Positions 1 through 64,000 of a stretch of 64,000 nt of DNA are shown here, piece after piece. The position numbers and the translations under genes are program-made. The stretch lies in NCBI GenBank assembly GCA_964019135.1, contig OZ025256.1, positions 3,741,249 through 3,805,248 of the forward strand, read 5' to 3'. The notes under the pieces were generated by a model. The model searched no databases. It saw only the letters and a list, made by a program, of their open reading frames with translations, and was not told the origin of the DNA. Source of the DNA: Arenicola marina (lineage: Eukaryota > Annelida > Polychaeta > Arenicolidae). How positions within the stretch are numbered: position 1 is the first letter of the stretch; every line of letters starts with the position of its first letter.

Positions 1-403
1 TTCTCCCCGGTATTATCCACGATGTGCCCCCTGTCAACGAACATGTTCTCCCCGGTATTATCCATGATCTGCCCCCTGTCAACGAACATGTTCTCCCCGG
101 TATTATCCACGATCTGCCCCCTGTCAACGAACATGTTCTCCCCGGTATTATCTACGATGTGCCCCCTGTCAACGAAAATGTTCTCCCCGGTATTATCCAT
201 GATCTGCCCCCTGTCAACGAAAATGTTCTCCCCGGTATTATCCACGATGTGCCCCCTGTCAACGAACATGTTCTCCCCGGTATTATCCACGATGTGCCCC
301 CTGTCAACGAACATGTTCTCCCCGGTATTATCCACGATGTGCCCCCTGTCAACGAAAATGTTCTCCCCGGTATTATCCACGATCTGCCCCCTGTCAACGA
401 CCG
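1..403. repeat. 45-bp minisatellite, about 9 copies
   Basis: Nine head-to-tail 45-bp units, each beginning TTCTCCCCGGTATTATCC, with only a few substitutions between units (GATGTG/GATCTG, AACATG/AAAATG). The array runs off the left edge of the window. Because 45 is divisible by three, several frames on both strands stay open; I regard these as by-products and not as genes. The right end has the words CTGTCAACGACCGAGCCAG, which resemble CTGTCAACGACTGAACCAG at about 3286, just before the big array. Confidence 0.95.
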
Positions 404-1032
404 AGCCAGGCTGTCATTCATTTATTGACGCCACTGTGGCGTTTATCTTTCAACGTGAGTCACTTGCTTGTCAGTTTATACAATGAGTGCGTCTCACATA
501 CAATAACCTATGGTTGTCAATTTTATACTCGCGATTAAAGAAAGAGCACTCAAGGGTGGGCGGGGTCTAGTCTCAGAGTATGGATTCGTCAGTACATCAT
601 ATAATGCTCAACTTGGTGCCTTACTGCATCCATTAATTGTCGGGGGCATAAGAACCGTCCATGGAGACGTTATTACATGCATGTGCTTGTATCGTGTATC
701 ATATAATTGGAATATATATGGTGACTAAATGCTAAATTATTCGCCGTGTTTTCTTATTGCGCAAAACTCATGCCGATCTTACCAGTTTAGGTACATTAGT
801 CCTAGTTCCTGCCGGAGGGGGGCGCTGCCGCAGAGGTCGGACGGGCTGGACTGGGTCCGGTCCTCCCTAGCCACGGCGTGACCTGGCTCCACCTGGTGCT
901 TCTGCAGACGCAATGTGAATTAGACATGCAGAAGTTGAGATTAGGAACACGATTAAAAAGTATTTGTATTCCGTATGAGTAGTGGTTGTCTCAATAAAAT
1001 GCAAAATGCATACTCTAAAATATCAGTGTATA
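404..1032. other. unassigned spacer
   Basis: No exon with convincing splice sites, RNA gene or terminal-repeat element is visible. The short open frames have no recognisable protein content. Confidence 0.5.
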
Positions 1033-1260
1033 AGGGGTCTGAAAGGGGTAAATGGCGACACGCGACACAGGAATATTTAAAAACACGACATTGGAGATCT
1101 AAAAAAGCGACATCGACCCAGATAGTGGCATTTTATTACAAAAATGACAGTGAACTTAAAGCGACACGAAACGTCGTGAAAATCGATATCCGACACCGAG
1201 AATTTCAAAAATTCGACACTGGACACTGGACCCCCCACCCCCGCCCCTTCCAGACCCCCT
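1033..1260 (+). mobile_element. MITE with AGGGGTCTG terminal inverted repeats, copy 1
   Basis: A 228-bp element with imperfect termini AGGGGTCTGAAAGGGG and CCCCTTCCAGACCCCCT. The interior is made of many short CGACA/CGACACT words and ACGTCGT palindromes. Three other copies lie at 12178, 14080 and 26857, in both orientations. It has no coding capacity, so it is a non-autonomous DNA transposon; the superfamily is not established. Confidence 0.8.
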
Positions 1261-2084
1261 GGATAGGATCTACTATAATTGTAGTATTGAAGAAGACATC
1301 AGACACTTCTTTCGACCAATGGTCACGGTCAGTAAAATTAGACATACATAGCCACAAGCCAAATCAATCGCCGAATATTGTTTTATGGGAATATGGGAAT
1401 TCTAAGAGGGTGTACCATAAGAAATGACCAAACAGTATTCTCTGAGTTTCTTCATATTCGTAAATCTTGTTTTGGGGATTTCTGATTTAAGTTAAGGCGA
1501 CCATTGCCTAGGTTTCTATACACAGAGTTCTTGCATCAACTGCAATTTCAGGTGGAGGTCGACGAATTAAAACAAATTGAACAACCAGCATGCGGAAAAC
1601 AGATTGGTTCTGATAACGATAACTGATAACTGATAACATTATTATGACGTCATGACAACAACCCCAATTCTTATGGGGCAGAAGCTTCGCTTTGATTTCA
1701 TTTCTTAAAGAACAAATTGAAAGGTCATTTTTATTATTTATCAGTGAACTTCTACAAATTTCCACTGCGATCCACTAAACAATTGTTGCACGTCTCGGTA
1801 CCACCAAAAACAGTCCGACCGTTATTTCTGACACACTTTAAAACAGTTCAAGAAAATAATGTTATTTACCCATTTCACGTCTTTCGGGAATGAATTTCCG
1901 TTGAAATTCGCGGCCTTTTTGAGGATCTTCAGCGCCTCATCATATCGCCCCCTGGCGGCTAGCCAGCGAGGTGACTCCGGGATTATCCTACGTCAGCAAC
2001 ACATCGTGACATCAAATATATTTTATCCATTTCGCCTCCGCCCCTCAACAGATAAACAAACCCGGTCGCACAAAGTCACATTGG
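1261..2084. other. unassigned spacer with one CTCF-like site
   Basis: No convincing exon. The notable piece is a CTCF-like motif at 1943-1960, followed by the words CAGCAACACATCGTGACAT, which recur with variation at about 2678-2697 downstream of another CTCF-like motif. The two places probably belong to one old repeat. Confidence 0.45.
1943..1960 (-). promoter_or_regulatory. CTCF-like motif
   Basis: The minus strand reads AGCCGCCAGGGGGCGATA, close to the bilaterian CTCF core CCASYAGRKGGCRS. Occupancy is inferred from the motif alone. Confidence 0.4.
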
Positions 2085-2334
2085 TCGGTTGTGTATTCAG
2101 GACGCTTTAACCATTTCTGGGCATATCAATGGGACAACGAAAGGGAGAGAGGAGCAATGTCGTCGGGAGTAACCCCCTACTCTTTGCGAAGAAAGACATG
2201 GGATCCTTATCCTGCGACCACACAGACATGGCCAGAGCAGGGCTCGAACCACCGATCCATGCGCCGTTAGGCTCTCATGTGGGCCAGAGCACTCAATGCG
2301 GGCGCTCTAACCCACTGAGCTATCGGGCCGGCCC
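2085..2334 (-). mobile_element. tRNA-derived SINE, near full length
   Basis: Read on the minus strand it starts with GGCCGGCCCGATAGCTCAGT (A box), continues through a B box (GGTTCGAGCCC), a conserved body (GGATAAGGATCCCATGTC; CGCAAAGAGTAGGGGGTTAC), and ends in CCTGAATACACAACC. It is the same family as the copies at 19137, 26158, 32399, 54304, 56201 and 59658. Confidence 0.85.
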
Positions 2335-2658
2335 GCACAAAATCAGAACGATATCTTACAAAGACCCCAGGCACAGTTTTGTAACCCCACCAAAAGGGAA
2401 ACATTCTACAACGTCCACATCCTACGAGCATCTCGAAGACATTGTTATGATACCACACCGGATACCGCACTACCATGTGCTCAGCCATGTGCTCTTGTTT
2501 ACATTCTAACACGGTATTCCGTAGGTGGCGCCTCGGTTTGTTTTGTCACAATTATCCCATAGAGAAAGTGGACAGTTGGGCATTTTAGTATACACTATCC
2601 TTGGTGACGTGCATCATAGCGCCCCGTAACGGTCAACATCACACCGTGACATACAGCA

Positions 2659-2679
2659 TAGCGCCCCCTAGCGGTCAGC
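2659..2679 (-). promoter_or_regulatory. strong CTCF-like motif in a short local duplication
   Basis: The minus strand reads GACCGCTAGGGGGCGCTA, near-canonical for CTCF. A degenerate tandem copy (CATAGCGCCCCGTAACGGTC) lies about 50 bp upstream. Function is inferred from the motif only. Confidence 0.45.
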
Positions 2680-2726
2680 AACACATCGTGATATATTTTA
2701 AAGGCCTCCTATCTTGCTACCTGGAT

Positions 2727-3000
2727 GATGAATCATTTGTTGACACAAATTAAGTACATATTAAGCATAGCAGTCAATACTTTTTGGGACATTGAACGAA
2801 TTCATTTTGCCGACCCACTCATTTAGCCACATTTTCATTTAAAACCACCCGGGCTGTGTATATTGCTATGTTGTGGTGAATCATTTGTAGACTCTAATTA
2901 ACTACATATTAAGCATATCAGTCAACATATTTATTTTGTCGACCCACTCATTTAGCCACATTTTAATTTAGAATCATCCGGGATGTGAATACTTTAATGC
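2727..3000. repeat. about 145-bp direct duplication, two copies
   Basis: The phrases GAATCATTTGT, ACATATTAAGCATA, CAGTCAA, CGACCCACTCATTTAGCCAC and ACCACCCGGG/ATCATCCGGG occur twice in the same order, about 145 bp apart. It is a simple tandem duplication with no coding content. Confidence 0.75.
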
Positions 3001-3359
3001 TACATCCGCAGTGCATCATCCGATTGGCCAGTTATCACCGGAATCCTAACCTGCGCCGATATCTGCAGGCATTTTCACATATAAAAGTCTCTATGGCCCT
3101 GTTGCGACTGTCTCAAAAAAAAACGACTAACTACTCATTCGTAGTCATTGTATCCCTAAGCCCGAAACGTCATGTATGGGACCGTCTCTCTCTTATCCCT
3201 GTCCAATTGCCTACCCACCAACACACCCGCTGTCTCCCCCCCAACCCATGTCCACTGCGCATCATTATCGGCTCTTTCTTTGCCCTGTCAACGACTGAAC
3301 CAGCATGTACGACGCCCCACCCAGTCTCCACCTGCCGTTCCACATTGCCAATATCTCAT

Positions 3360-6300
3360 TACCCTATACCCCCATCCTTTTCACTCAACCCATCCTTTCT
3401 CACTCAACCCCCATTCTCTCTCACCCAACCCCCATTCTCTCTCACCCAACCCCCATCCTCTCTCACCCAACCCCTATCCTCTCTCACCTAACCCCATCCT
3501 CTCTCACCCAAACCCCATCCTCTCTCACCCAACCACATCCTCTCTCACCCAACCACATCCTCTCTCACCCGACCCCATCCTCTCACACCCAACCCCCATC
3601 AACTCTCACCCAACCCCCATCCTCTCTCACCCAAACCCCATCCCCTCTCACCCAACCCCATCCTCTCTCACCCAACCCCATCCACTATCACCCAACCCCC
3701 ATCCTCTCTCACCCAACCCCATCCCCTCTAACATAAAACCCCCATCCCCTCTCACCCAACGCCCATCCTCTCCCACCCAACCCCCATCCTCTCTCACCCA
3801 ACCCATCCCCTTTCACCCAACACCAAACAACTCTTACTTAACCTCCATCCTCTCTCACCGAAACCCCATTCTCTCTCACCGAAACCCCATCCCCTCTCAC
3901 CCAAACCCCATCCTCTCTCACCCAACTCCCATCCTCCATCACAAAACCCCCGTCCTCTCTCACCCAACCCCCATCAACTCTTACTTAACTTCCATCCTCT
4001 CTCACCCAACCCCCATCAACTCTCACCCAACCCCCATCAACTCTTACTTAACCTCCATCCCCTCTCACCCAACCCCATCCTCTCTCACTCAACCCACGCA
4101 CCCCCTCACCCAACCCCCATCCTCTCTCACCCAACCCCCATCCTCTCTCACCCAACCCCCATCCCCTCTCATCCAACCTCCATCAACTCTTACCCAACCC
4201 CCATGCTTTCTCACCCAACCCCCATCCTCTCTCACCCAATCCCATCCTCTCCCACCGAACCCCCATCCTCTCACCCAACCTCCGTCAACTCTCACCCAAC
4301 CCCCATCCTCTCTCACCCATCCCCCATCCCCTCGGACGCAACCCCCATCCTCTCTTACCCAAACAATCCTCTCTCACCCAACCCCCATCCTCTCTTACCC
4401 AACCCCCATCCTATATCACCCAACCCACATCCTCTCACACCCAACCCCCATCCCCTCTCACTTAACCTCCATCCCCTCTCACCCAACCCCATCCTCTCTC
4501 ACTCAACCCACACACAGCCTCACCCAACCCCCATCCTCTCTAACCCAACCCCCATCCTCTCTCACCCAACCCCCATCCCCTCTCACCCAACCTCCATCAA
4601 CTCTTACCCAACCCCTATGCTTTCTCACCCAACCCCCATCCTCTCTCACCCAATCCCATCCTCTCCCACCGAACCCCCATCCTCTCACCCAACCTCCGTC
4701 AACTCTCACCCAACCCCCATCCTCTCTCACCCATCCCCCATCCCCTCGGACGCAACCCCCATCCTCTCTTACCCAAACAATCCTCTCTCACCCAACCCCC
4801 ATCCTCTCTTACCCAACCCCCATTCTATATCACACAACCCACATCCTCTCACACCCAACCCCCATCCCCTCTCATCTAACCCCCATCCTCTCTCACCCAA
4901 CTCCCATCCTCTCTCACCCAACCCCCATCCTCTCTCACCCAACCTCCATCCTCTCTCACCCAACCTCCATCCTCTCTCACCCAACCCCCATCCTCTCCCA
5001 CCCAACTCCCATCCTCTTTCACCCAACCCCCATCCTCTTTCACCCAACCCCCATCCTCTCTCACCCAACCCCCATCCTATATCACCCAACCCCCATCCTC
5101 TCACACCCAACCCCCATCCCATCTCACCCAACCCCCATCCTCTCTCACCCAACCCCCATCCCCTCTGACGCAACCCCCATCCTCTCTTACGCAAACCATC
5201 CCCTCTCACTCAACCTCTATCCTCTCTCACTCAACCCCCATCCTCTCTCACCCAACCCTCATCCTCTCTCACTCCACCCCCATCCTCTCTCACCCAACCC
5301 CATCCTCCCTCACCCAACCCCCATCCCCTCGCACCCAACTTCCATTCTCTCTCACCCAACCCTCATCATTTCTCACCCAACCCCCATCCTCTCTCACCCA
5401 ACCCCCACCCTCCCTCACCCAACCCCTATCCTCCCTCACCCAACCCCCATGCTTTCTCACCCAACCCCCATCCCCTCTGACGCAACCCCCATCCTCTCTT
5501 ACCCAAACCATCCTCTCTCACCCAACCCCCATCCTCTCTCAATCAACCCCCTTCCTCTCTCACTCAACCCCCATCCTCTCTCACCCAACCCCCATCCTCT
5601 CTCACCCAACCTCCATCCTCTCTCACTCAACCCCCAGCCTCTCTCACCCAACCCCCATCCTCTCTCACCCAACCCCATCCTCTCTCACCCAACCCCATCC
5701 TCTCTCACCCAACCCCCATCCTATATCACCCTACCCCCATCCTCTCTCACTCAACCCCAACCTCTCACACCTAACCCCTATCCCCTTTCACACAACCACA
5801 TCCTCTCTCACCCAACCCCCATCCTCTCTCACCCAACCCCCATCCTCTCTCACCCGACCCATCCTCTCTCACTCAACTCCATCCTCTCTCACCCAACCCC
5901 CATCCTCTCTCACCCAAACCCCATCCCCTCTCACCCGACCCCATCCTCTCTCACGCATCCCCTACCCTCTATCGCCCAACCCCCATCCTCTCTCACCCAA
6001 CCCCCATCCTCTCTCACCCAACCCCATCCTCTCTCTCCCGACCCCATCCTCTCACACCCAACCTCCATCAACTCTCACCCAACCCCCATCCTCTCTCACC
6101 CAAACCCCATCCCCTCTCACCCAACCCCATCCTCTCTCACACAACCCCATCCACTCTCACCCAACCCCATCCCCTCTAACATAAAACTCCCATCCCCTCT
6201 CACCTAACGCCCATCCTATCCCACCCAACCCCCATCCTCTCTCACCCAACCCATCCCCTCTCACCCAACACCAATCAATTCTTATATAACCTCCATCCTC

Positions 6301-8340
6301 TCTCACCGAAACCCCATCCCCTCTCACCCAAACCCCTTCCTCTCTCACCCAACTCCCATCCTCTAGCACAAAAGCCCCGTCCTCTCTCACCCAACCCCCA
6401 TCAACTCTTACTTAACTTCCATCCTCTCTCACCCAACCCCAATCAACTCGCACCCAACCCCCATCAACTCTTACTTAACCTCCATCCCCTCTCACCCAAC
6501 CCCATCCTCTCTCACTCAACCCACCCCCCCTCACCCAACCCCCATCCTCTCTCACCCAACCCCCATCCTCTCCCACCGAACCCCCATCCTCTCACCCAAC
6601 CCCCATCCTCTCTCACCCAATCCCCATCCCCTCTGACGCAACCCCCATCCTCTCTTACCTAAACAATTCTCTCTCACCCAACCCCCATCCTATATCACCC
6701 AACCCCCATCTTCTCTCACTCAACCCCCATCCTATATCACCCAACTCCCATCTTCTCTCACTCAACCCCCATCCTATATCACCCAACCTCCATCCCCTCT
6801 CACCCAACCACCATCCTCTCTCACCCACCCCATCCTCTCTCACCCAACCCCCATCCTCTCTCACCCAACCCCCATCCTCTCTCACCCAACCCCCATCCTC
6901 TCTTACCTAAACAATCCTCTCTCACCCAACCCCCATCCTATATCACCCAACCCCCATCTTCTCTCACTCAACCCCCATCCTATATCACCCAACTTCCATC
7001 CTCTCACACCCAACCTCCATCCCCTCTCACCCAACCACCATCCTCTCTCACCCAACCCCCATCCTCTCTCACCCAACCCCCATCCCCTCTGACGCAACCC
7101 ACATCCTCTCTTACCCAAACCATCCCCTCTCACCCAACCTCTATCCTTTCTCACTCAACCCCCATCCTCTCTCACCCAACCCTCATCCTCTCTCACTCAA
7201 CCCCCATCCTCTCTCACCCAACCCCATCCTCCCTCACCCAACCCCCATCCCCTCTCACCCAACCTCCATTCTCTCTCACCCAACTCTCATCATTTCTCAC
7301 CCAACCCCCATCCTCTCTCACCCAACCCCCACCCTCCCTCACCCAACCCCTATCCTCTCTCACCCAACCCTCATGCTTTCTCACCCAACCCCCATCCACT
7401 CTGACGCAACCCCCATCCTCTCTTACCCAAACCATCCTCTCTCACCCAACCCCCATCCTCTCTGACCCAACCCCCGTCCTCTCTCACTCCACCCCATTCT
7501 CTTTCACCCAACCCCATCCTCCCTCACCCAACCCCCATTTTTCCTCACCCAACCCCATCCTCTCTCACCTATCTCCTCTCCTCTTTCAACCAACCCCCAT
7601 CCTCTCCCATCCAAGCACCATCCTCTCTCACTCAACCCCATCCTCTCTCACCCAACCCCCTTCCCCTCTCAACTAACCACATCCTCTCTCACCCAACCCC
7701 CATCCTCTCTCACCTAACCCCATCCTCTCTCACCCAACCCCCATCCTCCCTCACCCAACCCCTATCCCCTCTCACCCAACTCCCAGCCTCTCTCACCCAA
7801 CCCCCACCCTCCCTCACCCCACCCCTATCCTCTCTCACCCATCCCCTATTATCTCTCACCCAACCCCCATCCTCTCTCACCCATCCCCCATCCTCCCTCA
7901 CCGAACCCCTACCCTCTCTCACCCAACCCCCATTCTCTTTCACCCAACCCCTATCCTCTTTCACCCAACCCCCATCCCCTCTCACCCAACCCCCACCCTC
8001 CCTCACCCAACCCCCATCCTCTCTCACCCAACCCCCATCCTCGCTCACCCAACCCCCATCCCCTCTCACCAAACCCCCATCCTCTCTCACTCAACCCCCA
8101 TCCTCTGTCACCCAACCTCTATGCTTTCTCACCCAACCCCCATCCTCTTTCATCCAACCCCCATCCTCTCTCACTCAACCCCATCCTCTCTCATCCAACC
8201 CCCATCCTCTCTCACCCAACCCCCATCCCCACTGACTTAGCCCCATCCCCTTTCACACAACCCCCATCCTCTCTCACACAACCCCCATCCTCTGTCACCC
8301 AACCCCTATCCTCTATCACCCAATCCCCCATCCTGTCTGA
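3360..8340. repeat. 5-kb pyrimidine-rich minisatellite with higher-order blocks
   Basis: About 240 copies of a 19-21-bp unit, consensus CCCCCATCCTCTCTCACCCA followed by A. The plus strand is C/T/A-rich; the minus strand carries GGG and GGGGG runs that could form G-quadruplexes. Larger blocks are themselves duplicated: about 4080-4440 recurs at about 4495-4855 (shift 414), about 3600-4110 resembles 6050-6520, about 5290-5510 resembles 7214-7435, and about 6655-6885 resembles 6903-7154. Very long open frames, including one of about 1 kb of codons, follow from the unit length and lack protein-like composition, so I do not call a gene. Confidence 0.95.
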
Positions 8341-8716
8341 CCAAACCCGTCCCCTGTCTCACATCGAAAGGGAACTGTGTTCCTTCCAGTTCCCGGCTAC
8401 CCCATGTACCTACCTTGACGCCGACATGTACCTCGATCAATGACCCCTTTGGCCCCTTCCATCCAGTCCTGTAAGGACCTACTTGCCATGTAGCCTTAGT
8501 TGCAGGGCGACCACCTCCAGCAGTTATCGGCGTAAGTGTCGGCAGACGGATGTTCCCGTCCTACAGAGCAGTCATTAAACTGAGGCTTCTACAATTCCCT
8601 CCCGGTATGTACTTTTGGTTTATGTCCCACTACTAAACAGTTCTAATCATCTAACGACAAATTAAACCTGAGCGAAACAAATATCTTGGGGATAAGATAT
8701 CCAAGATGAACAAAAC
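8341..8716. other. unassigned spacer between two arrays
   Basis: Non-repetitive sequence of mixed composition. No splice-bounded exon or RNA gene is recognisable. It could be a remnant of a dispersed repeat, but I see no second copy here. Confidence 0.4.
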
Positions 8717-9500
8717 GTTATGGCTGTGTCCGTCGTTAAGGCTGTGGCCTTCGCTAAGGCCGTGTCCGTCGTTAAGGCTATGCCGTCGTTAAGGCTGTGT
8801 CCGTCGTTATGGCCGTGTCCGTCGTTAAGGCTGTGTCCGTCGTTAAGGCTGTATCTGTCGGTAAGGCTGTGTCCGTCGTTAAGGCTGTCCGTTGTTAAGG
8901 CTGTGTCTGTCGTTAAGGCTGTGTCCGTCGTTAAGGCTGTCCGTCGTTAAGGCTATGCCGTCGTTAAGTCTGTGTCCGTCGTTAAGGCTGTCCGTCGTTA
9001 AGGCTGTCCGTCGTTAAGTCTGTGTCTGTTGTTAAGGCCGTGTCTGTCGTTAATGCTGTGTCCGTCGTTAAGGCTATGTCCGTCGTTAAGGCTGTGTCCG
9101 TCGTTAAGGCTGTGTCCGACGTTAAGGCTGTGTCCGTCGTTAATGCTATGTCCGTCGTTAAGGCTGTGTCCGTCGTTAAGGCTATGTCCGTCGTTAAGGC
9201 TGTGTCCGTCGTTAAGGCTGTGTCCGTCGTTAAGGATGTGTCCGTCGTTAAGGCTGTGTCCGTCGTTAAGGCTGTGTCCGTCGCTAAGGCTGTGTCCGTC
9301 GTTAATGCTATGTCCGTCGTTAAGGCTGTCCGTCGTTAAGGCTGTGTCCGTCGTGAAGGCTGTGTCCGTCGTTAAGGCTGTGTCCGTCGTTAAGGCTATG
9401 CCGCCGTTAGGGCTATGTCAGTTCGCGTTCGTCGTTAAGGCTATGTCCGTTGTTAAGGCTGTGTCAGTTCGCGTTCGTCGTTAACGCTGCAGCCGTCGTT
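8717..9500. repeat. 18-bp minisatellite
   Basis: About 42 units of GCTGTGTCCGTCGTTAAG, with occasional units shortened to 15-16 bp. The 18-bp period keeps a frame open that would read as repeats of the six residues SVVKAV; interruptions by the short units show there is no selection for that frame. Confidence 0.95.
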
Positions 9501-9879
9501 AAGGCAGCGATGTGCACATAACGCGAGAGTTGGGTTGCGGGTGAGGTTTCATGCGAGATGACGTTGACATGGCGTGGGCCACCCCGCCTCATTCACTGAT
9601 GACACGATGAATTATACATGACGTGGGCATAAAGTGAGCCGCGGAGACACACAGGAACACAACCTTCCAGTGTCCATTGGCGCTTGACGATTTAACATGT
9701 AGCATGGTGTCGGAAACCTGGGTCCCCACTTACCTTGTCGATATCAGTTCCGGCCGCATCAATAATACAACGCAAAAGGTATATTCACAATGAAAGGTAT
9801 CATGCATCGAGCGTGTTATTTCATATTGTATATATGTAGCAGAACCTTAAGCCGACCCAAATATATTGCTATATCGCAA

Positions 9880-10170
9880 GCGCATATGATTTATATACAT
9901 ATAGACGGTATATATTTTATATCATATATGTTACATGTATTATATATATATTATATGTCTTCCATATATATATGTAGAATACACATATATATCTTGGATG
10001 CTTGATAAAATGTATATATTACAATTACATATATAATATAATTAAGTATAAATGTAATATAATTATAAATATCATATAATTATAAATATAATATAATTAT
10101 AAATATAATAGAATTATAAATATAATGTAATTATAAATATAATAGAATTATAAATATAGTATTATTATAG
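9880..10170. repeat. AT-rich satellite-like tract
   Basis: Nearly pure A+T: TATATA runs, then about eight units of roughly 18 bp built on AATTATAAATATAATA. It lies in the intron that follows the last visible SLC22 exon. Confidence 0.9.
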
Positions 10171-10296
10171 TTTCGCAAAGCGCGTCCTATTTCCCTTTAC
10201 AATCCGTATGTATATAATTTATTTATAATAATTTAAAATTATTGAAATAAATATTTATTTCCGAGAAATGGGAACCTTGTGGAGCTGATATCCTAC

Positions 10297-13200
10297 CAGA
10301 TATAGGGTATGACACAGACAATCATGATGCCCACGATGAACGTCAGGTAGTCCCAGCGTCTGATGACGTAAGAAATCCCAGAATCCAACACGAAGCCCAT
10401 TGAGAAGAAGGACATTATCATTACTCCGAAATGAACGCGGTACTTCGGTCCGATGAACTCCATGACTGGAAAACAACGCAAAGCGGTAGCACTTTACCTA
10501 TGTATGCCCGGCCAAAACACAATTAATTACGTTTATTAAGAGCGCCTAATTATGCATGACTAATTTCCGGCTCACGGTGGTGGAGTAGGCCACGTGGTAC
10601 AGTCTCACCCCGGCGCAGGGGGCACTTCATATGGTTATGGTAAGGTATATTACACACCGCCCACGTCTACTACCCTTTTACCGCCTGTTGTCTCTCGGAC
10701 TGGGTGTTCTCAAGAAAGAAAAGGTTTTTCGCACATTCCCGTAATTCCCGCGCCCGAAGATCCCAATCTCGATCTCAATCAGCTGGCCCCTTCTCTTTTA
10801 TATCCGTTGCATAATTGTCAGTGTTTAATTTGGATGGCATTTTTTCACCAAACATATTTTCTCTCAGTGACCACAAAATCGCATACATTTCTCTCAATCT
10901 CCAGATGCCCTGCAGTGGCGGATCCGGGATTGTGCCAAAGGGGAGGCACAAGCCTGGAAGATGGGGGTGCACGCGTCACATTAACGTCTAAATGTCGCAA
11001 AAAATAGACGAAATTTAACATTTTTACGTCGCGAAAGGGGGGGGGGGGGGGAGATGTGCCCACTATGCCCCCACCAAACTGGATCTGCCACTGCCCTGTA
11101 TAGGGGGCACTGCAATAAGGTAGTGCCCCCCCCCCCACCTCCCCCTGGGAGTCTTACTCACCTATGACGAATGAACAGAGGTAGGAGCACATGTCGAAGG
11201 CCCCTGTGAGGAATCTGAGGACGACGAAGGTGGCGTAGTTCGGGGAGAAGGCGACTGCCACCCCGGCGACCAGGAACCCCACCAGGGACACGGACATCGT
11301 CGAGTGGCGACCGAACCTGGGGGGGAGGAGGGGGAGTGGGGGTGGAAGAGTCGTCATGTTGTGAAGCTTCTGGATGACAGTGGACTCGTCGACGGCTATG
11401 ATGAGGGTGGCAGAATACATTTTCCGATCTCCGCGATTGGCATCCAGAATTTCTTAGAGATTCGCGATGAGCTGCTGGCCATTTTGGGGGATCGTTATCG
11501 GTACAATTCCTGGTTCAACGTGAAGACCCTTTCCCCATTTACCGCCATCCGTTATAGCAGTCTGTGAATTCCTCGATATTCGCGATATCACATTCATAGT
11601 AGGTTTGTTCGTTTCGCGCCATTAATCTTGAGCAGTCCTTATCTCAGAGATTCGATATTACTCTCCATACTTCTTGGGGATTCGTGATTCAGAGAAGGTA
11701 CTCTCCCTCCCCCCCTCCCCCCTGTGATTATAGCACGAGCAAAGTGTCGCGTATATCGGGGAAAGGAAACTGGGTTAATGAGGCAGTGTGGGTAAAGTTG
11801 AGGGCTAAATTTGAATAAGTAGGTTAGCTTAATGGTGAATTGAGGAGACGTTGCGTAAATTAGGAGAAAGAAATATATTCTTTCGTGGTGTAGAATGAAA
11901 CAAATGCATCGTAGATGGAGCTGGGGCCTCGAAATTGGGACAACACGTGTTCTTACGTTTTAGGTTGGGAGCTGGGAGTAGAGAAGGTGTTGAACTTCTA
12001 TTTTATGAGCAAGCGTATTTAGTTAACGTTTGTACTTTAGTGGAGAGACAAACATGAGGATAGGCCTTGTTTTCTGGTTGCACATGGGTGCTCACGGCAC
12101 GTTCTGTGGCAACCAATCAGACAATGTCATCTGCTTGATTTGGACCATTAAATAGAGGAATTTACGTATCGGTTATAAGGGGTCTGGAAGGGGGGGTGAG
12201 TGTAGTATCCAGTGTCGATTCTTCAAAATTCTCTGTGCCGAATGTCGATTTTTTTACCACGTTCCGTGTCGCTTTATTTGGGGCTGTTCAGCGTCGTTTT
12301 TTTCTTTCTCAAATCTGTGTCTATGTCGCTTTTTCAGATTCTCAGTGTCGGAATTTTGGGGGTCAATGTCGAATGTCGATTTTTCAAATATGCCTGTGTC
12401 GCGTGTCGCCAATTATCCCTGTCAGACCCCTGTTATACGGCGCACTAATGAACCAATGTATGAGGTACTTACCTGTCTGACAGTATCCCAGACAACAAGG
12501 AGCCCACAAGGACTCCAAATATAAACACGGTGCTGGAAAATTCAGGCATCCACGAATCTTTGCAGACTAAGTCGAACTTGAAGTGGAAGAAATAAACGTA
12601 ACAAATAACAAATCGTGTAATAAATTAACAACCAGACCTAAGACATGTCTTCACCCGCCCCACCCCCACACGCCGACACACAATATAAAGTGAACTGATC
12701 TTAGCCAAAGTGCTGTCAAAAATTGAAAATCCAATCGTATCGGTGGAGCCTTGCAAGTTATGTAACCTTCAATGGTTCACATACTTTTATGTTCATTTAT
12801 TTGACTTGTTCTTTTATCGCGTTTCTTCTTTGTTAGCTTGCTTTCATATCATGTTCAGCTCAAGACACTGTATCTAAAACGAGCGAATAAGCCTTTGGCA
12901 CCTGCTCTTGTCACGAGAAATGTGTTGTAAAATGTACTGAATGAATGTAATTTGTGTCTTGTTTTTGTGACAATAAACTGACTGATTATTACTACAGATC
13001 AACAGATCGTGGGTTCAATCCCAGGTATCTGAGTTCTGGGCCTTAATTTAGTCTTTATGCGCACAGAATTGCCAATAATATCTACTTTTCAGTTAATTTC
13101 CAAAAACAACGACTGCGACACTGTAAAATGTACAGTACAAACATGCATTTGTTCCTTTAATATTTAAAATGCACTTCTTCTGAGTCAGTAAACACCCTTA

Positions 13201-13717
13201 AGCGGATTAGATAGAGGTTATTTTCACCCAGTGTCGCTCTCAACCCCCACAACACGATGGGCGTTGATAATAGTTGTTGTAGGCAATATACATCTCGTAC
13301 ACATCTTGTATGCATCTATGTACTTACATCTGACGTTATCGTGGAGATAAACTCTGACTGGTCATACACCCAATCCTCACACTCCACGGTGTCTACGCCG
13401 TCATAGTCCGCAGTCGACCTGTTCCATGACATGATCTCCTCATCGGTGAGGTTGTCGTACGGCAGGTCGTACATTCGACAGGAGTCGTACACATCCGGGT
13501 CCTCACCATCGAAGGGAATCGCCAATGACTTCTGCACATAGTGGGGAAACGTCTCCAGGCGTCTCACCCGACACCAGTGTTCCTGCGGAGCCGTGACGAA
13601 GTTGTGGACCATGTTATGCGCGCCATTGAACAAATGGACGAGGCCTAGAAGGACAAACAACGTCACTTGGTAAGGTCCGATTTGCCCAACGTAATCAAAC
13701 GCTTCTTCGAAATCCAT
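10297..13717 (-). CDS. SLC22-family organic ion transporter, 5' part (4 coding exons)
   Basis: Exons on the minus strand: 13328-13717, 12473-12576, 11162-11316 and 10297-10465. All boundaries are GT-AG and the phases join cleanly to give 272 complete codons. Start is the ATG at 13717 (MDFEEAFDYVGQIGPYQ), which matches the family N-terminus. TM1 (about residues 17-42) is followed by a long acidic extracellular loop with N-glycosylation sequons NLTD and NRST and the family word ECEDWVYD. Exon 2 gives FDLVCKDSW and TM2. The exon 2/3 junction rebuilds the MFS loop motif DRFGR (about residues 164-168). Exon 3 has SPNYATFVVLRFLTGAF (TM4 region), and exon 4 GPKYR plus TM5/TM6. The family carries organic cations, anions or carnitine across the plasma membrane; I cannot tell which. 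The second half (TM7-12) is not visible: below 10297 lie AT-rich sequence and 6 kb of minisatellite, so either a large intron carries it out of the window or it is lost. Confidence 0.9.
10913..11093. mobile_element. hAT-like MITE in SLC22 intron 3
   Basis: Termini CAGTGGCGGATCC and GGATCTGCCACTG are inverted repeats of the type common in hAT-derived MITEs. The interior is G-rich on one side and C-rich on the other, with no coding content. A target duplication is not clear (GCCCTG occurs on both sides). It sits inside another dispersed repeat whose relative is at about 27940-28060. Confidence 0.6.
12178..12431 (-). mobile_element. MITE with AGGGGTCTG terminal repeats, copy 2, with 6-bp target duplication
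   Basis: Element of 254 bp, termini AGGGGTCTGGAAGGGG and GTCAGACCCCT, flanked on both sides by GTTATA (12172-12177 and 12432-12437). It lies in SLC22 intron 2 and ends about 40 bp from the 5' splice site of exon 2. Opposite orientation to copies 1 and 3. Confidence 0.85.
12770..12990 (+). mobile_element. probable LINE 3' end (CR1/L2-like tail)
   Basis: Non-coding stretch in SLC22 intron 1 ending GTGACAATAAACTGACTGATTA. An AATAAA signal just before a short tail repeat is the usual look of a truncated CR1/L2-type LINE 3' UTR. Only the 3' end is present and I see no second copy to confirm it. Confidence 0.4.
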
Positions 13718-14079
13718 CAAAAGGCAGCGTTTATTTGCACGCGCACTCGCCGTCTGGTGTTAAAGCTGGCGGGCGTGAGCGTGTTTAAACTGTCTTTGCC
13801 ACTGTGACAGTCAGCCACCACAAATGTGTGATGAACTATTGGTGTCAATGGTATCGACTGATACAAATCACCCCTGTATGATGATTAAGTGATTGGGACT
13901 CACGTGCACTTGACTTTATTGTTCTGATAACACGTGCGACCGTCGCTCAGAGCTTAGAGGGTACTTCACTCCTGACATGTATAGCCTAGCACCCATCTCA
14001 CACCTGTGTGACTGATTGACAAGCTGACGCCTAGCACCCATCTCACACCTGTTAGACTGATTGACAAGCTGACGTTATG
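13718..14079. promoter_or_regulatory. 5' flank of the SLC22 gene
   Basis: Directly upstream of the minus-strand start codon; it would carry the 5' UTR and promoter unless a non-coding first exon lies further away. No TATA box or CpG-island-like stretch stands out. A short direct duplication (GCCTAGCACCCATCTCACACC) lies at about 13985 and 14030, just before MITE copy 3. Confidence 0.35.
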
Positions 14080-14306
14080 AGGGGTCTGGAAGGGGTAAAT
14101 GACGACATGCGACACAAGCATACTTGAAAAATCGACATTCGACAGTGACCCCCAAACTTCGACACTGTGGATCTGAAAAGGAGACATCGACTCAGATTGT
14201 GGCATTTTAAAACAAAATGACACTGAACTAAAATGCAAAAATGCGACACGAAACGTCGTGAAAAATCGACATTCGACACTGGAATTAACCCCCCTTCCAG
14301 ATCCCT
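14080..14306 (+). mobile_element. MITE with AGGGGTCTG terminal repeats, copy 3
   Basis: 227-bp element from AGGGGTCTGGAAGGGG to CCCCTTCCAGATCCCT, flanked by GTTATG and ATTACA, an imperfect 6-bp duplication. It shares the CGACA-rich interior with copies 1, 2 and 4. Confidence 0.8.
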
Positions 14307-14759
14307 ATTACAGACTTGGTGAGGAGAAGGTCAGTCATATCTATAGACAACTACTGTTGGAGTCGTTTGCTTCCTCGGGTGGACTGGTTACACTTGTCAT
14401 AGTGTGATAAAACAATGATTGATAGAAAAGTCAATAGGTCAGCTTTTATGCAGCAGTGAATGTGAACGTTGCGTACTTCCACTCCAGCCCCCCCCCCCCC
14501 TCTCCTTCCCCAATATACACCCTGTATCTTCACACTCGCTACAGTCTCCCCCCACCCCTCTCCGTCCCTAGTCAAGAATTAAAAAAACGTTACCTAACCA
14601 AATGACTTTTGGTCACACCCTCACCCCACCCTCCCACCCATGTTTCCTTTTTGTTTGATATTATCGCTGTCACTGCCCCCGTTTTAGGAAGTGAGTTAAG
14701 GTTAGCAAACCCACTTAAGTGATGGACGGCCTGACGTAAGCTGGAATACCTCTTCTCTT

Positions 14760-15130
14760 GCCCATGGAGTGTGGGAGTGGGTGGAGGTGTGAGAGTCAGG
14801 GTGCGGTATGGGGAGGGGAGGTGAAGGGAGGTTGTAGGGTGTGGAGAGGGGCGGGGGTGTGTAAGTGTGGGTGTGGGGAGGTGTGTTGGTGGTGTGGGGA
14901 GGGGAAGGTGTGTGTGGGATGTAAAGATCGGTAAGGGTGTGAGAGTGAGAGTGAGAGTGAGGGTGTGGGTGTGGGAAGGGGAGGGGGTGCCAGGATGTGG
15001 GGAGGGGGTGTGAAAATGGGTGTGGGGGTGTAGGGTGTGAGGGGGAGAGGAGCGTTTGTGAGGCCCCGTGAGGGTGCGGGGTTGTAGATGAAGGGGTGTG
15101 GCGGTGTGGGGAGGCGGGGGGGGGAGGTGT
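14760..15130. repeat. GTGTGGG-rich low-complexity tract
   Basis: Degenerate GTGTGGG / GGGGAGG repeats, strongly G-rich on the plus strand, with minus-strand open frames made of Pro/His/Thr/Ser only. No gene is supported. Confidence 0.9.
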
Positions 15131-15656
15131 AGCACTCATGGCTTGAACCAAACTTTAGTCCCTGCTTGAGCTATCAGCGGTTATCGCTGGCTGGTCATCC
15201 TATTGTCTTTGTGGCCTCGGAATGCGTGACCGCCGCGTGTCTGTTACATATGGCATGGCGCGGGGGGAGGCGGAAGGCGGGATGGGGGGGGGGGTAGCCA
15301 GGAGGCCGCGGTAAGCAGTGGGGGACGGGGTGTAACCTTGGAGGGGGGGGGGGTCCACTTAGGAAATAAACCCTTCTTACATAAAATAAACAACCCTGTG
15401 CCACCAAGGCCCTACCTCACACAAAAAAAGGTAATCATTAATTCGAATTCAGTGGAATAGTCATTTCCACACATGATATTGTGTAGTAGAGACCTACCCC
15501 GCTCCCCCCCCCACCCCGCACACGCACCGCCCCCCTGGAAGTCGCGGTAACGAACCTGTTTACCCTTACGACCATGCCACGCGTAGCGTCTGTGTTCCAT
15601 GTGAAGGCCACAGTGACGGGTCCGATGTAGCATGATAACCTGTCCGCCGTGATACT

Positions 15657-16867
15657 GGGTGCGTTCGATTGGCTCGGTTCTAGAACCAGAATTGCAGGCT
15701 GCGCAGTGGGTTTTGGTTCTGGAATATGCGGTACGAATCGAACGACACTAAAACTGGTATGAGGGTCAAGGTCGACATGTATGTTGTACTTAATACATTG
15801 CTGGGTTTGGGGTGGCGGTTCCGCAGTAACGCCCCCCCCCCCCTCCCCCCACCTTCTCATCGCCCAAATCCGCTTGCGAAGGGCGTTTAACCGCCCAAGT
15901 CCGTTCGATCGGGGCAACCCTTTCTCAACCCGCTCTATGAACGCACACTTTCAGAGCACCACCCCCCCCCCCCCTCTCCTCCATGGGGGTATCTTTTTTA
16001 TCATAAGGATCTTCTTCATCACAAATATCCGCCCTCTTAGGCATCAAGGCACCCGCGGAAGCCCTCCACCAGATTTGTATAATACTCTTTCCTGCAGTTA
16101 AAAACTCCTATAGGGCCTATTTTTTTTTCTTATGGGACACTTTCAAGGGGGGTTCGAGGGTGGGGGGGGGGGGCAAGGGGGTATTTCCGTTGGTCGGGAA
16201 CAGGCTCTGCATTTCACCGTGAATTAGGAATGAGCAAACTAATTCTTCGTTAACTGGGCATGAGATATTAGCCGACCGTCGTGATCAACGATGTTCATTA
16301 ATAGTGCACTGAGAAATTTAACACCTATAATAACCATGAAGGCGCAAATGTGTATCATGTATCCGCCCTCCCTTTGTATGCGGTGAGTTCTCCATTTAAT
16401 TCATCTTGACCTGAGAATAAAGAAATGTATTCTTCGTTCTTTGGACCCCCCCCTTGCCCCCCCCCACCCCCTCTCCTCCCCTTCCAAGCTCAGACATCAA
16501 AGGCAACCACTTTGTTCGTGGTTTTGATGTCGGAACTATAACTGTTCAAGCGACTTCGCCAGTTTGTTTGTTTACATTTTGTGTAAACGTTCTTTTAGGT
16601 AGCGAATAATTAATTCACTTCACAATTACATTTGACCTGGTTTACTAACAATATGGGACTTTAAAATTGTCAAGCGTACAAGATCTAACTGTCTGCCATC
16701 TTAAGTTTGTCGCGCACAGTCTTCGCGCATGCGCTTTGCGACCCATATCAAGCGAAAAATGAGAACCGGTTCCGAAGTTCTGGAACTGGTGCAGGTGTCA
16801 AATCGAACGCGCAGAACTGACGGCTCTAGTTCTAGAACCAGATATGGCGCTCAATCGAATGCACCCA
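15657..16867. mobile_element. possible DNA transposon remnant bounded by GGGTGCRTTCGATTG inverted repeats
   Basis: GGGTGCGTTCGATTGG at the left and its near inverse (CAATCGAATGCACCC) at the right, each followed inward by GGTTCTAGAAC. The interior is C/G homopolymer-rich and has no transposase. Alternatively, each end could be its own about 100-bp palindromic MITE, because GTTCGATT words are also found 90-100 bp inside each end. No clear target duplication. Confidence 0.4.
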
Positions 16868-16930
16868 AAGTGTCCGGCTGACGTGTGCGCATGCGCAGCG
16901 AATGGGGTTGCTATATCAATAACGCATACA

Positions 16931-17011
16931 TGTTAGGTTTTGGGTTAGGTTAGCATTAGGTTAGGGTCAGGGTTAGGGTTTGGGTTAGTATTAGGGTTCT
17001 GGTTAAGGTTG
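16931..17011. repeat. degenerate TTAGGG-type repeat
   Basis: About 80 bp built of GGTTAG, TTAGGG and variants. It looks like an interstitial telomere-like tract, well degraded. Confidence 0.7.
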
Positions 17012-17344
17012 GTGGCATGAAATTTACAATTTACAATTTACTAAGCGCAGAAATATTTGAATGCATCTTCGAAGATTATCGTAAAAAATGTTCACGTCCG
17101 ACTTGATACCGGAACTTCGTTTGTGGCTCCGACGGGACGGTTTCAACGATTTCGTTGAAGTAAAGATAGCCGAGCCCAATAGTTCGCTGTTGTATACAAG
17201 TTCGGCAGCGTACAAATATTTCAGATTTGAGAAACGTGTTTTTTACCCCAATAAACGCGTTGTGCGGATTGCTTGGCTTGAGTAATCAGCGTGCAAAGTA
17301 TATAACATGACACGGGGGACCTCGTCTCAGAAACATCATGCACG

Positions 17345-17482
17345 CTTTGGAGGGGGGGGGGGGATGGAGGGTATTTCCGTTCATCGGGAATGGGGTTTTC
17401 ATTTCACCGTCACCTGGGAATAAAGAAAATTATTCTTCGTGATCTGGCGACCCCCCCCCCCTCCCTCCCTTGCCCCCCCTTT
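17345..17482. mobile_element. short repeat bounded by G and C runs, second copy
   Basis: A G run, GGGTATTTCCGTT, TTTCATTTCACCGT, GGGAATAAAGAAA, TATTCTTCGT, then a C run and TTGCCCCCC. The same words occur at 16160-16250 and, for the 3' half, at 16405-16472. It is a small inverted-repeat-like element of unknown family. Confidence 0.45.
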
Positions 17483-17544
17483 GGATGGTGGGTTCACATG
17501 GGACGCATTAACCTCTGAAGGCTGAAGGTCGTATCGCGACGAAT

Positions 17545-17676
17545 GGCCCGGGACGGGTCAAGATATAAAGGAGCCATGTCTACGGGTAACCCCATACTCT
17601 TTGCGAAGAATTAGTAAGATCTTTATTAGGCACGAACGCAGACATTGGCACAGATCGGGGTCGAACCACGCACTGA
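17545..17676 (-). mobile_element. tRNA-SINE fragment
   Basis: Minus strand shows a degenerate B box (GGTTCGACCCC) and the body words AAAGAT, CGCAAAGAGTATGGGGTTAC and ACATGGCTCC of the main SINE family. Diverged and lacking both ends. Confidence 0.65.
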
Positions 17677-17835
17677 TCGCTTCTGGCAGTGTCTTCCGAG
17701 AAGATTCCCCGCATTCTGTCGCTCCGTTGGATGTGTAATGGAGGTGGTACCTATGCTGGTACTACAATACAAACCCACGGTCCCTAAAGAAGAGGAATGT
17801 TTCCCTTTTATCCTTATCTTGACAAAATGATCTTT

Positions 17836-17849
17836 CGCCAGATGGCGCT
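17836..17849 (+). promoter_or_regulatory. CTCF-like motif
   Basis: CGCCAGATGGCGCT fits the CTCF core at most positions. A second one, CACCAGGTGGCGCTT, lies at 18004-18018, inside a local duplication of about 165 bp (both are preceded by a CTTTTCTGTC/TTATCTTGAC stretch and followed by T/C-rich DNA and ATG-AATG words). Function inferred only. Confidence 0.35.
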
Positions 17850-18189
17850 TTCGATTATGTAATTTGTGTAAAAGAAACGCGCAAATAGTACGAATAAAAT
17901 ATGTATAAAAACCACAACTCTGGTACAAAACTACAAAAAACACACGGCGTGCAAAGAAAAAGAGGATTTTCTCCTTTGACCTTTTCTGTCATTGACGAGA
18001 TTTCACCAGGTGGCGCTTCTAATGATGCAGCATGTGCAAAGAGGAGAATGAAGGGACGAATGGTGCAAAAACATCCGTGTATCATCTGCTGCCACTAAGC
18101 CTGGGCCGCAGCTGGCGGGTAAGGAGGTGACGACACAGTCAAGCTTAATCAGAATACACGGCGCCACCTACAGCTATATATACATGTAA

Positions 18190-18740
18190 AGGATGGAGGT
18201 TGTCTCAGGGAGGGATGGATGGAGGGATGGGGGGAGGGAGCGAGGTGGGGAGGGATTGGGGAGGGAGGAGGGAGTGAGGGAGGGAGAGAGTTGGGGATGG
18301 AGGGAGGGAGAGAGTTGGGGATGGAGGGAGGGAGAGAGGGAGGGAGGGAATGAGAGAGGAGGGGAGGGAGGAGGGGAGTGAGGGAGGGAGAGAGTTGGGG
18401 ATGGAGGGAGGGAGAGAGGGAGGGAGGGAATGAGAGAGGAGGGGAGGGAGGAGGGGAGTGAGGGAGGGAGAGAGGTGGGGATGGAGGGAGGGAGGGAGGG
18501 TGGGAGGGAATGAGAGAGGAGGGGAGGGAGGAGGGGAGTGAGGGAGGGAGAGAGGTGGGGATGGAGGGAGGGAGGGAGGGTGGGAGGGAATGTGGGAGGT
18601 GGGGAGGGAGGGAGGGAGAAAGTGAGGGAGTGAGAGAGGAAGGGGTGGAGGTAGGTTTGTAGGTTGGTAGGTATGGAGTTGGTTAGGTGGGTAGGTGGGT
18701 AGGTAGGTAGGTGGGTAGGTAGGTAGGTAGGTAGGTAGGT
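18190..18740. repeat. purine-rich GGGA minisatellite and GTAG tract
   Basis: GGGAGGGAGAGAG-type repeats organised in blocks of about 100 bp (GAGTTGGGGATGGAGGGAGG recurs), followed at 18655-18740 by GTAGGTGG tetranucleotides. Purine-only strand, able to form triplex or G-quadruplex DNA; no coding content. Confidence 0.95.
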
Positions 18741-19136
18741 GCATTTATGTCTCTGGGCTAAAGCTGCGTGAGGGTGAGGGAAGGATGCCCGGGGCTGTCG
18801 GGTGGTAGAGGAGGGGGGTAGGGGTGCTGCACCAGGGGTAGGAAACGGTGTGAAATCGAGGACAGAGGATGTCCGTGGCACCGAGCTCCGTTCACGAATG
18901 ACAACAACGAGACCTGACGTCTGTGACGCAGAAGGACGCGACCATATTTATTTTGGGAACGGCCATGATAATGGGCCCCCGTACGCACGTTGTCAAGCAC
19001 GTCAGCCAGCAAGCAGGCAGGAACAGGCCAAGAAATTCATTGAAAGAGGTGTCAGTGGGCTACACTCCGGCCAACTGCTGCCATTGGGACTGTGTAACAA
19101 AGGACTGTGTATTATATACTACACTTATAATGGCAT

Positions 19137-19337
19137 GTTTGGGTTGGTTGGTTGTATATTCAGGACGCTTTAGCCACTTTTGGTCATATCGCGTCAATGG
19201 GAGAGGGGTGAGAAGAGTGGAGCCATGTCCCGGGGGTAAAACCCTATACTCTTTGTGAAGAAGGAAATGGGATCTTTATCCTACAATCACACAGACATGG
19301 CCACAGCGGGGCTCGAACCACCAATCCACGTGCCGTG
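19137..19337 (-). mobile_element. tRNA-SINE, 5'-truncated
   Basis: Tail end (GGTTGGTTGTATATTCAGG on the plus strand), the body, and the B box GGTTCGAGCCCC are all present. The tRNA-like A-box part is missing. Confidence 0.85.
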
Positions 19338-19887
19338 GTATGTTTGGAAGTTTGGACAGTACTCCGGGACTCACTCGAGACTGCACCAGTTAAGTCCACT
19401 GGTGAAGTCGCTCCGTTGTCCCCTTACGCCATTATTTTGCAGTAATATAGAGTTCGTCTGTTTGAATCGAAAGGACGTCATATTTACATTAGTTAACGTC
19501 CTCGGAAAACGACATTACCGGATAACAACTGAGCACGAGGAAGTCGTGTTCCTTACACGTAGTCTTGGTCGTTCTTATACATGTTAGACCGAACCAGTAT
19601 TGCTTCAGCATAGCTCACGTATTACTCACGCCTACCATTAGCTACAATAACGTATATGTCGTAGCCTTCGTTTTCGGAATTCGTCCGGTACGGCACCAGT
19701 AGCACAGTAAAGGCTAAACAGTGGTGTATTAGATGCCGAACTGCGAATATATCTTTCATTAGACTCATTTCAATTTTCGTCTATAAAGGATAATTCTGAT
19801 GGTTAAATTTGACGTGGGACAGAGGGACTATAGCGTATTACTAAGCGGAACGCCCTCTGCCGGGCGATCGGGGATGATTCTACAAAG

Positions 19888-20008
19888 GTGGATCCAGGGG
19901 GGTCCAGGGGGTCCAACCCCGCCCCCCCCCCCTCTTGAGGTAGAAAGCCTTTTTCAATGCAAAATTTAGGCCATATGAGGCCTGGACCCCCCCCCCACCC
20001 CCGATCTG
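19888..20008. mobile_element. possible hAT-like MITE
   Basis: GGTGGATCCAGGGGGG at the left faces CCCCCGATCTGGGG at the right, the same kind of end as the elements at 10913 and 32206. Weak because the ends are simple-sequence-like. Confidence 0.35.
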
Positions 20009-20019
20009 GGGCTGCGTAG

Positions 20020-21211
20020 ACCCCTTCCCTCAGTCGCAAGCTTTCAGCAGACGGTCCTCAAAAAAATTGGTCGATTCCCTGGTCACAATTGACCAAGCTT
20101 GTTCATTGAGAAACCATATTTCTTCCTCGTCGTACCCAATGTCTGTCGTAGTTAGCGGGATGTGGGGTCTGGCTTAGCCATTGGCTTATGCCCCCAGGCA
20201 AGGTGCAGGTGGGGTTGGCTGTGGCAACCACGGACCGTCGTGCGGGGGAAAGCCACTCCAGCCAAGGCAAGGACAGATTTAATGTGTCGCCGACAAAACG
20301 ATAATTACCTTCCTGACGGCGGCTACGTATACCTGCGCAACTCGACGGCATCAAAGCCTATTATCGCCCAATATTATTATAGCTTCCCTCGTTAGGCAAA
20401 CTCGGCTACTTATACAACCTTCTCCAGCGTTCCTCTGGTCCTCGTAATCCTAGAATTCTCGCCCTTTCTCTTTCTCTCTCTCTAAGTTTTGCACTCGCTA
20501 TCTCCCTCGCTATCTCTGTCTCCCATGTTCTCTGTGTGTGTAGCTTGAGCCCATGCTCTGCCCTATTTTTCAGGTTTGTGCACCGTACAACCACACCACC
20601 TCCCTCTCCCCGCGCGCCCCCGCCGCCATCCACCCCTGCCCTCCCCCCCCCCACCCCACCCCTTTCTCCTCGGTTGTACGATTCGATTGCCATAAGCGAG
20701 GTCTAAGAAAGCTGGGTGCGTGGGTAATGCTGAGGCCACAGTTGGGAGGGGGATGGCTGCATGGTGGGGCGGAGGGCGTGTGGGGGGGGGGGGGGTGGGG
20801 GTAACGCAAGGAATGCACCGCCAGGGTCGGGTGGGGGTGGGGTGGGGTGGTGCTCGAGGGGATAACGCTGAGACCGCCGGGGAGGGTGGCCAGGTGTGGG
20901 GGCGGGGGGGGGGGGTGGTGCGGGGGTGGTGGCCGGGCATCTCGCGTCCGCATGTTACCATGGTGACCACCATATTTTGCCCGCCAGCGATCGATCGATC
21001 AGCGCGTCGCCTAGCGGTGAAGGGCAAGTGGGGTGATGGGGGGGGGATAAGGGAGGAAGCGAAAGGGATGGGGTGGGGATGTGGGGGTGGGAAAGGGGTT
21101 AATTGATGGAAAGTGGGAGACGTATTCCACAAGAGATGACTGTGCGATCCGAGGGAGCAGATTCCTATTGGTCACTTTTGTATTACCGTTCCACGTACTG
21201 ACGTCACATTG
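20020..21211. other. unassigned; largely G- or C-rich low complexity
   Basis: 20600-21100 is mostly G runs with AT-poor spacing. 20080-20400 is of normal composition but I cannot identify an exon or element in it. A TGACGTCA word (cAMP-response-element-like) lies at about 21199, just before the 45-bp array. Confidence 0.4.
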
Positions 21212-23226
21212 ACGGCAAATTCCTTACCTGGTCCAGGTATGCAGGGACATCATATTGACAGCCCTTTCTTACCTGGTCCACGTATGTAGGGACATCATAT
21301 TGACAACCCTTTCTTACCTTGTCGAAGTATGTAGGGACATCATATTCACAACCCGTTATCACCTGGTTCACGTATGCAGGGACATCACCTTGACAACCCT
21401 TTCTTACCTGGTCCAGGTTTACAGGGACACCATATTGACAACCCTTTCCTACCTGGTCCAGGTATGTAGGGACATTATATTGACAAACCTTTCTTACCCG
21501 GCCGGGGTATGCAGGGACATCATATTGACAGCCCTTTCTTACACGGTCCACGTATGTAGGGACATCATATTGACAAACTTTTCTTACCTGGTCGAGGTAT
21601 GCAGGGACATCATATTGACAGCCCTTTCTTACCTGGCCCAGGTATGTAGGGACATCATATTGACAACCCTTTCTTACACGGTCCACATATGCAGGAACAT
21701 CATATTGACAACCCTTTCTTCCCTGATCCAGGTATGTATTGACATCATATTGACAGCCCTTTCTTACCTGGCCCAGGTATGCAGGGACATCATATTGACA
21801 ACCCTTTCTTACCTGGTCCACTTATGTAGGGAGATCATATTGACAACCCTGTCTTACCTGGCCCAGGTATGCAGGGACATCATATTGACAGCCCTTTCTT
21901 ACCTGGCCCAGGTATGCAGGGACATCATATTGACAACCCTTTCTTACCTGGCCCAGGTATGCAGGGACATCATATTGACAACCCTTTCTTACCTGGTCCA
22001 CGTATGTAGTGACATCATATTGACAGCCCTTTCTTACCTGGCCCAGGTATGCAGGGACATCATATTGACAACCCTTTCTTACCTGGTCCACTTATGTAGG
22101 GAGATCATATTGACAACCCTGTCTTACCTGGCCCAGGTATGCAGGGACATCATATTGACAGCCCTTTCTTACCTGGCCCAGGTATGCAGGGACATCATAT
22201 TGACAACCCTTTCTTACACGGTCCACGTATGTAGGGACATCATATTGACAACTTTTTCTTACCTGGCCGAGGTATGCAGGGACATCTTATTGACAACCCT
22301 TTCTTACCTGGTCCACGTATGTAGGGACATAATATTGACAACCCGTTCTTACCTGGTCCAGATATATAGGGACATAATATTGACAACCCTTTCATACCTT
22401 GTCGAGGTATGCAGGGACATCATATTGACAATATTTTCTTACCTGGTCGAGGTATGCAGGGACATCATATTGAGAACCTTTTCTTACCTGGCCCAGGTAT
22501 GCAGGGACATCATATTGACAACGCTTTCTTACCTGGTCCACTTATGTAGGGACATCATATGGCCAACGCTTTCTTACCTGAACGAGGTATGCAGGGACAT
22601 TATATTGACAACGCTTTTTTACCTGGTCCAAGTATGCAGGGACATCATATTGACAACGCTTTTTTACCTGGTCCAAGTATGCAGGGACATCATATTGACA
22701 ACGCTTTTTTACCTGGTCCAAGTATGCAGGGACATTATATTGACAGCCCTTTATCACCTGGCCGAGGTATGCAGGGACATCTTATTGACAACCCTTTCTT
22801 ACCTGGTCCACGTATGTAGGGACATAATATTGACAACCCGTTCTTACCTGGTCCAGATATATAGGGACATAATATTGACAACCCTTTCATACCTGGTCGA
22901 GGTATGCAGGGACATCATATTGACAATATTTTCTTACCTGGTCGAGGTATGCAGGGACATCATATTGAGAACCTTTTCTTACCTGGCCCAGGTATGCAGG
23001 GACATCATATTGACAACGCTTTCTTACCTGGTCCACTTATGTAGGGACATCATATGGCCAACGTATTCTTACCTGAACGAGGTATGCAGGGACATTATAT
23101 TGACAACGCTTTTTTACCTGGTCCAAGTATGCAGGGACATCATATTGACAACGCTTTTTTACCTAGTCCAAGTATGCAGGGACATCATATTGACAGCCCT
23201 TTCTTACCTGGTCCAGGTACGTAGGG
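21212..23226. repeat. 45-bp minisatellite, about 45 copies
   Basis: Units of exactly 45 bp built on TTCTTACCTGGTCCAGGTAT + GCAGGGACATCATATTGACA + ACCCT. The register is kept for 2 kb without an indel. The 11-unit block 22300-22560 recurs 495 bp later (22795-23055), which shows growth by blocks. Because the period is a multiple of three, both strands have long open frames (720 codons on plus, 205 on minus). Neither has a start context, splice sites or a non-repetitive domain. Confidence 0.95.
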
Positions 23227-23407
23227 ACTTAATATTGATTACCATCACTCCCCCCCCCCCCTCCACCCTCATCCCCTCACCGAACTACCCCTCCCCCCCC
23301 CCTACACACACACACACCATCATTCTCTTTAGCCGTTTATCTACCTCTATTCGATTCCGACAGCAATTTCCATTTCGGGACTTTTTTGCACTCTCTGAAT
23401 ACGACTC

Positions 23408-23765
23408 ACTCCACTAGGGCTCCATTATATTTCATTATATCTTTTTTCGCCAGGGCGGGGCTGCGGAAATTGATGGGGAAAATTTCCCGGGGACCCAGCC
23501 TAAGCCTAATAACACACGGTATCAGGGGAGGAAAAGAAAAAATTCATTCCCAATCATAACATTTTCGAAAAGGGCACAAGACGTTATTTTGCTGTATTAA
23601 ATACACAGAGCTCGTTATTTTAAGTGTTATTCTTGAAAATTATAATGTCGCAAGAAATTACAGCTGATGTGACCGTTTTTCAAGAATCTTGAAATTTGTC
23701 CCCAGCCGACAGCAACGGAAAAAGCGGAGCTTGCGTAACGCCACCGTGCGGGGAGCTTGACTATT
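23408..23765 (+). repeat. 350-bp dispersed repeat, left copy
   Basis: Shares CTCCATTATAT, CGCCAGGG, AATAACACA, CTGTATTAAATACA, GCAAGAAATTACAGCTGAT, CCGTTTTTCAAGA, CCGACAGCA and CACCGTGCGGGGAGCTTG with 24733-25070, in the same order and direction. Family unknown; not coding. Confidence 0.8.
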
Positions 23766-23814
23766 TTGATGCAATCCCTTGCCCGGACGCGATTCTGGCC
23801 CAGGTGGTCAGCCC

Positions 23815-23935
23815 TGCAGTCACCCTGACCCTCCCACCTCTCCCCGGTGTCACCCTGGTCCTCCCACCTCCCTCCGGTATCACCCTGACCTTCCCACCTC
23901 CCCCCGGTGTCACCCTGACTCTCCCACCTCCCCTC
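23815..23935. repeat. 33-bp repeat, 4 copies
   Basis: Units beginning GGTGTCACCCTGACCCTCCC, 33 bp long. It could be read as a Pro/Val/Thr-rich peptide repeat, but it is better seen as a minisatellite. Confidence 0.85.
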
Positions 23936-24084
23936 ACACGGGGGTGCCTGTTGCAGCGGCCGCTGACGGTACCGCCTGAGATGGGGAGGAAGCCTTCCAA
24001 GACGTCGAAGCTCACCCCTCCGCCCCCCCCCCCCCCCACCCGCCCCTCCAATAACAGCAATCAGGCTCCATCCAGCAAACCAGT

Positions 24085-24386
24085 CAGTACCATCAACCAG
24101 GGCACCAGGCAGGAAACCAGACAGGAAGCCAGTCAGGGAACCAGGCAGGGAGCCTCGCGGGGAACCAGGCAAGAAACCAGGCAGGGAACCAGACAGGAAG
24201 CCAGTCAGGGAACCAGGCAGGGAGCCTCGCGGGGAACCAGGCAAGAAACCAGGCCGGGAACCAGGCAGGAAACCAGGCAGGAAACCAGGCAGACAACCAG
24301 AGAACAACCCGGGCCTAGACCCAAGCAGGGAACCGGGCAAGGAACCAACCAGGGAACTAGACGGACAACCGGCAAGAACCCGGGCC
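24085..24386. repeat. 12-bp repeat running into the assembly gap
   Basis: Variants of AACCAGGCAGGA, grouped in a larger block that itself repeats (GAACCAGGCAGGGAGCCTCG occurs twice). It probably continues through the gap. Confidence 0.9.
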
Positions 24387-24586
24387 NNNNNNNNNNNNNN
24401 NNNNNNNNNNNNNNNNNNNNNNNNNNNNNNNNNNNNNNNNNNNNNNNNNNNNNNNNNNNNNNNNNNNNNNNNNNNNNNNNNNNNNNNNNNNNNNNNNNNN
24501 NNNNNNNNNNNNNNNNNNNNNNNNNNNNNNNNNNNNNNNNNNNNNNNNNNNNNNNNNNNNNNNNNNNNNNNNNNNNNNNNNNNNNN
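24387..24586. other. assembly gap, 200 N
   Basis: Exactly 200 N; a round figure of this kind is normally a placeholder, so the true length is unknown. The gap follows a 12-bp tandem repeat, the likely reason assembly failed. Confidence 0.98.
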
Positions 24587-24732
24587 CCTGTATGGCGCCC
24601 CCCCCCCACACACACACCCCACTCAACTCCAGAGGGACTCAGATGGCAGTGAGATGAAGCCATTTTGTCTCGGATCCGGCTAGCGTGATAACCCCGACGG
24701 ACTGCAAAGCCCAACTCTCTGCCTTCAATTCA

Positions 24733-25070
24733 CTCCGCTATGGATCCATTATATCTATTTTGTCGTCTACGTCCTCAATGTATTTTTACACTCGCTCGCC
24801 AGGGTGGCATAATAACACATGAAATCAGGTGATGAAAAGAAAGAGTTCTGTCACAATTATAACTTTTTTGAAAGGCTACACGATGTTTCTTTTCTGTATT
24901 AAATACAAAAAGCTCGTTATTTTTATGTCTTATTTTTGAAAACTATATTGTTGCAAGAAATTACAGCTGATTTAACCGTTTTTCAAGACCCTTGATATTT
25001 GCCCCCGGCCGACAGCAGCGGTTAAATCTAGCTTGCGTAGCGCCCACCGTGCGGGGAGCTTGCCCCCAGC
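24733..25070 (+). repeat. 350-bp dispersed repeat, right copy
   Basis: Direct copy of 23408-23765, roughly 80-85% identical by eye. The pair brackets about 1 kb with the gap. Confidence 0.8.
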
Positions 25071-25159
25071 CCGGCAGGGCTGCATGTTTTTACCCATCCA
25101 CACGCAACCGCACTAGATTGATTTCCTCAGTCATGGCGAAGCTCCTTCCGCAATACATC

Positions 25160-25600
25160 TAAACTTAAAAAGCCAGACCCCCCCCCCCCCACCCCTCCCA
25201 CTTTTCTCTCTCAGCCGCCCCCTAATAACCCGGGGGCACCCCCACCCCTACCCCAACCCTGGTAACCCCGCGGGGGCATCCTCCGCCCCCCCCCCCCCTA
25301 GCCCAACCCTAATAAGTCAGACCCCCCCCCCCCACCCGCCCCCCTCGACCATAGTCCTGGCCATCCCATAGCCAACCTGAATAACCCAGGCCAACCCACT
25401 CCCAATCCGAGTAGCACCATCTCCCCCCCCCCCCCCACCCTCTACGACCCACCCCACACACTCCCCCTACCCCCTGGCCCAATCTTCACAGCCCACCATC
25501 GACGGCCCACCTCCCGACCGTATCTCCTTACCGGCTCCCCCCCACCCCCCCACACACACACACGCGCTGCCCTCCACCCGACCCCCACCCGGCCGTGCTG
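25160..25600. other. C-run-rich low-complexity stretch
   Basis: Repeated AACCC / AATAACCC words between long C homopolymers. Nothing coding is visible. The next stretch, to 25700, has a short open frame (PEVAARRVVVHYLLSQLMDD) after a possible acceptor, which I could not tie to a gene. Confidence 0.5.
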
Positions 25601-25725
25601 TGTGTATTGTTACGTGCAGCCAGAGGTGGCAGCCCGTCGTGTAGTCGTCCATTACCTGCTGTCCCAGCTAATGGATGACATCGCGGCCACATCATGCAAA
25701 CCTACTAACATCACCCACAAAACCA

Positions 25726-26151
25726 GGGTTGAGTTCGGATATGCGAACGGGGTAATCGGCGCAGATATTTTGAGCATGCGCACCCATACTTTTCCGCTCA
25801 TGTGCGGATCAAGATAAAGCGAACGCAAAATCCGCGGTCCGCGTGAATGTTGCACCTGCTGAACTGCACAAATCATGAAAATCCTTAACAGCACCATGTG
25901 TTCATTATTTTATTCTAGTTGTTATAATATTATTTACAGATTATTGCCAGGTCGAAATACTACTTTATATCTTTTTTACGTGTTGTTGGGCCTGAACGCC
26001 ATGTTGGAAATCCTGGTGATCCTCCTCTGGGTGGGGAGTAAGGTTCGGGAGTAAAATGTACCACGTGACCGCGCTATCGGAACACAATCTCCGCGTTCGA
26101 TTATGCACTCAGCGGAGTCCGATTACTCCGCTCGCATACCCGAACTCACCC
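25726..26151. mobile_element. MITE with 33-bp terminal inverted repeats
   Basis: GGGTTGAGTTCGGATATGCG at 25726 and its near inverse (CGCATACCCGAACTCACCC at 26133-26151) form about 33-bp terminal inverted repeats, enclosing 426 bp with no coding content. A SINE starts 6 bp after its right end. Confidence 0.65.
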
Positions 26152-26157
26152 AAGAAG

Positions 26158-26342
26158 ATCGCTGGTTCGAGCCCGCTGTGGTCATGTCTGTGTGGTCGCA
26201 GGATAAAGATCCCATGTCCTGCTTCGCAAAGAGTAGGGGGTTTCCCCTGAGATATGGCTCCACGCTCCCTTCATTCTCCCATTGACGCGATATGACCAAA
26301 AGTGGTTAAAATGTCCTCAATATACAACCAACCAACCAACCC
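26158..26342 (+). mobile_element. tRNA-SINE, 5'-truncated
   Basis: Starts just before the B box (GGTTCGAGCCC), holds the whole body and ends AATATACAACCAACCAACCA. It abuts the right end of the MITE. Confidence 0.85.
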
Positions 26343-26856
26343 ACAAATCCAAGTACCAATGTCCATTAACATTAACATACATATTTGTTTTTCTTTATAT
26401 TAATACTAGATCCGCGCCTGATACCACACATCCATCGATACGTTAAATAATATTGGGTTAAAAAATCGATTAAATTTCTGATTTGTCGGACAGTGTAAGA
26501 GCGAATTGTTTAGCTTGCGTGGCCCTGACGATAGAGGCCCAGGATGGCCTTAGTTTACCATATGTGTATAATTTGTGGTAGATTTCCCCGTATAAAACAA
26601 TTCGTTTTTGGAAGGACAGCTTCAGTTTTCTTACAGGGATTCATGTTTTATGTACGTTATGCACATGGTGAAAATACATTGAAGCCTTGACTTTGCTTCA
26701 ATCAGAGATTATATAATTAAGGTACTATACGATCTCTGCTTGAATATGCAACAAGAAATGTCAAGCACATTACGGTAACCGTAGAATAATTAATAACTCA
26801 TTAGTTTGAGTGACGTCTGCCTGGAAGGGGTCATAGGCAGACGCGACTTATTATCA

Positions 26857-27092
26857 AGGGTCTGGAAGGGGGGGTCCAGTGTCCAGTGTCCAGTGTCCAG
26901 TGTCGAATGTCGAATGTCGAATGTCGATCTTTTACGACGTTCCGTGTGGCATTTCGGCTGCGTTCAATGTCGTGTTTTCTCTAAAAAAAATCTGTGTCGA
27001 TGTCGCTTTTTCAGATCCTCAGTGTCGGTAGTTGGGGGTCAATGTCGAATGTCTCGATGTCACTTGTCGCCATTTACCCCTTCCAGACCCCT
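26857..27092 (-). mobile_element. MITE with AGGGGTCTG terminal repeats, copy 4
   Basis: AAGGGTCTGGAAGGGGGGG to TTCCAGACCCCT, flanked by ATTATC and AGTATC. Starts with a small GTCCAGT expansion. CGACA/TGTCG interior as in the other copies. Confidence 0.8.
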
Positions 27093-28234
27093 AGTATCAC
27101 TATTAGTCCATGAGCACGACCCCGAAATTTTGAGATTGATTGAGGGACTAGACACCACTGTGTTTTTTAGATTGCGTGACATGTCAGGGGCTTTGAATCA
27201 GGTGATGCACTTGCCTAGTGTACAGCTAAATACCTTTTTGGTACCCATGTTCAAAATGGCCGCCAAATTCAGAAAAAAAGTATTGCGATGTTCGTGTAAA
27301 TTGACTTTTCTTTGCAAACAATCACTCATAGGAATGCTGCATCCGTCGATATATATGTTGCTCATACTTTGGGTCATTATGTTAAAGATACATATGAAGC
27401 CCGGGTAGCTCAGCTGGTAGAATATTCGCCCTTTGTTGAGTCTTGCTTTCGACTAACATGAAAACATTTTCGTTTTGCACATGACATTATTTCTTGGAGT
27501 AACTTGCAAAATGTGGTGCCCCCCACGATCGTATTTTTTTAAGGAAAAATCATAGATCCTACAGTGTGATTTTACAGCTAATATTCACGCTGCCGCCTTG
27601 CCTCCTTGCAAATTGCCGACGTTTGAGCCAGTTATATAGACTATCGGTTAAATCCATCGGCGCCTGCTCACACCTGGCTGGAGCCCCTCAAAAGTAATAG
27701 TCTCCACAAGAAGTGATTGATTGCTTGGACCGTGGTCCCCCCCCCCCCCAACAGATAGATAGAAATGTACCGCCCAAATTTCCCCCTTTTCTTTCAATCC
27801 CCGACGAAAAAATCTGTAATTTCTCTCGATGTGCCCATCTGAGGCTGAAGTAATTTTTTGTAATTGCTCAATCTCTTGACATTTCAGTTTATATCGAAAG
27901 TGTTCAAGTAATGAACATCCATATACTTTGCCGTGAATGCCTCGTAGTGTTTCTTTTCTATGCCTTTTTAAAAAAGAATTCGCTCTCACAGACCACACAA
28001 CCCCTTACCTTTCTCTCGTTCTCCACATGTCCTCTATGGCAAAGGCGGCACACTCCCACCACTGTGGTAATGCAGTGCACTGTAGCGCCCCCCCCCCCCA
28101 AACGATATGTGGTGAAACGCCATGATCGTTTATAATGGTTTTATTTACGCGTGTTCTGATGTTTGCGTTATGTTGTACGATTCCCTCTGATATATGATGG
28201 GTCGATAGGCATGTGGCTATTGGCTCGGGTTCAT
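27093..28234. other. unassigned accessory DNA with repeat fragments
   Basis: 27402-27470 looks like the 5' half of a tRNA (GCCCGGGTAGCTCAGCTGGT A box) without a matching 3' half, so a tRNA pseudogene or SINE scrap. 27940-28060 (TCTCAC..GACCACAC, CTCTCGTTCTCCACATGTCC) is related to 10850-10910, a dispersed repeat of unknown family. No exon recognised. Confidence 0.45.
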
Positions 28235-29628
28235 ATGGCTGTACAGTTCTCGCGGGTTCTATTTCCGGTTTAGGTCTTTTGGGGACCAACAAAAAACCAC
28301 GTGCTCTTAGAACGAATGCGCATCACGCTGGTGCCTGGCTGCAACTGCTTGACTCGCACTCATTGTAGTCAACGTTGTAGTGTTGGGAACCGGCCGGCGG
28401 CGCCGTTTGTGCGTGAAGAATCGAGTGGGTGTGAAACTATTTTTTGTTTGCTTTGGTCCAGGCATGGCTAACTATAAAATCATAATATAATTAAAGATAA
28501 GACATTTATCTCTCCATAATGCATGTGGTCCGTTCGATGAGACTGTTGGAAGCGTTGTATTTTGAGCCAAATCATCGATGTTTACAGTTCTACGACAAAC
28601 GGAGCACCATTGTCGTCACCTGCCATGAGTCCATATAAGGAGCGTTGTTACGTAACCAAAGATACCGCGCGCAGACACGCGCGTCATGATGATTATTACG
28701 TCATACGACATGGAAAACCCCGCGCAGCACGTTAGATCGCCTGACACTGATAGTCAGTCATGAGACAACCGCATTCTGGTTTATCAACTGCCTAACCGCT
28801 CATACATTACATAAATCTACTCGGATGATTATAATTCGGATATGCACAGAACTTCAGTGGTTAGTTCTGCTTCCAAGGACAGCTTTAGCCGATCTTGTGT
28901 GTGAGGCGAGGGAAGGCAAACAACCGGAAGGTAGGCAACACGTACAGGCCGTTGATGCTAGGCATTGACGTAGAGCATAGGTATCCCTGTCTCGTGGGGT
29001 CTCGAAAAGATATAGGGCTGTACAGTCACTTCGGGATTTTATCGAGTAGATTTATGTAATGTATGAGCGGTTAGGCAGTTGATAAACCAGAATGCGCTTG
29101 TCTCATTAGGGACTATCAGGGTCAGGCGATCTGATGTGCTGCGCGGGGTTTTCCATGTCGTATGACGTAATAATCATCATGACGCGCGTGTCTGCGGGCG
29201 GTATCTATGGTTACGTAACAACGCTCCTTATATGGACTGAGCAGGTGAGGACAATGGTGCTCCGTTTGTCGTAGAACTATAAACATCGATGATTTGGCTC
29301 AAAATACAACGCTTCCAACGGTCTCATCGAACGGACCACATGCATTATGGAGAGATAAATGTCTTGTCTTTAACTATATTATGATTTTATAGTTAACAAT
29401 GCCTGGACCAAAGCAAACAAAAAATAGTTTCACACCCACTCGATTCTTTAGGCACAAACCGCGCAGCTGGCCGGTTCCCAACACTAAAACGTTGACTACA
29501 ATGAGTGAGAGTCACGCAGTTGCAGCAAGGCACCAGCGTGATGCGCACTCGTTCTAAGAGCACGTGTTTTTTTGTTGGTCCCCAAACGACCTAAACCGGA
29601 AATAGAACCCGCGAGAACTGTACAGCCC
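28235..29628. mobile_element. 1.4-kb near-palindrome: two inverted copies of a TA-flanked MITE
   Basis: The left arm (28237-28818) is the inverse of the right arm (29042-29627), about 580 bp each with only scattered differences, around a spacer of about 220 bp. The arm ends carry GGCTGTACAGTTCTCGCGG. The motif GGGCTGTACAG also occurs at 29015 in the spacer, so the right copy alone (29015-29627) has terminal inverted repeats GGGCTGTACAG / CTGTACAGCCC flanked by TA on each side, which fits a TA-targeting (Tc1/mariner-like) MITE. The left copy lacks a clear inner end. No transposase. Confidence 0.75.
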
Positions 29629-29639
29629 TATTGGTTCGA

Positions 29640-29895
29640 ATGCCAGATGGCTCGGACAGGATATGGGAGATTTGTGCTGAGATAAACCCACCACACACGA
29701 GAAGCCATGTCACATGCATATTCATATTATTCTCGCATAAACCGTAGTCAAAATTTCACCCTAAGAGGTGACAATCAAACTTGAAACTGCCCAGGGGAAG
29801 AGTGCGGGATGGGTTTATCCCAGACTGACCTGGTCTTATCGCAGGCCACAGCCAAGTGAGTGCGAGAATCCCCGTGGCCTAGGGTTTTCTGCTGG
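29640..29895 (+). mobile_element. dispersed repeat, copy 1 (second copy at 57262)
   Basis: Shares TTGTGCTGAGA, GAGAAGCCATGTCA, CTCGCA..AACC, GTCAAAATTTCACCCT, GAGGTGACAAT, GCGGGATGGGTTTAT and AAGT.AGTGCGAGA.CCC with 57262-57535. After it, 29925-29996 shows the 3' body of the main SINE (AAAGAGTAGGGGGTTAC; CGCGATATGACC). Family unknown. Confidence 0.65.
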
Positions 29896-29999
29896 GCCAT
29901 GCAGCCCGTGCAGAATAAGGATTTCACGTTTTTTCGTCGAAAAGAGTAGGGGGTTACTCTCTTCCCTGATTCTTTCCATTGTCGCGATATGACCTGCAG

Positions 30000-30351
30000 A
30001 GGGTCCTACTATCAACCGGAAGTCGTATCCAGGAGGAACCGTTGCTCAAGAATTTAAATAAGAAAAGAAAAAGAAGAGACAGTCAACGCGTTGGCAGTTA
30101 CATTTTCCCCACTATCGGTTACTCTGTTCATCTGTAAAATGTGGTTATCACCGCCTGAAATAATTTAGTGAACGTCATATACCTGAAGTCCAAAACCGTG
30201 ATGTAAAATGTGTTTATCACCGCCTGAAATGATTTGCAAAGAATATGAAGTTATTTTTGGAGACATGGCTCCTATGTAATCTACCTTAACCCTTCTCATT
30301 GTGGTGATATGTCCTTCAAGTGTTACAGCGTTCCACATACATAAAGCGACC
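30000..30351. other. intron of the unidentified gene, upstream part
   Basis: 30133-30170 and 30200-30235 are a direct duplication around TGTGG/TTTATCACCGCCTGAAAT. Nothing else recognised. Confidence 0.4.
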
Positions 30352-30700
30352 AATTAAACTCTATCAATTAAAGTCTCTATTTATTACAGGCTGTCGTGCT
30401 GTATGATCAATTAAAGTCTCCATCTATTACATGTTGTCATGCTTTATGTTCAATGAAAGTCTCCATCTATTACATGTTGTCCTGCTTTATGTTCAATTAA
30501 AGTCTCCATCTATTGCAAGCTGTCATGCTGTATGTTCAATTAAAGTCTCCATCTATTACAACCTGTCATGCTTTATATTCAGTTAAAGTCTCCATCTATT
30601 ACAACCTGTCATGCTTTATATTCAGTTAAAATCACCATCTATTACATGTCATGTTTATATTCAATTAAAGTCTCCATCTCCATCTACATGTTGCCATGCT
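30352..30700. repeat. 43-bp minisatellite ending at a 3' splice site
   Basis: About eight units reading TCAATTAAAGTCTCCATCTA + TTACATGTTGTCATGCTTTATGT. The last unit runs without a break into the polypyrimidine/AG of the next exon: CATGCTTTATGTT is followed by CAATTAAAG inside the array but by CCAG|ACGAGG at the exon. Confidence 0.95.
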
Positions 30701-30710
30701 TTATGTTCCA

Positions 30711-31337
30711 GACGAGGAAGAAGCCTTCATGGTGGCCGCGGACTTCACCCTGTACAGTAACCCTCTGACCAAGGCACTCCATCGTACAATACCCAAGCCG
30801 GCTAAACCCGCCGCGCCGAAGGTCAAAGCGGACGGAGACAACAAAGAGTCAACAATGGTTAAGCGAAACTCGGACGCCCAAGTCGACAAAGTGGTGATGG
30901 AGGAGGCGAAGAGCGGGGACATCATCGCTTCGGACATGACCATGTACGACAGTCCTCTGTCCGGTCTCGAGCGCGAGGAACACGACCGCAAGGAGGCCGT
31001 CAAGTCAGCCGCCATTGCTGCGGACGCTACCACTGTGACGTCATTAGAGAAGGCGCCGGGGACCACGGATGGAGGTGGCGACGCGGCGACGAACAAACCG
31101 AAAATTAACGAGCCGACTGCTCAAGAAGCGAAAGCGGAAATTGTCGCCGACGGAAAGTCCAGCATAAAGAGCAGTCGTTCCTTCGGCTCAACCAATCACG
31201 GCGCGGCTGGCAAGATAGGCGATAATGAGACAAATTTAGCCAACGGTCATCATGGCGACGCTAGTCGGGCTAGACGGGAGAAGAGAAAGGTAGAACGTGG
31301 GACTACTTTTCCCGGTCCAGGCCAGAGCGCCGAGTAG
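30711..31337 (+). CDS. terminal exon of an unidentified gene
   Basis: Open from a good 3' splice site (TTATGTTCCAG at 30710) to TAG at 31335-31337, 208 whole codons, entered in phase 1. I do not recognise the protein. It is hydrophilic and probably disordered: acidic start (DEEEAFMVAADFTLYSNPL), Lys/Ala/Asp-rich middle, Ser/Gly/Arg/Lys-rich end. It contains an internal repeat about 55 residues apart, ADFTLYSNPLTKALHR and SDMTMYDSPLSGLEREE, pointing to a duplicated short motif of the form D-[FM]-T-[LM]-Y-x-[NS]-P-L. GC content and codon use fit the other genes here, and the minus strand is less plausible. An intracellular tail of a membrane protein is one possibility, but no membrane segment lies in this exon. 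Upstream exons were not found. A possible poly(A) signal, ATTAAA, follows at 31431. Confidence 0.7.
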   Translation, partial: DEEEAFMVAADFTLYSNPLTKALHRTIPKPAKPAAPKVKADGDNKESTMVKRNSDAQVDKVVMEEAKSGDIIASDMTMYDSPLSGLEREEHDRKEAVKSAAIAADATTVTSLEKAPGTTDGGGDAATNKPKINEPTAQEAKAEIVADGKSSIKSSRSFGSTNHGAAGKIGDNETNLANGHHGDASRARREKRKVERGTTFPGPGQSAE

Positions 31338-31430
31338 GGCTTCTTCACCTTACTAAACTAAACACCGAAAAAAATGTAACCACACATCTATAACCGAACC
31401 GATTTCGTAACTTATATCGTCGATAATACC

Positions 31431-31436
31431 ATTAAA
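31431..31436 (+). terminator. possible poly(A) signal ATTAAA
   Basis: ATTAAA 94 bp after the stop codon of the unidentified gene, in A/T-rich DNA. Alternative signals were not excluded. Confidence 0.35.
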
Positions 31437-31639
31437 ATTAGATCAGCCGCTTGACATGTTCCGGGAAGTTAGCAAATTTGAGCATAGATACACCACATGT
31501 AACTTACTTCGTCTTTCTTGTTCACTATACTTTTTTAGCGCACGTTTTAATTAATCAAATATTGGTCAGTGATGTTGTGACTCGAGGATTAAAGGTTCGA
31601 TTGTCAATGAATTGGAAGGCGCACGTTATGGAAGTAATT

Positions 31640-31960
31640 GAAGCGTGGCGCTGATGCATGAATAGTGGCAACCAGCATTACAGAAGTGAGGTACTGCCAC
31701 TCCATCAGTAGATGGCAGTGCCAGTTGATATACAAGCCATATCGCGTTCATAGAAGGAAACCATTTACAGTTTGTGAACAGCTTTCAGAAGTATAAATAC
31801 GGCCGTGACCTACTGTTTGTATTTAGCCTAACGCACTGTGATATCGTTCCGGTTTACCCATGAGAATATCACCATTTCTTTGAATACACATTTATTACAT
31901 CGAAGCCTCCTGTTATCCATCATCAATCACAAGTAGTAATGTCGCTAAATTAACCCTAAA
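31640..31960 (+). promoter_or_regulatory. TATA-containing promoter-like segment with a CTCF-like motif; possible solo LTR
   Basis: A CTCF-like motif (ATCAGTAGATGGCAGTGCC, 31704-31722), then GTATAAATACGGCCG at about 31790-31804, an initiator-like stretch, and CACATTTATTACATCG. This order resembles a retroelement LTR, but no partner LTR, coding part or target duplication is seen, so family and age stay open. A genuine promoter is the alternative. Confidence 0.3.
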
Positions 31961-32205
31961 ATACTGTGTACAAAAAGCTAAAACAGTGTACAAACTCCCA
32001 AAACGCAGAATGCAAAACCCTAAGATACAGTGTTTACAGTGTCCAGGGTTACCATATCACACGCCCCCCCCCCTCCCCCTTCTTTCACAGAAACGAAGGG
32101 ATAAATGGAAATACAGTTTTAAAGTCTTCGTTGATCCAATCCTAACGGTTCAGCCTAATTAATTAGTAAGCGCATTTTAATCGAATAGAAACCCTATATA
32201 TATAG

Positions 32206-32355
32206 CAGTGACGGATCCAGGGGGCGGGGGCTCTGACTTCTCCCCCCCCCCCCCCCCCACCCCACCAATTTTGAGCGAGGATGTTTTATTTCAATTCAGA
32301 AGGAAAATAATCTTAGGTGTGCCCACCCCCCCTCCTTAATCAGATTCACCACCAT
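32206..32355. mobile_element. hAT-like MITE
   Basis: CAGTGACGGATCCAGGGGGC at the left and GATTCACCACCATA at the right are degenerate inverted ends like those of the 10913 element. A long C run and TTTTATTTCAATTCAG lie inside. Confidence 0.5.
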
Positions 32356-32398
32356 AACAAGATCGTACGATTTGCGGAGCATTCACCATATTCACCAC

Positions 32399-32578
32399 GA
32401 TGGTTCGAGCCCTGCTGTGGCCATGTCTGTGTGGTCGCAGGATACAGATCCCAGGTCCTTCTTCGCAAAGGGTAGGGGGTTACCCGCGGGGACATGGCTC
32501 TACCCTCCCTCCCTTCTCCCATTGACGCGATATGACCAAAAGTGGTTACAGCGCCCTGAATATACAACCAACCAACCA
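32399..32578 (+). mobile_element. tRNA-SINE, 5'-truncated
   Basis: From GATGGTTCGAGCCCTGCTGT (B box) to CCTGAATATACAACCAACCA. Close to the family consensus, so fairly young. Confidence 0.9.
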
Positions 32579-33320
32579 TATCTACCGAAGTGGCTCCTCC
32601 CCTTCCCGGACATATTCTGGATCAGCCCGTGTATAGTACCCGGTTAGTAAACATACGTTTTTTGCTGGACTAGGTTGAAGGTAACTTTTTTTCTTATGTA
32701 TTTAGTCAGTAATCAGGTGGAAATTGCCGCACGAACACTAAATCTGTCCCTCGCTGCAATGACTGCTAACGCACATAAAGAGACAGCGTACTCACAAACG
32801 TTTTCCATAACGACCCGGAAAGTAAATTTGAAGAACAAATGGATAACACGCAATGTGTAAAATAGATTTTATTTTTTTCCGGAATGAAATGATGGAGATT
32901 TACACATTCAAACGCAGCCAGAGCCCGGATGTGAACTAACACCGGAACCAGTATCCTACGGCAAACTAACAACCACAAGCACGAGCTTCACATTAACTAA
33001 TGCACCAGTCGCGCAGGGCACTGGACAAGCCAAGTCAGCCAACCGAACAATGATGACCTATGGACAGAAACCGTTTGGCCTTAGAGACATATTTGGCCTT
33101 CGCACGTTTTTGGCTTATAATTTAATTGTTTCTAACACTAATTCAATGTGACCTGTTACAACTTTGATTTGCCGTATAACATGAGAACAATTATCGGGTA
33201 TCTAATATGATGGCTTCCCAAGGTCAAGGGGTCAGGATGAGATTCATGGGTCAACGGTTATTTAGAATAAGGTCACTTAGATACAGGTCAGGTGATTGTT
33301 GCATAAAGGAAGATCATGTA
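32579..33320. other. intergenic, nothing recognised
   Basis: Mixed-composition DNA between a SINE and the E-box cluster, in the tail-to-tail interval between the unidentified gene and PDIA6. Confidence 0.4.
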
Positions 33321-33326
33321 GACACA

Positions 33327-33400
33327 AGTCACGTGTCACACGGACATAGGGTACGAACAGTTGTCACGTGGACAGGTCACGTGGACAGGTCACGTGGGGA
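33327..33400 (+). promoter_or_regulatory. cluster of four CACGTG E-boxes
   Basis: CACGTG at 33330, 33365, 33378 and 33391, mostly as GTCACGTGGACAG. Sites of this type bind bHLH-ZIP factors (USF, MITF/TFE, MYC/MAX). AGGTCA-type half sites lie nearby (TAAGGTCACTT, ACAGGTCAGGTG, AAAGGTCAC). The last three E-boxes are partly a 13-bp tandem repeat, so chance expansion is possible. Confidence 0.35.
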
Positions 33401-33639
33401 CACGTAGACAAAGGTCACAACCCGTTGACCCACTGTTTATGCGGCACGACCCTTGACGACAGCAGGCCCCTTAGCAACGATCTACCCGTAAATTCAGCCA
33501 TATGGTCACTTGTCTGGAATATTCTTAAACGAACGCATACCATATAAGTTACATCCTCGTAATATTTCCGTCCCTGCCCATGTCGAAGTAATTTTTTATG
33601 GGTTCACAATATTGATATCCAGAGGGCTTATTTATGCAC

Positions 33640-34410
33640 ATTCCGACTGCCACCCATAGATGTAACCTTCAGGATATTGCCTTAGTGGCCACCCATAGAT
33701 GTAACCTCCATGATATTGAGTTAATGGCCTCCCATAGATGTAACCTTCAGGATATTGAGTTAATGGCCTCCCATAGATGTAACCTCCATGATATTGCCTT
33801 AATCGGCTCCCATAAATGTAACCTTCAGGATATTGCCTTAATGGCCACCCATAAATGTAACCTTCAGGATATTGCCTTAGTGGCCACCCATAGATGTAAC
33901 CTCCACGATATTGAGTTAATGGCCTCCCATAAATGTAACCTTCAGGATATTGCCTTAGTGGCCACCCATAGATGTAACCTCCATGATATTGAGTTAATGG
34001 CCTCCCATAGATGTAACCTTCAGGATATTGCCTGAACGGCCGTCCATAGATGTAACCTCCATGATATTGCCTTAATCGGCTCCCATAAATGTAACCTTCA
34101 GGATATTGCCTTAGTGGCCACCCATAGATGTAACCTCCACGATATTGCCTTAATGGGCTCCCATAGATGTAACCTCCATGATATTGAGTTAATAGCCTCC
34201 CATAGATGTAACCTTCAGGATATTGCCTGAACGGCCGTCCATAGATGTAACCTCCATGATATTGCCTTAATGGCCACCCATAGATGTAACCTTTATGATA
34301 TTGCCTGAACGGTCGTCCATAGATGTAATCTCCAGGATATTGCCTGAACGGCCGTCCATAGATGTAACCTCCATGATATAGCCTTAATGGCTTCCCATAG
34401 ATGCCGGCGT
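33640..34410. repeat. 39-bp minisatellite, about 19-20 copies
   Basis: Units of CTCCCATAGATGTAACCTTC + AGGATATTGAGTTAATGGC. The minus strand stays open for 269 codons (13-residue repeat with GGYIYG), the plus strand for 133. The minus frame has no ATG at its start (a TGA directly precedes the first GTG), so I treat this as a minisatellite. Confidence 0.9.
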
Positions 34411-35014
34411 GAGATGGCGACACAAGATAGAACAGCACCACTCACACACACATCAAGGTGAAGGTCACAGTACCAGACAGACAACAGCAGCGGTTCACTA
34501 AGTACATAGAGAGTGCTCCAGCAGCAACCAACAATCAAACAACTACACACATTCATTCTTAACCTAGACGCCAAACATGTTCCTACATGTTACTTACAAA
34601 TGAAGTTAAATCTATATTAACCGTTCTCAGCACGCAGATATCATAACGCACCCATTGACGTCTTATGACAAGTAGCTTATCTGAGAGCGTGAGTCACAAT
34701 TTGAGTCCTTAACGAGTCATTAATGAGTCGTAACTGAATCGGTAAGAAACGAGAGAAGTGAGCTCTTTTTGCTGCAATAGACGGTCCCGTTGAAGCGACT
34801 ATTAACGCACAGTTCTAACGGTTTCTCATGGCTAAATGAGACAAGAAAGTAAAGTGTTAGGCGTAAGAATCACTGTTGATCATTAACATCTCCGGTAACA
34901 TATCGGAGTATTACTTGAGAAGATACTGGGGGCAATATAACCTGTGAAGGTCATATTACGTCAACGTGGAGGATCAAGGTCAGAGTGGACCCATCTACTC
35001 TTAACCTTTATCCC

Positions 35015-35120
35015 GCAGTCGTACGGTGGGGCGCGAACCTCCACACGCTGGCCTGGCCTGGAAGAAAGAGCACTCGACAAAGCCGACCGCGCTAACCACC
35101 AGACCATACGGGTGCCCCCC
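35015..35120 (-). mobile_element. tRNA-like SINE head or tRNA pseudogene
   Basis: Minus strand: CCCGTATGGTCTGGTGGTTA then GCGCGG (A box) and GGAGGTTCGCGCCCCACCGT (B box) with an oversized middle. A SINE head is more likely than a working tRNA. Confidence 0.5.
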
Positions 35121-35399
35121 CGCACAAACGAAGGTAACAGTTCTCCCCCAGACAAAACAACAGATGAAAGATCAGCTGCACAGAATAAACCCGCAATCAA
35201 TACATTCTTCATATACACCATGTAATCTCAATCACAACTCATACAAACTCTGCACGACCAACTGACGGGCACGCAGACCTAATTCACACACGTGCCTCAG
35301 ACATGAAATCTCAAAGATCCTGCATGTATGTAAGTGGTTACACTAGTTTCACTAAATGAAAGATGAGGCGGGCTAGTGTTTGCTAATCGAGTGATCACA

Positions 35400-38300
35400 T
35401 CACAACTCGATTTTCTTGTCCAAGTCCTCGAGATCGTCGAGTTCTACATCACTGAGGTCAATCTCCTCTTCTTCCGGCAACTACAATGGCAAAGGAAAGT
35501 CGGCATTAAAACCCATACCTGTCCGAAACTGACATATTTATCCTGGTGAAATTAACATATTATGTTCAGATTAAAAACATTCACAGAAAAATTAAAATAA
35601 TAATAACTTTGATCTATATACTTGTATATGTATTCATATGTGTACTTTTTTTTAGTATTTATATTTATTGTGAACGTAGTGGCACATGAGACAGAACCAA
35701 TCTGGCTTTGGAATAGTGAAATTAAGAGGTTTGTTTACATGAATCAAAGAAGATGTGAAAATCATGACGTCGGTGAACTAGCCAGGACTTTCACATCTGT
35801 ATGCACTTTTTGAAATGGAAAAACGCTCTGGCACAGACTAAACCAGCTGGGTTTTGGAATGGTCAATGTGTATATGGCTCCGTTCTATAAGAGCACGCTA
35901 CTCACTGAGCTATAGACCAGTAGCGGATACAGATGGGGGTGTAAGGGAGACGGAAATGGGTAAAGGCTGTAGCACTCACCTCGCCGTCTTTGCCGTCCCA
36001 GGGCTCTGAGGCCAACACCTTGGGTAACTCGGCGTTCTTGATGGGTGCAGTGGATCCCCGTCCCACTGCCAGCTCCCTGGTACACAAACAAACAAGCATA
36101 CCGTCAACAACACAAATAAACAAATCCATCACATACACGATATATCAGGAAAATATCTTATTTTTTCTTAAAAAAACAACAATACGCCCGAAGCCCTGGT
36201 GTTGACAACGATAACAACAAACAACTTGGTGAGTGGACAGACGGAATCTACATGTCAGCGCTGGTTTGACGCTCATGAGAGGCGCCTCAAACAAACGCTG
36301 CTAGGCGATTTAAAACCACAGGCCTATAACTGGCTAATAATAGCGCGCAACACTTTTGTCTATTTGGACGATCTAGCGATCCGTTAATGTTAAAGGGGAG
36401 CAGAAACGCTGGGACATAATGGGTCATAATAAATGAACATAAACCAGCAACGTCAAGTCTGTTCTTAATAAAACTGCCTTCTAGGCGTACTGGTAGCATG
36501 ACAGAATTTAAAATTCCCCCGCACGAGTACGGGCGCAGCCATTGGTGCTTCAGTTGTGGGTCACCCGGATGCATGACGTCACGGGAATGAGTAAACAAAT
36601 CCTGGATCATGTAAACATGGCGGAATCACGAAAAAGCCAGGCCGTCCGAAAGAAAAATCAAACACATCGTGTACGGGATCGTTCTATGTGCTGTGTAGGT
36701 AGGTGAGGAGCTGGCGTGACTAACGTGCTGTTTACATACAATGGCAGGGGGTTGGCGGGTAATGGGCTGGGGGTGGGAAGGGTGTGGGAGGGTTACTGAC
36801 CTGAGGAACTCGCCGATGCCGCTCTCGCTGAAGGATCCCCGCAGCCAGCTATACTTCATCTTCCTCGTGTTGGCGGCAGCCATGGCCTGCAACGATCCAC
36901 GGTTACATTATGATCAACTGCTCGTATAGCAACTGTCCACGCGTACAAAGTCAAAAGTGCTGCCATCTAGCGAATGGAGATAGATTCGCTGTAACGGGTC
37001 CATTGCCCAAGGTCTACAAATTAAAGCAGTGCTGCTATCTAGCGAAGGGAATGGATGTCGATCCGTTGTAACGGGTCCATTGTCTATGGTGAACAAATTA
37101 TGCAGTGCTGCCATCTAGTGAATGGAAAATAATTCCTTGCGATGAGTCCATTGTCTATCGTATGCAAACTGCGCAGTGCTGCCATCTAGTGAATGGAGAA
37201 CGATTCGATGTAACGGGTATATCGTCTAACGTGTGCAAATTAGGCGGTACTGCCCCCTAGCGGAATGAAAATAACTCTTTATAAGGGATCCTTTGTCTAA
37301 GGTGTACAAGTTAAAGCGGTGCTGCCATCTAGCGAATGGAGATAGATTCGCTGTAACGGGTCCATTGCCCAAGGTCTACAAATTAAAGCAGTGCTGCTAT
37401 CTAGCGAAGGGAATGGATGTCGATCCGTTGTAACGGGTCCATTGTCTATGGTGAACAAATTATGCAGTGCTGCCATCTAGTGAATGGAAATTAATTCCTT
37501 GCGATGAGTCCATTGTCTATCGTATGCAAACTGCGCAGTGCTGCCATCTAGTGAATGGAGAACGATTCGATGTAACGGGTATATCGTCTAACGTGTGCAA
37601 ATTAGGCGGTACTGCCCCCTAGCGGAATGAAAATAACTCTTTATAAGGGATCCTTTGTCTAAGGTGTACAAGTTAAAGCGGTGCTGCCCTCTAGCGAATC
37701 GTGAATGATGTACATAACGGGCTCATGCGATGTTTAACGTGTATATGCTTTGACCTCGGACAGCACACTTCCTTGGCTGCGATGTGTCGCCAATGAATTT
37801 GATGCGACATTGCAAATGTAATCGTAATCATGAATACTTAAAATTCCCAAGTAATCATAATCGTTTACTCATTTACAATGTAATCACTCCATGACCTAAG
37901 GTCATGTCGCGACAATGGGAAGGGTCAAGAAAAAGAGGAACCATGTCTCTGGGAGCAACCCCCAACTCGTTGCGAAGGAAAACATTGGATCTTTATTCTA
38001 TCACAGATTCGAACCATGAACCGAGTGCTTAGGCTGGCCTAGCAAAGCACACACGACAATAGCTGAATGTGTGGCTGGTGTAGTGTGGCTGGTGTAGTGT
38101 GGTTGGTGTAGTGTGGTTGGTGTAGTGTGGCTGGTGTAGTGTGGCTGATGTAGTGTGGCTGGTGTAGTGTGGCTGGTGTAGTGTGGTTGGTGTAGTGTGG
38201 TTGGTGTAGTGTGGTTGGTGTAGTGTGGCTGGTGTAGTGTGGCTGGTGTAGCGTGGCTAGTGTAGTGTGGCTGGTGTAGTGTGGCTGGTGTAGTGTGGCT

Positions 38301-41300
38301 GGTGTAGTGTGGCTGGTGTAGTGTGACTGGTATAGGGCGTTCTGTACTCACGGGGTAACCGAATCCACCGACGCCAAGAGCCTCCTCCACATCGGGCTGA
38401 GCACCAGCCTCCGCCCACACCCATCTGCAACCAATCACATTCAGTTTAACATTGATGTAACATACATACACAACCAATCAGATTCAGTGTAACATTGATA
38501 CAACACCCATCTGCAACCAATCACATTCAGTTTAACATGAATACCATACCTATCTACAACCAATCAAATTCAGTTTAACATGGATGGAAAACTCATCAGC
38601 GACCAATCAGATACAGTTTAATATTGATACAACACTCCCATGCAACCGGGCAGAACATAGCATTTCTATAAAAAATATCTTAACGTACAATATCTGCCAA
38701 TACGGGGCAGCGTGTCATAGCGCGGTAGACACCTGAACCACCACACACTATGTACAGCCACCAACGCCGTCAGCATTACCGCGTGCTCATCTTCTTATAC
38801 ATAAGTTTTGTGACACAACAGTGAAAACAATATACCAATAGTTATTTTTGGGAAGAGAAGAACGGAAAAGAAAAAGGGAGTCACATATATAACACTAATA
38901 GGAGTTTTAAGGGATCCTATGCAAAATATAGGAAATCAAGAAAACATCAGAAAATATATAAGAAATTTAGAAAATATATAAGAAATATCTGAGATTTAGA
39001 AAACATATAGGAAAAAAACAGATATATAGAATATAGGAAAAAAACAGATATATAGAATATATCAAAAAATATAGGATTTATAGAATAAATACAGGAAATA
39101 CAGATAGATTAAACGGAGTGCTGGGAAGCGCCGTATGATATACATACCCCCACATCCTCTTCTTGTACTTGTCGGCCAGCATGGTGAGTGTCTCGAGGTA
39201 GGAGGTGCGGCAGTCGGCCTGGCAGTCGAGGATGTGGGGCAGGAAGGCGATGACACACAGCTGGTGGTCCTCGCAGGCCTTCTGCAGCACCGTCTGCTCC
39301 GTCAGCTGTACCAAAACAAGGTCAGGTCAGCGACATGGGTCATAAGGTCAGGTCACGGATATGGTTTATAAGGTCAGGTCACGGACACGGTTTAGAAGTT
39401 CAGGTCACGGACATGGTTTATAAGGTCAGGTCATGGACATGGTTTATAAGGTCAGGTCAGCGACATGGTTTAGAAGGTCAGGTCAGCGACATGGGTTACA
39501 AGGTCATGTCAGCGACATGGGTTATAAAGTCAGGTCATGGACTTGGTTTAAAAGGTCAGGTCATGGACTTGGTTTGAAAGACAGGTCATGGACATTGTTT
39601 AATACGGTCAGGTCATGGACATGGTTTATAAGGTCAGGTCATGGACATGCATTATAAGGTCAGGTCACGTAGAATGGGGTGTGTCAGATCACGGGTAATG
39701 AGATGTTTACTACCGTGGGGCCAAGGAGGTCAAGGACGCTGGGATTTGAATACGGTTAGGTCACACACACTGACAACGTGAATTATTAACCAGGCTGATA
39801 CAAGAGGTCTTACTTGGCCGTTATGATATGAATATATCGCACATGTATATACTCTATGCCGCTACACTGGGTGGTTGTGTTGTGTCCACACCGTTACGAC
39901 GGGTGGAAGTGTGGTTCCCACACCTTTATGACGGGTGGAAATGTGCTTTCCACACCGTTATGACGGGTGACTGTTTTTTGCCCACACCGTTACGACGGAT
40001 GACTGTTTTGCCCACACCGTTACGACGGATGGCTGTGTTTTGCCCACACCGTTACGCCGGATGGCTGCGTGTCGCCGTGTTTTACCTGTAGAACCTCCGG
40101 GGGCGGGATGTTGGCGGCCAGCTTGTCGAGTGCCCAGGCCACGATGTCGTCGGCGGTGCGTCCCCCGTCAAACTCCAACACCTCGCCGTCCTTCTTGCCG
40201 GCCGGGAACATCTTGATGGTGGGGTAACCGCGCACCTGCACCACGACAAGAGACACAAAATATACAACATGCACGGTCATTTAAAAGTTGCATATCGAAC
40301 TCTTTCCCGCCAAAACTAAGCCCAGACGAAATTTATATCAAAATTTAAAGAAATTTCGATTGTTTCATTCTATAATTTCAGAAAGCCGATAAACGTCGCC
40401 GTTTCGGCTGTGATATGGCAAACGTGTCTATCCCGGGACACCACAGAACACCACAGTAAATTGATATCACAGGCAAGGCGAAGAGAATATTTGGCAGTCT
40501 GGCACGGGTGGAGTATAGACAAAAGAAATGTTGAATGATTCAAGGACTGATTTTTATTTTTATTTTGACCTCTTTAGTTTTGGCGGGAAAGAGCTCGATA
40601 TATGTAACTTTAAACTTGATATAGAAACATAATTGCTCTATGGGCAGCTGTATGGGCCACTAAACCACCAGGGACTATAGCGTGGGGTTGGATAAACTTG
40701 GCCCAGATGTATGTGCCAGAGATTGTACGCACGACCTGTTGATATGAGGCTCAGCCCGCTTCCCAACTGAGCTAGGGAGGATCAGCCCCTCACGAAACGT
40801 TGGCAGAGAAAGTGGACATTATAAATAAAATTAATTTGGTGTTTTGAGCCGCTTTGGCGCTCGCAGAGGTCCCCATCAGCGATTCTGATAGGTACGCGTC
40901 CTGCGTCATTTGTCGCACAAAAATGACGCATTTCAATAAGCTGTGAGGGGACATGGGGACGCATTGTAAATATATATAAACAGCTGCGTTATAAGAGGGG
41001 TTTCTGTCCAGAATCGGAGCCTTACACCATACAGGAACGGATTGGTCATGGTGACCCACGGTCAGCTGCTGGTAAGGCAGGTTAGAATTTGCAGGTAACT
41101 AGGTCTAGGTGCTAAATATCAGGAACTATTGTACCGGTATATCTAATCATTTAAGCGGTTTCCTTCAAATAAAATAGTACACAGACACGCAATATGTCAT
41201 TTAAATGAATATCCCATTATTTTGTCGGATGTCCCATCATGTTAAAGAGCCCTGGGCCATTGGGACCCACCCACTGGCGTACCTGATCAGAATCACTGCC

Positions 41301-44300
41301 CCATTTGAGGCATTATAGAACTGGGTAAGATAGAGCCACATGGTGTAACATCGAGACACTCACCCCATATCTGCTGGCCATCACTGTGTGCACGGTGGCA
41401 TCTAGAGCACCGAGCTTGACCTTGCCCTTGAGTTCGGTGGCGGCCTGCGCCCAGTGAGGCGCCAAACTCTTGCAGTGTCCACACCAGGGGGCAAAGAACT
41501 CGACCAGAACCATCTCCTCGCTGTCCAGCACCTCGGACTCGAAGTTACCGTCAGTCAGCTCCACCACGTCCTTGGTGTTGCCACCCTGAAGAGAAGCCAA
41601 AGAAATGTTTTAAAGGCATATACCAGGGCGATATTTATGCCCAACCGATAATGTTTTCCTCGTTATTCAGATATGCGGACTGTACATTGGTCTAGTCTTT
41701 TGGGATTCGCCCACTTCTGATAAAGATACAAATTTATGACGTAAACGTCTCAGACCTGAAGCATACTGCAATGGCATTTAGCAATGTCTGTCTACACTTT
41801 AGAGCACAGATTGGTACAGACACAATAATGCTCAATTATTGTTCATAACCATGTATGATGCTGTAGAATGTGCATATTTTTTTCAGGTCTCAAGTATTTT
41901 ATTCCGTACTTTGACTGGCCTCACAAATTACCAAGAACTTTCGTGCGTGCATTTAATGTACATATATTATAAATGACGGGCCTAATAGCTTTGGAAACGG
42001 CTATAAATCACAACCATACCACATTCCTTTCCCCAGTGTCAAGTTCTTACCTGGCCTCCACTGCCCCCTCCACCTCCGCCGGACTTCTTGCCGCCGCTGC
42101 TGCCTCCCTTGCCGGAGAGTCTGCCGTTGACCAGCGTGCGCAGCTCGCTCATGGCAGAGTCCACAATGGCCTGAGCCTGGCGACCACCTGACGGGTACGA
42201 CAAGTCACAAGTCTAAGTCACTTCCCTCACATAACAAAACGGGGGTTCAACAATGTCTTGCATTTCAACTTGCTCAGTGAACAAGCTTATCCCAATTTCA
42301 CCTGCTCATATTAAAATCCACACATATTACTGTGACAAAATTAAGTCAACTTGACAAGTTTCTTGAAAAAATGTTCATCCATGGATGAAGTGCTTGGTCT
42401 TAAGTTACAAAATTGACGAAAGGAACCATCGTTGTACGTGATGCAAGGTTCCCTGGTCAGACAACTTCTTGGCTTAATACAGTGGTCTGTGTTGAATCAG
42501 GATGCTCTGGGAGTCCTGCATAACCATCTATTGTCCCACAGAGGCGGAATTGCTGACATTTACTCAGATTACTAAAGCTTTTATTATACATAATAACATG
42601 CAATACTAATAACAATTGCTCTGTTAGATAAATGCATATTTAATATTTGGTACCTAAGGCCTACATTTCATCCCTATAACTTACCATTAAAGTCTGTTGG
42701 CTTGTTCTTGTTGGCACCAAAGATTTTGATGGTTGGGAAGCCCTGGACACCATACTGGCCTCCCAGAGACTGGTGCTCATTGGCATCCACAGCTCCAATA
42801 TTCACCACACCCTGGCAGAACACAATGGATATGGATTATTAGCAACCACACAACATTTTTGAACCACTGTGTATGCATAGTATATAATCCCTGTAACTCT
42901 GTCTCCATATCCACTTAAACAGAAAATCACTTTAATACACAGCATAATCAGCCACATTATAATGAGTTTGGCATTATATATCTAAATATCCACATACCAT
43001 ATATTGATACCTATGTATTTGACAATAAGATATATGATTTCATTGAATGAATGCTTTTGATATACATATACATTAGGACTTAATACATTTTGTTTAACAA
43101 AGTACTGGTAAATACAATTAATAAAAATATTTATCAAAGTAAATATCATTATATAGCATCCTTTATTTTGGGTTGTAAAGCAATTCTCCTTATCACATGC
43201 TTTACTTAGATTATATGGAAACTTCTATTTGCATAAGCATTTTTTGGATAGGCAGGACATACCTTTAGAGCTGAAGCAGCCTTCTTCCACTCTGGTGCCA
43301 GAGATTTACAATGGCCACACCAGGGAGCATAGAACTCAACCAGCCACAACTCATTACTGTTGATGACGCGACTGTTGAAATTGGCCGGTGTAAGTTCTAC
43401 GACATCATCTGATGAGCTATACAGGGCTGTCACAGACACTGTCAATAATGACAGTATAATTCCTGAAAGAGAATCACAATTATATGGAACAAGTTTGTTC
43501 TTTTCAAATAAAACTACTGGCTCGATAATTAATTATGGATATTTACAGATATTGATCATTGTCTTTAACTCTTATACATATATGATATGTTTTAAAAGAA
43601 ACTATGGTACATTTTGCCTGGTTTTCAGGCTACCTGTGCCACAGCACTGCCACTAAGCCCAGGGCCTGTTCTCTGTCACCAACTTGACAAATCATGCTAT
43701 AATCCCTTTCCTAGTCTAGCTACCCTCACGGTCCTGCCCTGAAATAACATCTATCTGCTCCCATTCTCCTGGTCAGGCCCAATAACAAATTATTGTGTGT
43801 GCACAAAGTGGTCTCCTGACCAGCATGGGGCTGGGAGTAGATAATGTTGCTATTTCCAAAATATGGTTAATAATTTAGTAAATTTGGTTCAATAGTGAGT
43901 TTAGAGTGACTAGCACTGTAGCTATCGACCCTGATGCTGAGTTCAGCCTTTGTGGAGTTTTCATATCTTCATAATGTAAATGTATATAAGCTTATTTGCT
44001 ATAATACTTAGTATTCATTTATAGCGATCAGGTAGGTTATACTAATTGTCTATGTAGCTTTGTATTACCACTATTCTACTTATTACACCCAGCGATTTCC
44101 TTTTCCTAGTTATCTTTTCGCTAAAAAAATCTCTTTTCGCTATTTAGGCCTATACCGACTACAACTGTATACCTATTAAAAGGTTTTTAACTGGCATATA
44201 GCATGTACCAGACTAAGTGCTGATCTCTCCAACATTAAAATAATGTTATTCTAATGCTGGAGAGATCACAGCTATAGTGGTAGTAGATTTGGTGTATGCC

Positions 44301-45305
44301 CACTTTGACCGTGGTCCATTTTGACTGCTGGCTGATTTGACTGTGGAAGTGTGAAGTGGAATGGGGTATAGGCCTCATATGTGGCTGGGGAATGGGACTC
44401 TGTTTCCCTACTTGATCCAGGCAGGCAGCCAGCTCATCGGACCCTGGTATGCCCAACCCTGTATTCCTGCTGCTGAAGCTGATGTAGCTCAGTTGATGTA
44501 GCTGACGCCACTGTCATGTTTCACGTGATTAATGATAACAACCAGCTATTTCAATCCCTCTTCACCTGGGCATGACTCTGCCCCTTTAAACATTAAAGTT
44601 ACTATTTCAACAAATTTTGCGGCGAGGGTGTTCCGTCAGATCACGTGAGGCTGTTGGAATAGCTGTAAACACTGTATAACACTCTGCCTCAAGGAGGCGC
44701 TGCCAGTCGCGAATCCTGGCCAATAACGTCTAGTATATATATGGTTGGTACCAGTGACTTCCGGAAAGTTAGTCGTTGGTGCTCGCCCTGGCGGAGATTA
44801 GTTCATGCGTGTTACGTCACCAGCACATTAACGTCACTGTACACACGTTTTTTCTCCGCCAGATTTGGATCACAATTAATGTTTACTTTTTGTTGTAATA
44901 GTAACTTTAAGCACCAAACTTCCTATACCATATAGATCTAGGCCTACCACCAAACTTTACCCTGCAACCCCACTGGCGGTCAAAATGGGCGTAAACTGTA
45001 AACTCTACTAAAAACTCTAAGCCAGTACTGGACAAAATTGAACACTGATATGGTTAGGAGTTATTTGTCTGTCTATCTTGGCTTAACCACACTCCATGTT
45101 AAAGTTAAAAAAATGCCACCCCTGTGTCACGGCTTCTTGGCCTTGGCTTAGGCTTGACTGGCCCTGCCCCCTCACTCAGCCTCGGTCACCAACTAACAAC
45201 TTGCGAAATCATGCCGTGAGTTAGGCCTACTTCATCACCCAGTATAAGGAAAATTACCACAAAACACCTGACGCAATGCTCATATTTACCTGCACACGTC
45301 TTCAT
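35400..45305 (-). CDS. PDIA6: protein disulfide-isomerase A6 (P5), complete, 11 coding exons
   Basis: ER thiol oxidoreductase that forms, breaks and rearranges disulfides in secretory proteins. Exons (minus strand): 45290-45305, 43263-43462, 42685-42811, 42051-42187, 41364-41585, 40086-40235, 39148-39305, 38352-38424, 36801-36886, 35980-36076, 35400-35480; all GT-AG, phases agree, 448 codons plus TGA (human protein 440). Residues 1-20 are a signal peptide ([18 protein letters not shown]). Two thioredoxin domains carry [10 protein letters not shown] (active-site cysteines 54/57 and 195/198), joined by a Gly/Ser/Lys linker at about 136-160. A non-catalytic b domain follows, with [16 protein letters not shown] and GVGGFGYP. 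The acidic C-terminus ends in KIEL, an ER-retrieval variant of KDEL. Several introns have minisatellites touching their splice sites. It is divergent from INTS9. Confidence 0.97.
36574..36581. promoter_or_regulatory. TGACGTCA (CRE) in PDIA6 intron 9
   Basis: Perfect palindromic cAMP-response element, GCATGACGTCACGGG in context, with CCATTGG (CCAAT box, minus) about 35 bp before it. 35 bp after it, on the plus strand, comes AAACATGGCGG, a good translation-start context. It could serve PDIA6 as an enhancer (CREB/ATF family) or a short antisense transcript. Confidence 0.35.
36957..37700. repeat. 72-bp tandem repeat carrying 11 CTCF-like motifs (PDIA6 intron 8)
   Basis: Units of about 72 bp, each with GTGCTGCCATCTAGYGAATG; minus strand CATTCRCTAGATGGCAGCAC. 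One version per block reads TCCGCTAGGGGGCAGTA, near-canonical for CTCF. Five units form a 362-bp block, which is duplicated almost unchanged (36961 pairs with 37323). Motif cores lie at about 36960, 37033, 37107, 37179, 37251, 37322, 37396, 37469, 37541, 37613 and 37684. The array ends 70 bp from the exon 9 acceptor. Confidence 0.9.
37905..38040 (-). mobile_element. old tRNA-SINE fragment
   Basis: Minus strand keeps GGTTCGAATCTG, GATAGAATAAAGATCC, TTGGGGGTTGCTCCC and GACATGGTTCC of the main SINE family, diverged. In PDIA6 intron 8. Confidence 0.55.
38060..38337. repeat. 14-bp minisatellite beside the exon 8 donor of PDIA6
   Basis: About 20 units of GTGTGGCTGGTGTA (plus strand). The first units begin about 13 bp inside intron 8 from the 5' splice site at 38351. 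In one orientation it reads as a His/Thr-rich peptide, which is not meaningful. Confidence 0.95.
38421..38640. repeat. tandem repeat that includes the exon 8 acceptor of PDIA6
   Basis: Units of about 43-60 bp with CATCTGCAACCAATCACATT + CAGTTTAACAT. The 3' splice site of exon 8 (minus strand TGATTGGTTGCAG|ATGGGTG) is present again at 38507-38530 with the same seven exon bases, and in altered form further on (CTACAACCAATC; GCGACCAATC). Confidence 0.85.
38930..39110. repeat. AT-rich repeat near the exon 7 donor of PDIA6
   Basis: Degenerate units of AGAAATATAGGAAAAAAACA + GATATATAGAATAT. Ends about 37 bp inside intron 7 from the 5' splice site at 39147. Confidence 0.8.
39317..39665. repeat. 26-bp repeat with AGGTCAGGTCA, beside the exon 7 acceptor of PDIA6
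   Basis: About 13 units of AAGGTCAGGTCATGGACATG + GTTTAT. Each unit holds overlapping AGGTCA half-sites preceded by A/T, the half-site of nuclear receptors. The array starts 12 bp from the acceptor at 39306. Confidence 0.9.
39875..40080. repeat. about 32-bp repeat starting at the exon 6 donor of PDIA6
   Basis: Six units with CCCACACCGTTACGACGGAT + GGCTG. On the minus strand the first unit overlaps the intron start GTAAAACACGG (donor at 40085): AAAACAC recurs at the head of later units. Confidence 0.85.
40281..40613 (-). mobile_element. MITE with 38-bp terminal inverted repeats, copy 1
   Basis: Begins TTAAAAGTTGCATATCGAAC + TCTTTCCCGCCAAAACTAA and ends with the inverse, TTAGTTTTGGCGGGAAAGAG + CTCGATATATGTAACTTTAA. 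TTAA stands at both ends. 333 bp, in PDIA6 intron 5, opposite in orientation to the 408-bp copy at 46488 and lacking about 75 bp of its interior. Non-autonomous DNA transposon, superfamily uncertain. Confidence 0.85.
40713..40790 (-). mobile_element. tRNA-like sequence (pseudogene or SINE head)
   Basis: Minus strand GATCCTCCCTAGCTCAGTTG + GGAAGCGGG (A-box part), a CATATCAA anticodon-loop region and GGTCGTGCGTACAATCTCTG where the B box would be. B box degenerate, so not a working tRNA. Confidence 0.5.
44221..44268. other. 48-bp near-perfect hairpin in PDIA6 intron 1
   Basis: TGATCTCTCCAACATTAAAAT is followed after 6 bases by ATTCTAATGCTGGAGAGATCA. Arms of 21 bp with two mismatches, both tolerable as G-U pairs in one RNA sense. 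Either a tiny palindromic element or a short RNA hairpin. Confidence 0.6.
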
Positions 45306-45440
45306 TCTGAAAGGCGTATCTAAGGTTGTTTCCTCGCGCTACACAAAGAAAATGGACTTGATCTTCTTCCCTCGGTTGTGAGTTGTGAGACACTTCTCAG
45401 TCGCTGACACTTTACTTCTGCAACCAACACGTTGTCTGTA

Positions 45441-45481
45441 TGTGGCTCGCTCTGATTGGACGAGACGGATCGCGCATGCGC
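45441..45481 (-). promoter_or_regulatory. PDIA6 promoter: ERSE-like element and NRF1 site
   Basis: On the minus strand, CCAATCAGAGCGAGCCACA (45441-45459) has the spacing CCAAT-N9-CCACA, one base from the ER stress element CCAAT-N9-CCACG bound by NF-Y with ATF6/XBP1. GCGCATGCGC (45472-45481) is a perfect NRF1 palindrome. They lie 136-177 bp upstream of the PDIA6 ATG in a CpG-containing, TATA-less stretch. Such promoters are often bidirectional; INTS9 reads away on the other side. Confidence 0.6.
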
Positions 45482-46487
45482 GATGGTGCCACCGGCTTGT
45501 TAGTGTGTGCGACGTGAAGTCAATTTTCCTGACTGATACTTAATCAATATAGACAACTGCTATATCTTTCTTTAATGGACTCTCATTGGCTTGATGCATC
45601 ATTTTAAGGCTTCAAGCATAAATTCGACGCTACATATCTTACTATGTAAGACATTTTTCACGCCTTATGCAGAGATCTTTGTAAAAATTCCATATTATCG
45701 CCCATGTTGTTTACAAACAAGTGGCTAAGCCTAAATCATAAATGCCGAGCACCTGAAATCAAATGGCAAACAACAACCTATTTCCATAGATGTAACGCAC
45801 CCGATATATGGGTCTGGTCGTGAAACTAGTATTGTTGGCGATAGCCACAACGGCTTGCTCGTAGGACTACAACCACTCCTACAATTTAGTAGAAATCCAA
45901 TTCACAGGCATCAAAAACATCAATTAGGCCTCCAAGGGGACTTCTCGTTGGTCCCATCTTCTTCAGCAGATGCTGATGCGTTGACGCTGACCCCCTCTCC
46001 TCTTGCCAGCAACTGCATTGTATTGATATATAAGCATAAAAAGAATAAAAAATGAATCTTTGTTATAAACTGATGTCTGCGATGGTTTTTTAAGTCGATT
46101 AATGAATAAGAACCAGCCACCTTGATCCTCTTCCTCTTGGGCATGCATCCACCCCTTCAAATGTAGCCTATTAAACCCTCCATACCATACCCCCACCACC
46201 AATACAAACCCTGCCCCCTCCAGCATTCTGCTCCCTACCCCTTACCCCACCTGTATGTCAAAGATTTAGGGGTCAAAAGTGGGGGTAAACCGTCTTAGTA
46301 AGGGTCCCATGTAACAGAATAGGTAGACAGTGCAAGTCCTATCATTCGGTTTAATAAACAAATTAAGTTCAATGTCATGATTCATTACCATTGATAAGTA
46401 TACTGATCCCTGCTTCATACAACTGTCAACTTCTGTTCTGCCAGCCAGAATAATTGAGGGTGTCTACTTATTAGACGTATGCAGCAT
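45482..46487. other. intergenic space between the divergent PDIA6 and INTS9
   Basis: No exon or repeat recognised. A non-coding first exon of INTS9 could lie between here and 48320. Confidence 0.4.
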
Positions 46488-46895
46488 TTAAAGTTGCATG
46501 TCGAGCTCTTTCCCGCCAAAACTAATGAGGTCAAAATACACATAAGAATCAGTCCTTGAATCATTTAAGACTTCTTTTATCTATACTCCACCCATACCAG
46601 ACTGCCAAATAGTGTCTCTTAGCCTTGTCCGTGATATCAATTTACCGCAAGTTTTAATTTTAGTGGTAAACGTCATCAGTTTGTGTGCTTCGCGATGCTT
46701 TGGTATAAGTAGCAGTGCCGCGACCGAGTTCTGTGGTGTCCCGGGATAGACACGTTTGCCACACCACAGCCGAAACGCCGATGTTTATCAGGTTTCTAAA
46801 TTTATAGAATGAAACAATCAAGTTTTCTGCAAATTTTGATATAAATTTTGCCTAGGCTTAGTTTTGGCGGGAAACAACTCCACATGCAACTTTAA
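46488..46895 (+). mobile_element. MITE with 38-bp terminal inverted repeats, copy 2
   Basis: Starts TTAAAGTTGCATGTCGAGCT + CTTTCCCGCCAAAACTAA, ends TTAGTTTTGGCGGGAAACAA + CTCCACATGCAACTTTAA. 408 bp, longer than copy 1 at 40281. Interior shares TCCTTGAATCAT, ATCTATACTCCACCC, CCGGGATAGACACGTTTGCC and GAATGAAACAATC with copy 1. Confidence 0.85.
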
Positions 46896-46899
46896 GGTT

Positions 46900-47145
46900 A
46901 GGAATACATTTAGAATTGGGTTTTAGTCATATTGGTAGCATTAGGTTTTAGTCATATAGATATAATTAAGTTTTAGTCATATAGGTAGAATTAGTTTTTA
47001 GTCATAGATAGAACAAAATTGTAGTCCTACAGCTAGAATTAGTATTGATTAGGTTTAGGAATTAGTTTAATGTAGATTTAGGCATAGGAGTGTTTAATGC
47101 TTTATAGATACAGGGATGGGTTAGAACTCCTAAATTTGTACAGCT
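46900..47145. repeat. short TTAGGTTTTAGTCATATAG repeats
   Basis: Four to five degenerate units of about 26 bp between the MITE and the twin SINE. Confidence 0.6.
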
Positions 47146-47648
47146 GTGATATCTCGGCCCAGGGCCGGTGGATAAAAGACACCAAGCGCCTCGGGCCAAA
47201 TGGGAATTTCCCTTTGGCCTAACGTGTAAGGTGTTCGCTCGGGATGCGAAGGGTCGCCGATTCGAAACCTGCCTAGAACTTTCTAGGGTAGAACCGGCGT
47301 CCATTCGGGCCTGGGACCAGAAATACTACATTTGGTGCCGATGGAGATGAACCTGGGTTGTCGGAGCCACCCGGAGCCACATGATAAGGCCAGCGTCCGG
47401 GTTACGGCGTGGCGCATGGTGGCGGTTACTGCGAGGTCGCAGTCCATTGGGGAAAGGGTGGAGTGTGATATCTCGGCCCAGGCCCGGTGGATAAAAGACA
47501 CCAAGCGCCTCGGGCCAAATGGGAATTTCCCTTTGGCCTAACGTGTAAGGTGTTCGCTCGGGATGCGAAGGGTCGCCGGTTCGAAACCCGCCGAGACTTT
47601 ATAGGGTAGAACCGGCGTCCATTCGGGCCTGGGACCAGAAATACTACA
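47146..47648 (+). mobile_element. dimeric tRNA-derived SINE: two 185-bp units around a 133-bp linker
   Basis: Units 47146-47331 and 47465-47648 are nearly identical: GTGATATCTCGGCCCAG, CCAAATGGGAATTTCCCTTT, then a tRNA-like part with CTTTGGCCTAACGTGTAAGG (A-box region), GGGATGCGAAGG and GTCGCCGGTTCGAAACCCGC (B box), ending CCAGAAATACTAC. The first copy has GATTCGAAACC in its B box. The linker has no tRNA features. Confidence 0.75.
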
Positions 47649-47659
47649 CAGCCCTTCTA

Positions 47660-48321
47660 GTTATAGTGCAAATGCCTTCGGCCTGACATATTTTTATAAT
47701 AAAGGGATGGCCCCAGATAGGTTGTTTAGGCACAATTATCATAACATCAGGCTGTCCAGTGGTGTACTTCAGTGGGTCTCCATGCTTGCTTCCTACTTCT
47801 GTCCTATGTTTTCTCATAACTATGTGCTGGACAGTGTGTAACATGCTCAAATCGCTCCAACATACACAATTATAACATATCACTGCAGTTTGTTTATTTT
47901 CAAGCTAAATTGTGACATCACTGTTTGACTAAATATGATGTGGTCATTGCTAAATCTGACCTGCAACCTGAAATATATATTCTGATTAGTCTTAGATTAG
48001 GATTACAATTGAGGCTTCGTCTTCAAAAGTGACTACCGGTACCATGGGACAGACCACTTTTCTGAACTTGATTAACCGTTGCTGCCAGCCATCAATGAAA
48101 AAAAAAAGTTGCCCTCCCCCCCCCCCTCTATCAGGAGCTGAATGCACAACCCTACAATGAGAAGTCAGATGCTCTACCAAACTATTTGAGATTCATACAG
48201 AGTGGGGGTGTTTCAGTGTATCTGTGTCTGAACTCCTAATACAAAATTTGTATAGCCCTGCTTGTCAATTGTTTATCTTTTGTGGAAATGGTAACTTTAA
48301 CAGTATATTATATATTTTCAG
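47660..48321. other. 5' flank of INTS9
   Basis: 48118-48189 on the minus strand resembles a decayed tRNA (TAGTTTGGTAGAGCATCTGA, GGGTTGTGCATTCAGCTCC). TATTTTCAG at 48313-48321 is a possible 3' splice site, which would put an untranslated INTS9 exon further upstream. Confidence 0.4.
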
Positions 48322-48360
48322 ACAGCTTATGGTGGCCTTCATGAGGACTTCTCCACAAAT

Positions 48361-51300
48361 ATGAAATTGGTATGTTCTGAATGTAAAATAATGATAAATA
48401 TTACTGCTTCTGTGGAGACAGAAATTATCACAATCTCAACAGAAACATTTTATATTCAACCAGGATTTATGCCAAATTATCCGCTGGAAGGAAGGCTTCT
48501 TATCTAGTTTATGTGCAGCTTTGGCATGAAAAATGTACTTGGGTAGTAAGAAAGCAGTTTGATATATTATTAGGCCACTGTTGTGTGCATTAGTAATGAT
48601 GATGATGTTGACAATCAAAAAAGTCTCACGCATGTAAATAATTGATTATGTGGCATGAATAACTATTCTATTATGTGATCATAAATTCCCTAATGAAGTC
48701 TAGATCACTGGAAATCTCATGTAATGTCTGGCTTCGTTTTCAATGGATTACTCTTATAACGAATATCGATATGTAAACCACCACGGTATGGCAATGTTTT
48801 GATTTCAGTATTGCTTATCTAGTCACCCCAATCGGCCATGCCTGGTTTTAAAGTACAAGAGTGCTTCCGTCATGCTGGACTGTGGTCTGGATGTGTCCAC
48901 CCTGCTTCACTTCCTACCATTACCACTGACACAAAGGTGAAGGTCCAGGACTTTATCCTACATGTCATCTGATAACAGCTGATTAGAATTGCTTACTCTG
49001 GGTCCTGATAACTACAATGCATTGCCAGCAATATTTCCAGCAAATAATGTACTGTGATCACCAACATGCCAAATATTTTTAGAAGTTAAAAGAAAATTTT
49101 GATTGCTGAAGTTTATGATACCTATAAGCGTCACTTTTTTTGATACCAAAGATGACATATTTTGTAGCGGTAAATAAATGTATATATTTTTAACTTGTGT
49201 GGATGTTATCATAAAATTATAGGCAAACAAAGATCATGTCATATTGTTGTATATATAATGTTGAACAGTAACAAACTCAAGTTCACACTCAAGTTCATTT
49301 TACGAGAGACAAGACCATATAATTTAACAATATCAAAATAGATAAAGTAACTTATATTTGGCTCTTGCTATTCTCAAAAGTATGAATTATGCAGTTGTAC
49401 GAGGATTTATATGCCTGATATTAGTATCAAAATAACATTGGCAAATGGGGCGCAGATACATGGATGCTAGGTTACAGAAGCGAAATAAGAAGCTGCTTCT
49501 TGAATTTATTTTAGCTTGTTACCTTTTATTTTCTGACAGCGGTCCATTTACCAAGCTCACTGGGTGGTCCCCACGAGAGGTGCCGGCGTCTCTGAAGCTT
49601 GATGAGGTACTCAACCTTCCTCTATGTTGCCTTCACTACATCTTATACGTACTCCTGTGACGAAGGCAGGAAGTGAATAACTCCTGTAAACTTTGACTAT
49701 CTAGTACATATGCACTGGAGCTGATGTATTCCGCTTCTAGGCATCCAGTGGAATTATGTGAAAAGTTAATCATTTTGGTTTTAATTATCGAAAAATCACG
49801 TATAACTATGCTATTTGTAGGAGCTGAAAGAATGCGGAGGAAAAATCTTTGTCGATAGTGAGCCGGAACTTGCTATTCCTGAGGTAAGTGTTTCATTTTT
49901 GATGTTCTCTTTGGGCAAGGCTCTACCATATGAGACCCATTTCGGTTGTTAGTTTCTGCATAGTTCCTTGTAATATATATTTTGGTATCGTACCGTAATT
50001 GGGTTGAATGACGATGTCAATGTTGTTGGTGGAATGACGAGGCCACCTAGAACAGAACCGGGGTCCGTCGGCTTGGCACGCCGGCCCGCAGCTCTTATAC
50101 ACTGAGATACAATAGGTCAGGTGCCGTCTACCTTCATCGTATTCGTGATCAGTATAATGATAATTATCATATGGTGTCACTATGTCTCATACATTTTTCC
50201 TCCAGCATAATCTAACAAATTGTGGGTTTGCTTCTTAAGTTGGCATATGCGTGGAAGCGTATCTATCCAACCCTATTTGACGGTCCCCGGGGGCTGAATT
50301 CTTGACCCAGTTTCATACTTATAATAACCTATGTGTGCACAAACAGGGCCAAAACCCCCAAAATTTAAATATTCCCTTATGCAGTTCGGGATGCTGGACA
50401 TGAGTGAGGTGGACGTGGTTCTCATCAGCAACCCTCACTGTATGCTGGCTCTGCCCTTCCTAACCGAGTACACCAGCTTCAGGGGGACTGTCTACGCCAC
50501 GGAACCCGCCCTACACATCGGAAAGTAAGGCTCCATCAGCTCACGCCATAATCATATAACCATAAGTAAGGCTCCATCAGCTCACGCCAGTAATCATATA
50601 ACCATAAGTAAGGCTCCATCAGCTCACGCCAGTAATCATACAACCATAAGTAAGGCTCCATCAGCTCACGCCAGTAATCATATAACCGCCAAGGTCGGGG
50701 GTGGGGGCGCCGTGGTCGAAAGGTAGCGTTCTCAACTGCTGACCAGCCGGTCGCTGGTTCGAACGCCGAAGGAGTAATATAGGTCTGACGCTAAAACAAG
50801 ACCGAAATAATTTTACTTGACGTTAATATTAGACAGTGTGAAATGTCCGTATTTTGGTGACAAAACAATGCTAAATTATTTAAATATGATGCAAATGTTA
50901 AGCAATCTAAAGCAAGTATACAAACGTAGTACAATTTGAGTGTGGATTGGTCCACTATGACGCATTGCTTCTGCAATAACGTCTTTCCTTGCATACGAGC
51001 CACACAACATCCATTAGGCTCCACTCTTCACCCGACAGCGTATGGGGTCGCCCCCCGGGACATGGCTCCACTCTCCCTTTCTTTTCCCTTTGACGCGATA
51101 AAGCGTCTTGAATATACAACTAACCAATCACACGGCACCCCCAGCAACTCAAATGTATTCTGTTCTGCTCCGCATAATATGTCTGATGCTTTGGTTTTCT
51201 ATATATCAATTAATTAATGAATGCCGTGCAAACTAAAATGCATGCATACTGGCCTTTTTGTAAATGTTTCTCTGTCTGGCAGAATGTTCATGGAAGAGTT

Positions 51301-54300
51301 GGTGTTACTCATAGAAAGAGCCCCGAAACAGAAGCGTTCAGCCAAGTGGAAGGCAGACAATGTGCTCAAGTAAGAAAATGGTTGAGGTGCTTTTTGCAGA
51401 ATCTTGAATGCACTACTACTTATTATAAACTTGTCACGCGTTTTTTCGCCTGTGGGCTATGTCCAATATTGTAATTATCTTTGTACTATTATGGAAATAA
51501 ATCATATATAAAAAAAATATTAAAAAAATCGTCTTCTTGTCACATTCCCGTGTAGTTGGGATATTTTACCTTAAGGTTTCTCCTGTAATATGGTTTTGTA
51601 CGGCGTGCGGCTGTACGCTGATTTGATGGACATAAAATTATCTGCAGATCTGCAACAGTGATTCATTTAATATACACTTAAACCCATGTGCTGTAAGGCC
51701 AACAGTACCTGATAAGAACAAACCCCTAAGCAGATGCGCCAATGCGTATTATATTGCATGTTGTATCTTGTCAATGTATATAAATAAATGATGACATGTA
51801 TTTTGGATTTGTTCGCTATATTTCACAGCTTCTTGCCGTACCCCCTTCGTGATCTGAAGTCCCCTAAGATGTGGCGAAACTGTTATAACATGCACGATGT
51901 TCGAATGTCCTTGTCGAAAGTGCAAAACGTGGGCTTCAACGAGACGAAGGTAAGTGACCATAAACATTAAAGTACAGTACGAGTGGTTGGTGAGTTCGGT
52001 CCAGTTGACTGGTCAGCCACCATGCTGAATGCCAATTCCTATGTTAGTGCTAAATAAATAGACCATGTCGTTCGAAATGGGAGAATGGAAGTTTTCTCTA
52101 CTATCTATTCTAATATTATATATATGTAAATTTACGTTGTTATTTAAAGGTTAATTTTCTCTTATTAAACCCAGAGACTCTGTGGACTTATTCGTTTTAC
52201 TAATGTTAGCCGTTTTCCTCCAATATAATTGTGGAACATTGACGTGTCTGTAATCTTGTTGTTAGTTTATTTTTATCATAATTCATCAAACTTTGTGGAA
52301 TACGATGAGTGACAATCGAGGTAAATCCGTCAAGTTGTGTTTGAGTTTGGACATTTTGTTGTATATTTTAATTATATTTTTTTATATCTCTAAGGATATA
52401 TTCGGAGCTCTAAAAGTGTTCCCCGTCAGCTCTGGATTTTCCATTGGCAGCTGCAACTGGATAATCAAATCTGATTATGAAAAGGTCAGTCGTCATATTA
52501 ACATTGATTACATGTTAATTGTTTTTGTCTGTTTTTTCCATAAACATTATAAACTTAAATAAGTGTACCTAGTGAGGAAGTTTAGGATGTGAGGTCAAGC
52601 ACTATGTCCAGGACAAACCGTTCAAACAGCGCAGCGACCTTTTGTGTTATATATCTTATACCTACGCTTACATATGTAAAGGAATGTAAGCGCATTAATC
52701 TGAGGATATGCCGTTAATTTGGTAATTAGGAGGTGTGAAGCGAGTTTGCGAGGACGCGACATTGCGCAAGGCGAGAACGCGAAAAGACACAAGGCGAGAA
52801 TGCGAAAAGACGCGAAGCGAGAACGCGAAAATTGCGTGTCGCTGGAACGCGAAAAGACACGAAGCGAGAACGCGAAAATGCGTGTCGCTGGAACGCGAAA
52901 AAACACGAAGCGAGAACGCGAAAATGCGTGTCGCTGGAACGCGAAAAGACACGAAGCGAGAACGCGAAAATGCGTGTCGCTGGAACGCGAAAAGACACGA
53001 AGCGAGAACGCGAAAATGCGTGTCGCTGGAACGCGAAAAGACACAAAGCGAGAACGCGAAAAGACATGAAGCGAGAACGCGAAAAGACACGACGCGAGAA
53101 CGCGAAAATGCGTGTCGCTGGAACGCGAAAAGACACGAAGCGAGAACGCAAAAGGACATGAAGCGAGAACGCGAAATATACATGGGAACGGCGGGAACGC
53201 GAGATCGCGTCGGTTGCGCGAAATGCAAAAAGGGAAACGAATTAACGCGATGTCGCGGTATTCCTATTGTTATAGTCATTTAGAAATAAAAACATTCATG
53301 TGTATATAACGCTTTTGAGATAGAAAATGAAAAGTGCTACAAAGAAATAAAGATCTCATTGACGGGATATCTTTATATGAAGTAGAGGGGGCCTCCCTGG
53401 TGTAGTGATTAGCGCACTATACCATTGGTGCTAGCCGGGCCTGGACTCCTAATCTGGGGCATGTTTCATCCACTCATTATTCGTCGCACCGCGAGGTTCT
53501 TTAACCCAGTTAAGCCATAGTGTGCACAAAGCGGAATCATTTCATTTCTGTTAGAATTATGGAAATATGTGAATCGATATTGGACCATTGTCTTGCAGAT
53601 TGCATATGTCAGCGGGTCCTCCACTTTGACGACGCATCCAAAGGTATAAACATTTAACCTTTCATCGCCAAATGATCTCGAAGCTTATTGTGAATGCTCG
53701 CCAAACTAATTTGGGGGGGGGGGCAAACCAATTTTGGGGGATAGAAGAAAACAACTTGACGGTAGTACCCATTCAGTCATGAATATGACTGGGAAAAAAA
53801 TTGCATCCATTGTACGTACGTGAATCACATATTATGTTTAGTGATCGACGTTCTGTATATCCCGCGTGGGCCTTTGGACATAGTCTCAGGCACAGTATTT
53901 CGGCATGTGTTAAAAGTGTGACATAGTCCTTATCTGGGTGCTATTTGCAATCAAAATGCGTATCTGAAACGCAGTCGACGCCGAAAACGCCTTGTTTACC
54001 CAAGATGTTTTTTTCCTGGAGGTATATACGCGCTCTCATGCGTTGACTCCCATGCCATATGATACAACGAATAGAACGACAACAAACCACGTTTCGCCAC
54101 TATCGCTCGTCATTTCATCGTCAGATCACATAATATTTGTCGTGATTTCCAGCCCATGGAGCAATCTCCGCTGAAGAAGTGCGACATTCTGATCATGGCG
54201 GCGCTGACCCAGACACCCACCGCCAACCCGGACGCCATGATAGGAGAGTTCTGCGTCAACACCGGTGAGAGCCTTCGACATCAGGGACAGTGGGGGTGGG

Positions 54301-57220
54301 GGCGGCGACCCGATAGCTCAGAGGGTTGGAGTGCCCTGGCCACCTGATAACCTATCGGCACGTGGATCGATGGTTCGAGCTCCGCTGTGGTCATGTATGT
54401 GGTCGCAGGATAAAGATCCCATGTCCTTCTTCGCAAGCAAAGAGTAGGGGATTACCCCCGGGGACATGGCTCCACTGTCCCTTCCTTTTCCGATCGACGC
54501 GATATGACAAGAATTGGTTTAAGCGTCCTGAATATACAACCCTTCATCCTTCATCGTCTCGGGAGGTTCCTTGGCCCAATTTAGCCTGTATGTGCACAAA
54601 AGTGGCCTAAAACCCCAACATTCCATTCCATTCCTGAATATACAACCAACTAACCAACATCAGGGGCAGGGGGGCACTCCAAGATACTGGCACAGGACTG
54701 GTGGGGGAGAGGGGATTGGGGGGCACGCCAAGATACTGGTGCAGGACAGTTCCGGGACAGGGGTGGGAGCTGGGGGACACGCCAAGATACTGGTGCAGGA
54801 CAGTTCCGAGAGAGGGGTGGGAGCTGGGGGGCAATGACTTTAATCCCATGCTTGCGACTGATATAAGCTAACGGGATAATCGTTATGTTCTAACCTTATT
54901 CGCTGCTTTTTTCTAAGTTTTGTTAATTTATTTACTATTTTAGCATTTATTTACAGCCCAACTGGTTTATGACTGAGCAAAGCGAAAATATGCCGAAAGT
55001 GCTTTTTAAACTGATTTGTTATTTAATCTTCAGCTATGACCTTGAAAAACGGCGGCAACGTGCTCGTGCCGTGCTACCCGTCTGGCGTGACCTATGACCT
55101 GTTTGAGTGTCTTTCCGGTCACCTGGAGAACACGGGCCTGGGGCAGGTGCCTCTCTACTTCATCTCACCGGTAGCTGACGTCAGCTTGGCCTACTCCAAC
55201 ATCTACGCTGAATGGTAAGCCAGCTATATGACACAGCTTTTCCTGTCGTGTCGTTATTTGAAGCAATTAGAAACTGTTTATGGATTAATTAATTAAAGTG
55301 AAAGTCTTGATTAGTGCAAGTGCAAGTCAGACGGCTACTGACGAATCTGTGATGGCACATAACTTTGAACTTTCCATTTGCTCCCATGCTAAAATTGCTG
55401 GGGTTGTCTTTAACATGTGCACTCAACGTTGCTGACCCCTTTGAGTCCATGATGTTTCAGAACAGATAGAACAAAGCTGCCACAATATGTAATATGTTCA
55501 CATAAATTGGCAGGTTATCCACTGGAAAAAAGTCCAAAGTGTACTTACCCGAACCGCCCTTCCCTCACGCTGAACTTGTGAAGAGCAACCGACTTCGACA
55601 CTTTCCTAGTTTACACGGTAAGATTTTACAATGGACGATGATCTGGACTTTCATTTCGGTGCCAAACGCCATAGAAATCACATGGAATGGTGGCGCCATC
55701 TAGTGACAAGCTTGCCTTCTACGCATGGGTGAATGGCTCGGCCAGTAGATCACGGCACTGTACTATGCGGTATACCCATCATAACCTGAAATAGCATGAA
55801 CATACCTCGTTATATTGATATTGATATAAACTGGTTTAGCCTCCTTCTTTCTAATTAACAAGGTTTGTTCTAGTCGTGTTTGCATGTTATTTTTGTACGA
55901 TGGGCACGGTGACTGAACTTACCAATAAACTATCTATATTGATATAGCTAACACATTAGGACAACACCCGGAACAATGTTTCTATCTGGTGAAGGCATCA
56001 GCCTTGCGTACTAAATAAATAGTCTACGGTCTGCACGTGGGTGACTGTGAATGATAGTAGTCGTCCAGTAGAGATCACAATTATGCTGTGCGGAATTCGG
56101 CAATGAAATAGATTGAAGCCAGCATACCCCACTATGGTAATATAACAAATATTGAAACAAATGAAAATTGAATTTCCGGACCCCTATACCCGTAATTCAG
56201 CCTAACGGCACGTGGATCGGTGGTTCGCGCCCCCCTGTGGCCATGTCTGTGTGGTCGTAGGATAAAGATTTCATGTCCGTCTTGGCAAAGAGTAAGGAGT
56301 TACCCCGGGGACATGGCTCTACTCTTCCGTCCTTCTTCCATTGACGTGATATGGCAACAATTGGTTAAAGTGTGCCTAATATACAACCAAACTGTAATTC
56401 AACCGTGTTTATCCCACGTACAGATGGCTTTAACACTGAGCTTCGGACCCCGTGTGTGTGTTTTGTGGGTCACCCGTCTCTTCGGTTCGGGGATATCGTC
56501 CACCTCATCAAGCTCTGGGGAAGCAACAACGCCAACACCATCATCTTCACCGGTGAGTAAGTCACTGACATGGCCTGATAATCTTGTAGAGAATTTTGTT
56601 TGCAATATATTGGTCAGTGTCGGTGTGCGAGAGTCTCACGAGAAGTGCATGAGATTGACCAAAATGTCGGCGCAATTTAGCCCAACAAGTTCTGTGCGCA
56701 ATCTTTGATGTAAATGGGAAGTTAGTCGAAGGTTATTTTACTGATATTGTAGAATTACTTTCGCCATTGTTTGGGCTATAATCCTCTTTATCACCATGCG
56801 TCTAGTCACAATTATAAATAGTGAATTATTGGACCATTCAATGAACTATGGCTCCATATCTCTGTTTTCTGTTGCAATTTCTTTGTTACTTGATTCGATA
56901 TCTTTCTTTCAGAGCCGGATTTTCCCTACTTGGAAGCTTTGGCCCCATATCAACCACTGACGATGAAGGTGGGCTAAACAGCTGTAACAATCAGTACTTG
57001 TGTAAATAAATGATGAATCGATGTTTCTGGATATTCGGTTAGAGAGCCTGGGAACATTTTATTTTACACTTCGTCACTTTGAATCATTTTCAAATGCTAG
57101 CAGACGATTTTTACAGCTCTATTTTTGATTATTTCTCGTAGGAGATGATAAATAACAAGTTGTGTTATATATTAATTCTAGTTATAATGTACCTCACATG
57201 AAATATAATAATATAATACA

Positions 57221-57262
<42 letters not shown>

Positions 57263-60200
57263 TTCGAGTGTGAGATGGGTTTATAGCAGCACCAGTCTCA
57301 GATAGAAAAGGAGACTTGTGCTGAGACAAAGCGATCTCGCTTGAGAAGCCATGTCATAGGCATTTTCTCGCACAAACCTTTGTCAAAATATCACCCTGGG
57401 AGGTGACAATGAACTTTTTTTGAAAATGCCTAGTCACATAGTCCGGGATGGGGTTATATCGGCCCTGATGTCACACACCATGGGACGCAACCAAGTTAGT
57501 GCGAGACCCATGTACCCCATTGGTCACCCGAATTTATTTTCTTAATCAAGTTTTAATGAACCTTAATATGTGCACAAGCGGCCTGCAATACCATAGCCCC
57601 TTACCTTTGTCGCTTGTTTCTCCCAGGTGTCCTACTGTCCCATCGACACCAGCCTGAGTTTCTCGCAGGCCAACAAGTTAATCCGGGAGCTGAAGCCGCT
57701 TCACCTCGTCGTTCCCAACGACTACCTGACTCCGCCTCCCATGTTACGCCGACCCGACCTGGTGGTCGAGTGTGTAAGTGACGTCACAGGGTCGGGGCGC
57801 ACCGATTGGTCCATTGCTCAGGGTTTAAGGTGGCTGGTTATCATGTTGTTGTTATTTTATTTGGTCGTCATTGCTATAAAATATTATTCTATTATCGTAT
57901 CTATTAACGTCATGTTTCTGTTCTTTGGGGTCGTCAGTGTTCTAAATATAGGTTTTACTATAATCTTGGCTGTTCAACTTTGTCTTACTTGTTCGTCCGT
58001 GCTATAAAATATATATTTGACGATGATCTTTGGCCAATAGTGTATCTTCCTGTTACTTGGTTGTCAGGGCTTTAAATATATATTTTATTAGAACCTTGCT
58101 TTGTATTTCCGCTATTTGAACGTCAAAGCTTATAAGATGTTTTTTTTTTTTGGTATGATCTTCGGCAGATAGCTTCATCTTTCTGTTACTTGATTGTCAG
58201 TGCTTTAAATATTTTTCTATAATCATGGCACAACAGCTCCATGTTTCTGTTAGTCGGTCTGTGCTATGATCTTGGCCAATGTTTCCGCCTGTAGGTCATT
58301 TGGCATTTAAAGATAAAAGCGGCTATTCTCGAGCCAAATGCGAATCACCCGTTGTAACGTTGGTTGGTGACATATAATTTTTTTATTGTATAATATACCA
58401 TGGGTACGAGGAAATAAAAAAAAAATTAATTGCATGAAAAAATCAGTATTCATTTCTTTTCAGTGTGCTTTTAATGAGAAAAATGACCAATATTCACAAT
58501 TTTTATATTTCAATAGCGTTACATTGGCATTGGGGGGCATGGTGGAACATCACTCGATAACATGTAATTATTGTCACTGTTGATATTATTGTCAATGTGA
58601 GGCTGTGGTGCAGTCGGTAAACGGTCTGTGTCTCCGTGGTGTCACCAGGAACCAGCTCCAGTGTCCTACAAGAAGGCTGACGTTGTCAACCTGCCGATCA
58701 AGCGACAGTATGAGAAGGTGGACCTTCACCCAGAGGTAGGTAGCTAGTTACCGGGCTGCCTGCCTGTCAGGCTGAGTGCCGTAGAACCACCTGAGTACCG
58801 TAGAACCACCTGAGTACCCTAGAACCGCCTGAGTGCCGTAGAACCGCCAGAGTGCCGTAGAACCGCCAGAGTGCCGTAGAACCGCCAGAGTGCCGTAGAA
58901 CCACCTGAGTACCCTAGTACCGCCAGAGTGCCGTAGAACTACCTGAGTACCCTAGAACCGCCAGAGTGCCGTAGAACTACCTGAGTACCCTAGTACCGCC
59001 AGAGTGCCGTAGAACTACCTGAGTACCCTAGAACCGCCAGAGTGCCGTAGAACTACCTGAGTACCCTAGTACCGCCAGAGTGCCGTAGAACTACCTGAGT
59101 ACCCTAGAACCGCCAGAGTGCCGTAGAACTACCTGAGTACCCTAGTACCGCCAGAGTGCCGTAGAACTACCTGAGTACCCTAGAACCGCCAGAGTGCCGT
59201 AGAACTACCTGAGTACCCTAGTACCGCCAGAGTGCCGTAGAACTACCTGAGTACCCTAGAACCGCCAGAGTGCCGTAGAACTACCTGAGTACCCTAGTAC
59301 CGCCAGAGTGCCGTAGAACTACCTGAGTACCCTAGTACCGCCAGAGTGCCGTAGAACTACCTGAGTACCCTAGTACCGCCAGAGTGCCGTAGAACTACCT
59401 GAGTACCCTAGAACCGCCAGAGTGCCGTAGAACTACCTGAGTACCCTAGTACCGCCAGAGTGCCGTAGAACTACCTGAGTACCCTAGTACCGCCAGAGTG
59501 CTGTAGAACCGCCAGTGCGTGCTAAAGCGTTTATATGCACATAGCGAACGGCAAGGATTCCTGCACATGCACACACGCATCGGCGGTTCTAAGGTAGTCT
59601 AGGTCTGACGGTTTGAAGGTAATCACGTTGATGATGAGTATCGGAGTTTGAGCGAGTGGCCGGCCCGGTAGCTCAGTGGGTTAGAGCGCTCGCATTGAGT
59701 GCTCTGGTCACCTACCTGAGAGCCTAACGGCGCGTGGATCGATGGTTCGAGCCCCGCTGTGGCCATGTCTGCGTGGTCGCAGGATAAAGATCCCATCTCC
59801 TTCCTCGTAAAGAGTAGGGGGTTACCCCCGGGGACATGGCTCCACTCTCCCTTCCTTCTCCCATTGACGCGATATGACCAAAAGTGGTTAAAGCGTCCTG
59901 AATAACCAACCAACCAACCGAAATTCCTATCACATAGATACAATGTCTGCGGACGTATATCGCATTAAAATCAGTAGGTATTAAATTTTGCCGGCAAATG
60001 ATAGAGTGGATTGGTCAGATTTGGCGTATTTAGGCCCATGGCTCATAGACTACGGTGGGATAGGAACTCTGGTACGATGACTTGTCTGATGGAGCTCTTC
60101 GCTCACTAAAAGACCATTCGAGTAGACCCTTGTTCCCTTGGGATAGGAGCTGTGCGATAATGGGTCTTAAGACATGACACTTTACATGTTTATCTTGTTT

Positions 60201-63200
60201 AGATAAACTAATGCGATTATTCTTCATATGTTAGATAACTACAGATTTTGATTTTTGGAATCGGGTGATATGCATTCTCCGTAGATCTTGATGAAGTCCG
60301 AGAGTGGTATTATGGTAAGTTATATGATTATCCTGAGACTTTTGAGTCCTGTTGACACCTCTTAGCTTTGCTGTTGCACGTCCATTCATTCCATTGACCT
60401 GTCATAGTTACTTCACTTGGAATAGTTCCTTTGTAATATTTACCACGGTGTGTTTCTGTTTTGTGTAGCTTGCCGCCAACCTGATGCCGTCCGAAGTGAA
60501 ACCCGGCATTGCGGTTGCCATGGTGACAGGAAATCTCTCCACGCGGGACAACAAATACACATTACAGGTAACGTCTACATGGAAGAAGCTGAACAGTTCA
60601 TGGCGATTTGTATCATTTGGATGTCCATTTATTTCTAATATATATACATGTGCATATATGCAAAGTGGATATTATGCAAATGCGACATCTGCCGGTCACT
60701 TACTAATTTAGGCGCTTTGTTACTCAAGCGCTCACTACGGAACTATTGTAATCTCCTCCCGTTGCAATGGAATCCATGCAAGGGAAAACACTAGTCTCAG
60801 CACTAAAGGTCTTTTAAGGAACATATATTGCGACTTTTCCCCATTTGCGAGGTGTTTCCTTAACGTATCGTCGCCCATCGGTGCATAATGGCTCAAAACA
60901 CCAATCCTTACATCAAATGCGGCACTTGCACCCACGCTGAAGCACTAATCACTGCGTAATCTTTGTTGTAGCTGCATTAGGCTGGCGTAGCATGGGCTTG
61001 GCGCTCTGAATAAATGATGTTGTTCTTAACGCCCCTCTCAGCCCATTCGTACCGACGAGGGCGCCCCCAAGCGGCGAGCGGTGGAGGCCTCTCAGCCGAA
61101 GCGGCCGGTCTACGTGTGGGGAACTCTGGACGTGTACGAGTTCGTGAAGAGTCTAAAAGAGGTGAGCACAGACAGCGCGGATACACCAAGCAGAACCCTG
61201 GGTAGCCAACTAATTAAACCCCAGGGTCTTGGGGGAGTCTAAAAGAGGTGAGCGCAGACAGCGCGGATACACCAAGCAGAACCCTGGGTAGCCAACTAAT
61301 TAAACCCCAGGGTCTTGGGGGAGTCTAAAAGAGGTGAGCACAGACAGCGCGGATACACCAAGCAGGACCATAGGTAGCGAACTAATTAAACCCCAGGGTC
61401 TTGGGGGAGTCTAAAAGAGGTGAGCGCAGACAGCGCGGATACACCAAGCAGAACCCTGGGTAGCGAACTAATTAAACCCCAGGGTCTTGGGGGAGTCTAA
61501 AAGAGGTGAGCACAGACAGCGCGGATACACCAAGCAGGACCCTGGGTAGCGAACTAATTAAACCCCAGGGTCTTGGGGGAGTCTAAAAGAGGTGAACACA
61601 GACAGCGCGGATACACCAAGCAGAACCCTGGGTAGCCAACTAATTAAACCCCAGGGTCTTGATGGAGTCTAAAAGAGGTGAGCACAGAGAGCGCGGATAC
61701 ACCAAGCAGAACCCTGGGTAGCGAACTAATTAAACCCCTGGGTCTTGGGGGAGTCTAAAAGAGGTGAGCACAGACAGCGCGGATACACCAAGCAGAACCC
61801 TGGGTAGCCAACTAATTAAACCCCAGGGCCTTGGGGGAGTCTAAAAGAGGTGAGCACAGACAGCGCGGATACACCAAGCAGAACCCTGGGTAGCCAACTA
61901 ATTAAACCCCAGGGTTTTGGGGGAGTCTAAAAGAGGTGAGCACAGACAGCGCAGATACACCAAGCAGGACCCTGGGTAGCGAACTAATTAAACCCCGGGG
62001 TCTTGGGGGAGTCTAAAAGAGGTGAGCACAGACAGCGCAGATACACCAAGCAGGACCCTGGGTAGCGAACTAATTATACCCCAGGGTCTTGGGGGCGTCT
62101 AAAAGAGGTGAGCACAGACAGCGCGGATACACCCAGCAGAACCCTGGGTAGCGAACTAATTAAACCCTAGGGTCTTGGGGGAGTCTAAAAGAGGTGAGCA
62201 CAGACAACGCGGATACACCCAGCAGAACCCTGGGTAGCGAACTAATTAAACCCCAGGGTCTTGGGGGAGTCTAAAAGAGGTGAGCACAGACAGCGCAGAT
62301 ACACCAAGCAGGACCCTGGGTAGCGAACTAATTATACCCCAGGGTCTTGGGGGCGTCTAAAAGAGGTGAGCACAGACAGCGCGGATACACCCAGCAGAAC
62401 CCTGGGTAGCGAACTAATTAAACCCTAGGGTCTTGGGGGAGTCTAAAAGAGGTGAGCACAGACAGCGCGGATACACCCAGCAGAACCCTGGGTAGCGAAC
62501 TAATTAAACCCCAGGGTCTTGGGGAAGTCTAAAAGAGGTGAGCACAGACAGCGCGGATACACCAAGCAGAACCCTGGGTAGCGAACTAATTAAACCCCAG
62601 GGTCTTGGGGAAGTCTAAAAGAGGTGAGCACAGACAGCGCGGATACACCAAGCAGAACCCTGGGTAGCGAACTAATTAAACCCCAGGGTCTTGGGGAAGT
62701 CTAAAAGAGGTGAGCACAGACAGCGCGGATACACCAAGCAGAACCCTGGGTAGCCAACTAATTAAACCCCAGGGTCTTGGGGGAGTCTAAAAGAGGTGAG
62801 CACAGACAGCGCGGATACACCCAGCAGAACCCTGGGTAGCGAACTAATTAAACCCCAGGGTCTTGGGGAAGTCTAAAAGAGGTGAGCACAGACAGCGCGG
62901 ATACACCAAGCAGAACCCTGGGTAGCGAACTAATTAAACCCCAGGGTCTTGGGGAAGTCTAAAAGAGGTGAGCACAGACAGCGCGGATACACCAAGCAGA
63001 ACCCTGGGTAGCGAACTAATTAAACCCCAGGGTCTTGGGGAAGTCTAAAAGAGGTGAGCACAGACAGCGCGGATACACCAAGCAGAACCCTGGGTAGCCA
63101 ACTGATTATACCCCCGGGTCCTGGGTTCGAATCCGGGCCCGGGTACCTAGTCGCAAGTTCTAATTAAAAAATAACTTCGTGTTGTACATATATATGAACA

Positions 63201-63658
63201 TGAAGCTTCAATTGAATGCTACTAAGCCGTTTCATTCAATTACATGCGTGAGTCAATTGTCATGGCCGACATGTACTGAAAGGATACCCTGCTAACAGTT
63301 AACCGTCATAACGTCTTAGTGCTATCAACAAATTTTGTTACACATACATATAAGTAATTTTGTGCTTGATCAATATTCCGTTGTGTCAGCTTTTGCAAAT
63401 TGCAATGCTTTCCTCTCGCATGGCTCACAAGGCTTAGTTTCTACCTCGACCATCAAGGTGGCGAGACGGCGTGACATGCCAACTCGTCCTACTTAAAACC
63501 CAAATCCAATTCGCCTTTGAATTAGGCTCTACTATCATTTAGCAAATGATGGTCTTCGTTATTCTCCAACGAATGTTGTATTTCTCGGTGTTTTTTTGTA
63601 GCAAAACATCACGGACGTGAAGGTTGAGGACAACCCCGGAGGTCATATCGTGCATTTG
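48361..63658 (+). CDS. INTS9: Integrator complex subunit 9, 19 coding exons, 3' end outside the window
   Basis: Exons: 48361-48369, 48809-48936, 49540-49606, 49821-49883, 50385-50524, 51283-51369, 51829-51949, 52395-52484, 53599-53643, 54153-54264, 55034-55214, 55514-55617, 56424-56552, 56913-56968, 57627-57773, 58649-58735, 60469-60567, 61042-61161, 63602-63658. All GT-AG; phases agree over 614 codons (human 658). Start ATG 48361: the three-codon first exon MKL joins [11 protein letters not shown] as in human MKL-YCLSGHP. Metallo-beta-lactamase/beta-CASP fold: [18 protein letters not shown] (residues 103-113, where active relatives have HxHxDH), [66 protein letters not shown]. The missing zinc ligands fit INTS9 as the inactive partner of INTS11 in nuclear snRNA and nascent-RNA cleavage. 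Only the final C-terminal, INTS11-binding part is absent. Confidence 0.97.
50525..50692 (+). repeat. 42-bp repeat carrying the intron 5 donor of INTS9, 4 copies
   Basis: The unit starts exactly at the 5' splice site: GTAAGGCTCCATCAGCTCAC + GCCAGTAATCATATAACCATAA. Potential donors AA|GTAAGG occur at 50525 (used), 50566, 50608 and 50650. Confidence 0.9.
50700..50785 (+). mobile_element. tRNA-like SINE head
   Basis: GCGCCGTGGTCGAAAGGTAG (A-box region), GACCAGCCGGTCGCTGGTTC + GAACGCC (B box). In INTS9 intron 5. Confidence 0.5.
51041..51131 (+). mobile_element. tRNA-SINE 3' fragment
   Basis: GGGGTCGCCCCCCGGGACAT to TTGAATATACAACTAACC, the 3' third of the main SINE family. In INTS9 intron 5. Confidence 0.7.
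52735..53200. repeat. 46-bp (2 x 23) CpG-rich minisatellite in INTS9 intron 8
   Basis: About ten units of TGCGTGTCGCTGGAACGCGA + AAAGACACGAAGCGAGAACGCGAAAA, made of two related 23-bp halves around GAACGCGAAAA. Both strands have open frames of 100-190 codons (Arg/Lys/Glu-rich on plus), with no independent support as genes. The CpG density contrasts with the surrounding AT-rich intron. Confidence 0.9.
53387..53553 (+). mobile_element. second tRNA-SINE family
   Basis: Begins CCTCCCTGGTGTAGTGATTA + GCGCAC (A box); a GGCCTGGACTCC word stands where the B box would be; the body has CGTCGCACCGCGAGGTTCTT and GTGTGCACAAAGCGGAATC. 3' pieces of the same family (TTGGCCCAATTTAGCCTGTA, TGTGCACAAAAGTGGCC) lie at 54545-54605 and about 50300-50375. 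Confidence 0.6.
54304..54540 (+). mobile_element. tRNA-SINE, full length
   Basis: CCCGATAGCTCAGAGGGTTG (A box), GATGGTTCGAGCTCCGCTGT (B box), body and AATATACAACC tail; followed directly by a 3' piece of the second SINE family, then AATATACAACCAACTAACCA again. In INTS9 intron 10. Confidence 0.9.
54660..54835. repeat. about 55-bp repeat, 3 copies
   Basis: GGGGGCACGCCAAGATACTG + GTGCAGGACAGTTCC, three to four degenerate units in INTS9 intron 10 after the SINE tail. Confidence 0.8.
55691..55710 (-). promoter_or_regulatory. CTCF-like motif in INTS9 intron 12
   Basis: Minus strand CTTGTCACTAGATGGCGCCA; the core CACTAGATGGCGCC fits CCASYAGRKGGCRS with one or two mismatches. A single copy outside any array. 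Confidence 0.4.
56201..56391 (+). mobile_element. tRNA-SINE, 5'-truncated
   Basis: From CCTAACGGCACGTGGATCGG through GGTTCGCGCCCC to CTAATATACAACC. In INTS9 intron 12, ending about 30 bp before exon 13, so the polypyrimidine region of that acceptor follows directly on the SINE tail. Confidence 0.85.
57222..57260. repeat. (TA)n microsatellite
   Basis: About 19 TA dinucleotides in INTS9 intron 14, next to the left end of the dispersed repeat at 57262. Confidence 0.95.
57262..57535 (+). mobile_element. dispersed repeat, copy 2 (see 29640)
   Basis: Shares the ordered words listed for 29640-29895, for example GAGAAGCCATGTCA, GTCAAAATATCACCCT and GGGAGGTGACAATGAA. Inserted beside a (TA)n run, which would suit a TA-targeting element. 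In INTS9 intron 14. Confidence 0.6.
58765..59515. repeat. 38-bp minisatellite beginning about 30 bp after the exon 16 donor of INTS9
   Basis: About 20 units of GAGTACCCTAGTACCGCCAG + AGTGCCGTAGAACTACCT. CTAGTACC and CTAGAACC units alternate through much of the array, giving a 76-bp higher-order period. Confidence 0.95.
59658..59920 (+). mobile_element. tRNA-SINE, full length, best-preserved copy
   Basis: GGCCGGCCCGGTAGCTCAGT + GGGTTAGAGCGCT (A box), GATGGTTCGAGCCCCGCTGT (B box), body, and tail AATAACCAACCAACCAACC. 263 bp. In INTS9 intron 16. The head is that of a tRNA with a GTAGCTCAGTGGGTTAGAGC D-arm. Confidence 0.95.
61151..63145 (+). repeat. 86-bp minisatellite spanning the exon 18 / intron 18 junction of INTS9, about 23 copies
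   Basis: The unit starts inside the exon: GTCTAAAAGAG|GTGAGCACAG, then CGCGGATACACCAAGCAG, an inverted pair ACCCTGGG ... CCCCAGGGT, and CTTGGGGGA. Period 86 bp from the exon copy at 61151 (next 61237, 61323) to about 63105, about 23 units at an estimated 95% or more identity. The last unit continues into CCCCCGGGTCCTGGGTTCGA + ATCCGGG, a tRNA B box and T-arm, so part of the unit derives from a tRNA-like sequence. Confidence 0.95.
63146..63600. other. rest of INTS9 intron 18
   Basis: AT-rich intron sequence with no recognised element; ends with a T run and TTTTGTAG acceptor at 63601. Confidence 0.6.
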
Positions 63659-64000
63659 GTATGTCACAGTGGTAGCGTATGAACCGGAAGTAACAGTATT
63701 TGTTTATTCCGTACTTTGGCTGGCATTCAGCCCTGGTACAAATTACAATAAACATTCAATATTTAGACACTCACACATCGATATAATACAGCGATCAACT
63801 CTGCCACATCAATAATACCCCTGTTGTTCCCTGCTGCTAATTGCGGCAATTATAAACTTAGATCCGTATAGATTTTTCTCGTCATTTGCGCACAAAAGTC
63901 GGATAAAATATTCTGTTCATGGGCATTTGTAAAAACTCTTATTGATATATTTCTCCCCAATGTCTGTATAAAGCTGACATTTATGCAAGAAATGGTATTG
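63659..64000. other. start of INTS9 intron 19
   Basis: Begins GTATGTC. No further exon is seen before the edge of the window; by comparison with human INTS9 the remaining C-terminal residues should follow outside. Confidence 0.6.

Follow-up and report, generated by a model that had tools for sequence, protein, structure and literature searches.

In this annelid, an intron of INTS9 opens with 23 tandem copies of its own 5' splice site, and the arrangement is probably a mirage-type minisatellite, seeded at an exon-intron boundary and largely neutral, with splicing from the first donor. The array lies in a 64,000-nt stretch of DNA (the window), and the genome searched was an assembly of 867 Mb. 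TRF placed the array at 61149-63125, with a period of 86 bp, 23.0 copies, 96% match, 0% indels and a score of 3611. A motif scan of the window found GTCTAAAAGAGGTGA on the plus strand 23 times, at exact 86-bp steps from 61151 to 63043, in agreement with the roughly 23-fold copying of the donor proposed in the initial annotation; when up to three mismatches were allowed, a single further plus-strand site appeared in the window, at 1037. The exon end (GTCTAAAAGAG) followed by GTGA is present at each step from 61151 to 63043 (23/23 units). As had also been described, the array starts in the last 11 exon bases with GTGAGC and later units repeat both; the donor reads GTGAGC in 22/23 units, the exception being GTGAAC in unit 6. 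All 22 decoys keep GT, and 21 share all six bases with the first donor. Chance origin of this donor array is not an issue. Translation in the INTS9 frame showed that an additional unit contributes 26 codons before a TAA at 61240-61242, which precedes donor 2, so the early stop predicted for decoy use is borne out.

The gene is INTS9, as judged by homology, an identity fixed by the upstream exon 55033-55215, which matches INTS9 in the PDB with an E value of 8.8e-26. Colinear tblastn matches to INTS9 were obtained from 48809 to 63658 with a human sequence as query. When exon 61042-61161 was searched alone, no INTS9 match was found; joined to 63602-63658 (PIRTDEG...), it matches the C-terminal domain of human INTS9 (5v8w) over 34 residues without a gap (E 0.0011). 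This match across the junction, together with that of exon 55033-55215, confirms the earlier assignment of 61042-61161 as an INTS9 exon; it likewise upholds a strong preference for the first donor, if the conserved protein is made. The features are collected in the table. In the smaller array further upstream, each unit at 50523-50687 carries AA/GTAAGG, with 2 exon bases.

Table. Features of the INTS9 locus in the window (all on the plus strand).
Feature	Positions	Strand	Basis
INTS9 gene as traced; inferred to extend past 63658	48809-63658	+	Colinear exon matches, tblastn
Earlier INTS9 exon (...HIGK), ends at second donor array	50385-50524	+	Boundaries by eye
Second donor array of INTS9, four 42-bp units	50523-50687	+	TRF
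INTS9 exon ending in array (...FVKSLKE)	61042-61161	+	5v8w INTS9 match across junction with next exon
Tandem array, 86 bp x 23 as assembled	61149-63125	+	TRF, unit listing
Array unit: 11-13 exon bases, donor, intron start and SINE-derived part	61149-63125	+	
First 5' splice site GTGAGC, inferred authentic	61162-61167	+	Ungapped INTS9 match joined to 63602
22 decoy exon-end/donor copies, units 2-23	61237-63059	+	Unit listing
In-frame TAA reached from donor 2 or any later donor	61240-61242	+	Translation
B-box part of tRNA-derived SINE, at and just past distal array edge	63117-63152	+	Dispersed genome copies
Next INTS9 exon, acceptor outside array	63602-63658	+	Translation, junction match to 5v8w

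A DNA search placed the SINE tail at 63117-63152 in at least 39 genome places outside the INTS9 locus. We fetched and compared 20 of the 39 listed places, and in 18 of these 20 the usual SINE head precedes the B-box part, as judged by eye. The 3' end of the last array unit retains SINE letters that are mostly missing from the inner units. Consistently, unit 23 differs from units 1-22 by 8.9% on average, compared with a mean difference of 4.0% among units 1-22, and 5 of the 7 columns at which it departs from the consensus of units 1-22 fall within its last 25. By these comparisons, the INTS9 unit is an exon end joined to a decayed tRNA-derived SINE, and its makeup suggests an ordinary tandem duplication that was expanded later. 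The founding event would have been a single tandem duplication between the exon end and the decayed SINE, and slippage or unequal exchange would then have lengthened the array. Later duplication of several units at a time is shown by near-identical blocks of three and of four: units 11-13 differ from units 14-16 by 0, 0 and 1 bases, and units 16-18 from units 20-22 by 0, 0 and 0. At the Rfam gathering threshold, neither a tRNA gene nor an Rfam RNA was found in the window. Introner elements provide a known link between repeats and splice sites; unlike them, the INTS9 unit matches only its own locus, since two units used as a DNA query against the assembly gave 14 matches, all at this locus, with very common words skipped, and no family of dispersed elements with splice sites was seen. 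SINE sequence adjoins both the INTS9 array and the second donor array of an ALDH gene (see below); the SINE-like copy past the latter (L086, G000:C1:613779-613936) has a 19-bp tandem repeat of its own.

Similar arrays were found at other genes. The first listed places of the donor word on contig C1 gave four array clusters. In an AASS-like gene, an exon ending ...NMALLDAILEK is followed by GTGAGT, and a 41-bp array makes up almost the whole intron; its 138 matched units reach to the next exon, and 134 of them keep GT. The name AASS is the one we presume for this gene; its first-donor junction is spanned by a Pfam AlaDh_PNT_N match that covers residues 1-87 on 91 positions. The ALDH gene bears two donor arrays, one with a 39-bp unit (a multiple of 3, with an open frame) and, two exons on, another with a 28-bp unit. 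Its first-donor junction is spanned by a match to the best NCBIfam model, in which residues 1-108 fall on 108 positions; this hit is partial and below the model cut-off. A Cys-rich exon carries a 34-bp array, with anchoring seen by eye only. A further stretch, C1:1093700-1095300, consists mostly of CAGATAAGT and was set aside as a candidate exon-anchored array, as the repeat fills the fetched stretch and no anchor is visible.

A set of exons not chosen for arrays was drawn from kinesin, myosin and TCP-1 listings of 133, 77 and 49 rows, in which several exons share one gene. We took the first 20 stop-free rows each for kinesin and myosin, and 20 of the first 21 for TCP-1, leaving out C5:36718893-36719855 (a long single-block match). 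Donor-spanning arrays with at least 3 donor copies were present at 6 of the 60 exon 3' ends (95% interval 4-21%), in two genes each for kinesin, myosin and TCP-1; L094, L099, L115, L122, L131 and L144 have 4, 3, 5, 7, 4 and 9 donor copies, respectively, in the fetched stretch. For at least 3 of the 60 (L142, L145 and L148), the donor was absent from the fetched stretch, as judged by eye. In the myosin array L122 (G000:C7:32813879-32814199), the units carry splice signals of both kinds: a C-rich tract with ACAG, and a donor with a short exon end. Separately, contigs C390, C504 and C536 of assembly G000 gave kinesin matches with in-frame TAG/TAA and without TGA; these contigs may be contaminants from an organism that reassigns TAA/TAG, such as ciliates.

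Exon-anchored donor arrays thus recur in this genome, with INTS9 apparently not a special case; they look like something the genome habitually tolerates and not like a switch peculiar to INTS9. Arrays with a period of at least 10 make up 25% of the 64,000-nt window, so some overlap between arrays and splice sites is to be expected. Two other arrays in the window were noted. One (21223-23238, 45 bp x 45, with minus-strand CAGGTAAG-like words) was considered as a further mirage and rejected, there being no adjoining exon by eye; many of its minus-strand units hold CCAGGTAAG-like donor words. In the other, within 33632-34441, a 39-bp unit occurs 19 times (33649-34403), and the minus strand has a stop-free frame of 269 codons.

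Protein matches run on across the first-donor junctions of the INTS9, AASS-like and ALDH genes, and it is therefore implied that the first donor is the one used in all three. Because nearly all decoys share the bases of the real donor, the choice would be made by position: the spliceosome would pick the first donor for where it lies and not for its sequence. The likely cause is exon definition, in which the first donor and the upstream acceptor would close a 120-nt exon, compared with exons of at least 206 nt for the decoys. Exon definition and first-come recognition are established ideas and are in line with first-donor use; classical reports that the intron-proximal one of equal duplicated donors is favoured would predict the wrong choice here. 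The decoys would thus remain intronic and largely neutral, and the same tolerance would allow arrays to build up at other genes of this annelid.

Variation among units was examined for evidence of decoy retention or purging. In INTS9, variable columns number 1 of 17 in the exon-end/donor block, compared with 18 of 69 elsewhere in the unit (P 0.059), a difference that weakly leaves room for constraint on the decoys. When the 9-base donor block was ranked for low variation among all rotations of the unit, its ranks in five arrays were 10/86, 18/41, 17/39, 28/28 and 6/34, with the first unit included and the ALDH 39-bp array represented by its fetched parts only; in the ALDH 28-bp array, the donor block is the most variable (28/28). 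A selected role for decoy donors was not retained, as column variation gave no consistent signal across the five arrays, and the decoys look neutral. Most unit sizes (86, 41, 28, 34, 71, 98, 62, 37 and 82 bp) cannot be divided by 3, the exceptions being 39 and 42 bp.

At the acceptors of these 60 exons, TRF showed no boundary-spanning array of at least 3 copies. The L191 acceptor has a 1.9-copy array without exon bases by TRF, and a kinesin acceptor, L164 (G000:C17:1217625-1217945), has by eye a duplication that includes exon bases, with two clear copies and a decayed third; its nearer decoy reads GCAAGG compared with ACAGGG at the real site, i.e., with an altered AG. A 23-bp array at L151, whose end is about 10 bp from the acceptor, was left out of the count. 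By eye, 2 of the 60 acceptors lie in arrays. The Fisher P value for donors versus acceptors is 0.027 by TRF (6 versus 0), but 0.11 (6 versus 1) or 0.27 (6 versus 2) with the by-eye acceptor cases, and we make no claim of a significant asymmetry; that acceptors are affected less often than donors is suggestive. Repeats cover 7-12 of 60 sequences per position from intron +20 on, compared with 2-6 of 60 in the last part. Counts of AGGTRAGT are also suggestive: triplets number 20,273 versus 6,519 for the reversed word (18,366 versus 6,940 at longer spacing) and singles 85,319 versus 59,587. As proof of donor-targeted amplification these counts were discarded, since they refer to sites, not loci, are strongly unequal between forward and reverse, and may be dominated by a few large arrays. 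Among the first listed places, array clusters counted by eye were 4 per 1.75 Mb for the donor word and 6 per 13.75 Mb for the control (P 0.02), one of the control's 6 being one of the donor's 4. It is doubtful, although conceivable, that a mutational process amplifies donors genome-wide, with about 1 in 10 arrayed, acceptors largely spared and a strict rule that the first donor wins at up to about 138 copies. If it is real, the asymmetry would record this rule as a fossil does, with decoys harmless when they follow a donor but not when they precede an acceptor.

As an alternative to strong preference for the first donor, the initial annotation raised tuning of INTS9 dosage by the array, with feedback as a speculation. 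Some transcripts would use decoys, reach the TAA and undergo nonsense-mediated decay (NMD), thereby setting dosage. Every decoy does lead to the same early stop, junctions further downstream make NMD plausible, and INTS9 is a member of an RNA-processing complex. However, unrelated genes bear similar arrays, the ALDH 39-bp decoys (a multiple of 3, open) would not trigger NMD, and the decoys are not consistently conserved; we consider such a device quite improbable and do not maintain the proposal. The retention of GT in 22/22 INTS9 decoys (GTGAGC in 21/22) and in 134/138 AASS-like units is what would be expected if repeated donors recruited U1 snRNP without splicing, either in telescripting against premature polyadenylation or as a boost to the first donor. 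This, too, seems quite improbable, given that donor columns in the five arrays are not consistently better kept than their neighbours and are the worst kept of all in the ALDH 28-bp array (28/28).

It is very improbable that the array represents intron gain of the type proposed by Rogers, in which tandem duplication of an AGGT proto-splice site makes the array itself a new intron. Available parts of one paper (PMC2812944) describe such gain by AGGT duplication, together with variable or internal tandem repeats at human exon-intron boundaries. As in that type of gain, the tandem duplication in INTS9 takes in the exon end and the splice signal, so that exon end and AG/GT are both duplicated, and the myosin units of L122 have a pyrimidine tract with ACAG as well as a donor. 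Unlike it, the INTS9 array (ending at 63125) lies inside an intron and shows no new exon or intron boundary; the acceptor at 63602 and the next exon lie 476 bp past the array and are not copies of a unit. The copy number is that of one assembly, and an assembler might have inflated a short duplication; the structured unit variants, the multi-unit duplications and the occurrence of arrays with differing units at several independent loci make such an artefact the least probable of these explanations. We therefore retain the reading of a largely neutral mirage spliced from its first donor.

The mitochondrial contig carries, on one strand, ND4L-ND4-tRNA-Val-16S-ND1-ND3-ND2-COX1-COX2-COX3-ND6-CYTB-ATP6-gap-ND5, with COX3 and ND2 identified by eye and ND6 below the Pfam cut-off; 12S and ATP8 were not matched in this contig. 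According to the available parts of PMC2639372, the annelid signature has nad6/cob following cox3, atp6 placed between cob and nad5, an interchange of nad5 and nad4L/nad4, and nad3 between nad1 and nad2; in Clitellata, Maldanidae and Terebellidae, the main non-coding region separates atp6 from nad5. The gene order is in keeping with this description throughout, so the genome is that of an annelid; amphioxus, considered at first as the source, was rejected on this basis.

Mirages have been reported in amphioxus Adh3, the globins BflGb6 and BflGb9, PGBD5 and TnC; their units measure from tens of bp to about 160 bp and often carry splice signals, and donors or acceptors are hit (available parts of PMC3087553 and PMC3902484); Adh3 data and globin RT-PCR suggest there that regular splicing is undisturbed (PMC3087553, in part). 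The INTS9 repeats likewise span the exon-intron boundary, starting 11-13 bases inside the exon, are minisatellite-sized (86 bp x 23) and contain a splice signal (exon end plus GTGA, 23/23), and their inner units evolve in concert while the boundary unit has diverged (4.0% versus 8.9%). By its boundary span, unit size, splice signals and concerted evolution, the array is a mirage at the level of sequence. Unlike the amphioxus cases, the host is an annelid and not a cephalochordate, the INTS9 unit has SINE-derived sequence, multi-copy donor arrays occur at 6/60 exon 3' ends, and copies number 23 (INTS9) and 138 (AASS-like), compared with 6 and 3 in two BflGb6 haplotypes in the published descriptions available in part. 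Phylum, copy number and apparent frequency may thus be new features. Among open-licence full texts, only the amphioxus papers were found to use the name mirage for minisatellites spanning boundaries, which is weak as a sign of absence. Intron 1 of the earthworm metallothionein gene likewise holds annelid minisatellites with higher-order structure; the available parts of that report describe them as within the intron, whereas the INTS9 array spans a splice site (PMC12783039). The available parts of the Amynthas genome paper give general repeat figures only (PMC12130307).

About ten conserved genes of this annelid carry from 3 to about 138 copies of one donor, and the conserved protein needs the first. 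Choice by the spliceosome among equal 5' splice sites has mostly been studied with a few engineered duplicates. If the first donor is indeed the one used, exon definition and co-transcriptional, first-come selection could readily be tested on these arrays. If our reading is correct, mirages would extend from amphioxus to a second phylum, and donor arrays could be common and lengthen introns.
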